A DNA stretch of 42,604 nt from Chlorobiota bacterium (lineage in GTDB: Bacteria; Bacteroidota; Ignavibacteria; OLB7), in assembly GCA_028287785.1 (NCBI GenBank), contig JAQBOZ010000020.1, positions 130,738-173,341 of the forward strand. The letters are read 5' to 3'. The translations under genes were made by a program, and so were the position numbers. The notes beneath the pieces are model-generated. The model worked only from the letters and a program-made list of their open reading frames with translations. It ran no database searches and was not told where the DNA came from. Below are positions 1-42,604 of this stretch, piece by piece. Position 1 is the stretch's first letter; the number at the start of each line of letters is the position of its first letter.

Positions 1-2
1 CG

Positions 3-233
3 ACCCGCGCCGGTGCGGATTTCGTCAAGACCTCCACGGGGTTCGGCGGCGGCGGCGCAACGCTCGATGATATCCGCCTGATGCGCCTCTGCTCCGGCCC
101 CGGCGTCCGCGTGAAAGCCTCCGGCGGCATCCGGGATCGCGCCACGGCGATGGCGATGATCTCCGCCGGAGCCGCAAGAATCGGAACAAGCTCAGGCCTG
201 GGGATCATGAAGGAACACGCCGGCATCCCGTAA
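3..233 (+). CDS. deoC: Deoxyribose-phosphate aldolase, C-terminal part (cut by window edge)
   Basis: Only the last 76 codons are present, read in the frame that starts at base 3 and ends at TAA 231-233. The enzyme cleaves 2-deoxyribose-5-phosphate to glyceraldehyde-3-phosphate and acetaldehyde in deoxynucleoside salvage; it is a cytosolic TIM-barrel class I aldolase. Visible are the Schiff-base segment [10 protein letters not shown], with its lysine at bases 27-29, the GGAT stretch, the second conserved lysine in VKASGGIRD, and the phosphate-binding end [11 protein letters not shown]. Order and spacing match the DeoC family through to the C-terminus. The next gene starts 43 bases downstream on the same strand. 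The upstream part lies outside the window, so its start and operon partners cannot be judged. Confidence 0.9.
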
Positions 234-276
234 CCTGCCCCCTTCCGGGAGCATCCCTGCACAACTCTCCTCCCGC

Positions 277-864
277 ATGCATCGAACCGAACCTGTCGGC
301 CAGCCCCCCGCGCGAAAGCTCCTGATCCTCGATCTGGATGAAACCATCATCTACGCGACGGGGAAAATCCTCGCGCAGCCGCACGACTTCTTCATCGGCG
401 GCAAGCGCGCCTACAAGCGGCCCTATCTGGATCGATTTCTTGAATTCGCGTTCGAGCGGTTCGATCTGGCGATCTGGACGCAGTCACACGAGAAATACTC
501 GGCGCCGGCCGTGGCTGGCATCTTCCCGGAGCCGGAGCGCCTGGCGTTCGTCTGGACGTACAGCCGTTGCACCTTCTGCGCCAACCGGGCGCTGCGGCAG
601 TATTACTGGGTGAAGGATCTGCGGAAAGTGCGGCGGCGCGGCTACAGGCTGGAAAACGTGATCATGATCGATGACTCGGCGCGCAAGCTCGAACGAAACT
701 GGGGAAATCTCCTCAGGATACGCCCATTCCACGGCGACCGCCACGACAGGGAGCTGGAGTACGCCGAACGATATCTCCGCATCCTCGACGCCGAGCCGAA
801 TGTCAGAACCATCGATAAACGCTACTGGCGCGAGGAGATGCTGGGCGAGGAGATACCGGCCTGA
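277..864 (+). CDS. HAD phosphatase of the FCP1/NLI-interacting-factor type
   Basis: The 195-residue protein begins with the HAD nucleophile motif DLDET (D19 nucleophile, D21 general acid), followed by motif II IWTQS (T68) and motif III/IV MIDDSARKL (D132, D133). Spacing and the WTxS form are those of the FCP1-like/NIF branch, Mg-dependent phosphatases that use an aspartyl-phosphate intermediate. In eukaryotes this branch acts on the RNA polymerase II tail; the bacterial substrate is unknown, so no specific substrate is claimed. No signal peptide or membrane segment is visible, which suggests a cytosolic protein. The ATG at 277 has no obvious Shine-Dalgarno sequence, like most genes here. It lies between deoC and a GNAT gene on the same strand, with short gaps of 43 and 42 bases. 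Confidence 0.8.
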   Translation: MHRTEPVGQPPARKLLILDLDETIIYATGKILAQPHDFFIGGKRAYKRPYLDRFLEFAFERFDLAIWTQSHEKYSAPAVAGIFPEPERLAFVWTYSRCTFCANRALRQYYWVKDLRKVRRRGYRLENVIMIDDSARKLERNWGNLLRIRPFHGDRHDRELEYAERYLRILDAEPNVRTIDKRYWREEMLGEEIPA

Positions 865-906
865 CATCCATCAATTCCAATCCCCGTATCACCGATCAAC
901 AACATC

Positions 907-1536
907 ATGTCCACAACCGCAACAGGCCCCGCCTACCGCATCCGCAGCGAGCGGCTGCTCCTCCGCTGCCCACGGCCGGAGGATGCGCCCCTTCTGAAAA
1001 CCGCCGTCGATGAATCAGTGGAGCATCTCCGCCCCTGGATGCCGTGGGCCGAGCTGGAACCGCGGGAGTTGCAGGCGAAAATCGATCTGCTCAGGGTCTG
1101 GCGCGGCGAGTTTGATCTGGGGCGCGACTTCACCTATCTGATCTTCAGCGACGATGAATCCACGGTGCTCGGGGGGTGCGGGCTGCATACCCGCGCCGGT
1201 GCCGACGCGCGGGAGATCGGCTACTGGGTCCACGGCGGCCATGTCAACAGGGGGCTTGCCACGGAGCTTGCCGGCGCTCTGACGCGCGTGGCATTCCAGA
1301 TCGACAGGGTGCGACGGGTCGATATCCGGTGCGATTCCGAGAACCTCCGAAGCGCGCGCGTGCCGGAGAAGCTCGGCTTTATCCATGAGGCAACGCTCCG
1401 CAGGCGGCTGTTCGATTCAGGCAACTCCCCCCGCAATACGATGGTCTGGACGATGTTCGAGGATGAGTTCCCCGGCTCCGCAGCGGCCGCGACGGCGATG
1501 GAGGCATACGATGCGATCGGCAGGAAATTTCCCTGA
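907..1536 (+). CDS. GNAT family N-acetyltransferase, RimJ/RimL-like
   Basis: A 209-residue protein opening with the RimJ/RimL signature SERLLLRCPRPEDA and carrying the GNAT core: GYWVHGGHVNRGLATELAGA corresponds to the acetyl-CoA motif A (usual form RGxGxxA, here NRGLATE), and NLRSARVPEKLGF is the typical C-terminal beta-bulge segment (usual NxxSxxVxEKLGF). The family transfers acetyl groups from acetyl-CoA to protein N-termini or small amines; the substrate cannot be told from sequence. The last 30 residues after MFEDEF are low-complexity, alanine-rich and outside the usual domain. No export signal. It starts 42 bases after the phosphatase gene and could share its transcript. Confidence 0.85.
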   Translation: MSTTATGPAYRIRSERLLLRCPRPEDAPLLKTAVDESVEHLRPWMPWAELEPRELQAKIDLLRVWRGEFDLGRDFTYLIFSDDESTVLGGCGLHTRAGADAREIGYWVHGGHVNRGLATELAGALTRVAFQIDRVRRVDIRCDSENLRSARVPEKLGFIHEATLRRRLFDSGNSPRNTMVWTMFEDEFPGSAAAATAMEAYDAIGRKFP

Positions 1537-1724
1537 CCGGGGGCATCTCCCGTTTCCGCTGATACGTGAGATACCCGGATGCCATCCGAAAGAGCGCGCA
1601 TAGTTTCCGGCGAGGCCCTATCTTTCCAGGCTCTCCGTTCGACCACCATCGGTGGGAGCGGGGCACATCATTTCTCAGATCACGATAAAACCGACCTCGG
1701 CCGGCCGGCCCGACAGCAACGCCC

Positions 1725-2663
1725 ATGCACTGGAAACAGAAAGCGCGCATACAGAATACCATCAGCAGACTTCCATCACCCGTCCGCGACGTGGCCTATT
1801 ATTTCGTCCAGCGGAAGCTGGGAGGATTGAGCGATACCAACCCGACGATTCATCTTGAAGCGGCAATCGAGGCGGCAACGCATATCGAACGCCAGGGGCG
1901 AGCGGTGGAGGGAAAGACATTTCTGGAGATCGGCTCGGGAAGAAATCTGAAGGTGCCGGTGGGGCTCTGGCTCTGCGGCGCGGGAACCATCATCACGGTC
2001 GATCTCTATCGCTATCTGAAGGTCGAGCTGCTGAACGAGACCATCGCCTATATCCGCACGCACGGCGAGGAGATCGTGAAGCTGTACGGCGTGTTCGCTG
2101 AACGGCCGATCTTCCGCGAACGGATGGCAATGCTCGGCTCCGCTCCGACCGAGCTGGAACCGCTGCTCCGGTTTCTGGGCATGGAATATCACGCCCCCGC
2201 CGACGCGCGCGCGCTGAAGATGCCGGACGCCAGCATCGATTATCAGGTCTCGTACACCGTCTTCGAGCATATTCCCACCGATATCCTTGCGGCCATCCTC
2301 CGCGAGATGAATCGCGTCCTCCGTCCCGACGGGCTGCTGGTTGATCTCGTCGATTTCTCCGACCACTATTCCCACTCGGACGAATCGATCTCCCGCATCA
2401 ATTTTCTTCAGTTCAGCGACAGCGAATGGGCACGGTATGGCGGCAACCGATACATGTATCACAACAGGATGCGTGTGGATGATTGCGTGGCGCTCTTCGA
2501 GCGGGCGGGGATGAAGGTGCTGGAGGTGGCGGCGAATATCGATCAGCGATCGCTGGATGAGCTGCGCGGCGGCTTCCAGCTCAATGAGAAATTCCGTGGG
2601 AAGGATGAGGTCACCATCGCGACCCGCAATGCCTGGATCGTCGCGGGGCCGGGGAAACATTGA
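1725..2663 (+). CDS. SAM-dependent class I methyltransferase (Methyltransf_11-like)
   Basis: The 312-residue protein contains the Rossmann SAM-binding motif FLEIGSGRNL (residues about 66-75), an acidic strand TVDLY after it, and the motif-IV/post-I block MPDASIDYQVSYTVFEHIP with the following LREMNRVLRPDGLLV, typical of Methyltransf_11 enzymes. An insertion of about 70 residues lies between the SAM motif and the MPDAS block. The substrate is unknown; relatives act on lipids, sugars or quinone precursors. The ATG at 1725 gives MHWKQKARIQNT; no clear ribosome binding site precedes it. The gene is the last one on the plus strand before a repeat-rich convergent region, 188 bases after the GNAT gene. 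Confidence 0.85.
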   Translation: MHWKQKARIQNTISRLPSPVRDVAYYFVQRKLGGLSDTNPTIHLEAAIEAATHIERQGRAVEGKTFLEIGSGRNLKVPVGLWLCGAGTIITVDLYRYLKVELLNETIAYIRTHGEEIVKLYGVFAERPIFRERMAMLGSAPTELEPLLRFLGMEYHAPADARALKMPDASIDYQVSYTVFEHIPTDILAAILREMNRVLRPDGLLVDLVDFSDHYSHSDESISRINFLQFSDSEWARYGGNRYMYHNRMRVDDCVALFERAGMKVLEVAANIDQRSLDELRGGFQLNEKFRGKDEVTIATRNAWIVAGPGKH

Positions 2664-2695
2664 CCCCCGGCCCCTTTATCACCGTGCCCAGGCGT

Positions 2696-2750
2696 AAAAA
2701 AATAACGGAGGGATTGCCCGAGGCCCTACTCGTTAAAGGCAATCCCTCCG
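2696..2750 (-). terminator. Rho-independent terminator, minus strand
   Basis: A perfect 13-bp inverted repeat (2706-2718 with 2738-2750, arm CGGAGGGATTGCC) is separated by a 19-base loop. Read on the minus strand it is followed directly by TTATTTTTTT, the expected U-tract. It would end transcription arriving from the right. On the plus strand the hairpin is not followed by T residues, so it is a poorer terminator for the methyltransferase gene that ends at 2663. Confidence 0.55.
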
Positions 2751-2894
2751 GACCGCAATGCGGAACATTGCGGTACATGTTCTGATAGTTCTCTACCACT
2801 CAATTACCCGGCCAAGATCGCATAATCGGAAACGCTTTGAAAGAGATGCGTGTCCCGACGAGCAGATACGACCGTGGGAGCTCATTGGATTGGG

Positions 2895-3110
2895 TCAGGA
2901 TCCGGCGCGGAGCCAGATGCAGACCGAGCCTATCCATTGCGAGCCGGATCGGTCGCCGTTATAGTTCGGGAATGTGAACGGGTTGGCCTCGTCGGAGACG
3001 GAAGCGGTCACATCAGGATCGCGATACCGGGAATATCCCTGCTCGAACGATTCTCTGGATGGCGCGTGCCGGAGCGAGCGCAATGATTGCGGGAATGTCG
3101 TGCTGTTCAT
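2895..3110 (-). CDS. Possible small protein of unknown function
   Basis: An open frame of 71 codons from ATG at 3110 (a longer version would begin at 3155). It starts MNSTTFPQSLRSLRHAP and ends GSVCIWLRAGS. No domain is recognised and there is no signal peptide or ribosome binding site. The only argument for it is context: it is the one minus-strand frame just upstream of the minus-strand terminator at 2696-2750. It may equally be spurious or a decayed fragment. Confidence 0.18.
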   Translation of the reverse strand: MNSTTFPQSLRSLRHAPSRESFEQGYSRYRDPDVTASVSDEANPFTFPNYNGDRSGSQWIGSVCIWLRAGS

Positions 3111-3270
3111 AGAGTGGGCCTCTTGAAGCGCGGAAGGACGATGGCCGATGAGCATCTGGACGGAAGCTCGCTGGACTTGTATCGGACCTGTCTGGATCAG
3201 CGCTTGTCAAATATCGCACAAAAGATTCGATTGCGCCAGTACATGGAAGGGTACTTTTTGTAGAAATCAG

Positions 3271-3325
3271 TGCGCGGGGCGCTGCCCCGCGCAGCAGGAG
3301 TTGCGCCCCTCCGGGGCTTGAGGAG
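3271..3325 (+). repeat. Family B GC-rich hairpin repeat, short copy
   Basis: The sequence forms a strong hairpin (GCGCGGGGC / GCCCCGCGC), then AGCAGGAGTTGCGCCCC and a second small hairpin CCCCTCCGGGG followed by CTTGAGGAG. The same order recurs at 22963-23020, 28613-28739 and 30358-30490, always in the same orientation. This copy lacks the third hairpin seen in the two long copies. It lies between convergent genes and could act as a transcription stop; no coding potential is visible. Confidence 0.75.
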
Positions 3326-3386
3326 ATTGTTCAGCAAATGAAGAGGATGGGATGTTCAACCGGGCACAGGGCAGGCGGTTCACGAA

Positions 3387-3480
3387 CGATCAGATGCAAG
3401 GCGGCCGAACCTGAGCGAATGAGGCGTCATCCCGGACGCCGCAATGAGCGAACGGTGAAGGCCAACGCCGCGGATGGCGC
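3387..3480 (+). repeat. Local repeat R, uninterrupted copy
   Basis: This stretch begins CGATCAGATGCAAGGCGGCC and continues CGAACCTGAGCGAATGAGGC to about 3480. The first 28 bases recur exactly at 3518-3545 and the rest recurs with few changes at 3847-3921, on the other side of the family A element. It therefore shows what the second copy looked like before insertion. It includes the arms GGCGTC / GACGCC of a small hairpin. Confidence 0.8.
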
Positions 3481-3517
3481 TGTTCAGCGTACTCCGAAGG
3501 CGCAGACGGTTCAAGGA

Positions 3518-3921
3518 CGATCAGATGCAAGGCGGCCGAACCTGACGTAGTGACTCAGTTTGACTCTAGCCTCTGATCCACGGCGCGATCATCTCTCAAC
3601 CCTCTCTTTCCCACGTTTCAAGCTCCGCAGGAGCGCGCCGGTTGTAGCAACAATGTTCCCTCTTCCCGCTCAAACTCCATCGGAGCGTACCCTCCCCGCA
3701 TCCAGGCGGAACGGTACGCTCCGATGGAGTTTGAATCAACAGGCAACGTGGCATTGCTACAACCGGTTCGCCCCGATGGGGCTATGAAGACTGATGCTTC
3801 CCACGATGCTGAGGATCTTGACGCTTATCTCAACTTGAGCCACTACCGAGCCTGAGCAAGTGAGGCGTCCTCACGGACGCCTCATTGAGCGAACGGTGAA
3901 GGCCAACGCAGCGGATAACGT
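3518..3921 (+). repeat. Local repeat R, second copy, split by a mobile element
   Basis: Bases 3518-3545 equal 3387-3414 exactly, and bases 3847-3921 match 3406-3480 closely (shared GAGCGAACGGTGAAGGCCAA). The 300-bp family A element sits in between. The segment CGAACCTGA just left of the element is repeated as CGAGCCTGA just right of it, while the uninterrupted copy has it once. This is the pattern expected from insertion with a target duplication of about 9 bases. Confidence 0.75.
3547..3846 (+). mobile_element. MITE-like family A element, complete copy 1
   Basis: A 300-bp non-coding element bounded by terminal inverted repeats: left GTAGTGACTCAGTTTGA, right TCAACTTGAGCCACTAC (14 of 17 positions pair). 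Inside are long imperfect palindromes, for example GGTACGCTCCGATGGAG near the middle pairing with CTCCATCGGAGCGTACC, and the outer arms CCGGTTGTAGCA and TGCTACAACCGG. No reading frame could be a transposase, so if mobile it must be moved by an enzyme encoded elsewhere. Flanking 9-bp near-duplicates support transposition. Same orientation as the copy at 42416. Confidence 0.75.
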
Positions 3922-3935
3922 CCTTCAAGAGTCTG

Positions 3936-4700
3936 CTATAGCTCCTCATTCTGTCCGGCAAATACCCGTGGTGTGAAATATCTGGCGAAAAGCTCCGTGT
4001 AGGTGGCAACCCCCGCCTTCCGGTGGATCGACTTCACATACTTCCGCACCGAATCGATCCCCAGATGAAGCTGCGTGGCGATCCGCTGATAGGGATAGCC
4101 GAACAGATGCAGCGCCAGCACCTCCTCCTCCCTCCCGGTAAGCCCTATCTGCTCCGCGATCCCCTCCAGCGCCTGATGAAACGCCCTGTCCACCGGCCGC
4201 CGATAGCCATGACGGGCAACGATATCGGAGAGGAGAAAGATGAGGAACGGCTCCAGCTCCCGCATCGTCGCAAGCGATTCCGGCGATATCGGCGCGGCAT
4301 CCCGGTTCCTCCAGAGCACGATGGTCCCCAGGTAGGCGCTTCCGCCGAAGAAATATTCGAAGATCGCCGGCGGGTGATACTCTCCCGTCGGAAAGCCGTT
4401 GGAACGGGCCTGGGCCAGCAGCCGCGCGGCGTGCGTGCCATCGGCCGAATCCAGCTCCACCGCCACATCCTCATCGCCCCCCGCGGAGACATGCTGCGTA
4501 AACGCCCGGAGCGGACGATAGCCAGCCGGATCGTCGAGATCGCAGAGATAGTTGACATCGACCATCACAAGATCGGCATCGCCCAGGAACGTGCCGAGCG
4601 AGTCACGGAAGGACTCCAGCCACGGGATGATCTCCCCTCCCGTCGGAAGCGCGTTGAGGAAGCTGAACATGGCGTCGCGGCCGGCTGAAACGCTGGTCAT
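3936..4700 (-). CDS. LuxR-family transcriptional regulator with unknown N-terminal sensor region
   Basis: The C-terminal 65 residues are a LuxR/FixJ-type helix-turn-helix: IGLTGREEEVLALHLFGYPY begins the domain and IATQLHLGIDSVRKYVKSIH contains the recognition helix. The preceding 180 residues match no sensor domain I recognise; there is no receiver aspartate pattern. It is a cytosolic DNA-binding protein. The start is uncertain: ATG 4700 (MTSVSAGRDA, 254 residues) is chosen because residues before it look untranslated, but a GTG at 4781 overlaps the MFS transporter stop codon (GTGA) and would couple the two genes; ATG 4670 is also possible. Its place right behind the transporter suggests it regulates that operon or answers to its substrate. 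Confidence 0.75.
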   Translation of the reverse strand: MTSVSAGRDAMFSFLNALPTGGEIIPWLESFRDSLGTFLGDADLVMVDVNYLCDLDDPAGYRPLRAFTQHVSAGGDEDVAVELDSADGTHAARLLAQARSNGFPTGEYHPPAIFEYFFGGSAYLGTIVLWRNRDAAPISPESLATMRELEPFLIFLLSDIVARHGYRRPVDRAFHQALEGIAEQIGLTGREEEVLALHLFGYPYQRIATQLHLGIDSVRKYVKSIHRKAGVATYTELFARYFTPRVFAGQNEEL

Positions 4701-4777
4701 GAAGAACCTGTTTGTACGCGGAAATGTTCTTGTCGCCCCCGGAACCGGAGATTGCCGACCGGGACGCCGGGGATGGA

Positions 4778-6007
4778 TCACTCCAGATAATCGAGATCCT
4801 TGCCGTAGGTCTCATCCAGATTGTAGAGCGCGATCAGGGCGATGATGATGACCGCCCCCCCGACGATGGCACCGCTCTGAAGGATGCCGACGCGATCGAT
4901 CCCCCATCTGAAGAGGAGCGTCATCGGGACCACGGCGCCACGGACGAAGTTGGGAACCGTGGTTGTGACGGTTGCCCGGATGTTGGTGCCGAACTGCTCG
5001 GATGCCATCGTCACGAAGATCGCCCAGTAGCCGCCGGAGAGCCCCAGAATGACGCAGATCCCGTAGAACATGGGGAGCGATACCCCCCGCGCCGTAAAGT
5101 AGAGGGTTGCCGTGCAGACGCAGAAGAGGATAAAGATCAGCGCCACGCGCTTGCGCGATTTCAGATACTGGCTCAACAGCCCGCTCGCCAGATCGCCGAC
5201 CGCGAGCCCCATGTAGCAGTACATGATCGCCTTGCCCGGCGATGGCGCCGGATGCACCCCCAGCGCCTCCCCAAGCTCCTTGCTCAGGCTTACCAGCACG
5301 CCGACGATATACCAGAGCGGAAGCCCGATCAGGATGCTGTTGACGTATTTCATCAGCAGCGTCCGGTTGGCGAAGAGCTGCGAGAAATCTCCACGCCGCA
5401 CATGCAGACGCTCCTTCACCTCCTTGTACATCCCCGACTCGTAGGCGCCGATCCTCATGAAGAGGAGGAGAAGCCCCAGCACGCCCCCCACGATAAACGC
5501 CGTTCTCCACCCCGTCTCCGAGCCGACGAGCGATGCCGCGACCGCCCCGAGAATCCCGATCGACGCGACGATGGTGGTGCCGTATCCCCGCTTGTCCTTG
5601 TCCATCATCTCGCTCACCAGCGTGATCCCCGCCCCCAGCTCCCCCGCCAGCCCGATCCCCGCGATCACCCGCATCACCGCGTACGCCTCCACCGAACCGA
5701 CGAACGCGTTGGCGATGTTGGCGATCGAGTAAAGGATGATGGAGCCGAAGAGCACGGAGACCCGACCCCGCTTATCTCCCAGGATTCCCCAGATGATGCC
5801 GCCGACCAGCATCCCCACCATCTGCATGTTGAGAAGGAAGATGCCGTAATCGCGGAGGGCATCGCCGGTAAGCCCAAGCTCCGTAAGGCTGGGAACGCGG
5901 ACGATGGTGAAGAGGACCAGATCGTAGATATCGACGAAGTAGCCGAGCGCCGCCACGATCACGGCAACGCGCACCCCTTTCGTTATCGAGGAATCAGCAG
6001 ATCCCAT
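4778..6007 (-). CDS. MFS transporter (metabolite:H+ symporter/sugar-porter-like)
   Basis: A 409-residue integral membrane protein with about 12 hydrophobic segments. Landmarks of the major facilitator superfamily are visible: FVDIYDL in helix 1 (acidic residues typical of H+ symporters), loop 2-3 motif GDKRGR, and RVIAGIGLAGELGAGITLVS in helices 4-5, as in the metabolite:H+ symporter and sugar-porter branches. The substrate cannot be read from sequence; organic acids or sugars are typical. Length is normal and both six-helix halves are present. The gene lies 95 bases downstream of ykvA and touches the possible GTG start of the LuxR-type gene. Confidence 0.85.
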   Translation of the reverse strand: MGSADSSITKGVRVAVIVAALGYFVDIYDLVLFTIVRVPSLTELGLTGDALRDYGIFLLNMQMVGMLVGGIIWGILGDKRGRVSVLFGSIILYSIANIANAFVGSVEAYAVMRVIAGIGLAGELGAGITLVSEMMDKDKRGYGTTIVASIGILGAVAASLVGSETGWRTAFIVGGVLGLLLLFMRIGAYESGMYKEVKERLHVRRGDFSQLFANRTLLMKYVNSILIGLPLWYIVGVLVSLSKELGEALGVHPAPSPGKAIMYCYMGLAVGDLASGLLSQYLKSRKRVALIFILFCVCTATLYFTARGVSLPMFYGICVILGLSGGYWAIFVTMASEQFGTNIRATVTTTVPNFVRGAVVPMTLLFRWGIDRVGILQSGAIVGGAVIIIALIALYNLDETYGKDLDYLE

Positions 6008-6102
6008 GAAGACGCACCTTCAAGCGATGATGGATAATGATGAGCAGCGGGACGCGGTCGCCGCGCGATAGAAGAGAACCATCGGCATGGATTCAGGGAA
6101 CG

Positions 6103-6564
6103 CTATTCTCCGGCCGGAGCGTTCAGCCCGCGGCGGGAGCTCATATACGCCTCCACCTCATCGCCGATCATCTTCCAGAGGACGCCCAGAACCATCGCGT
6201 CATCGATATAGCCGATGCCGGGGATGAAATCGGGAATCACGTCGGTCGGCAGCACGAAGTAGAGGAGAGCCGCGGCGATAAGCGCCTTGTTCTTGACGGA
6301 CATCTTGTACTCCCTGTCGCGCAGAAGGCCGTAGAGCGCCTTGACCCGATCGAGGAGCGTGCCTATCCATTCGGTTCCGGCGGCCAGGGATTTCAGCTCG
6401 AAGCTGGAGATCTTCTTCGGGATCTCCCGCTCCAGCTCGTCCATATCCTTGTCGGTCACCTTGTCGGCATCCCTCAGAAGGCGTTCCTTGAAGAAGCCCG
6501 AGTTGCCCCGGCCCCGGGGGTTTTCCGCATCGCCCGCCTGGCTCCCGTTGCTGTTGTCTTGCAT
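6103..6564 (-). CDS. YkvA/DUF1232 family protein
   Basis: A 153-residue protein whose second half holds the DUF1232 core: ALIAAALLYFVLPTDVIPDF followed by IPGIGYIDDAMVLGVLW, with the hallmark YxxxPxDxIPDxIPxxGYxDD. The family is widespread and its biochemical role is not established; the hydrophobic segment suggests membrane association. ATG 6564 (MQDNSNGSQA) is preferred; an upstream ATG at 6624 would overlap the end of the carbonic anhydrase gene by seven bases and would add 20 unremarkable residues. Residues 1-100 are charged and probably helical. It sits between the carbonic anhydrase and the transporter in an apparent minus-strand operon. Confidence 0.8.
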   Translation of the reverse strand: MQDNSNGSQAGDAENPRGRGNSGFFKERLLRDADKVTDKDMDELEREIPKKISSFELKSLAAGTEWIGTLLDRVKALYGLLRDREYKMSVKNKALIAAALLYFVLPTDVIPDFIPGIGYIDDAMVLGVLWKMIGDEVEAYMSSRRGLNAPAGE

Positions 6565-6617
6565 GTCGATTTCCGATCTTCGATTGATGTTTGGTTCGGA
6601 CCCGCCATCATCACCTT

Positions 6618-7169
6618 CTACCATTCACAGCCGCCGGCCCGGAAGCGGGCCACGTAGCTCTCGTAGTTCGGCGCTCCCTGCGCCACATGGCGACGCTCGT
6701 CGTCGGAGAGATCGCGGATCACCTTTGCCGGAACACCAGCAACCAGCGTGCCTTCGGGAACGGTAAAGCCCTCGCGCACCACGGCCCCCGCCGCGATCAG
6801 CGATTCGCGCTCCACCACGGCCCGGTCCAGCACCTTCGCCCCCATCCCGATCAGCACCCGCTCGTGGACCGTGCAGCCATGAAGCACGGCGCTGTGCCCC
6901 ACCGTCACGTCATCGCCGATGATCAGCGCGTGGCGGCGATTGGTGACATGGCACATCGTCAGGTCCTGAATGTTGGTCCGCCGGCCGATCCTGATGTAAT
7001 GCACATCCCCCCGGATCACCACGTTGAACCAGACCGACGATGCCTCGCCGATCTCCACATCGCCGATGATCCTGGCCCCCGGCGCGATAAAGACATCGGG
7101 ATGGATCCGCGGCATCTTCCCCTCGAACGGGATGATCGTGATATCGCTGCGCGAACTCAATGCTTCCAT
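6618..7169 (-). CDS. Gamma-class carbonic anhydrase-like hexapeptide protein (YrdA/PaaY family)
   Basis: The 183-residue protein is built of hexapeptide repeats that form a left-handed beta-helix (VFIAPGARIIGDVEIGEASSV onward). The zinc-site histidines of the gamma carbonic anhydrase/YrdA group are present in LTMCHVTN and VGHSAVLHGC, and the family segment VWFNVVIRGDVHYIRIG is intact. The C-terminus VAGVPAKVIRDLSDDERRHV is typical. Such proteins are trimeric and may hydrate CO2, but many homologues are inactive or have other roles, so activity is not assured. Start ATG 7169 gives MEALSSRSD; no Shine-Dalgarno. It is the first gene of the minus-strand group leading into ykvA and the MFS transporter. 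Confidence 0.85.
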   Translation of the reverse strand: MEALSSRSDITIIPFEGKMPRIHPDVFIAPGARIIGDVEIGEASSVWFNVVIRGDVHYIRIGRRTNIQDLTMCHVTNRRHALIIGDDVTVGHSAVLHGCTVHERVLIGMGAKVLDRAVVERESLIAAGAVVREGFTVPEGTLVAGVPAKVIRDLSDDERRHVAQGAPNYESYVARFRAGGCEW

Positions 7170-7229
7170 GACTGCAAATCTACGATGTTGGCCTGCTCGG
7201 ACGCTCTCCGGAACGGCTCCGGGATCATC

Positions 7230-9638
7230 TTAATTCTTCAGGATCTTATCAACCGTCTCCCTGTCCTCACCCGTGACCTGCATGCGGAGATCCTGGAGCA
7301 TGGCGCGCATATCCCTGTCCAGATGCTTCCGCGCGGCGATCCCGGCCGACGAACGCACCACCGGCGAACGATCGGTAAGCCCGCGAATGATGGCGCTCCG
7401 CGCTCCCGGCGTGATCGTGTCCAGCCGGCTGAGCACCACCAGCGCCTGCGACCGCGTGCTGCCCGTATAATCCGGCGTGACGTACTCCACCACGTAATCG
7501 ACAAGGGTGTTGTACTGCGCTATCGACTCGGCGTTCAGCCATGCATAGGCCAGCTTGTCGCGCCTCCCCCGCATCCCCTTGATGGAGCGGAGGACCGCCT
7601 CCAGACCGCTGGTGTCCACGGCCGCCAGCATCCCGAGCGCGGAGCTTACCACGGCATAGCTGCTGTCGGAAAGAAGCGGCCGGAGAAGCGGGGCAAGCAC
7701 GCGCTTGTCGGAGATCATATAGGAATGTTCGACCGCGGTGTGGCGGACATCGTGCGAGGGATCGCGAAGCGCCTTCATCACGATCTCCATCCCGACGGTG
7801 GTATCGAGGATGCCGGTGGACTCCACGATCTCATCCCGGACATACCAGGATGGCTCCTTCAGAAAGGCATCGCGGATGGCGAGCGATTTCCGGCGGAGCC
7901 GCTCGCGGTCGCGCAGGGAGGAGTCGCGGGCGGTCAGCAGCTTCACCGCCTGAAAGCGGTCGATCATCCGGGACGCCTCGAGCTGTGCCACAAGCTCATC
8001 GTCGCTGCGACGGAAGCTCACGGTCTTCAGGATGGCGTCCCCCGCGTCGAAGATCGTGAACCGGGGACGCTCCTGCATCGGGAAGGAGAATGTCTCATCG
8101 GCCTGCGCCACCCAGATCGTGTCGCGCACCACGCCGCCGCGGAGGTGGAACTCGATCGGCACCGGCATCTGGAACAGCCCCGTCAGCGTATCGATCTGCT
8201 GTGTCTGACGGATTCTGAGCCTGAGCGTATCCTTCGCATAGCTCTCCTCCACCTTGTAGGCGGGATAGCCCGCCTTGTAGACCCACTCGTCGAAAAACCA
8301 GTCCAGGTTCAACCCGGTGGCGTCCTCGAAGGCGATCTTCAGATCGTTCGTCTCGGCGTTGCCGTATCCCATCCGCTGGAGATAGAGCCTGTTGGAGCGC
8401 CAGAACATATCCTCGCCGACAAGCGCGTTGAGCATGTGGAGCACGCGGGAGCCGCGCTGGTAGACGTTCGGCGTGATGCCGCGGCCGTTGGCGAGAGGAT
8501 CGCGGCCGTTCTGTTCATCGGCGTTGACGCCGGAGAGCCCGTTGTCGTACATCTCCTTCAGGAAGGCATCATCCCCCTGGCGATAGCCGTTGTAGCGGGC
8601 GGCCAGATAGGTGGCGTAGCTCTCATGCAGCCAGAGATGACCCCAGCTCCTGTTGGTGACCAGATCGCCGTACCACATGTGGGCGGCCTCGTGCGCGACA
8701 AGCCCATCGGTGTTGTAATCGATCAGCCCACGCTCATCCACCAGCGCGTAATCGTTCAGCGTGGTGGCAGTGGTGTTCTCCATGCCGCCGTACATGAAGT
8801 TGGCGATGAAGATCTGCGAGTACTTGTTCCAGGGATACGCAACGCCGGTGATGCGGGAGATATAGCGGATGACATCGGGGGTGCGACCGAATGTGGGGGC
8901 CACGCGATCCGGCATGTCGGGATAGGTCCAGTATTCCAGCGGAACGCCATCGGCACTGTCGCGCGTGACCAGGTAATCGCCGGCGGCGAGCATGATCAGA
9001 TAGCTTGCGTGGGGCTTCTCCATGGAGTAATGCCATGTCGATGTGCCGTCCGTGTTGGTGGTCGTGGAGACGAGGCGGCCGTTGGAGAGGACCTTCCATC
9101 CCCCCTGCACGGTGGCCGTCACCTCGCTGGTGGCGCGGTCGTTCGGGTAGTCGTAGATCGGCACCCAGTAATGATTATCCTCCGCCTCACCCTGCGTCCA
9201 GATCTGATGGCGGCGATGCGGGGCAAGGGAATCGGGCTGGATGAAGTAGAGACCCTTCAGCGGCTTCACGCGGTAGTCGATCGCGATGGTGAACGTATCG
9301 CCGTAGGCCCTCCGCTTCGGCAGCGATATCAGAAGAGTATCGCCGACATGCTCGTAATGCGCCGGGACGCCATCGACCATCATCCGGCTGAAGGTCATGT
9401 TCTCACCGGCATCCAGGCGCACCGCCGAGAGATCGGCGGAAAGCGAGCGGATGGTGTGATTCACCGTGCCGATCACCTCGCGCGCCGGATCGTCGAAATG
9501 GACATCGATGGCGATATGAAGGACATCGAACCGGTGCGATCTGGCCCCTTTGTAGGTCACACGATCAAAAAGCGATTGCGCCGTCGCGCTCCCGCAGATG
9601 GTCGCAAGGGCAAGAAGGATCAGCGAGGTACGAAACAT
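7230..9638 (-). CDS. Secreted M1-family zinc aminopeptidase with HEAT-like C-terminal repeats
   Basis: An 802-residue exported protein. Starting at ATG 9638 it has a signal peptide MFRTSLILLALATICGSATA followed by Q; the longer frame from 9695 adds 19 residues that would hide it. The M1 catalytic set is complete: GGMEN (a variant of GAMEN), the zinc site H316-E317-A-A-H320 and the third ligand E339, exactly 18 residues later, in WLHESYATY. It cleaves N-terminal amino acids from peptides, probably in the periplasm or outside. After about residue 560 the sequence becomes alpha-helical with HEAT-like repeats (SLRDRERLRRKSLAIRDAF, SHDVRHTAVEH, SPVVRSSAGIAARKH). No T9SS tail is seen. Peptide harvesting fits with the nearby M14 enzyme. 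Confidence 0.9.
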   Translation of the reverse strand: MFRTSLILLALATICGSATAQSLFDRVTYKGARSHRFDVLHIAIDVHFDDPAREVIGTVNHTIRSLSADLSAVRLDAGENMTFSRMMVDGVPAHYEHVGDTLLISLPKRRAYGDTFTIAIDYRVKPLKGLYFIQPDSLAPHRRHQIWTQGEAEDNHYWVPIYDYPNDRATSEVTATVQGGWKVLSNGRLVSTTTNTDGTSTWHYSMEKPHASYLIMLAAGDYLVTRDSADGVPLEYWTYPDMPDRVAPTFGRTPDVIRYISRITGVAYPWNKYSQIFIANFMYGGMENTTATTLNDYALVDERGLIDYNTDGLVAHEAAHMWYGDLVTNRSWGHLWLHESYATYLAARYNGYRQGDDAFLKEMYDNGLSGVNADEQNGRDPLANGRGITPNVYQRGSRVLHMLNALVGEDMFWRSNRLYLQRMGYGNAETNDLKIAFEDATGLNLDWFFDEWVYKAGYPAYKVEESYAKDTLRLRIRQTQQIDTLTGLFQMPVPIEFHLRGGVVRDTIWVAQADETFSFPMQERPRFTIFDAGDAILKTVSFRRSDDELVAQLEASRMIDRFQAVKLLTARDSSLRDRERLRRKSLAIRDAFLKEPSWYVRDEIVESTGILDTTVGMEIVMKALRDPSHDVRHTAVEHSYMISDKRVLAPLLRPLLSDSSYAVVSSALGMLAAVDTSGLEAVLRSIKGMRGRRDKLAYAWLNAESIAQYNTLVDYVVEYVTPDYTGSTRSQALVVLSRLDTITPGARSAIIRGLTDRSPVVRSSAGIAARKHLDRDMRAMLQDLRMQVTGEDRETVDKILKN

Positions 9639-9787
9639 GTCATCCAGCCGGAATAAGCACTCCCGACAAAACACCCCGGAAGGGGCTCGATTCAAGGGCC
9701 GGTGGCCCGTTTCGTCGGGAACATGAAGGGAAGGTTTGCCCGCGAAGCGGACGTAGCAGTATAAGTTGCTCCACGCGAGGAATCTAT

Positions 9788-9827
9788 CAAAACAAAATCG
9801 CCGCCCTTCACGAAGAAGGGCGGCGAT
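9788..9827 (-). terminator. Rho-independent terminator of the tRNA-Thr gene
   Basis: A perfect 13-bp stem (9797-9809 with 9815-9827, arm ATCGCCGCCCTTC) closes a five-base loop that reads TTCGT on the minus strand. It is followed on the minus strand by TTTTGTTTTG. It lies 11 bases beyond the 3' end of the tRNA and before the aminopeptidase gene, so it separates the two units. Confidence 0.85.
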
Positions 9828-9838
9828 CGATGTATTCG

Positions 9839-9910
9839 GGCCACCACTCGGATTTGAACCGAGGACCTGCTCATTACGAATGAGCTGCTCTACCGCTGAG
9901 CTATGGTGGC
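9839..9910 (-). tRNA. tRNA-Thr (anticodon CGT)
   Basis: On the minus strand the cloverleaf is complete: acceptor GCCACCA / TGGTGGC (9904-9910 with 9840-9846), D-arm GCTC-AGCGGTA-GAGC, anticodon stem GCTCA / TGAGC around the loop TTCGTAA, which gives anticodon CGT reading ACG threonine codons, variable loop AGGTC, and T-arm CTCGG-TTCAAAT-CCGAG. The base after the acceptor stem (discriminator) is C and no CCA is encoded, so CCA must be added after transcription. It has its own promoter and terminator and no neighbouring tRNA in the window. Confidence 0.95.
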
Positions 9911-9927
9911 GCTCGTTTGAAGGGCTA

Positions 9928-9958
9928 CAAAACTACACGCGCACCATCCGCTTTGCAA
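9928..9958 (-). promoter_or_regulatory. Bacteroidetes-type promoter for tRNA-Thr
   Basis: On the minus strand TTG (9956-9958) is followed after 20 bases by TAGTTTTG (9928-9935), matching the Bacteroidetes sigma consensus TTTG-N19-21-TAnnTTTG. The tRNA begins 18 bases downstream of the -7 element. This is the clearest promoter in the window and supports the taxonomic placement. Confidence 0.6.
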
Positions 9959-9963
9959 GAAAG

Positions 9964-9982
9964 ATTTCATTTGAAATGAAAT
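9964..9982 (-). terminator. A/T-only palindrome, possible terminator of the amidohydrolase gene
   Basis: The sequence ATTTCATTT-G-AAATGAAAT has two perfect 9-base arms around one base. It lies 18 bases after the amidohydrolase stop codon and is followed on the minus strand by CTTTCTT. It also sits just upstream of the -33 element of the tRNA promoter, so an operator or upstream promoter element is an alternative. Confidence 0.3.
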
Positions 9983-10000
9983 TTTCACGAAGATGCCGGT

Positions 10001-11536
10001 CTATGAGCGATAGACCACCTCCCCGCCGACGATCGTCAGCAGGGCCGCCGCGCCCGGATCGTCGAACGGATTCCCGCTCAATACCACGATGTCCGCGTCG
10101 GCGCCGGGGAGTATCCGCCCGCGATGATGGTCTCCGGGGATGCCGAGCGGCGCCCACGCGGTGTAGGCGGCAACCGCGTCGGCGCGGGGAATGACCTCAC
10201 CGGGATGCCACGCTTCGGCGCCCCCGGCCGGCCGGCGGAAGTGGAACGCGCGCAGCCCTTCCAGCGGATCGGGGCTCTCGATCGGAAAGTCGGAGCCGCC
10301 GAGGATCGGGACGCCGGAGCCGAGCATGGAGCGCCAGCCGTAGGCGTAGCCGCAGCGTTCGGGGCCGAGACGGGCCTCGGCCATCGCCGCGTCGCTGGTG
10401 CAATGGGTGGGCTGCATCGCCGGGATCACGCCGAACGCGGCAAAACGGGGGACATCCGCGGGATGGACTGTCTGGGCGTGCTCCATGCGGAGAAGCGACT
10501 CCGGGAAGCCCGCGCGAAGCTCCGCATAGGCGTCGAGGACGATACGATTTGCCCCGTCGCCGATGGCGTGCGTGGCAACGGCAAACCCGCGCCGGAGCGG
10601 CTCGGATGCCAGCCTGACGATCTCCCCGGCGTCCAGAAGCTGAAGGCCGCGCGTGCCGGGCGCGTCGCTGTAGGGCTCCAGCAGAAGCGCCCCGCGCGAG
10701 CCGAGCGCGCCATCGGCGAAATACTTCACCCCGACGATATGAAGGTTCGGCCCGAGCGTCACGGGCCTCGGAACGGCGGCCCACTCCTCATTCTGCGCGG
10801 CGAGGAAGACCTGGCAGCGAAGCCGCATCCCCCCGCGATCGGCGGCGCGGGTCATCGATTCCAGCCGCTCCGGCTCCACGTTCATATCGTGCACCTCGGT
10901 GATGCCGAGACGGAGGCATTCCCCGACGCTCTCCTCGATCCATCCCCGCTGGCGTTCAACCGTGGGAGGCGGGATGGCGCGGTCCACCAGCTTCATCGCG
11001 TTGTCGATCAGGATGCCGGTCGGCTCGCCACGCTCATCCAGCTCGATGCTCCCTCCATCGATCCGTTGCGGGGTGATGCCCGCCTCCAGAAGCGCGCGAC
11101 CGTTCAGCCAGACCGCGTGGCTGTCTATCCTGTAGAGCGCCACCGGATGATCCGCGATCAGCCTGTCGAGGGTCGCCCGATCCGGCATCCTCCTCTCCGT
11201 CCACTCCTCCTGGTTCCACCCGAAGCCCACGATCCACTCCCCCGGCGCCGTTGCCCGCACCCGCTCGGCCACACGTTCGGCGCACTCCCCCGCCGAGGCC
11301 GCCCCCCGCAGCCCGACACGGCTCGCCATCAACCCGATGCCGATCAGATGGCAGTGCGTATCGACAAGGCCGGGAAGGATCATCGCCCCCGGCGGAAGCC
11401 CCATCTCCCGGCCGTCAAGAAACAGTCGGAACCGCTCCGACGGCTCAATGCCATCGATGATGCCGCCGGAACAGCGAACCGTTTTCGGGGAGAAGAAATC
11501 CGAATCCGAGGGGCGGGGAACGTTGATTGTGGACAC
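10001..11536 (-). CDS. Metal-dependent amidohydrolase, YtcJ-like (Amidohydro_3)
   Basis: The 511-residue protein has the amidohydrolase barrel signature VDTHCHLIGIG (HxH metal ligands), then HDMNVEP, TLGPNLHIVGVKYFADGALG (the KxxxDGxLGSRxA region of the YtcJ group, here DGALGSRGA), VATHAIGDGAN, MEHAQTVHP and GGSDFPIESPDPLEGLRAF near the end. These are in the order found in YtcJ-type Amidohydro_3 enzymes, which hydrolyse N-acyl or cyclic amide bonds; the substrate is unknown. It is cytosolic, without a signal peptide. The start ATG at 11536 (MSTINVPRPSD) fits. It is transcribed toward the tRNA gene; upstream lies a family A element, so its promoter would be within the 65 bases before that element or inside it. 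Confidence 0.85.
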   Translation of the reverse strand: MSTINVPRPSDSDFFSPKTVRCSGGIIDGIEPSERFRLFLDGREMGLPPGAMILPGLVDTHCHLIGIGLMASRVGLRGAASAGECAERVAERVRATAPGEWIVGFGWNQEEWTERRMPDRATLDRLIADHPVALYRIDSHAVWLNGRALLEAGITPQRIDGGSIELDERGEPTGILIDNAMKLVDRAIPPPTVERQRGWIEESVGECLRLGITEVHDMNVEPERLESMTRAADRGGMRLRCQVFLAAQNEEWAAVPRPVTLGPNLHIVGVKYFADGALGSRGALLLEPYSDAPGTRGLQLLDAGEIVRLASEPLRRGFAVATHAIGDGANRIVLDAYAELRAGFPESLLRMEHAQTVHPADVPRFAAFGVIPAMQPTHCTSDAAMAEARLGPERCGYAYGWRSMLGSGVPILGGSDFPIESPDPLEGLRAFHFRRPAGGAEAWHPGEVIPRADAVAAYTAWAPLGIPGDHHRGRILPGADADIVVLSGNPFDDPGAAALLTIVGGEVVYRS

Positions 11537-11600
11537 GGGAAATTGGGTTGCTGGTTCAGAGATATGGGAATTGTTCGATGGAGCGGACGGCGTGGAGAGA

Positions 11601-11896
11601 GCCGTGACTCATTGCGACTGCGGTCCCGTGTTCAACACCCTGCGGAGCATCCATCTTCACAGCCCCATCGGGGCGATCCGGCTGTAGCACCGCCACCTCT
11701 GTGATGATTCCAAGCTCCGTGGGAGCGTACCATGCCCCCTGAACACCGGATGGTGCGCTCCTAACGGAGCTTGGAGACAAAAGGAGCATCCCTTCTACAA
11801 CCGGTGCGCTCCGAACGGAGCTTGAAGAACGGGGAAACAATGGCTGATGACTATTCACGCTCCTGACCGGATACCGGATTCAACATGAGTCACTAC
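11601..11896 (-). mobile_element. MITE-like family A element, complete copy 2
   Basis: A 296-bp copy bounded by GCCGTGACTCATTG on the left and CAACATGAGTCACTAC on the right (imperfect terminal inverted repeats). The internal order, from CCCCATCGGGGCGATCCGG through to CTACAACCGGTGCGCTCCG and GGAGCTTGAAG, is inverted relative to copy 1. Possible 10-bp flanks CGTGGAGAGA and CGCAGGGCGA match at six positions only, so the target duplication is decayed or absent here. It occupies most of the 481-base gap between the amidohydrolase and carboxypeptidase genes; the remaining 121 bases before 12018 show nothing recognisable. Confidence 0.65.
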
Positions 11897-12017
11897 CGCA
11901 GGGCGAGGGCCGATACGCGCGATACCACATGAACAGAGACAGATCGCGAGATCGATCGGCATGGACGCGCGAGTCGGGAACGAGGCCCCTTCCGGGAGAG
12001 GGTCGAGCGATTCGTGA

Positions 12018-13280
12018 TTATTTCCGCAGCGTGAGCCACCGCGACTCGACGCCATCCCCCGTCTCGATGCGATAGATATAGACGCCGCTCGGATGCTCCG
12101 CGCCGTTCCAGCGCACCTCGTACTCGCCGCTCCCCTGATACTCGTCCACCACCTTCCCCATATCCTCGCCAAGCTGGTTGAAGACCCTGAGAAGGACGTG
12201 CGTGGGGCGGGCAACGGCATAGCGGATGGTTGTGGAACCGCTGAACGGGTTGGGATAGTTCTGATGGAGGAGAAGCCCCTGCGGGCCAAGCTCACCGGCA
12301 TCGACCACGGACGCCGGGAGCCGCAGATAATCGCCGATGCCCCGGAGGATGGCGTAGCCGGTGGAGTCGTACATCCCGGCGGTCTCGCAGTTCATATCCT
12401 CGTAGGTCAGCGCCATCACATCGGCGCCATGATTGAACCACCACCAGCTCTCGGGGAAATGCGTCGGCGCCACGGAGTCCCACGTCCTGTTGAACGGCCA
12501 CGGCTCGATCCCATCGGCGAAATAGGAATGCACGCCGGTGATGAACCGCTGTTCGCGCGCGGCGTAATCGGGGGATGTGCCGCTGGCCTCGTGGTAGACG
12601 AAGTAGCGTTTGCAGAGATAGGCGGAGTGCATGTTCAGGGCGATCTCGATCGGCGCGGGGGATGCCATCAGCTCGGCAAACCGCCGTTTCAGCGTCGCAA
12701 CCTCCGGCTCCATCGGGACCTTGTCCCACCCGCGCTCCAGATCGACGCCGTGGGCGTTTTCGCGGGGGGCGTCCAGCTCCACGCCGTCCGGGTTGTACAT
12801 CGGAACGATATAGAAGACCGTTCTATCCCGCAGCACCCGCGCGAAATCATTCTCGGATGTCAGAAAATCGATGATGGCGTCGGCCACGTGAAACGCCTGC
12901 ACCTCCCCCGGATGCGTCCTTGCGTGGATGAACACCGTGCGCCGATATTTGATCTGCGGCAGGGGGGATGTTATCGTCAACTGCCAGATTCCCCTGTTCT
13001 GCACCGACGCCCCCAGCGAGTCGATCGTCACATACGGGCTCCTCCGCCAGCGGGAGATCCTGTTGAGGAGACTATCGTACCCGAACCCCCAGTGGGGGCC
13101 CAGGACGCCGAGCAGCCCGCGTATATGTTTCCCCCCCGAATCCCATCCCTCCTCGTCGAGATAGAAGACGTGGCGCGTCGTATCGACGGCGGTCTCCCCT
13201 TTCTGCGCGCGGGCCGCGGCCGGGATCAGCAGCAGGAGAAGGAGAATATATCGCAATGGATTTCCCGTACACGTCAGCAT
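12018..13280 (-). CDS. Secreted M14 zinc carboxypeptidase with T9SS sorting domain
   Basis: A 420-residue exported metallopeptidase. ATG 13280 gives a signal peptide (MLTCTGNPLRYILLLLLLIP then AAARAQ); the longer frame from 13451 overlaps the upstream FAD gene and lacks it. The M14 zinc pair lies in HARTHPGE (H123, E126), with MYNPDGVELD and the third ligand region ALNMHSAY further on, and ALTYEDMNCE near the usual catalytic glutamate. The last 80 residues are a type A T9SS sorting domain starting QNYPNPFSGSTTIRYAV and ending with HPSGVYIYRIETGDG. The enzyme should be moved through the outer membrane by the type IX system and anchored or released outside, trimming peptides from the C-terminus. 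Confidence 0.9.
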   Translation of the reverse strand: MLTCTGNPLRYILLLLLLIPAAARAQKGETAVDTTRHVFYLDEEGWDSGGKHIRGLLGVLGPHWGFGYDSLLNRISRWRRSPYVTIDSLGASVQNRGIWQLTITSPLPQIKYRRTVFIHARTHPGEVQAFHVADAIIDFLTSENDFARVLRDRTVFYIVPMYNPDGVELDAPRENAHGVDLERGWDKVPMEPEVATLKRRFAELMASPAPIEIALNMHSAYLCKRYFVYHEASGTSPDYAAREQRFITGVHSYFADGIEPWPFNRTWDSVAPTHFPESWWWFNHGADVMALTYEDMNCETAGMYDSTGYAILRGIGDYLRLPASVVDAGELGPQGLLLHQNYPNPFSGSTTIRYAVARPTHVLLRVFNQLGEDMGKVVDEYQGSGEYEVRWNGAEHPSGVYIYRIETGDGVESRWLTLRK

Positions 13281-13344
13281 GGCATCCTCCGGTAATCGCC
13301 GGTCATGATCGATATCCACCGGCGTCGCGGGCAATGTAATGGAT

Positions 13345-14781
13345 TTAGCGCAATGCCCTGCGCAGCGCAGCCCGAGCCGCGTGATAGCCGCACATGCCGT
13401 GCACGCCGCCGCCGGGCGGGGTGGAGGAGGAGCAGATGTAGATGCCTTCATCCGGCGTGGTGTAGGGGACGGCCCGCATCACCGGGCGGGTGAAAAGCTG
13501 ACGGAGATCCTGCGCGCCGCCGTTGATGTCGCCGCCGATATAGTTCGGGTTGTAGCGCTCGAATGCCTCGGCGGTGATCGTCCTCCGCGCGATGATCCTT
13601 TCGCGAAACCCCGGCGCGAACCGCTCCACCTGCCGCTCTATCCGCTCGGTCATATCCACGGTCGATCCGTTCGGAACGTGGCAGTATCCCCAGAGCGTCT
13701 GCTTCCCCTCCGGCGCGCGCGTGGGATCGAACAGGCTCTGCTGCGCCAGCAGCACAAACGGTCGCTCCACATGCTCGCCGTTCCACATCCCCCGCTCCGA
13801 TGCCGCGATCTCCCCCAGCGTCCCGCCGATATGCACGGTCCCCGCATCCCGGCATCCCTCCGCGACGAACGGCACAGGGCCGTCGAGCGCCCAGTCCACC
13901 TTGCAGACGCCGGGGCCGTACCGGTAACGCTCCAGCCGTTTCCGGTATCCGCCGGAAAGCCTGCTCCCCGCTATCGCCAGCATCTGCCGCGGCGTTACGT
14001 CGAAGAACACCGCCTTTGCCGGCGGAAGCTCATCGATCGATTCAATCCTCCTCCCCACCACGATCTCCCCATCCAGCGAGCGGAGATACTCCGCCAGCGC
14101 GCCGGCGATGCGGGCGGAGCCGCCTTTCGGAACCGGCCAGCCGACAGCGTGCCCGAGCATCCCCAGGACCAGCCCGAATGCCGCCGTGGAGAGCATCTCC
14201 AGCGGAAGAATGGAATGGGCCGACAGGCCGGCGAAGTAGCCGCGGGCCGCCTCGGTGCGGAACCGGGAAGTGGCGAGCGAGCTTGCCGAGCGGAGCGCCG
14301 GAAGGCCGAACCGGGCAAGGGCGAGCGGATGGCGCGGCACGCCGAACGGGCCGAGCAGATCGGGGAGGATCTTCTCCCATCGCTCCACCAGCGGTGTCAT
14401 CAGACGACGGTAGGCATCGGCATCGGCGCCGAGAGTGGCGGCGGTGGCATCGATCGAGCGGGTCAGGAGGACGGCGGTTCCATCGTCGAGAGGATGGGCT
14501 ATCGAGACCGGCGGGAAGATCCACTCGACGCCATGATCGGCAAGGGGAATGGTTCTGAAGAATGGCGAGCCGACGCCGAGCGGATGAATCGCCGAGCAGA
14601 TATCGTGAAGATATCCCGGCAGCGTCAGCTCCTCGGTCCGCGTCCCGCCGCCGATCGTCTCCTTCGCCTCGAAGACGATCACCGAACGCCCCGCGCGGGC
14701 GATGGTGATGGCGGCGGCAAGCCCGTTCGGGCCGGAGCCGACGACAACGGCATCGTATGAGGTTCGGCGGGGAGTGGTCAT
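13345..14781 (-). CDS. FAD-dependent oxidoreductase, phytoene desaturase/PYROXD2-like
   Basis: The 478-residue protein begins with the dinucleotide-binding fold AVVVGSGPNGLAAAITIARA and the E of VIVFEAKETIGGG, the start pattern of the CrtI/PYROXD2 group. The C-terminus YICSSSTPPGGGVHGMCGYH is the group's second FAD-binding segment. The longer NWSGD motif of true carotenoid desaturases is not visible, so a role in carotenoid synthesis should not be assumed; many such proteins are of unknown function. No carotenoid genes lie nearby. Its ATG (14779-14781) overlaps the yraN stop codon by one base, which suggests translational coupling. It ends 64 bases before the carboxypeptidase start. Confidence 0.8.
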   Translation of the reverse strand: MTTPRRTSYDAVVVGSGPNGLAAAITIARAGRSVIVFEAKETIGGGTRTEELTLPGYLHDICSAIHPLGVGSPFFRTIPLADHGVEWIFPPVSIAHPLDDGTAVLLTRSIDATAATLGADADAYRRLMTPLVERWEKILPDLLGPFGVPRHPLALARFGLPALRSASSLATSRFRTEAARGYFAGLSAHSILPLEMLSTAAFGLVLGMLGHAVGWPVPKGGSARIAGALAEYLRSLDGEIVVGRRIESIDELPPAKAVFFDVTPRQMLAIAGSRLSGGYRKRLERYRYGPGVCKVDWALDGPVPFVAEGCRDAGTVHIGGTLGEIAASERGMWNGEHVERPFVLLAQQSLFDPTRAPEGKQTLWGYCHVPNGSTVDMTERIERQVERFAPGFRERIIARRTITAEAFERYNPNYIGGDINGGAQDLRQLFTRPVMRAVPYTTPDEGIYICSSSTPPGGGVHGMCGYHAARAALRRALR

Positions 14782-15155
14782 CAGAACGCGTTGATATGGT
14801 GGCGGATCTCCGGCTTCCCTCCGATGCCGGTAACATAATCGACGGCGACGACATCGAAGCGGGCCTCGCTCTCCGCGACCCCGTTGATGTAGATGAACCC
14901 CTCCGCCACCTTCCTGATCCGGCGCCGCCTGGCGGGCGTGAGCGCCTCCTCCGGCAGACCGAACCCGCGCGAGCGCCGCCCCTTCACCTCGATGAAGATG
15001 TAGGCGGCGCCATCGCGCATGATCAGATCGATCTCCCCGGCCCTGCCGAAATGGAAGTTCCTTCCGACCAGCGTGTAGCCGAGCCCGAGCAGGTATTGCA
15101 GCGCGATCTCCTCATGGATGGCGCCGTCGGCACGGCGGTTGGTTTGTGGGTCCAT
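14781..15155 (-). CDS. yraN: UPF0102 protein YraN (endonuclease-fold)
   Basis: A 124-residue protein with the UPF0102 hallmarks: an N-terminal segment EEIALQYLLGLGYTLVGRNF, then the nuclease-like core GEIDLIMRDGAAYIFIEVKG (G-E-[IV]-D and E-V-K) and the following basic helix LTPARRRRIRKVAEGFIYIN. It has the fold of small archaeal Holliday-junction resolvases, but its function is not settled. Length is normal. It lies between tyrS and the FAD enzyme on the minus strand, overlapping the latter by one base. Directly before its ATG is a 17-bp tandem duplication. Confidence 0.9.
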   Translation of the reverse strand: MDPQTNRRADGAIHEEIALQYLLGLGYTLVGRNFHFGRAGEIDLIMRDGAAYIFIEVKGRRSRGFGLPEEALTPARRRRIRKVAEGFIYINGVAESEARFDVVAVDYVTGIGGKPEIRHHINAF

Positions 15156-15188
15156 TATTCCGGGAGGACGTTTATTCCGGGAGGACGT
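15155..15188. repeat. Tandem duplication of 17 bp at the yraN start
   Basis: The unit TTATTCCGGGAGGACGT occurs twice in direct succession (15155-15171 and 15172-15188). On the minus strand this places two copies of ACGTCCTCCCGGAATAA directly before the yraN ATG. Next to it is a short hairpin (GGACGTTT-G-AAACGTCC, 15183-15199). It could alter translation initiation or simply be a slippage product. Confidence 0.85.
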
Positions 15189-15208
15189 TTGAAACGTCCC
15201 CCGACGCG

Positions 15209-16429
15209 TTACGCGTTCGTCAGCCGGAGGAATCGTCTCTTGCCGACCTTGAGCACGGCATCGGCCGCGGGCTGGTAGACGAAGTTGACATCGTCCACCT
15301 TCACGCCATCGATCGAAACGCCTCCCCCCTGGATCAGCCGCTTCGCCTCCCCCTTCGATGCCGCCAGCCCTCCCTGCACCAGCAGATCGAGAATCACCAT
15401 CGGCCCATCGACATGATGGGAATCGATCTGCTCCGGCACGTCCTTCTGGATAAAGACGCGGTCGAACTCCTCCTCCGCCTTCTGCGCGGTTCCCTCGCTG
15501 GTGTAGCGGGCAACGATCTCGCGGGCCAGACGGCGCTTCGCGTCGCGGGGATGGAGCTGCCCATCGGCCAGTTGCGCGGCGACGGCGTCGAGCTCGTCGG
15601 GGGGATAGAAGAGGGCATACTTGTAGTAGCCGGGCATCAGCTCATCGGGGATCGAGAGGATTTTTCCGTACATGTCGTTGGGGAAATCACCGAGCCCGAC
15701 GTAGTTGTTGAGCGACTTCGACATCTTATCGTGCCCGTCGGTGCCGATCAGCAGCGGCGTCGTCACGATCGACTGCGGCTCCTGGCCGTAGGAGCGCTGG
15801 ATTTCGCGCCCCACCAGCAGGTTGAAGGTCTGGTCGGTCCCGCCCAGCTCCACATCCGACTTGATGGCGACCGAGTCCATCGCCTGGGCGAGCGGGTAGA
15901 GGAACTCGTGAACGGAGATCGGCGTCTCGGACTCGAAGCGCCTGTGGAAATCATCCCGTTCCAGCATCTGCGACACCGTATACTGCGAGGCCAGCTTGAT
16001 CACATCGTTGAAGGTCATCTTGCCGAGCCATTCGGAGTTATAGACCATCCTGATGCGCTTGGAGGAGAGCACCCTGGTGGCCTGTTCGAAGTAGCTCCGG
16101 CCGTTCTGCTGCGTCTCCTCCAGCGTCAGCGCCGGTCGGGTCTTGGAGCGGCCGGTCGGGTCGCCGATCATCGCCGTGAAATCCCCGACGATGAGAATGG
16201 CCTGATGCCCCAGGTCCTGGAAGTCGCGCATTTTCTGGAGGACGACGGCGTGTCCCAGATGGAGGTCGGGGGCCGACGGATCGGCGCCCAGCTTGACATT
16301 GAGCGGGGTGTCGCTTGCCATCGCCCTGACGATCTTCGCCGCCAGATCCTCTTCGTGTATGATGCTCACCGTCCCGCGACGGATCAGATCCATCTGCTCG
16401 TTGACGGAGGGAAATTGAATTCTGGTCAT
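15209..16429 (-). CDS. tyrS: Tyrosyl-tRNA synthetase
   Basis: A 406-residue class I synthetase that charges tRNA-Tyr. The HIGH-type motif is PDLHLGHAVV, the KMSKS loop is DKMSKSLNNY, and a C-terminal S4 RNA-binding domain follows (LAASKGEAKRLIQGGGVSID). LVGREIQRSYGQEPQ and GGTDQTFNLL belong to the amino-acid pocket. A canonical KMSKS puts it with the TyrRS branch that differs from the KFGKT-bearing E. coli enzyme. Start ATG 16429 (MTRIQFPSVNEQ). It is preceded by smpB (96-base gap) and followed by yraN (53-base gap), which probably forms one housekeeping transcript. Confidence 0.95.
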   Translation of the reverse strand: MTRIQFPSVNEQMDLIRRGTVSIIHEEDLAAKIVRAMASDTPLNVKLGADPSAPDLHLGHAVVLQKMRDFQDLGHQAILIVGDFTAMIGDPTGRSKTRPALTLEETQQNGRSYFEQATRVLSSKRIRMVYNSEWLGKMTFNDVIKLASQYTVSQMLERDDFHRRFESETPISVHEFLYPLAQAMDSVAIKSDVELGGTDQTFNLLVGREIQRSYGQEPQSIVTTPLLIGTDGHDKMSKSLNNYVGLGDFPNDMYGKILSIPDELMPGYYKYALFYPPDELDAVAAQLADGQLHPRDAKRRLAREIVARYTSEGTAQKAEEEFDRVFIQKDVPEQIDSHHVDGPMVILDLLVQGGLAASKGEAKRLIQGGGVSIDGVKVDDVNFVYQPAADAVLKVGKRRFLRLTNA

Positions 16430-16525
16430 AGTTGGTAGTCTCTCATCAAAAATTCCAGGCGCTCGGGAGATGCGCCGTCACATACCCGCCGGGCCACATC
16501 GGGGTGAGCGGCCCGCAATCGTCGG

Positions 16526-16984
16526 TCAATCCTCGCTTCTGCGAAGGCTCCGTTCGTTCTCGCGCTTCTTGATGGTCTCGCGCTTGTCGTACAGTTTCTT
16601 GCCGCGGGCAACTCCCAGCTCGATCTTCAGGTTCGATCCCTTGAAGTACATCGAAAGCGGGACGAGCGTCAGCCCCTTCTCCGCGATCCGCTGGGTCAGC
16701 TTCCGGATCTCCTTTTTATGAAGCAGGAGCTTCCGCGGCCGGGTTGGCTCATGGTTGTTGATGTTCCCCTGCGAGTAGGGCTGGATGGTGCATCCCTCCA
16801 GCCACATCTCATCCCCCTGGGCCAGCGCATAGCTCTCCTGAAGGGAGATATGCCCCTCGCGGATCGATTTCACCTCGGTGCCGCGCAGGACGATTCCCGC
16901 CTCGATCTTCTCGAGGATCTCGAATTCGAACCGTGCCTTGCGGTTGCTTGCAACCGTCTTGATCGGAAGATTTCCGTCAGCCAT
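16526..16984 (-). CDS. smpB: SsrA-binding protein SmpB
   Basis: A 152-residue protein that partners tmRNA in rescuing stalled ribosomes. SmpB signatures are clear: NRKARFEFEILEKIEAGIVL, GTEVKSIREGHISLQESYA, the RPRKLLLHKKEI segment, and the basic C-terminal tail GKKLYDKRETIKKRENERSL that enters the mRNA channel. ATG 16984 (MADGNLPIK) is preferred over an ATG five codons upstream, as it gives the family's usual N-terminus. On the minus strand TATCTTTG at 17096-17103 fits the TAnnTTTG -7 element and may mark its promoter, about 110 bases upstream; no matching -33 element was found. The ssrA RNA itself is not in this window. Confidence 0.93.
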   Translation of the reverse strand: MADGNLPIKTVASNRKARFEFEILEKIEAGIVLRGTEVKSIREGHISLQESYALAQGDEMWLEGCTIQPYSQGNINNHEPTRPRKLLLHKKEIRKLTQRIAEKGLTLVPLSMYFKGSNLKIELGVARGKKLYDKRETIKKRENERSLRRSED

Positions 16985-17131
16985 CGTCCCCGTCCACAAA
17001 TAAAAAGTCCGCGGGCCAGCGCCCCATGCCGTCAGTCAAGAGCTTCAGGAGCACGAAAGTACGAGTTCCCGAAGATGTATTCCGGCAAAGATACAAAGAC
17101 AAACGGGGAAACTCTCCTGTATCATGGCAGG

Positions 17132-17417
17132 GTAGTGAGTCAGTTTGGGGCGAGGTTCAGGATGTCTGAAATCATGGAGAGCATCCGGTATCCGCCATTC
17201 CAGCCCCATCGGGGCGAACCGGTTGTAGCATCGTCACGCTTCCCATGATCTCAGGCTCCATCGGAGCGCACCGTGCTTCAGGAGGCGGGGATGGTTCGCT
17301 CCTCTGGAGCTTGATCGGGAAATGGGAACTTTGTTGCTACAACCGGCACGCTCCTACGGAGCTTGAAGAGTGATGAGCGTTCGTAGACCGGAGGATGGAC
17401 GCAACCTGAGTCACTAC
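17132..17417 (-). mobile_element. MITE-like family A element, complete copy 3
   Basis: A 286-bp copy with terminal inverted repeats GTAGTGAGTCAGTTTG (left) and CAACCTGAGTCACTAC (right); 14 of 16 positions pair. The 7-base core CATGGCA occurs just outside both ends (17123-17129 and 17419-17425), aligned at the same offset within 10-base flanks, which is consistent with a decayed target duplication. The internal order is inverted relative to copy 1: CCCCATCGGGGCGAACCGG comes first and GGAGCTTGAAG last. It lies upstream of smpB, between that gene and the T9SS-domain remnant. No coding capacity. Confidence 0.75.
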
Positions 17418-17599
17418 GCATGGCACCGGTTGTCCCGTTGACTTCAACTCTCCCATTCCCTCGCTGTGTGGTCCCCTCTCCCCGACCGAACCACCATCCG
17501 ATTCGTTCCCACCGCGATGATGGCCGCAGTCCGGGCAGAGACATCATTTACTCCATGACAGACGGCGCGCAATGGCGTCCGAAATCACATCACGGCACC

Positions 17600-17912
17600 A
17601 TGAACAACCGCAACGGCAGCATACATCCCGGCCAGATCATCGTGGCATGCCTGCTCTTCGAGCGATCCGAAGGTCTATCCGAACCCGATCACCGGGGATC
17701 GCATGCTGGTGCTGGAGCACCGGCCGGCTCCGGGGGCCGCCATCGCGTTGACGATCAGCGACATGGCGGGAATGATCATCTCCACGCTCAACCGCCCGGC
17801 CGACGGTCATGCGGAGATCGACACGAAGGGATGGCCCGCCGGCAACTACATCGTGCAGGCGACCATCGGCGGCGAGACGACGAGCAGGCGGATCATGGTC
17901 ATGGACAACTGA
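17600..17912 (+). pseudogene. Remnant of a T9SS-exported protein (sorting domain with frameshift)
   Basis: The frame from about 17670 to TGA 17910-17912 reads KVYPNPITGDRMLVLEH and ends GWPAGNYIVQATIGG...RRIMVM: a complete type A T9SS sorting domain with its VYPNP start, but without any protein ahead of it. That frame is closed upstream by a TGA in the bases around 17600. In another frame the ATG at 17600 begins MNNRNGSIHPGQIIVACLLF, with a short hydrophobic stretch that might be what is left of a signal peptide. The simplest reading is a secreted protein gene that lost its central part and shifted frame. An isolated 69-codon frame from ATG 17703 remains open but is unlikely to be functional. 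Confidence 0.5.
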
Positions 17913-18440
17913 TCGTCCATCGACCCGACAGGTTCTCCGGCCAGCGCCGGACAGCCTGATGCTGAACGGGGTCACGATCTCCCACACGGGAATTGCGACC
18001 TCCTCTTTTCCGATACGATCAGCCTCCGTCGATGCCCCGGAAACCATCATGACGCAATGGATTCGCCGTTCCGTGACATACGGAGCGCTGGTGTGTCATT
18101 CTACCCGCATCGAGTTTCGTATATATCCGTTTGAGATTCCGTGCCTCAGATGAGCACAATGCCGGGGCCGATCCGGCTTATGGCATCGATCTGGAGGGAT
18201 GCCGATTTCCCTTTCACACTTCCACCCGGTTTCGTTGGTTCGCCCGTAACCAAAACTTCCCGTGGGTGTTTGATCAATAGGCATCCCTGCAACTTCCCGA
18301 GGATATGGCGATTCAACCGGCCACTTGCTGAAACAATCAGCGACCGGCGCCACATGCTCCCGAATTCTCGGAAGGCAGATTGAAAACCGGTCCGTTCATC
18401 GCGATACGGTCCGCATTTCATCCATCAATATCGAGTCATC
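17913..18440. other. Intergenic region upstream of the lipoprotein gene
   Basis: About 530 bases without a supported gene, repeat copy or hairpin of note. Short open frames exist on both strands but show no recognisable domain, ribosome binding site or conserved composition. The promoter of the lipoprotein gene should lie here, but I see no convincing TAnnTTTG element. Confidence 0.5.
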
Positions 18441-19775
18441 ATGAAACGCCAACTGCCACTTCCCCTCCTTCTCATGGTCTCCTCGCTGGCGCTTGCGGGC
18501 TGCGGCTCCTTCCAGGCCACCAGGAGCATGAACGTCACGTACGACATGGCGAACAACAATTTCTCCGTCTCTCCGGGGGGCGGAATGGCCGTCAACGAGG
18601 GGGATATGGTCTCGTTTCAACTGACCAATATCAACCCGTTCGTCTACGATGTCTCGATCAACAACAAGGCGATCATCTACAATACCACCCTTCCGCAGCC
18701 GGTTCGCCTCCCCTTCCACGGCGCCGATCTGGTGGATACGATCACCGAGACCACGGTCATCAACGTGAACGATGGCGGCCGGATCAATGTGGCCGCCGTT
18801 TCCCACTTTCGCGAGGATTATTCGGGCTTCAGGACGCAGTACACCAAGTTCTACGGCTTCCTCCTGTTCGATGACTATCTCTACTCCGCGCTGCGGCAGC
18901 CGTTCATCGATGAGAAACAGCTCAAGGATCAGATCCAGTCGCGACTGAGCGAGGTGACGGGGGGGGCGAAGATGTACGGACGGAACGATTTCATCATGAA
19001 GGGGGAGGAGATCTACGGCACCGTCTCCAAGGCCTATACCGGCCTCCTTTCCGAGTACCAGATCCTGGACACGGCAAGCAAGCGGGAGATGTCCGATATC
19101 ATGAAGAACGCCACGCGCGCCTACAACGATCTGGCGAAAGGGGCGTGGATGACCAAGGTGGGGAACACCGCCGACATGTTCGATCAGGTGCAGAACACCT
19201 CCTTCAGCTTCAACTCATTCAAGGTCCAGGCCAGCGGCGATGTCGTAAACTTCGCCATCGACGGGCGCCGCAAGGCGGAGACGAACCTGCCGACCTACGA
19301 TGTGAAGCCGTTCAATCTGGACTACAACGTCAAGGTCAATGGTGGCTGGAAAATCGACGCAAGCGCGGGGCTCTTCCTCAGCAGCCTTGTCAACGAATCG
19401 TTTACGACACGGCTGGAGAATGGCGAGCAGATCATCCTGAAGAAGAAGGGGGATGTCCTCAACTACGGCCCCGGCGCGCTGATGCACTTCTATTATCAGC
19501 CGTGGGGAATCGGCACCAACCTCGGCATCTTCACGAACACCTTCTCGAATATCCAGTTTCTCTTCGGCCCGAGCCTGCTCCTTGGCGATAACAAGTTCTG
19601 CATCAACGGCGGCGTGACGATGGGAAAGGTCACACGTCTGGCGGATGGCTATGCCGTGGGGGGAACGCTGGATACCAAGGGGAGCGTGGCGGTGGAGGTT
19701 CCGACATCGGATCGGCTCGATCTGGGATGGTTCGTCGGGTTCAGCTATAATTTCACCAATGGATTGCGGAAGTAA
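18441..19775 (+). CDS. Putative lipoprotein, unknown function, with beta-strand-rich C-terminal half
   Basis: A 444-residue protein with a lipoprotein signal: MKRQLPLPLLLMVSSLALAG followed by C21 (lipobox LAGC), so it should be cleaved by signal peptidase II and lipid-anchored. Residues about 25-120 look beta-rich (NPFVYDVSINNKAIIYNTTL), residues about 130-240 helical, and the last 180 residues alternate hydrophobic and polar residues with many aromatics (ALMHFYYQPWGIGTNLGIF, SIWDG-like turns), ending LGWFVGFSYNFTNGLRK. An ending in alternating strands and an aromatic resembles outer-membrane barrel proteins, though six to eight strands are fewer than usual. I do not recognise the family. It stands alone, converging with uvrB; a 13-bp hairpin follows it. 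Confidence 0.75.
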   Translation: MKRQLPLPLLLMVSSLALAGCGSFQATRSMNVTYDMANNNFSVSPGGGMAVNEGDMVSFQLTNINPFVYDVSINNKAIIYNTTLPQPVRLPFHGADLVDTITETTVINVNDGGRINVAAVSHFREDYSGFRTQYTKFYGFLLFDDYLYSALRQPFIDEKQLKDQIQSRLSEVTGGAKMYGRNDFIMKGEEIYGTVSKAYTGLLSEYQILDTASKREMSDIMKNATRAYNDLAKGAWMTKVGNTADMFDQVQNTSFSFNSFKVQASGDVVNFAIDGRRKAETNLPTYDVKPFNLDYNVKVNGGWKIDASAGLFLSSLVNESFTTRLENGEQIILKKKGDVLNYGPGALMHFYYQPWGIGTNLGIFTNTFSNIQFLFGPSLLLGDNKFCINGGVTMGKVTRLADGYAVGGTLDTKGSVAVEVPTSDRLDLGWFVGFSYNFTNGLRK

Positions 19776-19828
19776 TTCGAGAGATATCGTTATCGTATCG
19801 AAATCATATCGAAATCGCATTGAAACGC

Positions 19829-19857
19829 GTCGGGGCGGGTCTTAGACCCGCCCCGAC
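19829..19857. terminator. Hairpin between convergent genes, probable shared terminator
   Basis: A perfect 13-bp stem (arm GTCGGGGCGGGTC at 19829-19841 with 19845-19857) closes a three-base loop, with no T-tract longer than three on either side. It lies 54 bases after the lipoprotein stop and 45 bases after the uvrB stop, so it could end both transcripts. Confidence 0.45.
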
Positions 19858-19901
19858 AATAACGCGACAATAATGATGATGACGCTGCTGCTGACACTGC
19901 A

Positions 19902-21929
19902 TCACTTCACTGAATCCTCCAGCCGGCCGATCTCGTCGCGCAGCTCGGCGGCGCGCTCATATTCCAGCTCCTTCGCGGCGCGCTTCATCTCGTCGCGAAG
20001 ATGCTCGATCAGGTCCTTCTTCTGCTCGGTGGTCATGTACTTCAGCACCGGCTCCTCCACGGACATCGATTTCTTCTCGGCATCCTTCCTCTTCTGATCG
20101 CGATGCGCCTTCACGTCGGCGATCGCGGTTGAGCCCATGATCGACTCGCGCGATTTCCTCACGGTCGTCGGGACGATGCCGTGCTCGGTGTTGTAGACGA
20201 TCTGCAGCTCGCGACGGCGACCGCTCTCATCGATCACCGAGCGCATCGAATCGGTGATCCTGTCGGCATACATGATCACCAGCCCCTCCTGATGGCGCGC
20301 CGTGCGCCCCGCCGTCTGCATCAGCGATCGCGCGCTCCTCAGGAAGCCCTCCTTGTCGGCATCCAGAATCGCGACGAGGGAGACCTCCGGCAGATCGAGT
20401 CCCTCGCGCAGCAGGTTGACGCCGATCAGCACGTCGTAGGCGCCCAGACGGAGATCGCGAAGGATCTCCACCCGCTCCAGCGCGTCGATCTCCGAATGGA
20501 TGTAGCGCGTCCTGATGTTGAGCTCCATCAGATAATCGGTCAGATCCTCCGCCATCCGCTTCGTCAGCGTCGTCACCAGCACCCGCTCCTTCTCCTCCTT
20601 CCCGATACGTTCCTTGATCTCCGCAATCAGATCGTCGATCTGATTTCTCACCGGACGGACCTCGATAAGCGGGTCCAGCAGGCCGGTGGGACGGATGATC
20701 TGCTCAACGATCACCCCCCCGGACAACTCAAGCTCGGTATCGGTCGGCGTCGCCGAAACGAAGATCGTCTGCCCGATGCGCGACATGAACTCATCGATCT
20801 TCAGGGGACGATTGTCGAGCGCCGAGGGGAGCCGGAACCCATGTTCCACCAGCGTCATCTTCCGGGCGCGATCCCCGTTATACATCCCGCGCACCTGCGG
20901 CAGCGTCACATGGCTTTCGTCGATCACCAGCAGGAAGTCATCAGGAAAGTAGTCTATCAGCGTGGACGGCGGCTCACCGGCGGCACGCCCCGCGAGGATG
21001 CGGGAATAGTTCTCGATGCCGGAGCAGTAGCCCAGCTCCTTCATCATCTCAAGATCGAACAGGGTCCGCTGCTCCAGACGCTGCGCTTCCAGCAGCTTGT
21101 TGTCATCGCGCAGCTCCTTCAACCTGACGAACAGCTCATCCCTGATCTCGTTGATCGACCGGGAGAGCTCCGGCTTTGTCGTCACGAAATGCTTGGCCGG
21201 GTAGATCGTGGCCGCATCCACTTCGCGGATCATCCGGCCGGTGAGACGGTCGATATGGGAGATCCGCTCAACCTCGTCGCCGAACAGCTCGATCCTGATC
21301 CCGAGATCATCCTCATAGGCCGGGATCACCTCGACCACATCGCCGCGCACGCGGAAATTGCCTCGGAAGAAATCGACATCGTTGCGGGAATAATGGATAT
21401 CGGCAAGCTGATAGAGAAGCTGGTTCCGCTCGATGCGGTCCCCCTTCCTGATCCGCACAAGCTGGCCGCCGTACGCCTCCTTCGATCCGATGCCGTAGAT
21501 GCAGGAGACGGAGGCCACGATGATCACATCGGTCCTGCCGTCCAGCAGCGCGCTTGTCGCCTTCAGGCGGAGCCGGTCGATCTCATCGTTGATATTGAAG
21601 TCCTTCTCGATGAAGGTGTCGGTGCTGGGGATATATGCTTCCGGCTGATAGTAATCGTAGTAGCTGATGAAGAACTCCACGGCGTTGTGGGGAAAGAAGT
21701 TCTTGAACTCCCCGTACAACTGCGCCGCGAGCGTCTTGTTATGCGATATCACCAGCGTCGGCCGGCCGAGCTGCTGGATCGCATTGGAGACAGTATAGGT
21801 TTTTCCGCTTCCGGTCACCCCGAGAAGCGTCTGAAACCGGTCCCCCCGTTTCACCCCCTCGACAAGCTGACGGATGGCCTCCGGCTGATCTCCCGATGGG
21901 CTGTATTCGGATTCGAGTTGGAACTGCAT
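19902..21929 (-). CDS. uvrB: Excinuclease ABC subunit B
   Basis: A 675-residue helicase-like subunit of nucleotide excision repair that verifies DNA damage with UvrA and recruits UvrC. The start [20 protein letters not shown] fixes the ATG at 21929. Visible are Walker [14 protein letters not shown], the damage-probing beta-hairpin region [20 protein letters not shown], the DEAH-type segment VIDESHV, helicase motifs near [20 protein letters not shown] and QTAGRTARH, and the C-terminal UVR motif [17 protein letters not shown] that binds UvrC. Length is normal. The extended frame from 21992 adds non-family residues. It stands alone with its own promoter, diverging from the sigma-like gene. Confidence 0.97.
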
Positions 21930-21954
21930 GAATATCTCTGTCCGTGCTGAGTTT

Positions 21955-21963
21955 ATTATACCA
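21955..21963 (-). promoter_or_regulatory. Extended -10 promoter for uvrB
   Basis: On the minus strand the sequence TGGTATAAT stands 25 bases before the uvrB ATG, matching an extended -10 element (TGn-TATAAT) perfectly. No -35 hexamer is visible at the usual distance, as is common for extended -10 promoters. The expected 5' leader would be about 20 bases. Confidence 0.45.
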
Positions 21964-22100
21964 CGCGAGGCTGAAAGCGGGGCATTGCCCATGGAATTTC
22001 GCGTGCAACGGGGTAAGGACGGAAATCAAGCTCGGTAGATTGTCGATGCGGTGCAACATCCGACGATGTTTTTTCGGCAATGGCCGGGATTGAAAAATTG

Positions 22101-22130
22101 TTGCGATGTCGCATCGGCCGGCCTATATTG
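22101..22130 (+). promoter_or_regulatory. Possible Bacteroidetes-type promoter
   Basis: TTG (22101-22103) and TATATTG (22124-22130) are spaced by 20 bases, similar to the tRNA promoter but with TATATTG instead of TAnnTTTG. It would give the sigma-like gene a leader of about 200 bases. The 414-base interval between uvrB and that gene shows nothing else recognisable. Confidence 0.25.
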
Positions 22131-22343
22131 AAGCAAGGTCCAGATGGAGACCGGATTCACTCGCTGATCTCGTAGACTATCACAGCAGCATTCACACGGA
22201 AGCGCTCCCCTTCCCAAACAACCCGACAATATTCCGCGCGTTATCGAACGCCGGACGAAATCGTTCACCGGATCGCGCACCCCCATTAACGGCGCAACCC
22301 GCCGCGATCCGCTCAACGCGAATTATTCAGAGGGAGGATCACC

Positions 22344-22880
22344 ATGTTATGGAAGGAACTTGAATTCATCACCACGGCGATACGCCGCGCAACGCTCTCC
22401 CGATTTACCGGAATTTCCGCCGAGCAGATCAGCGATGCCGTGCATGACGCGCGCTCGATCTTCTTTGAGAAATTCTATACGAAGGGGGATATCGAGCTTC
22501 CGCTTGATCCCCCGGCCGCATATTCATGGATTGCGCTGACCGCCACGCGCGCGCTTCTCCGCGAACAGGGACGCCGCCGCCGGCTGATCCATATCCCGTT
22601 CGATTACGATCCGGATGCCGATTATCCCCGCGAAGCCAGCCGCGAGGCGCTCGATGCCGTTCGACGGTTCGGCCAGTCGCCGGAGGCGTCGTGGGATGCG
22701 GTCCTTACGCTGGAGGCCCTTATGGCACGGCTTTCCCCGATCATGGCGGAGGTGGTACGGGAACACGATATCCGGGGAGAAACGCTGCAGGGGGTCGCCG
22801 GCAGGATGGGCTGCACGCTCAGCGCCGCAAAGCAGCGCCACCGTCGCGCTCTGTTGAAAATGAGGGATGTTGAGCGATGA
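22344..22880 (+). CDS. Sigma-70 family (ECF-like) RNA polymerase sigma factor
   Basis: A 178-residue protein with an ECF-like layout. The N-terminal half (residues about 25-85) fits region 2, including YSWIALTATRALLREQGRRR; a linker of about 35 residues follows; and the C-terminal 55 residues fit region 4: LEALMARLSPIMAEVVREHD, then the helix-turn-helix GETLQGVAGRMGCTLSAAKQRHRRALLKM. It would direct RNA polymerase to a small regulon. AGGGAGGAT stands six bases before the ATG, a strong Shine-Dalgarno that most neighbours lack. No anti-sigma factor gene lies beside it: uvrB diverges upstream and non-coding repeats follow. The gap in homology around residues 85-120 makes the sub-group uncertain. 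Confidence 0.75.
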   Translation: MLWKELEFITTAIRRATLSRFTGISAEQISDAVHDARSIFFEKFYTKGDIELPLDPPAAYSWIALTATRALLREQGRRRRLIHIPFDYDPDADYPREASREALDAVRRFGQSPEASWDAVLTLEALMARLSPIMAEVVREHDIRGETLQGVAGRMGCTLSAAKQRHRRALLKMRDVER

Positions 22881-23280
22881 ATGAATATTTCGCGGGAGTT
22901 ACGAAAACGATGTAGATGCCGATGGGATTTCGCGCGCGATGCTGTTGATCCGGCTGGATATGCGTGCGCCGGGCGATGCCCGGCGCACCAGGGGTTGCGC
23001 CCCTCCGGGGCTTGGAAATATTCTATGGTTAATGAGATTATTCAACAATGTGCGAACAGCTTTTATCATTTAATATTCATCTCCGAGCCTGGCTGAACAT
23101 GGTGATGGAATAAAAATCCGCGCCCCAACGATAATTGCAATAGACGCCACGATTCCGAACGGACCCCACCAAACAGCCCAAAGCGACTCCGACAATAGAA
23201 AAGCACAGGCAACACCAACTCTTCTTTTTTCGTCCTGGCATTATTCATGTGTCCGGGCAGAAAGAATAATCCGAGGGTGA
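22881..23280. other. Convergent intergenic region with one repeat
   Basis: Besides the family B copy at 22963-23020 I see nothing supportable. A minus-strand frame of 60 codons (23066-23248) has no recognisable domain and no ribosome binding site. The region is more AT-rich from about 23020 on. The sigma-like gene (plus) and the GNAT gene (minus) converge here. Confidence 0.5.
22963..23020 (+). repeat. Family B GC-rich hairpin repeat, short copy
   Basis: GTGCGCCGGGCGATGCCCGG then CGCACC forms the first hairpin, followed by AGGGGTTGCGCCCCTCCGGG and GCTTGG. It matches the copies at 3271, 28613 and 30358 in order and orientation, and the third hairpin is missing as at 3271. It lies between convergent genes. 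Confidence 0.75.
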
Positions 23281-23751
23281 TTACCCTGCCCCCTCATTCC
23301 CATCACCCATATCTCCGGCGTCCAGATGAAATGTGAACATCACTGCATCCTCCTGTTCCGCGTTGGCGCCGATCGAGTTGTAGAGCCCCATTGCCGGCGC
23401 ATTCGAGCGGTGGGTAAGCACCCATGCCTCACCGCATCCGCTCCTCCGGGCGATGTCGAGCATCGCCAGCATCATCCGGCGACCGATGCCACGCCGGTGA
23501 TGGCCTGGAGCCACCCCCACCTCATCGATCCATAACTCCGGGCGCCCCCTGTCGGGATGGATATGAAGGGCGGCGGAGACCATCCCCACCACCACCCCGT
23601 CATCGATCGCCACCACCATCCGGTTTCGGGGATCGGCCAGGAAATCCCTTGCCGCGAATTCATCGATATCGTTGTCGAACACCTCACCGGGGGGAGCGGT
23701 CCCAAGAATTGCCGCATCTCCGGCACGCAGCTCGCGGATTTCCATCGGCAT
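23281..23751 (-). CDS. GNAT acetyltransferase, distant AAC(3)-I-like
   Basis: A 156-residue GNAT protein starting MPMEIRELRAGDAAIL (ATG 23751; an ATG six bases further in is also possible). The acetyl-CoA motif is DEVGVAPGHHRRGIGRRMML, and the C-terminal LYNSIGANAEQEDAVMFTFH is the usual family ending. The layout (VFDN...FLADP, ELWIDEVGVA, AWVLTHRSNAPAMGLYNSIG, MFTF) recalls the AAC(3)-I aminoglycoside acetyltransferase group, but the resemblance is to the general fold and does not show drug modification. It lies 73 bases after the Hsp70 stop codon on the same strand and may be the last gene of the chaperone operon. Confidence 0.8.
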   Translation of the reverse strand: MPMEIRELRAGDAAILGTAPPGEVFDNDIDEFAARDFLADPRNRMVVAIDDGVVVGMVSAALHIHPDRGRPELWIDEVGVAPGHHRRGIGRRMMLAMLDIARRSGCGEAWVLTHRSNAPAMGLYNSIGANAEQEDAVMFTFHLDAGDMGDGNEGAG

Positions 23752-23824
23752 GATCGTTCCACCTCCCATCGCGTTTATCATCGTTGATCGAGCGGGCACT
23801 CCCGCGCCGTCCGGCCCGTGATGC

Positions 23825-26341
23825 TCACCGCATCGAACGCCGGATGCCGGACTCCATCACCCGTTTCTGCTCCACATCCTCCTCATCCTCCGGCAGGAGC
23901 TTCCAAAGACCGCGCACCGCCTCCCGCAGCCCCGATTCGTTGTTCTGTTCGAGCGCCTTCTGACCCGATTCAAGATGGCGCTGGGCGGCGGCGGGATCGA
24001 GGAAGCTCCGGTGCCGGAGATAGGCAAGCTGGTTTTTCCAGAACCAGCTCTGCATCACCACGATCCTCCAGCGGAGCTGGCGAAAATCCTCCGCCAGCCG
24101 CTCCAGGCCGCGCGCGTCCTCGCGACGGATCTGCTCGTCGGCATCCTTGCAGAGCCGCTCCCACTCGACCTTGTCGACGGGGTTGCCGTAGAGGCCGATC
24201 ACCACCTCCGCCTCCCCCCTGATCTCCATCAGGCTGGTCATCGCAACCTGAAAGCGGTCGGTCGGCGAGATCTTCCGCTCAAGCTCGCTGATTTTCCCGG
24301 AGAGCGATTTGAACTTCTGGTAGATGCGGCGGGCATCATCGGGGTACTTCTCCCCCTGCCGGTATTCGTCGTACTCCACCCAGAGATCATCGGCCTCGAC
24401 GCGGAGCGACTTCAGCTTCGCGAGCAGGTCGTAGCTGCTGTTCTGGCGGGCGGCACGGTCGAGAAGCTCGATCTTCTCACGGCGCTGCTCGATATCGTAA
24501 TCGAGGTTCGCCACCTTCTCCAGCAGGTTCGGATCGTTCTCCTGCGCGACGTAGACGTTCTCCTGAAAGTGCGAGCCAAGGCTCGGGACAAACGCATGAA
24601 CCTCCATCTGCCGGGATGTGTTGATCGTCACCGACAGCTCGATATCGGACCCCTCGTGGAGCGGCCTGCGGATATTGTTGGCGGCGATCTTCAACGCTCC
24701 CACGAAGGTGTTGGTGGCCGGATCGGAAAACTCCCCCTCCCACAGCTTGATGGCGATATGCTCGCCGGAGTCAGGCTTCAGCGTCTTGTTGGCCTTGTAG
24801 GTGATGATCCTGCTGGCCGGCAACGGCGTGGAGCGGGGGAAGATCACATCGAACTCCGAGATTCCATCCTGCCGCACGATCTCCGCGCCGATCGAATGGG
24901 GAAGCGGCGGCTCGGAGAGGAGAAGCCCATGACGGATGGAGAAGGAATCGGGGCGCGCCACCAGTTCCTCTCCCGGCGCGCCACGGAGGGAGATTTTGAA
25001 ACGCTCGGTCTTCCCTTCAAGCAGGCTCACCACCGCATCGAACGCGCCGTTGCGGATCGGAAGCCAGCCGCTGTTCCACCGCCCGCTTTCGGTTTCGATG
25101 AAGATCTCGGTCGCCGATGCACCGGAGCCGTCGGCATCGATCTTCCCCATCACCAGCGATGTCGTCTCCGGCCATACCGGCTCGTAGGCCAGCGTCAGCG
25201 CCACCGTGCCGGCAACCGGCGCGGAGGCCGGCATCACCGTGCGGGGACATGTGGATGCGTAGATGGCCGCCCCCTGCGCCACCACCGTCATCGGGTCGAT
25301 CGAGAAATCGAGCGGGGTGTTGAACGCGGAGGCCAGCGCCTCGCGCACAATCGGCATCTGCGTGGGGCCGCCGACCAGAACCACGGTGGAGAGATCACCG
25401 GCGCTGATTCTTCCGCCGTCGATCGCCTCGCGGCAGAGGTCGAGCGTCTGCTCGATCAGCGGCTCGGCGATCTGGTTCAGCTCCGAACGGGTCAGCGTGA
25501 ACTCCATCTCCACCTCATGACCATCCGCATCGGTCCCGGCATCGAAGATCGAGACGATGGCGCTCGTCGCAAAGCTGAGATCGATCTTCACCTCCTCCGC
25601 CTTCTTCTGGAGCGTCTGAAGCAGGCGACGCTGATCGGCCCCGGCCCCCTCGCCGGTCGGGAGCGAGAAGGCTTCACGAAGCCTCGGCAGCAGCAGCTTC
25701 CGGACGATCAGCCGGTCGAAATCCTTTCCGCCGAGCATGTTGTTGCCGCGATGATCCAGCACCACAAGCTGCCCGTCGCGCGTGGAGATGACGGCGACAT
25801 CGAACGTGCCGCCGCCCAGATCGTAGACAAGCAGGCGCTTGTCGCGCGCGTCGGATTTCATGCCGTAGGCGATGGCCGCGGCCACCGGCTCCTGAATGAG
25901 CGAAACCTCGGCAAGACCGGCCAGCCGCGCCGACCGCCCGGTGGCCTCACACTGAAGCTGACCGAACGCCGCCGGCACGGTGATTACCGCGGAATCGACG
26001 ATCTCACCCGTCTGCCGCCGCGCATCCTCCAGAAGCGATTTCAGCACCTCGGCCGAAAGCTCCTCGGCGGAACAATCGCGACCGGCGGCATTAAAGCTCT
26101 TCCTGTCGCTCTGCCCCATCCACCGCTTGAACTCGCACGCCACATTGTCGGGATCGGTGAAGAGGGAATTGTAGGCCCGCCGTCCCACGATGACCCTCCC
26201 CGATTTATCCACCTGCACCACCGACGGCGTCACGTCCATCTGGTCGCGGTTCTTGAAGATCCTCATCTCCGCGCCGTCGTATCGGGCGATAGCCGAGTTG
26301 GTGGTTCCGAGATCAATTCCGAAATCGATTGTGCCGCTCAT
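23825..26341 (-). CDS. Divergent Hsp70-family protein with long non-canonical C-terminal half
   Basis: An 838-residue Hsp70 relative. The ATPase domain is well kept: phosphate-1 loop FGIDLGTTNSA (residues 7-17), phosphate-2 YDLGGGTFDVAVIS (from Y173), adenosine motif VVLVGGPTQMPIVREAL (about 318-334) and GAAIYAS near 365. The usual hydrophobic interdomain linker (DVLLLDV) is replaced. Residues about 375-585 retain only hints of a beta-type substrate domain (ASRIITYKANKTLKPDSGEH, IELSVTINTSRQMEVHAFVP), and about 250 further residues are strongly helical (NLDYDIEQRREKIELLDRAA, FRQLRWRIVVMQSWFWKNQL). No signal peptide or EEVD-type end. The start ATG 26341 gives MSGTIDFG. It begins 12 bases after the GrpE-like gene. 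It is not the housekeeping DnaK; its client and role are unknown. Confidence 0.88.
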   Translation of the reverse strand: MSGTIDFGIDLGTTNSAIARYDGAEMRIFKNRDQMDVTPSVVQVDKSGRVIVGRRAYNSLFTDPDNVACEFKRWMGQSDRKSFNAAGRDCSAEELSAEVLKSLLEDARRQTGEIVDSAVITVPAAFGQLQCEATGRSARLAGLAEVSLIQEPVAAAIAYGMKSDARDKRLLVYDLGGGTFDVAVISTRDGQLVVLDHRGNNMLGGKDFDRLIVRKLLLPRLREAFSLPTGEGAGADQRRLLQTLQKKAEEVKIDLSFATSAIVSIFDAGTDADGHEVEMEFTLTRSELNQIAEPLIEQTLDLCREAIDGGRISAGDLSTVVLVGGPTQMPIVREALASAFNTPLDFSIDPMTVVAQGAAIYASTCPRTVMPASAPVAGTVALTLAYEPVWPETTSLVMGKIDADGSGASATEIFIETESGRWNSGWLPIRNGAFDAVVSLLEGKTERFKISLRGAPGEELVARPDSFSIRHGLLLSEPPLPHSIGAEIVRQDGISEFDVIFPRSTPLPASRIITYKANKTLKPDSGEHIAIKLWEGEFSDPATNTFVGALKIAANNIRRPLHEGSDIELSVTINTSRQMEVHAFVPSLGSHFQENVYVAQENDPNLLEKVANLDYDIEQRREKIELLDRAARQNSSYDLLAKLKSLRVEADDLWVEYDEYRQGEKYPDDARRIYQKFKSLSGKISELERKISPTDRFQVAMTSLMEIRGEAEVVIGLYGNPVDKVEWERLCKDADEQIRREDARGLERLAEDFRQLRWRIVVMQSWFWKNQLAYLRHRSFLDPAAAQRHLESGQKALEQNNESGLREAVRGLWKLLPEDEEDVEQKRVMESGIRRSMR

Positions 26342-26353
26342 GTCCTCTATCAA

Positions 26354-26722
26354 TCAAATGGGTTGTTGCGTTACCGGCCGCCGCTCCAGCACCACCTCCC
26401 CCCACGAGAGCAGTGCTCCGCGGAGAAGGATAATCGGGGCCACGGTTTCCTTGATCATCAGTTGCGTATCGCCGCTCTCATCGCCGTCGATATCGACCAC
26501 ATCCACGGCCATGCCGGCATGGTACTCACCGCCCGCGGCGTCGACGTAGGAAATGCCGATCTCCTCAAGCGCCGCCCGGATCTTCCGCAGTGAATACCGC
26601 AGGCCGACGCTGCCGGGGAGATCTTTTCCACGTTCCACCTCGCGCGCCGCGCGCCATGTCTCCAGCGCCAGCGTCGCAAGCGTATCGCGCCCGACTTCCA
26701 GTCCATCCGCCTGTTCGCTCAT
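26354..26722 (-). CDS. GrpE-like small protein (putative nucleotide-exchange partner)
   Basis: A 122-residue protein (ATG 26722, MSEQADGLEVGRD; an ATG at 26755 would add 11 residues). The central LRYSLRKIRAALEEIGISYV followed by DAAGGEYHAGMAVDVVDIDG and GALLSWGEVVLERRP follows the layout of the GrpE C-terminal beta domain: a helix ending in LexxGv, a DxxGexfxxxxHeAv-like segment, then a strand ending near VLRPAxVxV. The long N-terminal dimerising helix of GrpE is absent, with only about 35 residues of helix. The match is of pattern, not of strict identity, so this is an inference strengthened by position between a J-like gene and an Hsp70 gene. If right, it would speed ADP release from the neighbouring Hsp70. 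Confidence 0.5.
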   Translation of the reverse strand: MSEQADGLEVGRDTLATLALETWRAAREVERGKDLPGSVGLRYSLRKIRAALEEIGISYVDAAGGEYHAGMAVDVVDIDGDESGDTQLMIKETVAPIILLRGALLSWGEVVLERRPVTQQPI

Positions 26723-26761
26723 TGGTTCATCATGATTCGGGTTGACCGGGTCCACCCGCCC

Positions 26762-28549
26762 CTACCGCGACGAGGGCGCGCGGAGGATGGCGGTGGCGTG
26801 TTTGTGCAGGTTATAGGAATCAGCAAGCTCCTTATCGATCTCCATGAACTTGAACACGCTGGCCTCATCCGCTATCGACTTCCTGAGCGCCGCGATATTC
26901 CTGTTGGCCGCGGCCATCGTATCGCTATACTCCCTGTAGCGGCTCGAGAACTCGTTCCACTTGTCCCGATAATTTGTCAGCAGAGTCGCCAGCCACTTAT
27001 CCTTCACGGCTGTCGAGCCGGATGTATCGGGGATATGAGCGATGTTGAATCGCCGCCCCCTGCCGCTGGTATCCGAGTGTTGGTCGACACTCCCCCGGTA
27101 GGCATCGAGAGTATCGACCATCGCATAGAGGGAATCGATCCGCTGGCTCAGAAAATAGTCCTGCCGCACCAGCTCGTGCACATAGGCACGATCCTCCTCC
27201 GTTCTGGCGGCGCGAAAGTAGGACGGCTCCATCAGGCCGGGGTCATTCGCATGAATTCTCTGATAGCGTTTCGACGGACCCGGATCGATTGACGGGTAAT
27301 CGCTCGAAGGATACGTTGATCGATAACCATCCGGATAGTTCGTGGGGAAATTCGATGATGATCCCCCCGTATGCCCCAGAACGTAAATGATGATGAGCGC
27401 CCCCTTTACAAGCCAGTAAATCCTCCAGCCACCCGACGATCCCCGCGGGGAACGCGCCGGCCTGCCGGAGCTGTATGGCTTGACCTTGGTCGTGGTCTCG
27501 GTGATCCGGCGGGTGAACGTCCCGCTGGCGACGGCATTCGACTCGCGGGCCAGGTTCTGCGCGAACGTCGTGTTCCGTTGCGCCTGCGCCTCCGAAGCCA
27601 GTTCCATCAGCAGCTCGGCGGCGGTTTTGCAGACGTTGCGCGATGGCCCGAAGTCCGCCCCGGTCCCCTCCGACAGCTTGCTGACCAGTGGGTAGACCTC
27701 CCGCCGGTAGCGTTCATAGGCGGAATCCAGCGAGCTCTCCCGGTATTCGTGCATCCGGCTCCACTGCTTCAGATCGGCCAGAATCGCATCGCACATGGTG
27801 GCAACCTCGGACTCCACGCTGACGAAGGAATCGGTCTCCAGCACTGTGATGCTCCGCTGCGGCGCCCCCGCCTCCCGGAGCATCTCGAGATGATGGCGCG
27901 CGTTGGAAAAGCGCCGCCCCTTCACCAGCTCCGCCACCATGACGGCGGACGGGCCAAGCAGCAGTTCCCAGGCGTTATGCCGCAATTCCACGAAGTCATC
28001 CCCGGTGGCAATCGGCTCGAACCCGGCGCGCGACTCCTGGGCGGCCAGATGGTCCCAGAACTCCGTCATCCTGATAAGCGAGCCCCAGAGCCCCATTGCA
28101 GTCTTCCAGGCGCCGACGATCGTTTCCACCGTCTGGCCGGCGCCCGGCTGAAGAGCGGGAATATCTCTCACCATCGCCAGCATATGACGGATACGAGCGG
28201 CATTGGCGCGCGAGTCCACCGAAGGATCGGCCTCCCACCGTTTTGCCGCCTCCTCATATCGTCCCTCCCGCATCAGCCCGATTGCATCGCGATCGGCGGG
28301 GGTTTCATTGGAGAACCAGAGGAGCCGTTCGCGCAGCCGCTGCTTTACATTGTTCAGGGCGTTGTTGGCATCCCGCAGATCGCCCTCGGCAAACCTCCGG
28401 GCGTTCAACCGAAGGAGAGGATCGTCCGGGTTCGCCAGTTCCTCCACCCTCCGGCCCAGGCGGGCGCGGTGGAACGTGGACCACACATCCCCACGGGTCG
28501 CCCCGTTGAAAAGCCCCAGAACGCGATATCCGTTATCGAAATAAATCAT
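26762..28549 (-). CDS. Membrane protein with degenerate J-like N-terminus
   Basis: A 595-residue protein (ATG 28549, MIYFDNGYRVLGLFNGATRG; an upstream start at 28603 adds 18 unlikely residues). Residues 1-80 resemble a J domain: YRVLGLFNGAT matches YxxLGVxxxAs, a helix follows (DVWSTFHRARLGRRVEEL), then N40-P41-D42 where HPD would be expected, and a second long helix ending RERLLWFS. The histidine essential for stimulating Hsp70 is thus missing, or the domain is of the HPD-less kind. Residues 85-370 are helical and unassigned. One membrane span lies at about 374-393 (YWLVKGALIIIYVLGH), followed by a proline/serine-rich segment and about 200 helical residues. As the first gene of the cassette it may tether the chaperone to the membrane. 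Confidence 0.7.
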   Translation of the reverse strand: MIYFDNGYRVLGLFNGATRGDVWSTFHRARLGRRVEELANPDDPLLRLNARRFAEGDLRDANNALNNVKQRLRERLLWFSNETPADRDAIGLMREGRYEEAAKRWEADPSVDSRANAARIRHMLAMVRDIPALQPGAGQTVETIVGAWKTAMGLWGSLIRMTEFWDHLAAQESRAGFEPIATGDDFVELRHNAWELLLGPSAVMVAELVKGRRFSNARHHLEMLREAGAPQRSITVLETDSFVSVESEVATMCDAILADLKQWSRMHEYRESSLDSAYERYRREVYPLVSKLSEGTGADFGPSRNVCKTAAELLMELASEAQAQRNTTFAQNLARESNAVASGTFTRRITETTTKVKPYSSGRPARSPRGSSGGWRIYWLVKGALIIIYVLGHTGGSSSNFPTNYPDGYRSTYPSSDYPSIDPGPSKRYQRIHANDPGLMEPSYFRAARTEEDRAYVHELVRQDYFLSQRIDSLYAMVDTLDAYRGSVDQHSDTSGRGRRFNIAHIPDTSGSTAVKDKWLATLLTNYRDKWNEFSSRYREYSDTMAAANRNIAALRKSIADEASVFKFMEIDKELADSYNLHKHATAILRAPSSR

Positions 28550-28993
28550 GAGAATGCACGCACTCTGTTCGATGAAACCTCCGGCAGACTGTGGAACAGC
28601 CACCGATGCAGGGTGCGCGGGGCGATGCCCCGCGCACCAGGGATTGCGCCCCTCCGGGGCTTGAGGAGGCCCCGCCCCTCAGCCTCAGCGGGACGCCATA
28701 GCTCGTGCATGGGGAATCATCCCATGTACAGGGCATTGTTCAAAAGACCGGGCACCGGAAGTGATTCAGCCGCCGGATCACCGGCCCAGATCCCCCCGCG
28801 ATTCGGGGCATGCCGGCCAATCTACTAAACGCGGGCCGGTGAAATAATGTGAAAAATATCACCCGTCGGGCTCCGGCCATTATTTCGCCGAGCCGCGAAA
28901 CCGTAATTTCGGGGACGCGCCAACCCGTCCGGTTCGCAACCCAGTCTCCCGGCATCGCTTCGGGGCAACAGCAACACGCAATCGATCCGCCTC
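28550..28993. other. Divergent intergenic region with repeat and inverted repeats
   Basis: This interval separates the chaperone cassette (minus) from the cysteine synthase gene (plus). Besides the family B copy at 28613-28739 it holds an inverted repeat GAAATAATG (28841-28849) / CATTATTTC (28878-28886) with perfect 9-base arms, and GCCGGCC / GGGCCGGT around 28811-28840. These could be operator sites or leader structures of the synthase gene. No canonical promoter is evident for either direction and no gene is supported. Confidence 0.45.
28613..28739 (+). repeat. Family B GC-rich hairpin repeat, long copy
   Basis: The first part (GTGCGCGGGGCGATGCCCCG then CGCACC, GGATTGCGCCCCTCCGGGGC and TTGAGGAG) matches the short copies. 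A second part, CAGCGGGACGCCATAGCTCG followed by TGCATGGGG...CCCATGTACA, matches the end of the copy at 30358. It lies in the divergent upstream region of the chaperone cassette, unlike the other copies. Confidence 0.75.
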
Positions 28994-30352
28994 ATGAACT
29001 ATCTGAACTCCGTTGTCGACCTGATCGGCAACACCCCGATGATCAAGCTCCGCCATGTCGTCGATCAGGGCCAGGGGCTGGTCCTGGCAAAGCTGGAGAG
29101 CGCAAACCCCGGCGGTTCGGTCAAGGATCGGATCGGCATCAGGATGATCGATGCCGCGGAGCGCGAGGGGAAGATAAAGCCGGGCGGGCTGATCATCGAG
29201 CCGACGAGCGGCAACACCGGCATCGGGCTGGTGCTGGCCGCGATTCAGAAGGGATACCGTTCTCTCTTCGTGATGACCGACAAGGCATCGGTGGAACGGG
29301 TTCGGTATCTGAAGGCGATGGGGGCCGATGTGCTGATCGTCCCGTCGGCCGCCAAGCCAAGCTCGCCGGAGTATTACTACAACACGGCGCAGCGGCTGGC
29401 ACGGGAGATCCCGAACGCCATCATGCTGAACCAGTACGACAACCCCGCAAACCCCGAAGCGCACTACTACGGCACCGGCCCGGAGATCTGGGAACAGACC
29501 GAGGGGAAGATCACCCACTTCGTCGCCGGGATCGGCACCGGCGGGACCATCAGCGGCTGCGGGCGGTTCCTGAAGGAGAAGAACCCGGATATAACGGTGA
29601 TCGCCGCCGATCCCACCGGCTCATCGCTCAAGACCTACAAGGATACCGGGCGGCTCGTGGAGTCGCTCCCCTATCTGATCGAGGGGGTCGGGCAGGAACG
29701 GATTCCGGGCAATCTCCACTTCGAGTTCGTCGATGAGGTGATCAATGTGAACGACCGCGATGCGTTCGCGATGGCCCGGCGGATGGCGCGCGAGGAGGGG
29801 ATCTTCTGCGGCGGCTCCACGGGAATGAACCTGGTGGTGGCGGCCCGCAAGGCGAAGGATCTGAAGGAAGGAGATGTGATGGTGGTGATCGTCTGCGACA
29901 CCGGCGAGCGCTATCTGACCAAGCATCATTCCGATGAATGGCTTCAGGAGAAGGGCTTTCTGGAGAGCGAGAAGGTGACGCTCCAGGTGGTCCTCCAGTT
30001 GCGCGGACGCTCCGGGGGCGCCGCGCTGATAGCCGCAACCCCCGAGATGACGGTGCGCGAGGCGCTGGATCTGATGAACCAGAAGGGGTTCAGCCAGCTT
30101 CCGGTGATGGAGGATGGGAAATCGGTGGGATCGCTCCGCGACAACCGGGTGATGACCGCGGTGCTGAGCGACAGGAACCTGCTGGAAAGCCATGTGCGTG
30201 AGGTGATGGAGCCCAGCTTCCCCGTGGTGGCTCACACCACCGATGTCTCCAACGCGATCCGCTATCTGAAGGATGCCCGTGCGATCCTGATCGAGGACTA
30301 CGGCATCATCACCGGCATCCTGACCCGGCACGATCTGGTGGAGTTCACCTAG
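28994..30352 (+). CDS. Pyridoxal-phosphate cysteine/cystathionine beta-synthase with CBS domain pair
   Basis: A 452-residue fold-type II PLP enzyme. MNYLNSVVDLIGNTPMIKL begins the domain; K44 in GGSVKDR binds PLP; PTSGNTGIGL is the substrate/phosphate loop; GIGTGGTISGCGRFLK binds the cofactor phosphate; and CGGSTGMNL closes the core at about residue 270. Residues about 335-452 are a pair of CBS domains (TVREALDLMNQKGFSQLPVM; RAILIEDYGIITGILTRHDL), which bind adenosine ligands and often regulate. This architecture is that of cystathionine beta-synthase (serine + homocysteine), though O-acetylserine sulfhydrylase activity is also possible. It is cytosolic. It stands alone, followed five bases later by a family B repeat. 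Confidence 0.92.
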   Translation: MNYLNSVVDLIGNTPMIKLRHVVDQGQGLVLAKLESANPGGSVKDRIGIRMIDAAEREGKIKPGGLIIEPTSGNTGIGLVLAAIQKGYRSLFVMTDKASVERVRYLKAMGADVLIVPSAAKPSSPEYYYNTAQRLAREIPNAIMLNQYDNPANPEAHYYGTGPEIWEQTEGKITHFVAGIGTGGTISGCGRFLKEKNPDITVIAADPTGSSLKTYKDTGRLVESLPYLIEGVGQERIPGNLHFEFVDEVINVNDRDAFAMARRMAREEGIFCGGSTGMNLVVAARKAKDLKEGDVMVVIVCDTGERYLTKHHSDEWLQEKGFLESEKVTLQVVLQLRGRSGGAALIAATPEMTVREALDLMNQKGFSQLPVMEDGKSVGSLRDNRVMTAVLSDRNLLESHVREVMEPSFPVVAHTTDVSNAIRYLKDARAILIEDYGIITGILTRHDLVEFT

Positions 30353-30357
30353 GTCGG

Positions 30358-30490
30358 CTGCGCGGGGCAGCGCCCCGCGCAGCAGGAGTTGCGCCCCTCC
30401 GGGGCTTGAGGAGATAAAGCAGAATTTTCCCCGCATCCCAAGCCCCAACGGGGCGTCATGGCTCGTGCACGGGGTACAACCCCGTGCACA
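30358..30490 (+). repeat. Family B GC-rich hairpin repeat, long copy
   Basis: Three successive hairpins: GCGCGGGGCAGCGCCCCGCG; CGCCCCTCCGGGGC; and GTGCACGGGGT (30465-30475) with ACCCCGTGCAC (30479-30489). It starts six bases after the synthase stop codon and ends before the macro-domain gene that reads toward it. It is probably the functional transcription end of one or both genes. Confidence 0.75.
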
Positions 30491-30522
30491 ATGTCCTTCT
30501 ATCCCTCATGCACCATGCCCTC

Positions 30523-30988
30523 CTATCCCTCGTGCTCGTTCCGGAAATCCTCGTAGACGCTGAAGAGCGTGCTCCCCGCTTCCAGATGCCGGATCATCAG
30601 CGGCTTCACATCATCCACCCAGCCCAGCTTCCCAAGCCCCGCGCCGATCTTCGGCAGCCCCACGCCGACGATATCGTGCCGCGCAGTATTTCGCCAGATT
30701 CCGGAGCCCCCTGTTCAGGAACGGAAGAGTTGCATGGTACATGTCGGGCTGCGTTGCGATGTAGATGACGCCGGGAGATCCGGCCGATGGCTTCACAACG
30801 AAGATATCGCCCCCCTCGAATCGCGTGTTCCGCGTATATCGTTTGAACGCGGCCTGGATATCCGGCCACTTCGTCGATATCTTCAGCGCCAGCCCGGTCC
30901 CTAGCCCCTCCTGTGAACCAACGGCGACCCCCTGCGCTATATACGCGGTATCGGCCTGGAGAAGATCGCCGGAGATAAAGGTGATCAT
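30523..30988 (-). pseudogene. Macro-domain protein gene with a frameshift
   Basis: From ATG 30988 the first frame reads MITFISGDLLQADTAYIAQG and on through GLGTGLALKISTKWPDI, the ADP-ribose-binding start of a macro domain, as far as LRNLAKYCAAR. There the frame turns into arginine-rich nonsense ending about 125 codons from the start. The neighbouring frame continues the family sequence: DIVGVGLPKIGAGLGKLGWV, then DDVKPLMIRHLEAGSTLFSV, to a TAG at 30523-30525. The break lies at about 30671-30680. Joined, the protein would be about 155 residues, normal for small macro-domain proteins that hydrolyse or bind ADP-ribose derivatives. A real mutation or a sequencing error are both possible. It is the last gene of the cmk-pyrC group. 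Confidence 0.8.
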
Positions 30989-31019
30989 GCGTTGATGCCG
31001 TGAATTGTCGTGATGGCGC

Positions 31020-31871
31020 CTACCGCGACGGGGGCCACGGAAGCTCCCCGGGAATGGTATGGATCACCCGTCTGACGACCCGGACCGGAAGCAGTGCCGG
31101 CGTGCCATCGCCCCCCACGTCGGTAGACACCGTCTGAGTGATCCAGTTCCCCCCCGGCTCATACTCGTACTGCATTTTCGCAAGCACCTTCCCGGAGGAA
31201 TCGACAACCGTGCCTTCCCCCCCGTCGCCCTGAACAGTGCGCCGGCCCCCGAGGACAACCGCCCGCGGATCGTCGTCGCAAGCGCTGACCCGCTGCCCGT
31301 CGGGAAGATAGACCGTGGTGGTTGTGACGGGAACCGTATGGGCAAACCCGCCGCTCTGCGTTTCCGGAAGCGACTGAAAGAAGCGCTCGATAATGACGCC
31401 GGGAAAACCGTAGTCGTACGATCTGACCACTGCCGCAGGCCCGCTTCCGGTCATCGTCACTGCGATAACCCTTTGAAGTGAATCGTACAGATAATCGATC
31501 CTGAGCGCTGTGTCACCTCCCAGGGGGCGCGATTCATACTCGCGCAGCAGCCTGCTATCCTCCCCGTAGACAAACGTGGTATGAATCGAATCGCGCGTGC
31601 CGCCCCATCTCCACCCTTCCGTCCGGCGTCCCAGGCTGTCGTAGAGATAACGTATCCCCGAGTCCCGCCCCTTCGCACTGAGAAGATTTCCCAGCGAATC
31701 AAACTCCAGAAGGCTGGTCGATGATGACCCGTTCCGCGGCTCGCTCGACCACAGCTCCACCTTCCAGACCCTGCCGTGCAGATCGTACTCGCGAAGCGTC
31801 CCCCGCCATGGCTGCGCCGACGCGGGAACAGCCAGCGCAAGCATGAGCGCTATGGGGAAGATGGCGCGCAT
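31020..31871 (-). CDS. Secreted protein with YD/RHS-like repeats, unknown function
   Basis: A 283-residue exported protein. ATG 31871 gives the signal peptide MRAIFPIALMLALAVPASA followed by Q; the frame from 31907 is longer and overlaps pyrC. After cleavage the chain shows YD-type repeats: EFDSLGNLLS, RYLYDSLGRRTEGW, TTFVYGEDSRLLREYES, DYLYDSLQRVIAVTM, QYEYEPGGNW. Such repeats form beta shells in large RHS toxins or wall proteins, but this one is short and carries no toxin or T9SS domain, so it is probably a structural or surface protein. It starts seven bases after the pyrC stop codon, which suggests co-transcription with a gene it has no evident link to. Confidence 0.75.
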   Translation of the reverse strand: MRAIFPIALMLALAVPASAQPWRGTLREYDLHGRVWKVELWSSEPRNGSSSTSLLEFDSLGNLLSAKGRDSGIRYLYDSLGRRTEGWRWGGTRDSIHTTFVYGEDSRLLREYESRPLGGDTALRIDYLYDSLQRVIAVTMTGSGPAAVVRSYDYGFPGVIIERFFQSLPETQSGGFAHTVPVTTTTVYLPDGQRVSACDDDPRAVVLGGRRTVQGDGGEGTVVDSSGKVLAKMQYEYEPGGNWITQTVSTDVGGDGTPALLPVRVVRRVIHTIPGELPWPPSR

Positions 31872-31878
31872 CGATGTT

Positions 31879-33162
31879 CTACAGTTCGCTCCAGACCACC
31901 GACCCATTGTTCGCGATCGCCACCGGCTTCCCCTTCAGCGTCCAGCCGTTGAACGGCGTGTTGAGCGACATCGTTTTGAACTTCGCCGTATCCACGGTCC
32001 ACTCCTCATCCGGCGCGAAGATCGTCAGGTTGGCGGCGGCCCCCTCCTCGATCGCGGGAATCGGCTGCGAGAGGATCGCGCGCGGGTTGATCGCCATCAG
32101 CTCCACCAGGCGACCGAGCGAGACGACACCGGCATGCACCAGATGGGTGCAGCTCAGGCCGATGGATGTCTCCAGCCCGATGATCCCGTTCGGCGCGTTC
32201 TGAAACTCCACCTCCTTTTCAGCCAGCGCGTGCGGCGCGTGGTCGGTGGCGATCACGTCGATCGTTCCATCGCGAAATCCCTCCAGGATCGCCTCAACGT
32301 CGGCCGGGGTACGGAGCGGCGGGTTCATCTTCGCGTTGGTGTCGTAGGCCGCAACCGCCTCGTCGGTCAGCACGAAATGGTGCGGCGTCACCTCGCAGGT
32401 GATATTGGTCCGCCCCCCGGCCTTCGCGCGACGGACCAGATCAACGCCCCCTCCGGTGCTCATATGGGAGACGTGATAGGGTCGCCCGCCGCAGAAATTC
32501 GCGATCATGATATCGCGGGCGATGATAAGCTCCTCCGCCACGCTCGGGTAGCCGGCCAGGCCCAGCCTGGTGGATGTGGCCCCCTCGTTCATCGCGAAAC
32601 CGCGCGTCATCGTGTGATCCTCGCAATGCTGGCTGATCACGGCGCCATCGAACATCGATGCGTACTCGAATGCGCGGCGCATCACCTCCGATGATTCCAC
32701 GCAATCGCCGTCGTCGGTGAAGAGCCGGACGCCCGTCTCGTGCAGTTCCCCCATCGGGGCCAGCCCCTCCCCTTTCCGTCCCTTCGTGGTGGCGGCGGAG
32801 GGGAGCACATCCACCGGCAGCCCGCGCGACTTCCAGAGGATCGACTGGACCACTTCCACCGAATCGGTGGCCGGCGTGGTGTTCGGCATGGCGCAGACGC
32901 CGGTGAACCCGCCGTTGGCCGCCGAAGCGCAGCCGGTCCTGATGTTCTCCTTGTGCGTGGCACCCGGCTCACGCAGATGAACGTGCATATCAAAGAAGCC
33001 GGGAGCGGCCACCCATGCCGAGGCATCGCGAACCTCCGCCCCATCGGGGGGGGCAAGATCCTCGCCGATCGACCGTATGACACCGGAATCGATCAGAAGA
33101 TCGGCGCGGCGGTCCAGGTTCTGCGCGGGATGGAGAAGGCGGATATTGCGGAAGAGAATCAT
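31879..33162 (-). CDS. pyrC: Dihydroorotase
   Basis: A 427-residue amidohydrolase of pyrimidine synthesis that closes carbamoyl-aspartate to dihydroorotate. Signatures: DMHVHLREPGATHKENI with the two zinc histidines, ANGGFTGVCAMPNTTPATDS, the substrate contact YHVSHMSTGGG, EVTPHHFVLTD, NAKMNPPLRT, and DVIATDHAPHALAEKEVEF with the aspartate ligand, ending in FAPDEEWTVD and NTPFNGWTLKGKPV. The length and the motif order are those of the class I bacterial enzyme (PyrC of the Bacillus/PyrCa type rather than the short E. coli type). It follows cmk by 52 bases and runs into the YD-repeat gene. Confidence 0.95.
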   Translation of the reverse strand: MILFRNIRLLHPAQNLDRRADLLIDSGVIRSIGEDLAPPDGAEVRDASAWVAAPGFFDMHVHLREPGATHKENIRTGCASAANGGFTGVCAMPNTTPATDSVEVVQSILWKSRGLPVDVLPSAATTKGRKGEGLAPMGELHETGVRLFTDDGDCVESSEVMRRAFEYASMFDGAVISQHCEDHTMTRGFAMNEGATSTRLGLAGYPSVAEELIIARDIMIANFCGGRPYHVSHMSTGGGVDLVRRAKAGGRTNITCEVTPHHFVLTDEAVAAYDTNAKMNPPLRTPADVEAILEGFRDGTIDVIATDHAPHALAEKEVEFQNAPNGIIGLETSIGLSCTHLVHAGVVSLGRLVELMAINPRAILSQPIPAIEEGAAANLTIFAPDEEWTVDTAKFKTMSLNTPFNGWTLKGKPVAIANNGSVVWSEL

Positions 33163-33214
33163 TGATCTATAACGAGAATTGAGGAAGGGCTGAAGAATTA
33201 TCGCGTGAGGGAGA

Positions 33215-33904
33215 TCAGCCGCCGCCGCCGGATTTCCGTTCGGCCAGGCCGATCACAATCTCCACCTGCTCCTCGATCGAGAGGCCGGACGTATCGATCT
33301 CCACGGCATCCAGCGCCCTGGCAAGCGGGCTGACGGCGCGCGTGGAGTCCAGCCGGTCCCGCTCCGCCAGCTCGGAGGCCAGGCCATCGAGCGGAAGATC
33401 ATCTCCCATCGTCTGAAACTCCGCCTGACGGCGTGATGCGCGCGCGTTCAGATCGGCGACCATGAAGACCTTGACATCGGCATCGGGAAAGACGACCGTG
33501 CCGATATCGCGGCCATCGATCACCACGCCCCCCTTCTCTCCAATCCGCTTCTGAAGCTCCACGAGCCGGCGCCGGACCCCCGCATGGGAACTTACCGCCG
33601 ACACATGACGGGTCACCCCCGGTGATCGGATCTCACCCGAGACATCCCGGCTGTTCAGGTAGACGTGAAGGGCGCCATCCTCAAGGCGTTCCAGGTGGAT
33701 GGCGAGATCATCGGCAAGACGCTCCACCGCGGTGGAATCATCCGGATCGATCCCGGCATCCAGCACCGCGAGCGTAACCGCGCGATACATGGCCCCGGTA
33801 TCGATATAGGTATAGCCGAGACGCTGGGCTACCAGGCGTGCCGTGGTGCTTTTGCCGGAGGCGGCCGGCCCATCGATTGCGATAACGAGCTGTTTTCTTG
33901 ACAT
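33215..33904 (-). CDS. cmk: Cytidylate kinase
   Basis: A 229-residue CMP/dCMP kinase. MSRKQLVIAIDGPAASGKST starts at ATG 33904 with the P-loop; the longer frame from 34033 is out of family. Further signatures are GYTYIDTGAMYRAVTL, GRDIGTVVFPDADVKVFMVA, ARASRRQAEFQ and the NMP-binding insert with RDSTRAVSPLAR-like DRLDSTRAVSPL, typical of the Cmk family. It phosphorylates CMP or dCMP with ATP and so works next to pyrC in pyrimidine supply, the likely reason for their pairing. Upstream is a 1-kb non-coding region. Confidence 0.93.
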   Translation of the reverse strand: MSRKQLVIAIDGPAASGKSTTARLVAQRLGYTYIDTGAMYRAVTLAVLDAGIDPDDSTAVERLADDLAIHLERLEDGALHVYLNSRDVSGEIRSPGVTRHVSAVSSHAGVRRRLVELQKRIGEKGGVVIDGRDIGTVVFPDADVKVFMVADLNARASRRQAEFQTMGDDLPLDGLASELAERDRLDSTRAVSPLARALDAVEIDTSGLSIEEQVEIVIGLAERKSGGGG

Positions 33905-34967
33905 AGCCGCCGAAAATAAGAATCTTTCTCCTGACGGGGGTGCCCCTCCCAGAAACCGTATGGATCGGGCTGCTCGCCGGAGGGGCTCAGGAAGCCCGTA
34001 ACGGTCCGGGGTTCCCTGCGAACACGCCATCATAAACGGCCGGCGGTGTTGGGATGATCAGGGTCATGCGGCGATCCCGCCGAACCATCGTTCACCACAG
34101 GGGCAGCGGTCATGGGTTACTCATCACGCCCGGAACCGACACGCCGGAGTAGATGCCGATGGCACGCATTTCAGGAGCCCGTCATCCAGATCGACAATGA
34201 TGGCGCAAGCGTCCATCGATGCGACACATCATCCCGCGACAATGCAATCGCATATCGAACATCGTAAAACCGGCGACATTTCTTTGTCATTTTTGACTAT
34301 TCCGGATTATTTATCGTCATAATAGAATATTTATCCGGATATATCGAACAGCGTGTGATGAATTTCATTCCCCCGGCGTCATGACAGCGAGCCATCCGGC
34401 TTCCTTCCCGGCGCCCTCCATTTTCGTAAAAGCGCCGATAATTTCTCGCTTTTAACGATTTATGGATGGAATCCTCCAAAACGCCCAATCAGCCCAGGAG
34501 TTCGGCCATTCCCTGACCCCCTTGTTCCCACAATACCGAAGCATGGAAAAACATTATTCCTCAGATTGGATTTTATCACGATATTCGGTCATCGTCGTAT
34601 CCGGAATAATTGCCTTTCCATGAACAACCTCGATCAGCTCCGTTGAATTTCGAGTAAACTGACAGTGCGGACTTCATCTCCCGGATTTTTCCGGGCTCAG
34701 CGCGATGATTTCCGATATCACCGGGACAGTTCATAATTACCTCCCGAAATCCCCTCCCTCGCGGGATTGCACCGCGTGCCCGATAATCTTCTTTCAGCCA
34801 CACTTCCGCCATCGCCCATATCGCGATCGCCGGAATGGCCGTTCATTGAGAGAGCTTTGATGACCGGGCGTACCCGTTCATCGCCGGCTTGCTCGGGAAT
34901 ACTCCGCCTCATTGTTCCGCAAATTTTCTGTTGCGGAAATAATCTTACAGCAGGGTCAAAAAAACGT
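33905..34967. other. Long AT-rich divergent intergenic region
   Basis: About 1.06 kb between cmk (minus) and the large exported protein gene (plus) without a supported gene; the short open frames look random. From about 34250 the base composition shifts clearly toward A+T against the GC-rich surroundings. TCCGGAT (34301-34307) and ATCCGGA (34333-34339) form an inverted repeat, and TCCGGA recurs near 34600. The shift and the palindromes suggest a regulatory region or acquired DNA. Confidence 0.45.
34915..34945 (+). promoter_or_regulatory. Inverted repeat and -10-like box before the exported-protein gene
   Basis: TTCCGCAA (34915-34922) and TTGCGGAA (34931-34938) are perfect 8-base inverted arms around ATTTTCTG, directly followed by TAATCT (34940-34945), a -10-like hexamer 22 bases before the ATG at 34968. 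This arrangement fits an operator over a promoter, but no -35 element is certain. Confidence 0.3.
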
Positions 34968-37900
34968 ATGAAACAGATTCACATCCTACTCCTGGCCGCC
35001 ATGATGGTGGCGATACCAGCGGCGCGCGGCTGGAGCCAGCCATTGCGCTATGAGATGACCGTCAGCTCCGGCTTCCCGATGGCGCCGGCCGGCACCATCG
35101 TGTTCCAGGGCGGGCCGGGCTCCCGGGGCGTCGGCTTCGATAACCAGGTAACGACGATACCGATCGGGTTTACCTTCAGATTCGACACCACCGATTACAC
35201 AAGCCTCTGGCTGAACACCAACGGCCTTGTCGGCTTCGGGGCAACCCCATCGAACAGCGGCGCCAACGATTTTCAGGGGAGCCTTCCGGCCTCCTCCTAT
35301 CCGATCATCACCGCATACTGGGATTCCCTCCACTTTTCGGGCGGGCAGGGAGTGCAGTGCGGGAACCAGTTCGTCTCCTACTCCCTGCTGGGAACCGCGC
35401 CAAACCGGGCGCTCGTGCTCCGCTGGAACGATCTCGAACTCTACAACCGCGGCCTCAACCTGAGCAAATGGGAGGTCCGCCTGTACGAGACATCGAATAT
35501 CATCGAGTTCTTCTACGAGAACATGAGGAACTCCGACCCATGCAAGGGGAACGTTGTGGGATGCCAGTCGGCATCGACCGGCATTGCGACAAGCACTTCG
35601 CGATTCCTGAGCATCTCGCGCTCCACCGGCATACCGCTCGTCAGCTCGACATTCAATGAAACGAATATCAATATCGGCAAGGGATGCGGCGCGGTTACGA
35701 TTCCGCTGGGAGAGCTGATCACGTTCGCCCCCTGTTCATTGCAGGCGAATGGCCTTACCGGGCCGGACAACGGCGCGCCGGGCTCGCAGATCTCCAACGG
35801 AACGCAACTGTTCAGCGGCCTTATGACGCAGATCGGCAACACGCGCGCGTATCGCCCCATTTCCCTGCGGATGTCGGGCGGCACCTGTTCCGATAGCTAC
35901 ACGATGGCTATCACAGGTGCCGCGGCGTCCGATTATACCTTCACATCGAACAACCAGCGGAGCATTTCCGGCGCGCTGGCGGCGGGCCGCATCGATACCA
36001 TCGGCATCACTTTTACCCCCACGGCAACGGGCGTCCGCAACGCGACACTGACCATCACCAATCCAAACGGGTTCAGTCGTGTGTTGAACCTGGCGGCGGA
36101 GGCCCCGTTCGTCAACTACATCGGCAACCCTGCCCAGAGCGGAACGCCCCAGATGCTCACCGGCGATACGATCCTCAACCGCGTCCTTGTCAGGCGCTAC
36201 GCAAGCCAGAGTTTCCAGCCATTCGCCCTTCAGAACATGAGCCCGACGCCGGCGCTCATCTCCTACGCCATCACCGGCGGGGGCGGACAGTACGCGATCA
36301 ACGCGCCGCCCGCCGGCGGCCTGCTCCCTGGGCAGTTCATTGCGCCAGCCATCACATTCAGCCCCGCGGGTGTCGGCCCGGTGCCGGCAACGCTGGCCGT
36401 GCCCGCAACATTGACGGTGACCGCCGCGGGCCAGTCCCGATCCTTCACGCTCTACGGCATCTCGGTGGCGCCGGGGGGCATCATCACGTATAACTCGGTC
36501 GTCCTCGACTCCAACACTCAGCTCTTCAACAATCAGTACAGTTGCGTTGGCGAGACGCCGTTCACCTATACGTTCGAGGTGACGAACGTCGGATTCGGCG
36601 ACTTCGAGATCGGCGGGCTGGAGGCATATGAAAACGATACGAGCTATCGGCAGGGCGGGGGCTACAGGACGCTTCGCGATGCGGGCGGCAGGCTGATTCC
36701 GATGGCCGATTACTCCCTGACCGATGCCGCCACCGGAGGGCATCTGGGGTTGCCGGTCGTGGTCCCGCAGGGAGGAAATCAGCGTATCGCCATCACGTTC
36801 GTCGGCACGCGCTCGGGAAAACGGTTCGCCAGTGTCTACATCCGCACGAACGGTCAGAACTCCTCCGGCCTCGACACCAGCAACAGGGTGATCGAGGGGA
36901 TCTTCGACTTTGTCGCGCTGGGGCGCGGAACCGGCAGCAGCCTGTCGGACAATATCATTGGAGGGGCGCCGCGCACGGTGGTCTTTCCGATGACGAAGGT
37001 CGGTGATACCAGCCGGATGACGATCACCATTGCCAACACCGGCGAGTGCCAGATGCGCCTCTCGCTCAATGCACTGCGGATCGCCACGGGGGATGCGCGT
37101 GAGTTCACAGTCGAGACGATGCCACGCGGTTCCATCGACCCGGCAACGAACGATCTGCTGATTGCTCCGCACACCGCCAACTCCACGATGGTCGTCGCCT
37201 TCTCGCCGCGCCGGACCGGCTCCCGCCGGGCAACCATGCGGCAGCGCACGAACGATTCATCGCTCCGCGCATCCGGCTATGCCGACCACGGTGTAAACTA
37301 TCTCGACCTGTTCGGCTCAAGCCCGACCATCCTTTCGGCGAGCAGCCTCGACCTCGGCATCGCCCTGGCTGGCGGAACGGCCACCGATCGCGCGAGGGGA
37401 ACAATCCACCTTGAGAACACTACCGACGCCCCGATCAGCATCGCGAAGATCGATATCGATGGAACGGACAGGGGTGATTTCATGGAAGATCCGGCGGCGA
37501 AATGGCCCGCGCTTCCACGAGAGATCCTGCCGGGCGAACGCCTCGATCTGGGGATCGTGTTCGGCCCGAACGGCACGGCGCCCGGTGGCCGCGCGGCGAT
37601 ATTGAAGCTGCATCTGGCGGATGGCGACAGCGTTCTGGCGACGCTGAGCGGCAGCGCCGGCACCCGGACGATCAGCCTGACGCCGAACACCATGAACTTC
37701 AACGCGGCGCTGAACGGCAGCAGGTTGAACCGGCAGACGATCGCAATCACCAACACCGGGACGATGCCACTGCATCTGAGCGGGCCGGTGTTGAGCGCTT
37801 CGCTGAAGGGCGCCATCACCATCGGCGCGCTGCCACGCCTTGTGCTCGATGCGGGCCAGACGGAGTATCTCGAACTGACCTGCAACGCCGATGGATCGGC

Positions 37901-38375
37901 CGTCGGCAACACACTTGCCGGCACATTATCGTTCTCCAGCGATGCCACGAACCTTCCCGTCGCAACGGTGACGATCAGCACGACGACAACAAAGACGCGC
38001 CGTAACGACGACGGGGCGGCGCCGACCGCGATCACCGGTCGCAGCGGCGCGCGGGCGAACATGGTCGCCGGCAGCCAGTCGGTCAGCGGAGCCGAAACAA
38101 CAACCGAGGCGGATGGCGTGAAGCTCTGGCAGAGCGTCCCGAATCCGGGAACCGATCTCGTCGAAATCCGCTATCAGTTGAGCAACTCCGGTCGTGTGAT
38201 GCTTGGTCTGTACGATGAGGCAGGACGGCTGATCCGCGTGCTGGACACCGGCATCCGTGACGCCGGCGAGCAGCGGATTCATGTCGATGTACGGAACCTG
38301 GCAAGCGGCATCTATCACTACGTGCTGACGGTCGGCACGCGGAGGCTCAACCATTCGCTCCAGGTGGTACACTAG
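34968..38375 (+). CDS. Large exported protein with ASH/choice-of-anchor-like domains and T9SS tail
   Basis: A 1135-residue protein. ATG 34968 gives the signal peptide MKQIHILLLAAMMVAIPAAR then GWSQ; a longer frame from 34767 adds unlikely residues. Residues about 25-230 look like a lectin-like or anchor domain (FRFDTTDYTSLWLNTNGLVG, WEVRLYETSNIIEFFYENM). Several beta-sandwich units follow, of the ASH/choice-of-anchor D type: FTPTATGVRNATLTITNPNG, FSPAGVGPVPATLAVPATLT, TGEC...FSPRRTGSRRATMRQ, and GTRTISLTPNTMNFNAALNG. The last 80 residues are a T9SS type A domain: WQSVPNPGTDLVEIRYQLSN to LASGIYHYVLTVGTRRLNHS. It should be secreted and attached to the cell surface; it may serve in adhesion or matrix. 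No enzyme motif was seen. Confidence 0.85.
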   Translation: MKQIHILLLAAMMVAIPAARGWSQPLRYEMTVSSGFPMAPAGTIVFQGGPGSRGVGFDNQVTTIPIGFTFRFDTTDYTSLWLNTNGLVGFGATPSNSGANDFQGSLPASSYPIITAYWDSLHFSGGQGVQCGNQFVSYSLLGTAPNRALVLRWNDLELYNRGLNLSKWEVRLYETSNIIEFFYENMRNSDPCKGNVVGCQSASTGIATSTSRFLSISRSTGIPLVSSTFNETNINIGKGCGAVTIPLGELITFAPCSLQANGLTGPDNGAPGSQISNGTQLFSGLMTQIGNTRAYRPISLRMSGGTCSDSYTMAITGAAASDYTFTSNNQRSISGALAAGRIDTIGITFTPTATGVRNATLTITNPNGFSRVLNLAAEAPFVNYIGNPAQSGTPQMLTGDTILNRVLVRRYASQSFQPFALQNMSPTPALISYAITGGGGQYAINAPPAGGLLPGQFIAPAITFSPAGVGPVPATLAVPATLTVTAAGQSRSFTLYGISVAPGGIITYNSVVLDSNTQLFNNQYSCVGETPFTYTFEVTNVGFGDFEIGGLEAYENDTSYRQGGGYRTLRDAGGRLIPMADYSLTDAATGGHLGLPVVVPQGGNQRIAITFVGTRSGKRFASVYIRTNGQNSSGLDTSNRVIEGIFDFVALGRGTGSSLSDNIIGGAPRTVVFPMTKVGDTSRMTITIANTGECQMRLSLNALRIATGDAREFTVETMPRGSIDPATNDLLIAPHTANSTMVVAFSPRRTGSRRATMRQRTNDSSLRASGYADHGVNYLDLFGSSPTILSASSLDLGIALAGGTATDRARGTIHLENTTDAPISIAKIDIDGTDRGDFMEDPAAKWPALPREILPGERLDLGIVFGPNGTAPGGRAAILKLHLADGDSVLATLSGSAGTRTISLTPNTMNFNAALNGSRLNRQTIAITNTGTMPLHLSGPVLSASLKGAITIGALPRLVLDAGQTEYLELTCNADGSAVGNTLAGTLSFSSDATNLPVATVTISTTTTKTRRNDDGAAPTAITGRSGARANMVAGSQSVSGAETTTEADGVKLWQSVPNPGTDLVEIRYQLSNSGRVMLGLYDEAGRLIRVLDTGIRDAGEQRIHVDVRNLASGIYHYVLTVGTRRLNHSLQVVH

Positions 38376-38412
38376 CGCGGGCACGGCCCCCTCACGAAGC
38401 ATGGCAGACAAC

Positions 38413-38447
38413 GAAGGGGTGATTCGATGGCATCGAATCACCCCTTC
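38413..38447. terminator. Long hairpin between convergent genes
   Basis: GAAGGGGTGATTCGATG (38413-38429) and CATCGAATCACCCCTTC (38431-38447) are perfect inverted arms of 17 bases with one base between them, so the real stem is about 15 bp with a small loop. It lies between the exported-protein gene and thiE/D, which converge. There is no T-tract, so termination efficiency is uncertain. Confidence 0.5.
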
Positions 38448-38488
38448 ACGTAATGGAACCCAGGCCACTTCCAGGGCATCCTCCTCCA

Positions 38489-39934
38489 TCATTGCGGCGG
38501 GCGCCGGTGGAGAAGCGGCCCATGCCCGCTCCCCAGGCCGGGGGCATCGAAAATCGCATCGGCGACATAGAGCTTCGCGCGCTGGATCGACTGCACGAGA
38601 GGAAGGCCGTTGGCGAGATTGGCGGCAATCGCCGAGGAGAGTGCGCAGCCGGTTCCGTGCGTGCCGGAGCTCTCGATGAACTCCGCGCTGAACAGCTCGG
38701 GCTCGGCGCCATCGTCCAGGATATCCACGGAATGGCGAAGTCCGAACATCGTGTCGGGACGATCGCCTCCCGTCACCAGCACGGCGCGGGCTCCAAGATT
38801 CCTGATGCCGGCCGCCGCCGCCAGAACATCCTTCCCCGTTACGATATCGATCCCCGAGAGGAGCGTCGCCTCCCGCGCGTTCGGCGTGATCAACGTCGCC
38901 AGCGGAAGAAGCTCATCCCTGACCGCGGCGACGCCATCGGCATCCAGCAGGTGATGGCCGCTGGAGGAGACCATCACCGGATCGATGACAATCGGAATCT
39001 CACCGGCGCGCGGCCGGAGGAACGCGGCCACCGCGCGGACGATATCGCCATCGGCGAGCATGCCGATCTTCACCGCCGCCACTGTGAAGTCATCGAACAC
39101 CGCCTCCATCTGATCCAGCACAACCCGCGCCGGCAGCGGATGAACTGAGCGCACCCCCAGCGTGTTCTGCGCCGTGATTGCGGTGATGGCCGTGGTCCCG
39201 AACACATCATGCGCCTCGAACGTCTTCAGATCCCCCTGCACTCCGGCGCCTCCACCGGAATCGGAGCCGGCAATCGAAAGGACAACGGGCATGCCGGTGC
39301 GCTGGGAGATATCGGGAAGGGGATGGAGTTTCGATGCGGCATCATCGAGAAATCCGTGGAGCTGGCCGCGCGCATCGCGCGAGAAGAACGAGATGGAGGC
39401 GATCCCATAAGCGCCGGCATCGATACAGGCCAGGGCCTTGCCACCGTCGATGCCGCCAAGCGCAAAGACCGGAAGCGCAACCGCCGATGCAATTGCGCGA
39501 AGGCCGTCGATGCCGATTCCGGGATGCCCCGGCTTCGATGCCGTTGGAAACACCGGGCTGGCGATGATATACGAGGCGCCTCGTCGCGCCGCCAGCAGCG
39601 CCTCCTCCACCGAGTGGACCGACGCGCCGAATGGACCGCCGGCACGGGCCAGCGGCATCAGCTCACGCATGCGGACGAGCTGTTCGGATGTGAGATGAAG
39701 CCATGCCACGCCATTCGGCCGGAAGCTGTTGCAGATCAGGGTAAGATTGGCGGGGATGGTCTTCCGTCGCGCGGCATCGGCAAGGGCCTGCACCGCGAGG
39801 GGGCGATGATCGGGATCGCGAAGCATCGCCCCGAAGCCGAGCGATGGGTGCCCGGCGGCAAGCTCGACGGCGTCATCGATACCCCGCTCATCCGAAACGA
39901 TCATCATCAGCCGGAAGGGCGGCCATTCCCTCAT
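38489..39934 (-). CDS. thiD: Fusion of ThiE/TenI-like domain and HMP-phosphate kinase ThiD
   Basis: A 481-residue two-domain protein. Residues 215-481 are ThiD, which phosphorylates HMP and [58 protein letters not shown] and the anion-hole [17 protein letters not shown]. Residues 1-210 have the ThiE/TenI barrel ([29 protein letters not shown]), but the TMP-synthase motif QLREK appears as AMLRDPD, the usual ND reads CN, and HLGQxD is HLTSEQ. It may therefore be a TenI-type thiazole tautomerase instead of a TMP synthase. Its ATG overlaps the thiG stop (ATGA), which couples translation. It is the last gene of the thiamine operon. Confidence 0.88.
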
Positions 39935-40779
39935 GGGTTCTCCCGACCGATCATCCCCTCCGTCGGCGAAGAAGCCACGGCATAGAGTCGCGTGGGAATC
40001 CTCCCGGCGTGGTAGGCCAGGCGTCCGCCCTCGATCGCAAGGCGCATGCCGCGCGCCATCTGCACGGGATGGTGCGCCCCGGCCACGGCCGTATTGAGGA
40101 GAACGGCATCGGCCCCAAGCTCCATGGCGCGGGCGGCATCGGAGGCGGTGCCGATCCCCGCGTCGATGATCATCGGGATGGTGATGCGCTGGCGGATGAT
40201 CTGAAGATTGTACGGGTTGCGGATGCCCATGCCTGAGCCGATCGGCGCGGCCAGCGGCATCACGGCGGCGCAGCCCATATCCTGGAGCTTGAGGCAGGTG
40301 ATCAGATCATCGTTGCAGTACGGCAGCACCTGAAAGCCAGCCCGGACCAGTTCCTGGCATGCCTTCAGCAGCTCCTCGACATCCGGCAGAAGCGTATCCT
40401 CGTCCCCGATCACCTCGACCTTGATAAGCTCGGTCTCCAGCGCCTCGCGCGCCAGCTTCGCGGTCAGGACGGCCTCCTTCGCGGTATAGCAGCCGGCGGT
40501 GTTCGGCAGGAGATCGTAGTAGGAACGATCGATATAGCCGAGAATGGAGCCGGAGGATGTATCGGCGAGGTTCATCCGGCGGATGGAAACGGTGACGAGC
40601 TGCGCGCCGCTGGCCTCCATCGCGTCCACCATGATGCGGGGGCTCGGGTAGCGGCTGGTGCCCAGCAGGAGCCGCGATCGGTAGGCGCGTCCCGCCAGAT
40701 TGAACGTATCGGAACCGATCTCCTCATCCTTTTCGACCTGTCCGGTGCCAGAATCACGTGTGCTCATAATGTTGTTCAT
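39931..40779 (-). CDS. thiG: Thiazole synthase ThiG
   Basis: A 282-residue TIM-barrel enzyme that joins deoxyxylulose-5-phosphate, dehydroglycine and ThiS-thiocarboxylate sulphur to make the thiamine thiazole. K120 in IKVEVIGD forms the imine with the sugar; [74 protein letters not shown] and [15 protein letters not shown] are all in place. The N-terminus up to about residue 24 is an extra, polar extension. GGAGG, formed by the last two Gly codons of thiS, lies seven bases before its ATG and is probably its Shine-Dalgarno. It overlaps thiE/D by four bases. Confidence 0.96.
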
Positions 40780-40781
40780 GG

Positions 40782-40985
40782 TTAGCCTCCCTGCATCGCG
40801 GTAATCAGCTCGATATCATCCCGTTCGTTCAGACGATGCCCCTTCCACTCGCTCCGCGGGATCAGCTCGCCATTGACAGCCACGGCGATTCCCGGCTGTC
40901 CGGGATCGACGCCGCGATCGAGAAGGAGATCGTTGAGGGTTCCGGCGACGCTCTCAACAGGAGAGCCGTTCAGTTGAAGTTGCAT
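40782..40985 (-). CDS. thiS: Sulphur carrier protein ThiS
   Basis: A 67-residue ubiquitin-fold protein that carries sulphur as a C-terminal thiocarboxylate to ThiG. It starts [20 protein letters not shown] and ends [10 protein letters not shown], the diglycine being the functional end. The segment [16 protein letters not shown] matches the family core. It overlaps the end of thiO by 32 bases and ends two bases before thiG. The enzyme that adenylates it (ThiF) is not in the window. Confidence 0.94.
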
Positions 40986-42093
40986 GGAATCGCCCCGGAG
41001 AAAACGTTGTCAGCCATTCGGATTCATCACCGCGCAGAAGATACGCGGCCAGAATCTCCGCGGCATAGGGAGAGAAGAGAATGCCGTGCCGGTAATATCC
41101 GGTCGCCAGCGAGATGTTGTCGACGCCGGAGCCGCCCAGCATCGGCGCGTGATCGATCGTCGCGGGACGGAAGCCGACCCTGGTTTCGACGATCGGAAGC
41201 TCGTAGATGCCGGGGACGCACTCCCATGCCGCGCGGAGCAGCTCGAGAATTTCGCCGGCGGTTATGGAGGGATCGAACCCGCGATCCTCGCTGCTGGCCC
41301 CCAGCACCACTGTTCCATCGAGCTTCGGGACCAGGTACATCTCCGGGGATCGCACCACATGATCGAGCAGCGGCATGGATGATTGATCGAGGCGGATGAT
41401 CTGCCCCTTGACCGGCCGGATCGCGCCGCCAAGCCCGAGGGGGCCGAGAAGCTCGCCATGCGCGCCCGTCGCAATAATCAGATGCCCCGCTTCCACGGTC
41501 AGCTCCCCCGCCACATACCCCGCGCCGGCGCCGGTCTCCACGATCGCCCCATCGCCGGCTCCCTCGATGATCGTCACATGATCGCGACGGTGAAGGGATA
41601 TCCGGAGCGCCTCCAGCAGAAGCCTGTTGTCGATCTGATGATCGCGCGGGGAGAAGACCCCTCCGGGGATGCCGGGGGCCAGGCACGGCTCCATTTTTCT
41701 GCACTCGTAACCGCTGAGCCATTCCACCGGCAGGCCAAGCTCCTGATGTTCCTGGAACTGATGCCGGATCGCCTCCGTGTCATCCCTGTCCACGCCCACA
41801 ATCAGCGTCCCCTCCGTCCGATAGCCGACCGTCATGCCGCTTTCCGCTTCGAGGTCGGCAACGAACTCCGGGTAATGGAGCAGCGCCCGATAGCCGAACC
41901 CGACCACCTCCCGCTCCTCCACTCGCGCCTCCACAAGGGGCGCCAGCATCCCGGCCGCGGCATATCCCGCCCCGCGACCGGCCACATCGCGCTCCACGAT
42001 CGCGACCGTGCGACCGGAAGCGGAGAGCGAGCGTGCGAGCGTAAGCCCGGCAATCCCCCCGCCAAGGATACAGAAATCAGCTACGACGCGCAT
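40954..42093 (-). CDS. thiO: Glycine oxidase ThiO
   Basis: A 379-residue FAD amine oxidase that oxidises glycine with O2 to dehydroglycine (iminoacetate) for ThiG, the aerobic alternative to the radical enzyme ThiH. MRVVADFCILGGGIAGLTLA begins at ATG 42093 with the FAD-binding GxGxxG fold (a frame open back to 42246 runs through the riboswitch and is not used). Further markers: GRGAGYAAAGMLAPLVEARV, ENRLLLEALR-type DNRLLLEALRISLHRR, VKGQIIRLD, YLVPKLDGTVVLGASSEDRG, IVETRVGFRPATIDHAPMLG and TGYYRHGILFSPYAAEI. It is the first gene behind the TPP riboswitch. Confidence 0.94.
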   Translation of the reverse strand: MRVVADFCILGGGIAGLTLARSLSASGRTVAIVERDVAGRGAGYAAAGMLAPLVEARVEEREVVGFGYRALLHYPEFVADLEAESGMTVGYRTEGTLIVGVDRDDTEAIRHQFQEHQELGLPVEWLSGYECRKMEPCLAPGIPGGVFSPRDHQIDNRLLLEALRISLHRRDHVTIIEGAGDGAIVETGAGAGYVAGELTVEAGHLIIATGAHGELLGPLGLGGAIRPVKGQIIRLDQSSMPLLDHVVRSPEMYLVPKLDGTVVLGASSEDRGFDPSITAGEILELLRAAWECVPGIYELPIVETRVGFRPATIDHAPMLGGSGVDNISLATGYYRHGILFSPYAAEILAAYLLRGDESEWLTTFSPGRFHATSTERLSC

Positions 42094-42164
42094 GAAACGC
42101 ACTGCATGAGGAATGGGAATGGGCCCGATCGGAAGATGGATGGCACGGAAAGGGGTGGATTGCT

Positions 42165-42246
42165 CCATCCGTGTTCCCTCCGCCGGCATTACCCGGATCA
42201 GGTTCCAGAGTATCATCTCAGCCTCACCCGGAACACGGGCGGGCAC
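42165..42246 (-). promoter_or_regulatory. TPP riboswitch (THI element) controlling the thiamine operon
   Basis: On the minus strand the aptamer reads, within P1 arms CCGTGTTCC (42230-42238 side) and GGAACACGG (42168-42177 side), the conserved blocks GGGTGAGGCTGAGATGATAC, GGAACCTGATCCGGGTAATG and CCGGCGGAGGGAACA. CTGAGA and the ACCTGATC...AATGCC...AGGGA segments are the TPP-binding core. The optional P3 arm is missing or minimal. The aptamer ends about 75 bases before the thiO ATG; no T-tract follows, so translational control is more likely than transcription attenuation. Thiamine pyrophosphate should repress the operon. Confidence 0.92.
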
Positions 42247-42262
42247 CTCTAACGGATAGGCC

Positions 42263-42269
42263 CAATATA
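42263..42269 (-). promoter_or_regulatory. Possible -7 element of the thiamine operon promoter
   Basis: TATATTG on the minus strand lies 17-20 bases before the aptamer, as expected for a promoter just ahead of a riboswitch. The same heptamer occurs before the sigma-like gene. A TTG stands 22 bases further upstream, slightly too far for the consensus. Confidence 0.25.
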
Positions 42270-42415
42270 ACCCTTCAAGGGATCATTGCGGCAAGTCGCC
42301 GGGAAACAGCAGCGACACTGGAATTGCCCCGATAAAGTAGACGAGGATCCGAGTGAACGACCAACCCGGCGACTGGTCAACGGACGCGAAGCGCCATTAT
42401 GATTGCCAACCAGCG

Positions 42416-42604
42416 GTAGTGACTCAGGTTGAATCCACGCTTCCGTCTGCTGAACAATCATCGATCGGCGATCCCTTCTTCTCTCTTCAAGCTCCGTCAG
42501 GAGCGCGCCGGTTGTAGCAACAATGCTCCCATCTCCCGCTCAAGCTCCATCGGAGCGTACCATCCCCGCATCCGTGCCGAATGGTACGCTCCGATGGAGC
42601 TTGG
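42416..42604 (+). mobile_element. MITE-like family A element, copy 4 (cut by window edge)
   Basis: The left terminal repeat GTAGTGACTCAGGTTGA begins at 42416, and the sequence runs in the same order as copy 1 (CTTCAAGCTCC, GGAGCGCGCCGGTTGTAGCA, then the palindrome GGTACGCTCCGATGGAG) to the window end. The right end and target duplication are beyond the edge. The 170 bases between the riboswitch and this element hold the probable thiamine operon promoter and nothing else I can support. Confidence 0.75.

Follow-up and report, generated by a model that had tools for sequence, protein, structure and literature searches.

Organization of the Locus and Its Genomic Setting

In the stretch of DNA analyzed in this work (42,604 nucleotides, hereafter the window), three adjoining genes lie on the minus strand and span positions 23825-28549. 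Coordinates, strand and spacing were reproduced exactly from the open reading frames, in agreement with an earlier note on this DNA that had described three consecutive minus-strand genes with gaps of 39 bases (J-like/mini-GrpE) and 12 bases (mini-GrpE/Hsp70). The genes and the features recognized in their products are the following:

26762..28549, minus strand: J-like/TPR-like protein of 595 aa that has a single putative membrane span (ORF; ATG at 28549, stop at 26762)
28298..28549, minus strand: J-like domain at the N-terminus (residues 1-84), lacking HPD (hhalign, weak structural matches)
about 27365..27421, minus strand: putative membrane span at residues 377-395 of the J-like protein (19-residue hydropathy 1.43)
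26354..26722, minus strand: mini-GrpE of 122 aa (ATG at 26722, stop at 26354; AlphaFold2 and Foldseek)
23825..26341, minus strand: divergent Hsp70 of 838 aa (ATG at 26341, stop at 23825; PF00012)
25253..26323, minus strand: Hsp70 nucleotide-binding domain, ATP-handling residues intact (Pfam range)
25901..25903, minus strand: Ser codon aligned with DnaK R167 (alignment)
24908..25240, minus strand: extra domain of about 110 residues in place of the conserved linker (alignment, no predicted fold)
24551..24907, minus strand: substrate-binding beta domain, approximate limits (profile match to DnaK substrate-domain structures, best E 7.6e-9)
23828..24550, minus strand: long C-terminal region, probably helical (alignment; no clear DnaK match past the substrate domain)

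All three frames are intact and closely spaced, their G+C content is ordinary and close to that of the window, and the base composition gave no sign of horizontal acquisition. The surroundings are of housekeeping type, the flanking genes including those for a GNAT acetyltransferase, a cystathionine beta-synthase and a sigma-70 region 4 protein, and the cassette is not embedded in a mobile element. It has no adjacent AAA ATPase gene, though such a gene is common among its relatives; a search for an AAA partner in trans within the same genome retrieved matches to the AAA domain only, the best of which, a 704-aa frame, is probably FtsH, and this candidate was discarded.

The host carries its housekeeping chaperones elsewhere: a canonical DnaK on contig 19, an HscA-like Hsp70 with a J protein (HscB) beside IscU-like and cysteine-desulfurase-like genes on contig 16, and GrpE together with DnaJ on contig 21, all of them contigs other than that of the cassette. 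The cassette is additional to this housekeeping system, as the earlier note had supposed. In a sister genome the J-like gene occurs alone, without the cassette Hsp70 and GrpE.

No family was found for the J-like protein or the mini-GrpE in Pfam, NCBIfam and PADLOC. No defence model of PADLOC 2.0.0 was matched by the cassette proteins, apart from a marginal LmuB hit (E 0.013) extending over the helical region. Single-sequence searches retrieved nothing among the PDB sequences.

The Cassette Hsp70

On the evidence of its nucleotide-binding domain, matched by PF00012 with an E value of 1.7e-79 over residues 11-367 of the 842-codon ORF, the cassette Hsp70 is certainly a member of the Hsp70 superfamily. 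Its scores remain far below the cut-offs of the two models for housekeeping members, that is, 276.9 bits for TIGR02350 (DnaK equivalog, cut-off 822.55) and 245.7 bits for TIGR01991 (HscA, cut-off 708.55). In a maximum-likelihood tree, 37 cassette Hsp70s were divided from 13 DnaK/HscA sequences by a 100/100 branch, and the split was kept when E. coli DnaK and HscC were added, with HscC falling on the DnaK/HscA side of the 100% branch (this was a quick tree, in which HscC has a long branch). Moreover, in each of the 19 genomes reached via cassette loci the window Hsp70 was matched best by a cassette-type protein (E 1e-89 to 1e-103 over about 600-800 residues), and the DnaK-length Hsp70s of the same genomes matched it at about E 1e-37 to 1e-56, through the nucleotide-binding domain only. 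The alignment also revealed, between the nucleotide-binding and the substrate-binding domains, an insert of about 110 residues that is present in the cassette Hsp70s and not in the DnaK/HscA of the host; the DnaK substrate-domain structures match the cassette protein only downstream of it. Judging from these profiles, alignments and trees, the cassette Hsp70 family is separate from DnaK, HscA and HscC, and the description of the protein as a divergent Hsp70 was well founded.

The divergence affects the surface on which a J-domain acts. In DnaK, residue D35 of the HPD motif contacts R167 and H33 contacts L391 of the linker, E217 and L392 also touch the J-domain, and Y145, R167 and E217 are known J-contact residues (PMC13012618). 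In the cassette family, none of 58 proteins has Arg at R167, Tyr at Y145 or Glu at E217 (0/58 in each case), whereas a DnaK/HscA/HscC reference set keeps R167 in 14/14, Y145 in 14/14 and E217 in 13/14 sequences. The conserved hydrophobic linker motif was found in none of 66 cassette Hsp70s. The ATP-handling residues D8, K70, E171, D194, T199 and D201, for their part, are unchanged in 58 out of 58.

The Two Partners and the Membrane Anchor

The small protein encoded upstream of the Hsp70 had been called GrpE-like, and its predicted structure bears this out. The AlphaFold2 model, built from the window protein and 39 homologues, reached a pLDDT of 90 and shows a pair of helices and, after them, a beta domain; the top 12 Foldseek matches in the PDB were all GrpE, including those of E. 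coli, Geobacillus, Thermus, Mycobacterium and human mitochondria. At the sequence level the likeness is faint: GrpE 4ani was the sole match of the family profile among PDB sequences (E 0.18), PF01025 matched 20 of 44 family members weakly (best E 0.002) and the window protein not at all at the curated cut-off, and nothing was retrieved when genome contigs were searched with the window mini-GrpE alone. A GrpE fold, with dimer helices and beta domain, is predicted with high confidence, and the mini-GrpE might carry out nucleotide exchange on the cassette Hsp70.

As for the third protein, comparison of profiles by hhalign assigned its N-terminal domain to J-domains with a probability of 56-66%, and to the N-domains of other cassette J-like proteins with 96% (E about 1e-8); taken together, the window and the other cassette N-domains scored 56-77% against J-domains, and reversed or unrelated controls no more than 9%. 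The HPD motif was found in 0 of 75 cassette N-domains. The structural evidence is less clear, in that the AlphaFold2 model of residues 1-130 reached a pLDDT of only 73, the MAFFT alignment on which it was built having probably misplaced helix II, and Foldseek returned no match for it. In a second structural comparison with the same model, the J-domains 2dn9, 4it5 (HscB) and 2ctw appeared at Z 3.4-4.2 with ranges including residues 1-84, and the list was topped by a TPR protein matching residues 81-130 (Z 6.5). The window protein is related to its homologue in the sister genome (E 2e-43) and more remotely to its J-like counterparts on two predicted phage contigs, L201 and L202 (22-23% identity over about 350-380 residues, E 7e-13 and 7e-9), whose genes occupy the same position in the operon.

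The profile comparison supports the view that the window protein is J-like and TPR-like, its J fold being unconfirmed by structure; the label of J-like protein used in the earlier note thus stands at the level of profiles and lacks the HPD motif and firm structural matches. A role as a classical co-chaperone appears unlikely, because HPD, the Hsp70 residues that it would contact and the linker are gone family-wide. The loss of both halves of one interface beside an intact catalytic site would be expected if the Hsp70 and its J-like partner had diverged from the canonical trigger and were not simply decaying.

The note had also placed one membrane span in the J-like protein. In the window protein the hydropathy of this putative span is modest (1.43), and at the same site it is strong in the homologues from the sister genome (2.26, residue 377) and from contig L202 (2.08), and a span is probably present in L201 too. 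Other lineages seem to carry the anchor on another subunit. The GrpE-like protein of one Bacteroidota type has a hydrophobic N-terminus, and some of the J-like proteins there also end in a span; in many Pseudomonadota a companion protein starting GFAGLSSLVSDV is hydrophobic over one stretch and often bears a peptidoglycan-binding domain. That the anchored subunit changes between lineages while the anchor itself is kept suggests that membrane location matters for the cassette.

Distribution and Mobility of the Cassette

Relatives of the Hsp70 were found at no fewer than 274 places in genomes, the best 80 of which were fetched as loci. These 80 were picked by motifs of the AAA-bearing type; they are mutually related rather than independent draws, and many are metagenome-assembled. 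Among these best 80 of 274, a GrpE-like gene directly precedes the Hsp70 gene in all 75 loci with a readable flank, and 64 of 66 have a J-like gene no more than 5 kb downstream, a loose count in that the J-like profile also matches the membrane companion, which shares a domain with the J-like protein, and may in some loci mark that companion. An AAA ATPase gene lies within the same downstream distance in 60 of 66 loci of this set, chosen as it was by AAA-type motifs; some sets have no AAA gene next to them (L123, L124-L130). The phyla represented include Pseudomonadota, Chlorobiota, Poribacteria, Acidobacteriota, Chloroflexota, Thermodesulfobacteriota, Fibrobacterota and others, and because these genes are found side by side in one phylum after another, the trio is more than a chance arrangement. 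The neighborhood search for the Hsp70 with both partners, which the earlier note had recommended, did not find the rare co-occurrence that would have told against a system; rather, the idea of an Hsp70 set that is complete in itself, has an exchange factor and a tether and is kept across distant genomes, is supported by these counts.

More distant sets in the phylum of the window also have a small GrpE-type gene before the Hsp70 gene in the loci fetched. Two types can be recognized: a mini-protein whose profile is related to the window family at 87% (hhalign), and a longer protein combining an N-terminal signal or anchor, a coiled coil and a terminal GrpE-like module (93.5%), with controls at or below 0.7% in both cases. 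Some of these sets add a kinase-AAA fusion and a TerB-like protein. The distribution is nevertheless patchy, Hsp70 relatives being found in 14 of 395 genomes of the window's phylum and in 6 of 294 of its class, and no near match to a Marinobacter cassette was found in E. coli genomes.

Relatives of the cassette reside on plasmids of several genera and on a Tn7-like element carried by Aeromonas and Shewanella plasmids and by an Aeromonas simiae contig. In addition, Hsp70 relatives occur on nine predicted viral contigs, which are metagenome-derived predictions; the cassette lies near a terminase and an integrase (L199), an endolysin and an integrase (L200), an amidase (L201), a lytic tail protein (L202) or a tail protein (L196). 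Two of these contigs, L201 and L202, harbor the closest relatives of the window Hsp70 among those found (43-44% over about 840 residues). Deposited phage records contained no place covering 80% of the query, those listed matching the nucleotide-binding domain only.

At individual loci the neighbors include Zorya, restriction-modification with Fic, BREX and a Thoeris TIR protein. When the flanks were compared with random regions of the same genomes, defence models matched 402 versus 64 families in one batch and barely more in the other (80); in both batches the flank matches were stronger and more specific. The enrichment is suggestive only, being uneven and counted by families rather than by loci. 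As to the client, the earlier note had thought of a membrane or export pathway; no neighbor points in that direction, and the recurrent feature is rather that mobile elements and phages carry the cassette, with some defence genes nearby.

A Possible Membrane-Tethered Hsp70 Machine

We propose that the trio forms an Hsp70 machine, private and tethered to the membrane, that differs in type from DnaK, HscA and HscC and operates with a non-canonical trigger, and we assign to this reading a probability of about 0.62. The tethered J-like protein would hold the Hsp70 at the inner membrane, and its TPR-like part might recruit or select clients. Because HPD, R167 and the linker are all gone, it would not fire the ATPase through these elements; what sets off hydrolysis could be the binding of a client, the inserted domain or, in most relatives, the AAA ATPase encoded alongside. 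The mini-GrpE would reset the cycle. Of the three classical Hsp70 roles that the earlier note had recognized in the cassette, those of exchange factor and ATPase are probably retained, and that of a J-like co-chaperone is unlikely to be present in its classical form. Some observations count against a tethered machine: the J fold is unconfirmed by structure, the span of the window protein is modest, the J-like gene stands alone in the sister genome, and the window copy has no AAA gene and lies outside any mobile element.

The benefit of such a mobile machine is possibly anti-phage or envelope surveillance. Since the cassette is patchy and is carried by phages, plasmids and a Tn7-like element, the benefit would be conditional, and, with lower confidence, envelope surveillance during infection or stress may be the most likely form of it. 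Patchiness and mobility favor infection surveillance, which we hold tentatively, over membrane quality control, which we regard as rather doubtful.

The first of the other readings sees in the cassette an anti-phage or inter-element conflict system, in which the trio (with an AAA or kinase-AAA protein in relatives) is a membrane-held threshold sensor that frees or activates an effector on infection. We consider this idea tenable at somewhat less than even odds. It would account for the relatives on predicted phages, plasmids and the Tn7-like element, for the Zorya, BREX, restriction-modification, Fic and Thoeris TIR neighbors and for flank matches above random in one of two batches and more specific in both, and sets of HSP70, GrpE and DnaJ provide a precedent in conflict systems (PMC7159879). 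However, no constant effector gene was found among the loci, none of the three proteins is matched by PADLOC, the flank enrichment is uneven and not per locus, and the window copy is surrounded by housekeeping genes.

An envelope quality-control or stress machine, in which the tethered Hsp70 remodels the cytosolic parts of membrane proteins and is spread as a mobile fitness gene like HscC-DjlC or as an aid to host takeover by phages, is less probable. The tether kept despite the change of subunit and the peptidoglycan-binding domains on companions fit it, as does the proposal that HscC with tail-anchored DjlC acts on membrane proteins (PMC8215388), but no envelope-biogenesis neighbor was found, the distribution is patchy, and mobile carriage would be unusual for such a role.

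It is also conceivable, at low odds, that the third protein is not related to J proteins and is just a helical or TPR adaptor, the set being an Hsp70-GrpE pair with an unrelated tether. The absence of HPD, the moderate AlphaFold2 model and the empty Foldseek search agree with this; it is harder to reconcile with the 56-77% profile match to J-domains against 9% or less for controls, and with the J-domains listed for residues 1-84 in the second structural comparison. Finally, that the window copy is a decaying, non-working remnant of a larger cassette, as the missing AAA gene and the lone J-like gene of the sister genome might suggest, is very unlikely in view of its three intact, closely spaced frames of normal G+C, its catalytic residues and the AAA-less sets found elsewhere (e.g., L123, L124-L130).

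Returning to the tethered machine, J proteins are regarded as obligatory partners of Hsp70 that act via HPD. If the widespread cassette family has kept the ATPase residues and a GrpE-type factor and has lost both sides of the contact, the Hsp70 cycle can run on another trigger, and the family would be a natural test of which parts of that cycle are indispensable. If mobile carriage reflects defence, chaperone-based surveillance would join phage biology. The most far-reaching version would add another major type to the Hsp70 machines of bacteria: a mobile and tethered one equipped with its own GrpE-fold factor, in which an insert/AAA switch has replaced the HPD-R167-linker trigger and which serves phages, plasmids and hosts as an envelope infection sensor. 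This version seems to us unlikely to hold in full.

Comparison with Known Systems

The cassette resembles DnaK-DnaJ-GrpE in its three roles, in the GrpE-type gene beside the Hsp70 gene and in the catalytic residues of the ATPase; it differs in being without R167, Y145, E217, the linker and HPD, and in having an inserted domain, a longer C-terminal region, a membrane tether and a mini-GrpE. In the mitochondrial import motor Pam16/Pam18-mtHsp70-Mge1, an HPD-less J-like protein is likewise found and the Hsp70 is held at the membrane; there, Pam16 pairs with the HPD-bearing Pam18, whereas no second J protein was seen in the window cassette, and the likeness is an analogy in the way of working.

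A specialized Hsp70 gene near membrane-anchored J-type partners is known from HscC-DjlB/DjlC of E. coli, where the J partners of HscC are tail-anchored and HscC is described as having no GrpE interaction (PMC8215388). Unlike the cassette Hsp70, HscC keeps R167 and groups with DnaK/HscA; an assignment of the cassette to this system was dropped on the basis of that position of E. coli HscC (in a quick tree, on a long branch).

Hsp70 proteins have also been reported in conflict and defence contexts. HSP70 and GrpE with a DnaJ- or TPR-bearing partner occur in putative GAP1-N2 GTPase conflict systems of Actinobacteria and Firmicutes (Kaur et al. 2020, PMC7159879). These sets are tied to GTPases and FNIII-repeat proteins; neither is linked to the cassette among the flanking genes of the window, and this assignment was dropped as well, the distinction being drawn from the neighboring genes. 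CnuD of the CoCoNuTs, an Hsp70-like protein from a defence context with a link to McrBC-type GTPases, is reported to have degenerate ATPase motifs (PMC11090510), whereas those of the cassette Hsp70 are intact; no McrB was present among the scanned flanking genes of the window, and this candidate was not retained. The host DnaJ is needed by one bacterial NLR-like defence protein, so that chaperones can feed phage sensing (PMC12169576). Sets of HSP70, GrpE and DnaJ in conflict systems are already known (PMC7159879); for the cassette Hsp70 family we found no prior description in the open-access papers searched.

A private Hsp70-GrpE pair is found in Myxococcus xanthus too, where the gene for a GrpE homologue (MXAN_6672) lies directly upstream of that for a second Hsp70, SglK (MXAN_6671) (PMC11019930). 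SglK is of the DnaK type (PRK00290) and complements E. coli dnaK (PMC8265645); the cassette shares with it the pairing of an Hsp70 with its own GrpE and differs from it in the Hsp70 itself, which is not of the DnaK type.

Genes beside the cassette in the window and in the sister genome

window 22344-22880, plus strand: small sigma-70 region 4 domain protein
window 23281-23799, same strand as the Hsp70 gene: GNAT acetyltransferase gene
L011:5943-7700 (sister-genome locus): orphan J-like gene

In the window, 25 bases separate the stop of the Hsp70 gene from the GNAT acetyltransferase gene that follows it; the two could be co-transcribed. The sigma-70 region 4 protein scored under the cut-off for ECF sigma factors. 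The sister genome has kept its orphan J-like gene next to cystathionine beta-synthase, the same place as in the window, but has neither the Hsp70 nor the mini-GrpE.

Genes associated with the related cassettes

L012:6766-7704 (Chlorobium): Thoeris ThsB-type TIR gene
L012:10856-12298, L017:10491-11927, L018:10503-11855, L019:10500-11948: cassette AAA ATPases
L131:6932-8779, L024:10526-12340 (Bacteroidota): kinase-AAA fusion genes
L067:13894-15459: companion gene of the AAA-bearing type (equivalents in L016, L017, L072, L089 and others)
L067:17507-20384: conserved four-gene run after the cassette (counterparts in L016, L017, L072, L089)

Two genes are found directly upstream of the Chlorobium cassette: the TIR gene, recognised at E 1.1e-27, and a small one with a putative membrane product. 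The four-gene run is found in several genera and has no clear Pfam family; in L016 and L017 the next gene past it belongs to the RDD family. In the two Bacteroidota loci, the cassette Hsp70 is adjoined by an AAA ATPase fused to a protein kinase domain, with a TerB-like gene next after the fusion gene.

The companion protein carries a short conserved N-terminal motif, GFAGLSSLVSDV, a proline-rich linker and a hydrophobic stretch. It also has a domain marked by the signature YNSRC..FRY, and in many cases a peptidoglycan-binding domain as well. The cassette AAA ATPases, for their part, end C-terminally in a conserved IGF(I/V) motif, which is reminiscent of a docking tail, and the companion's N-terminal motif looks like a docking tag.
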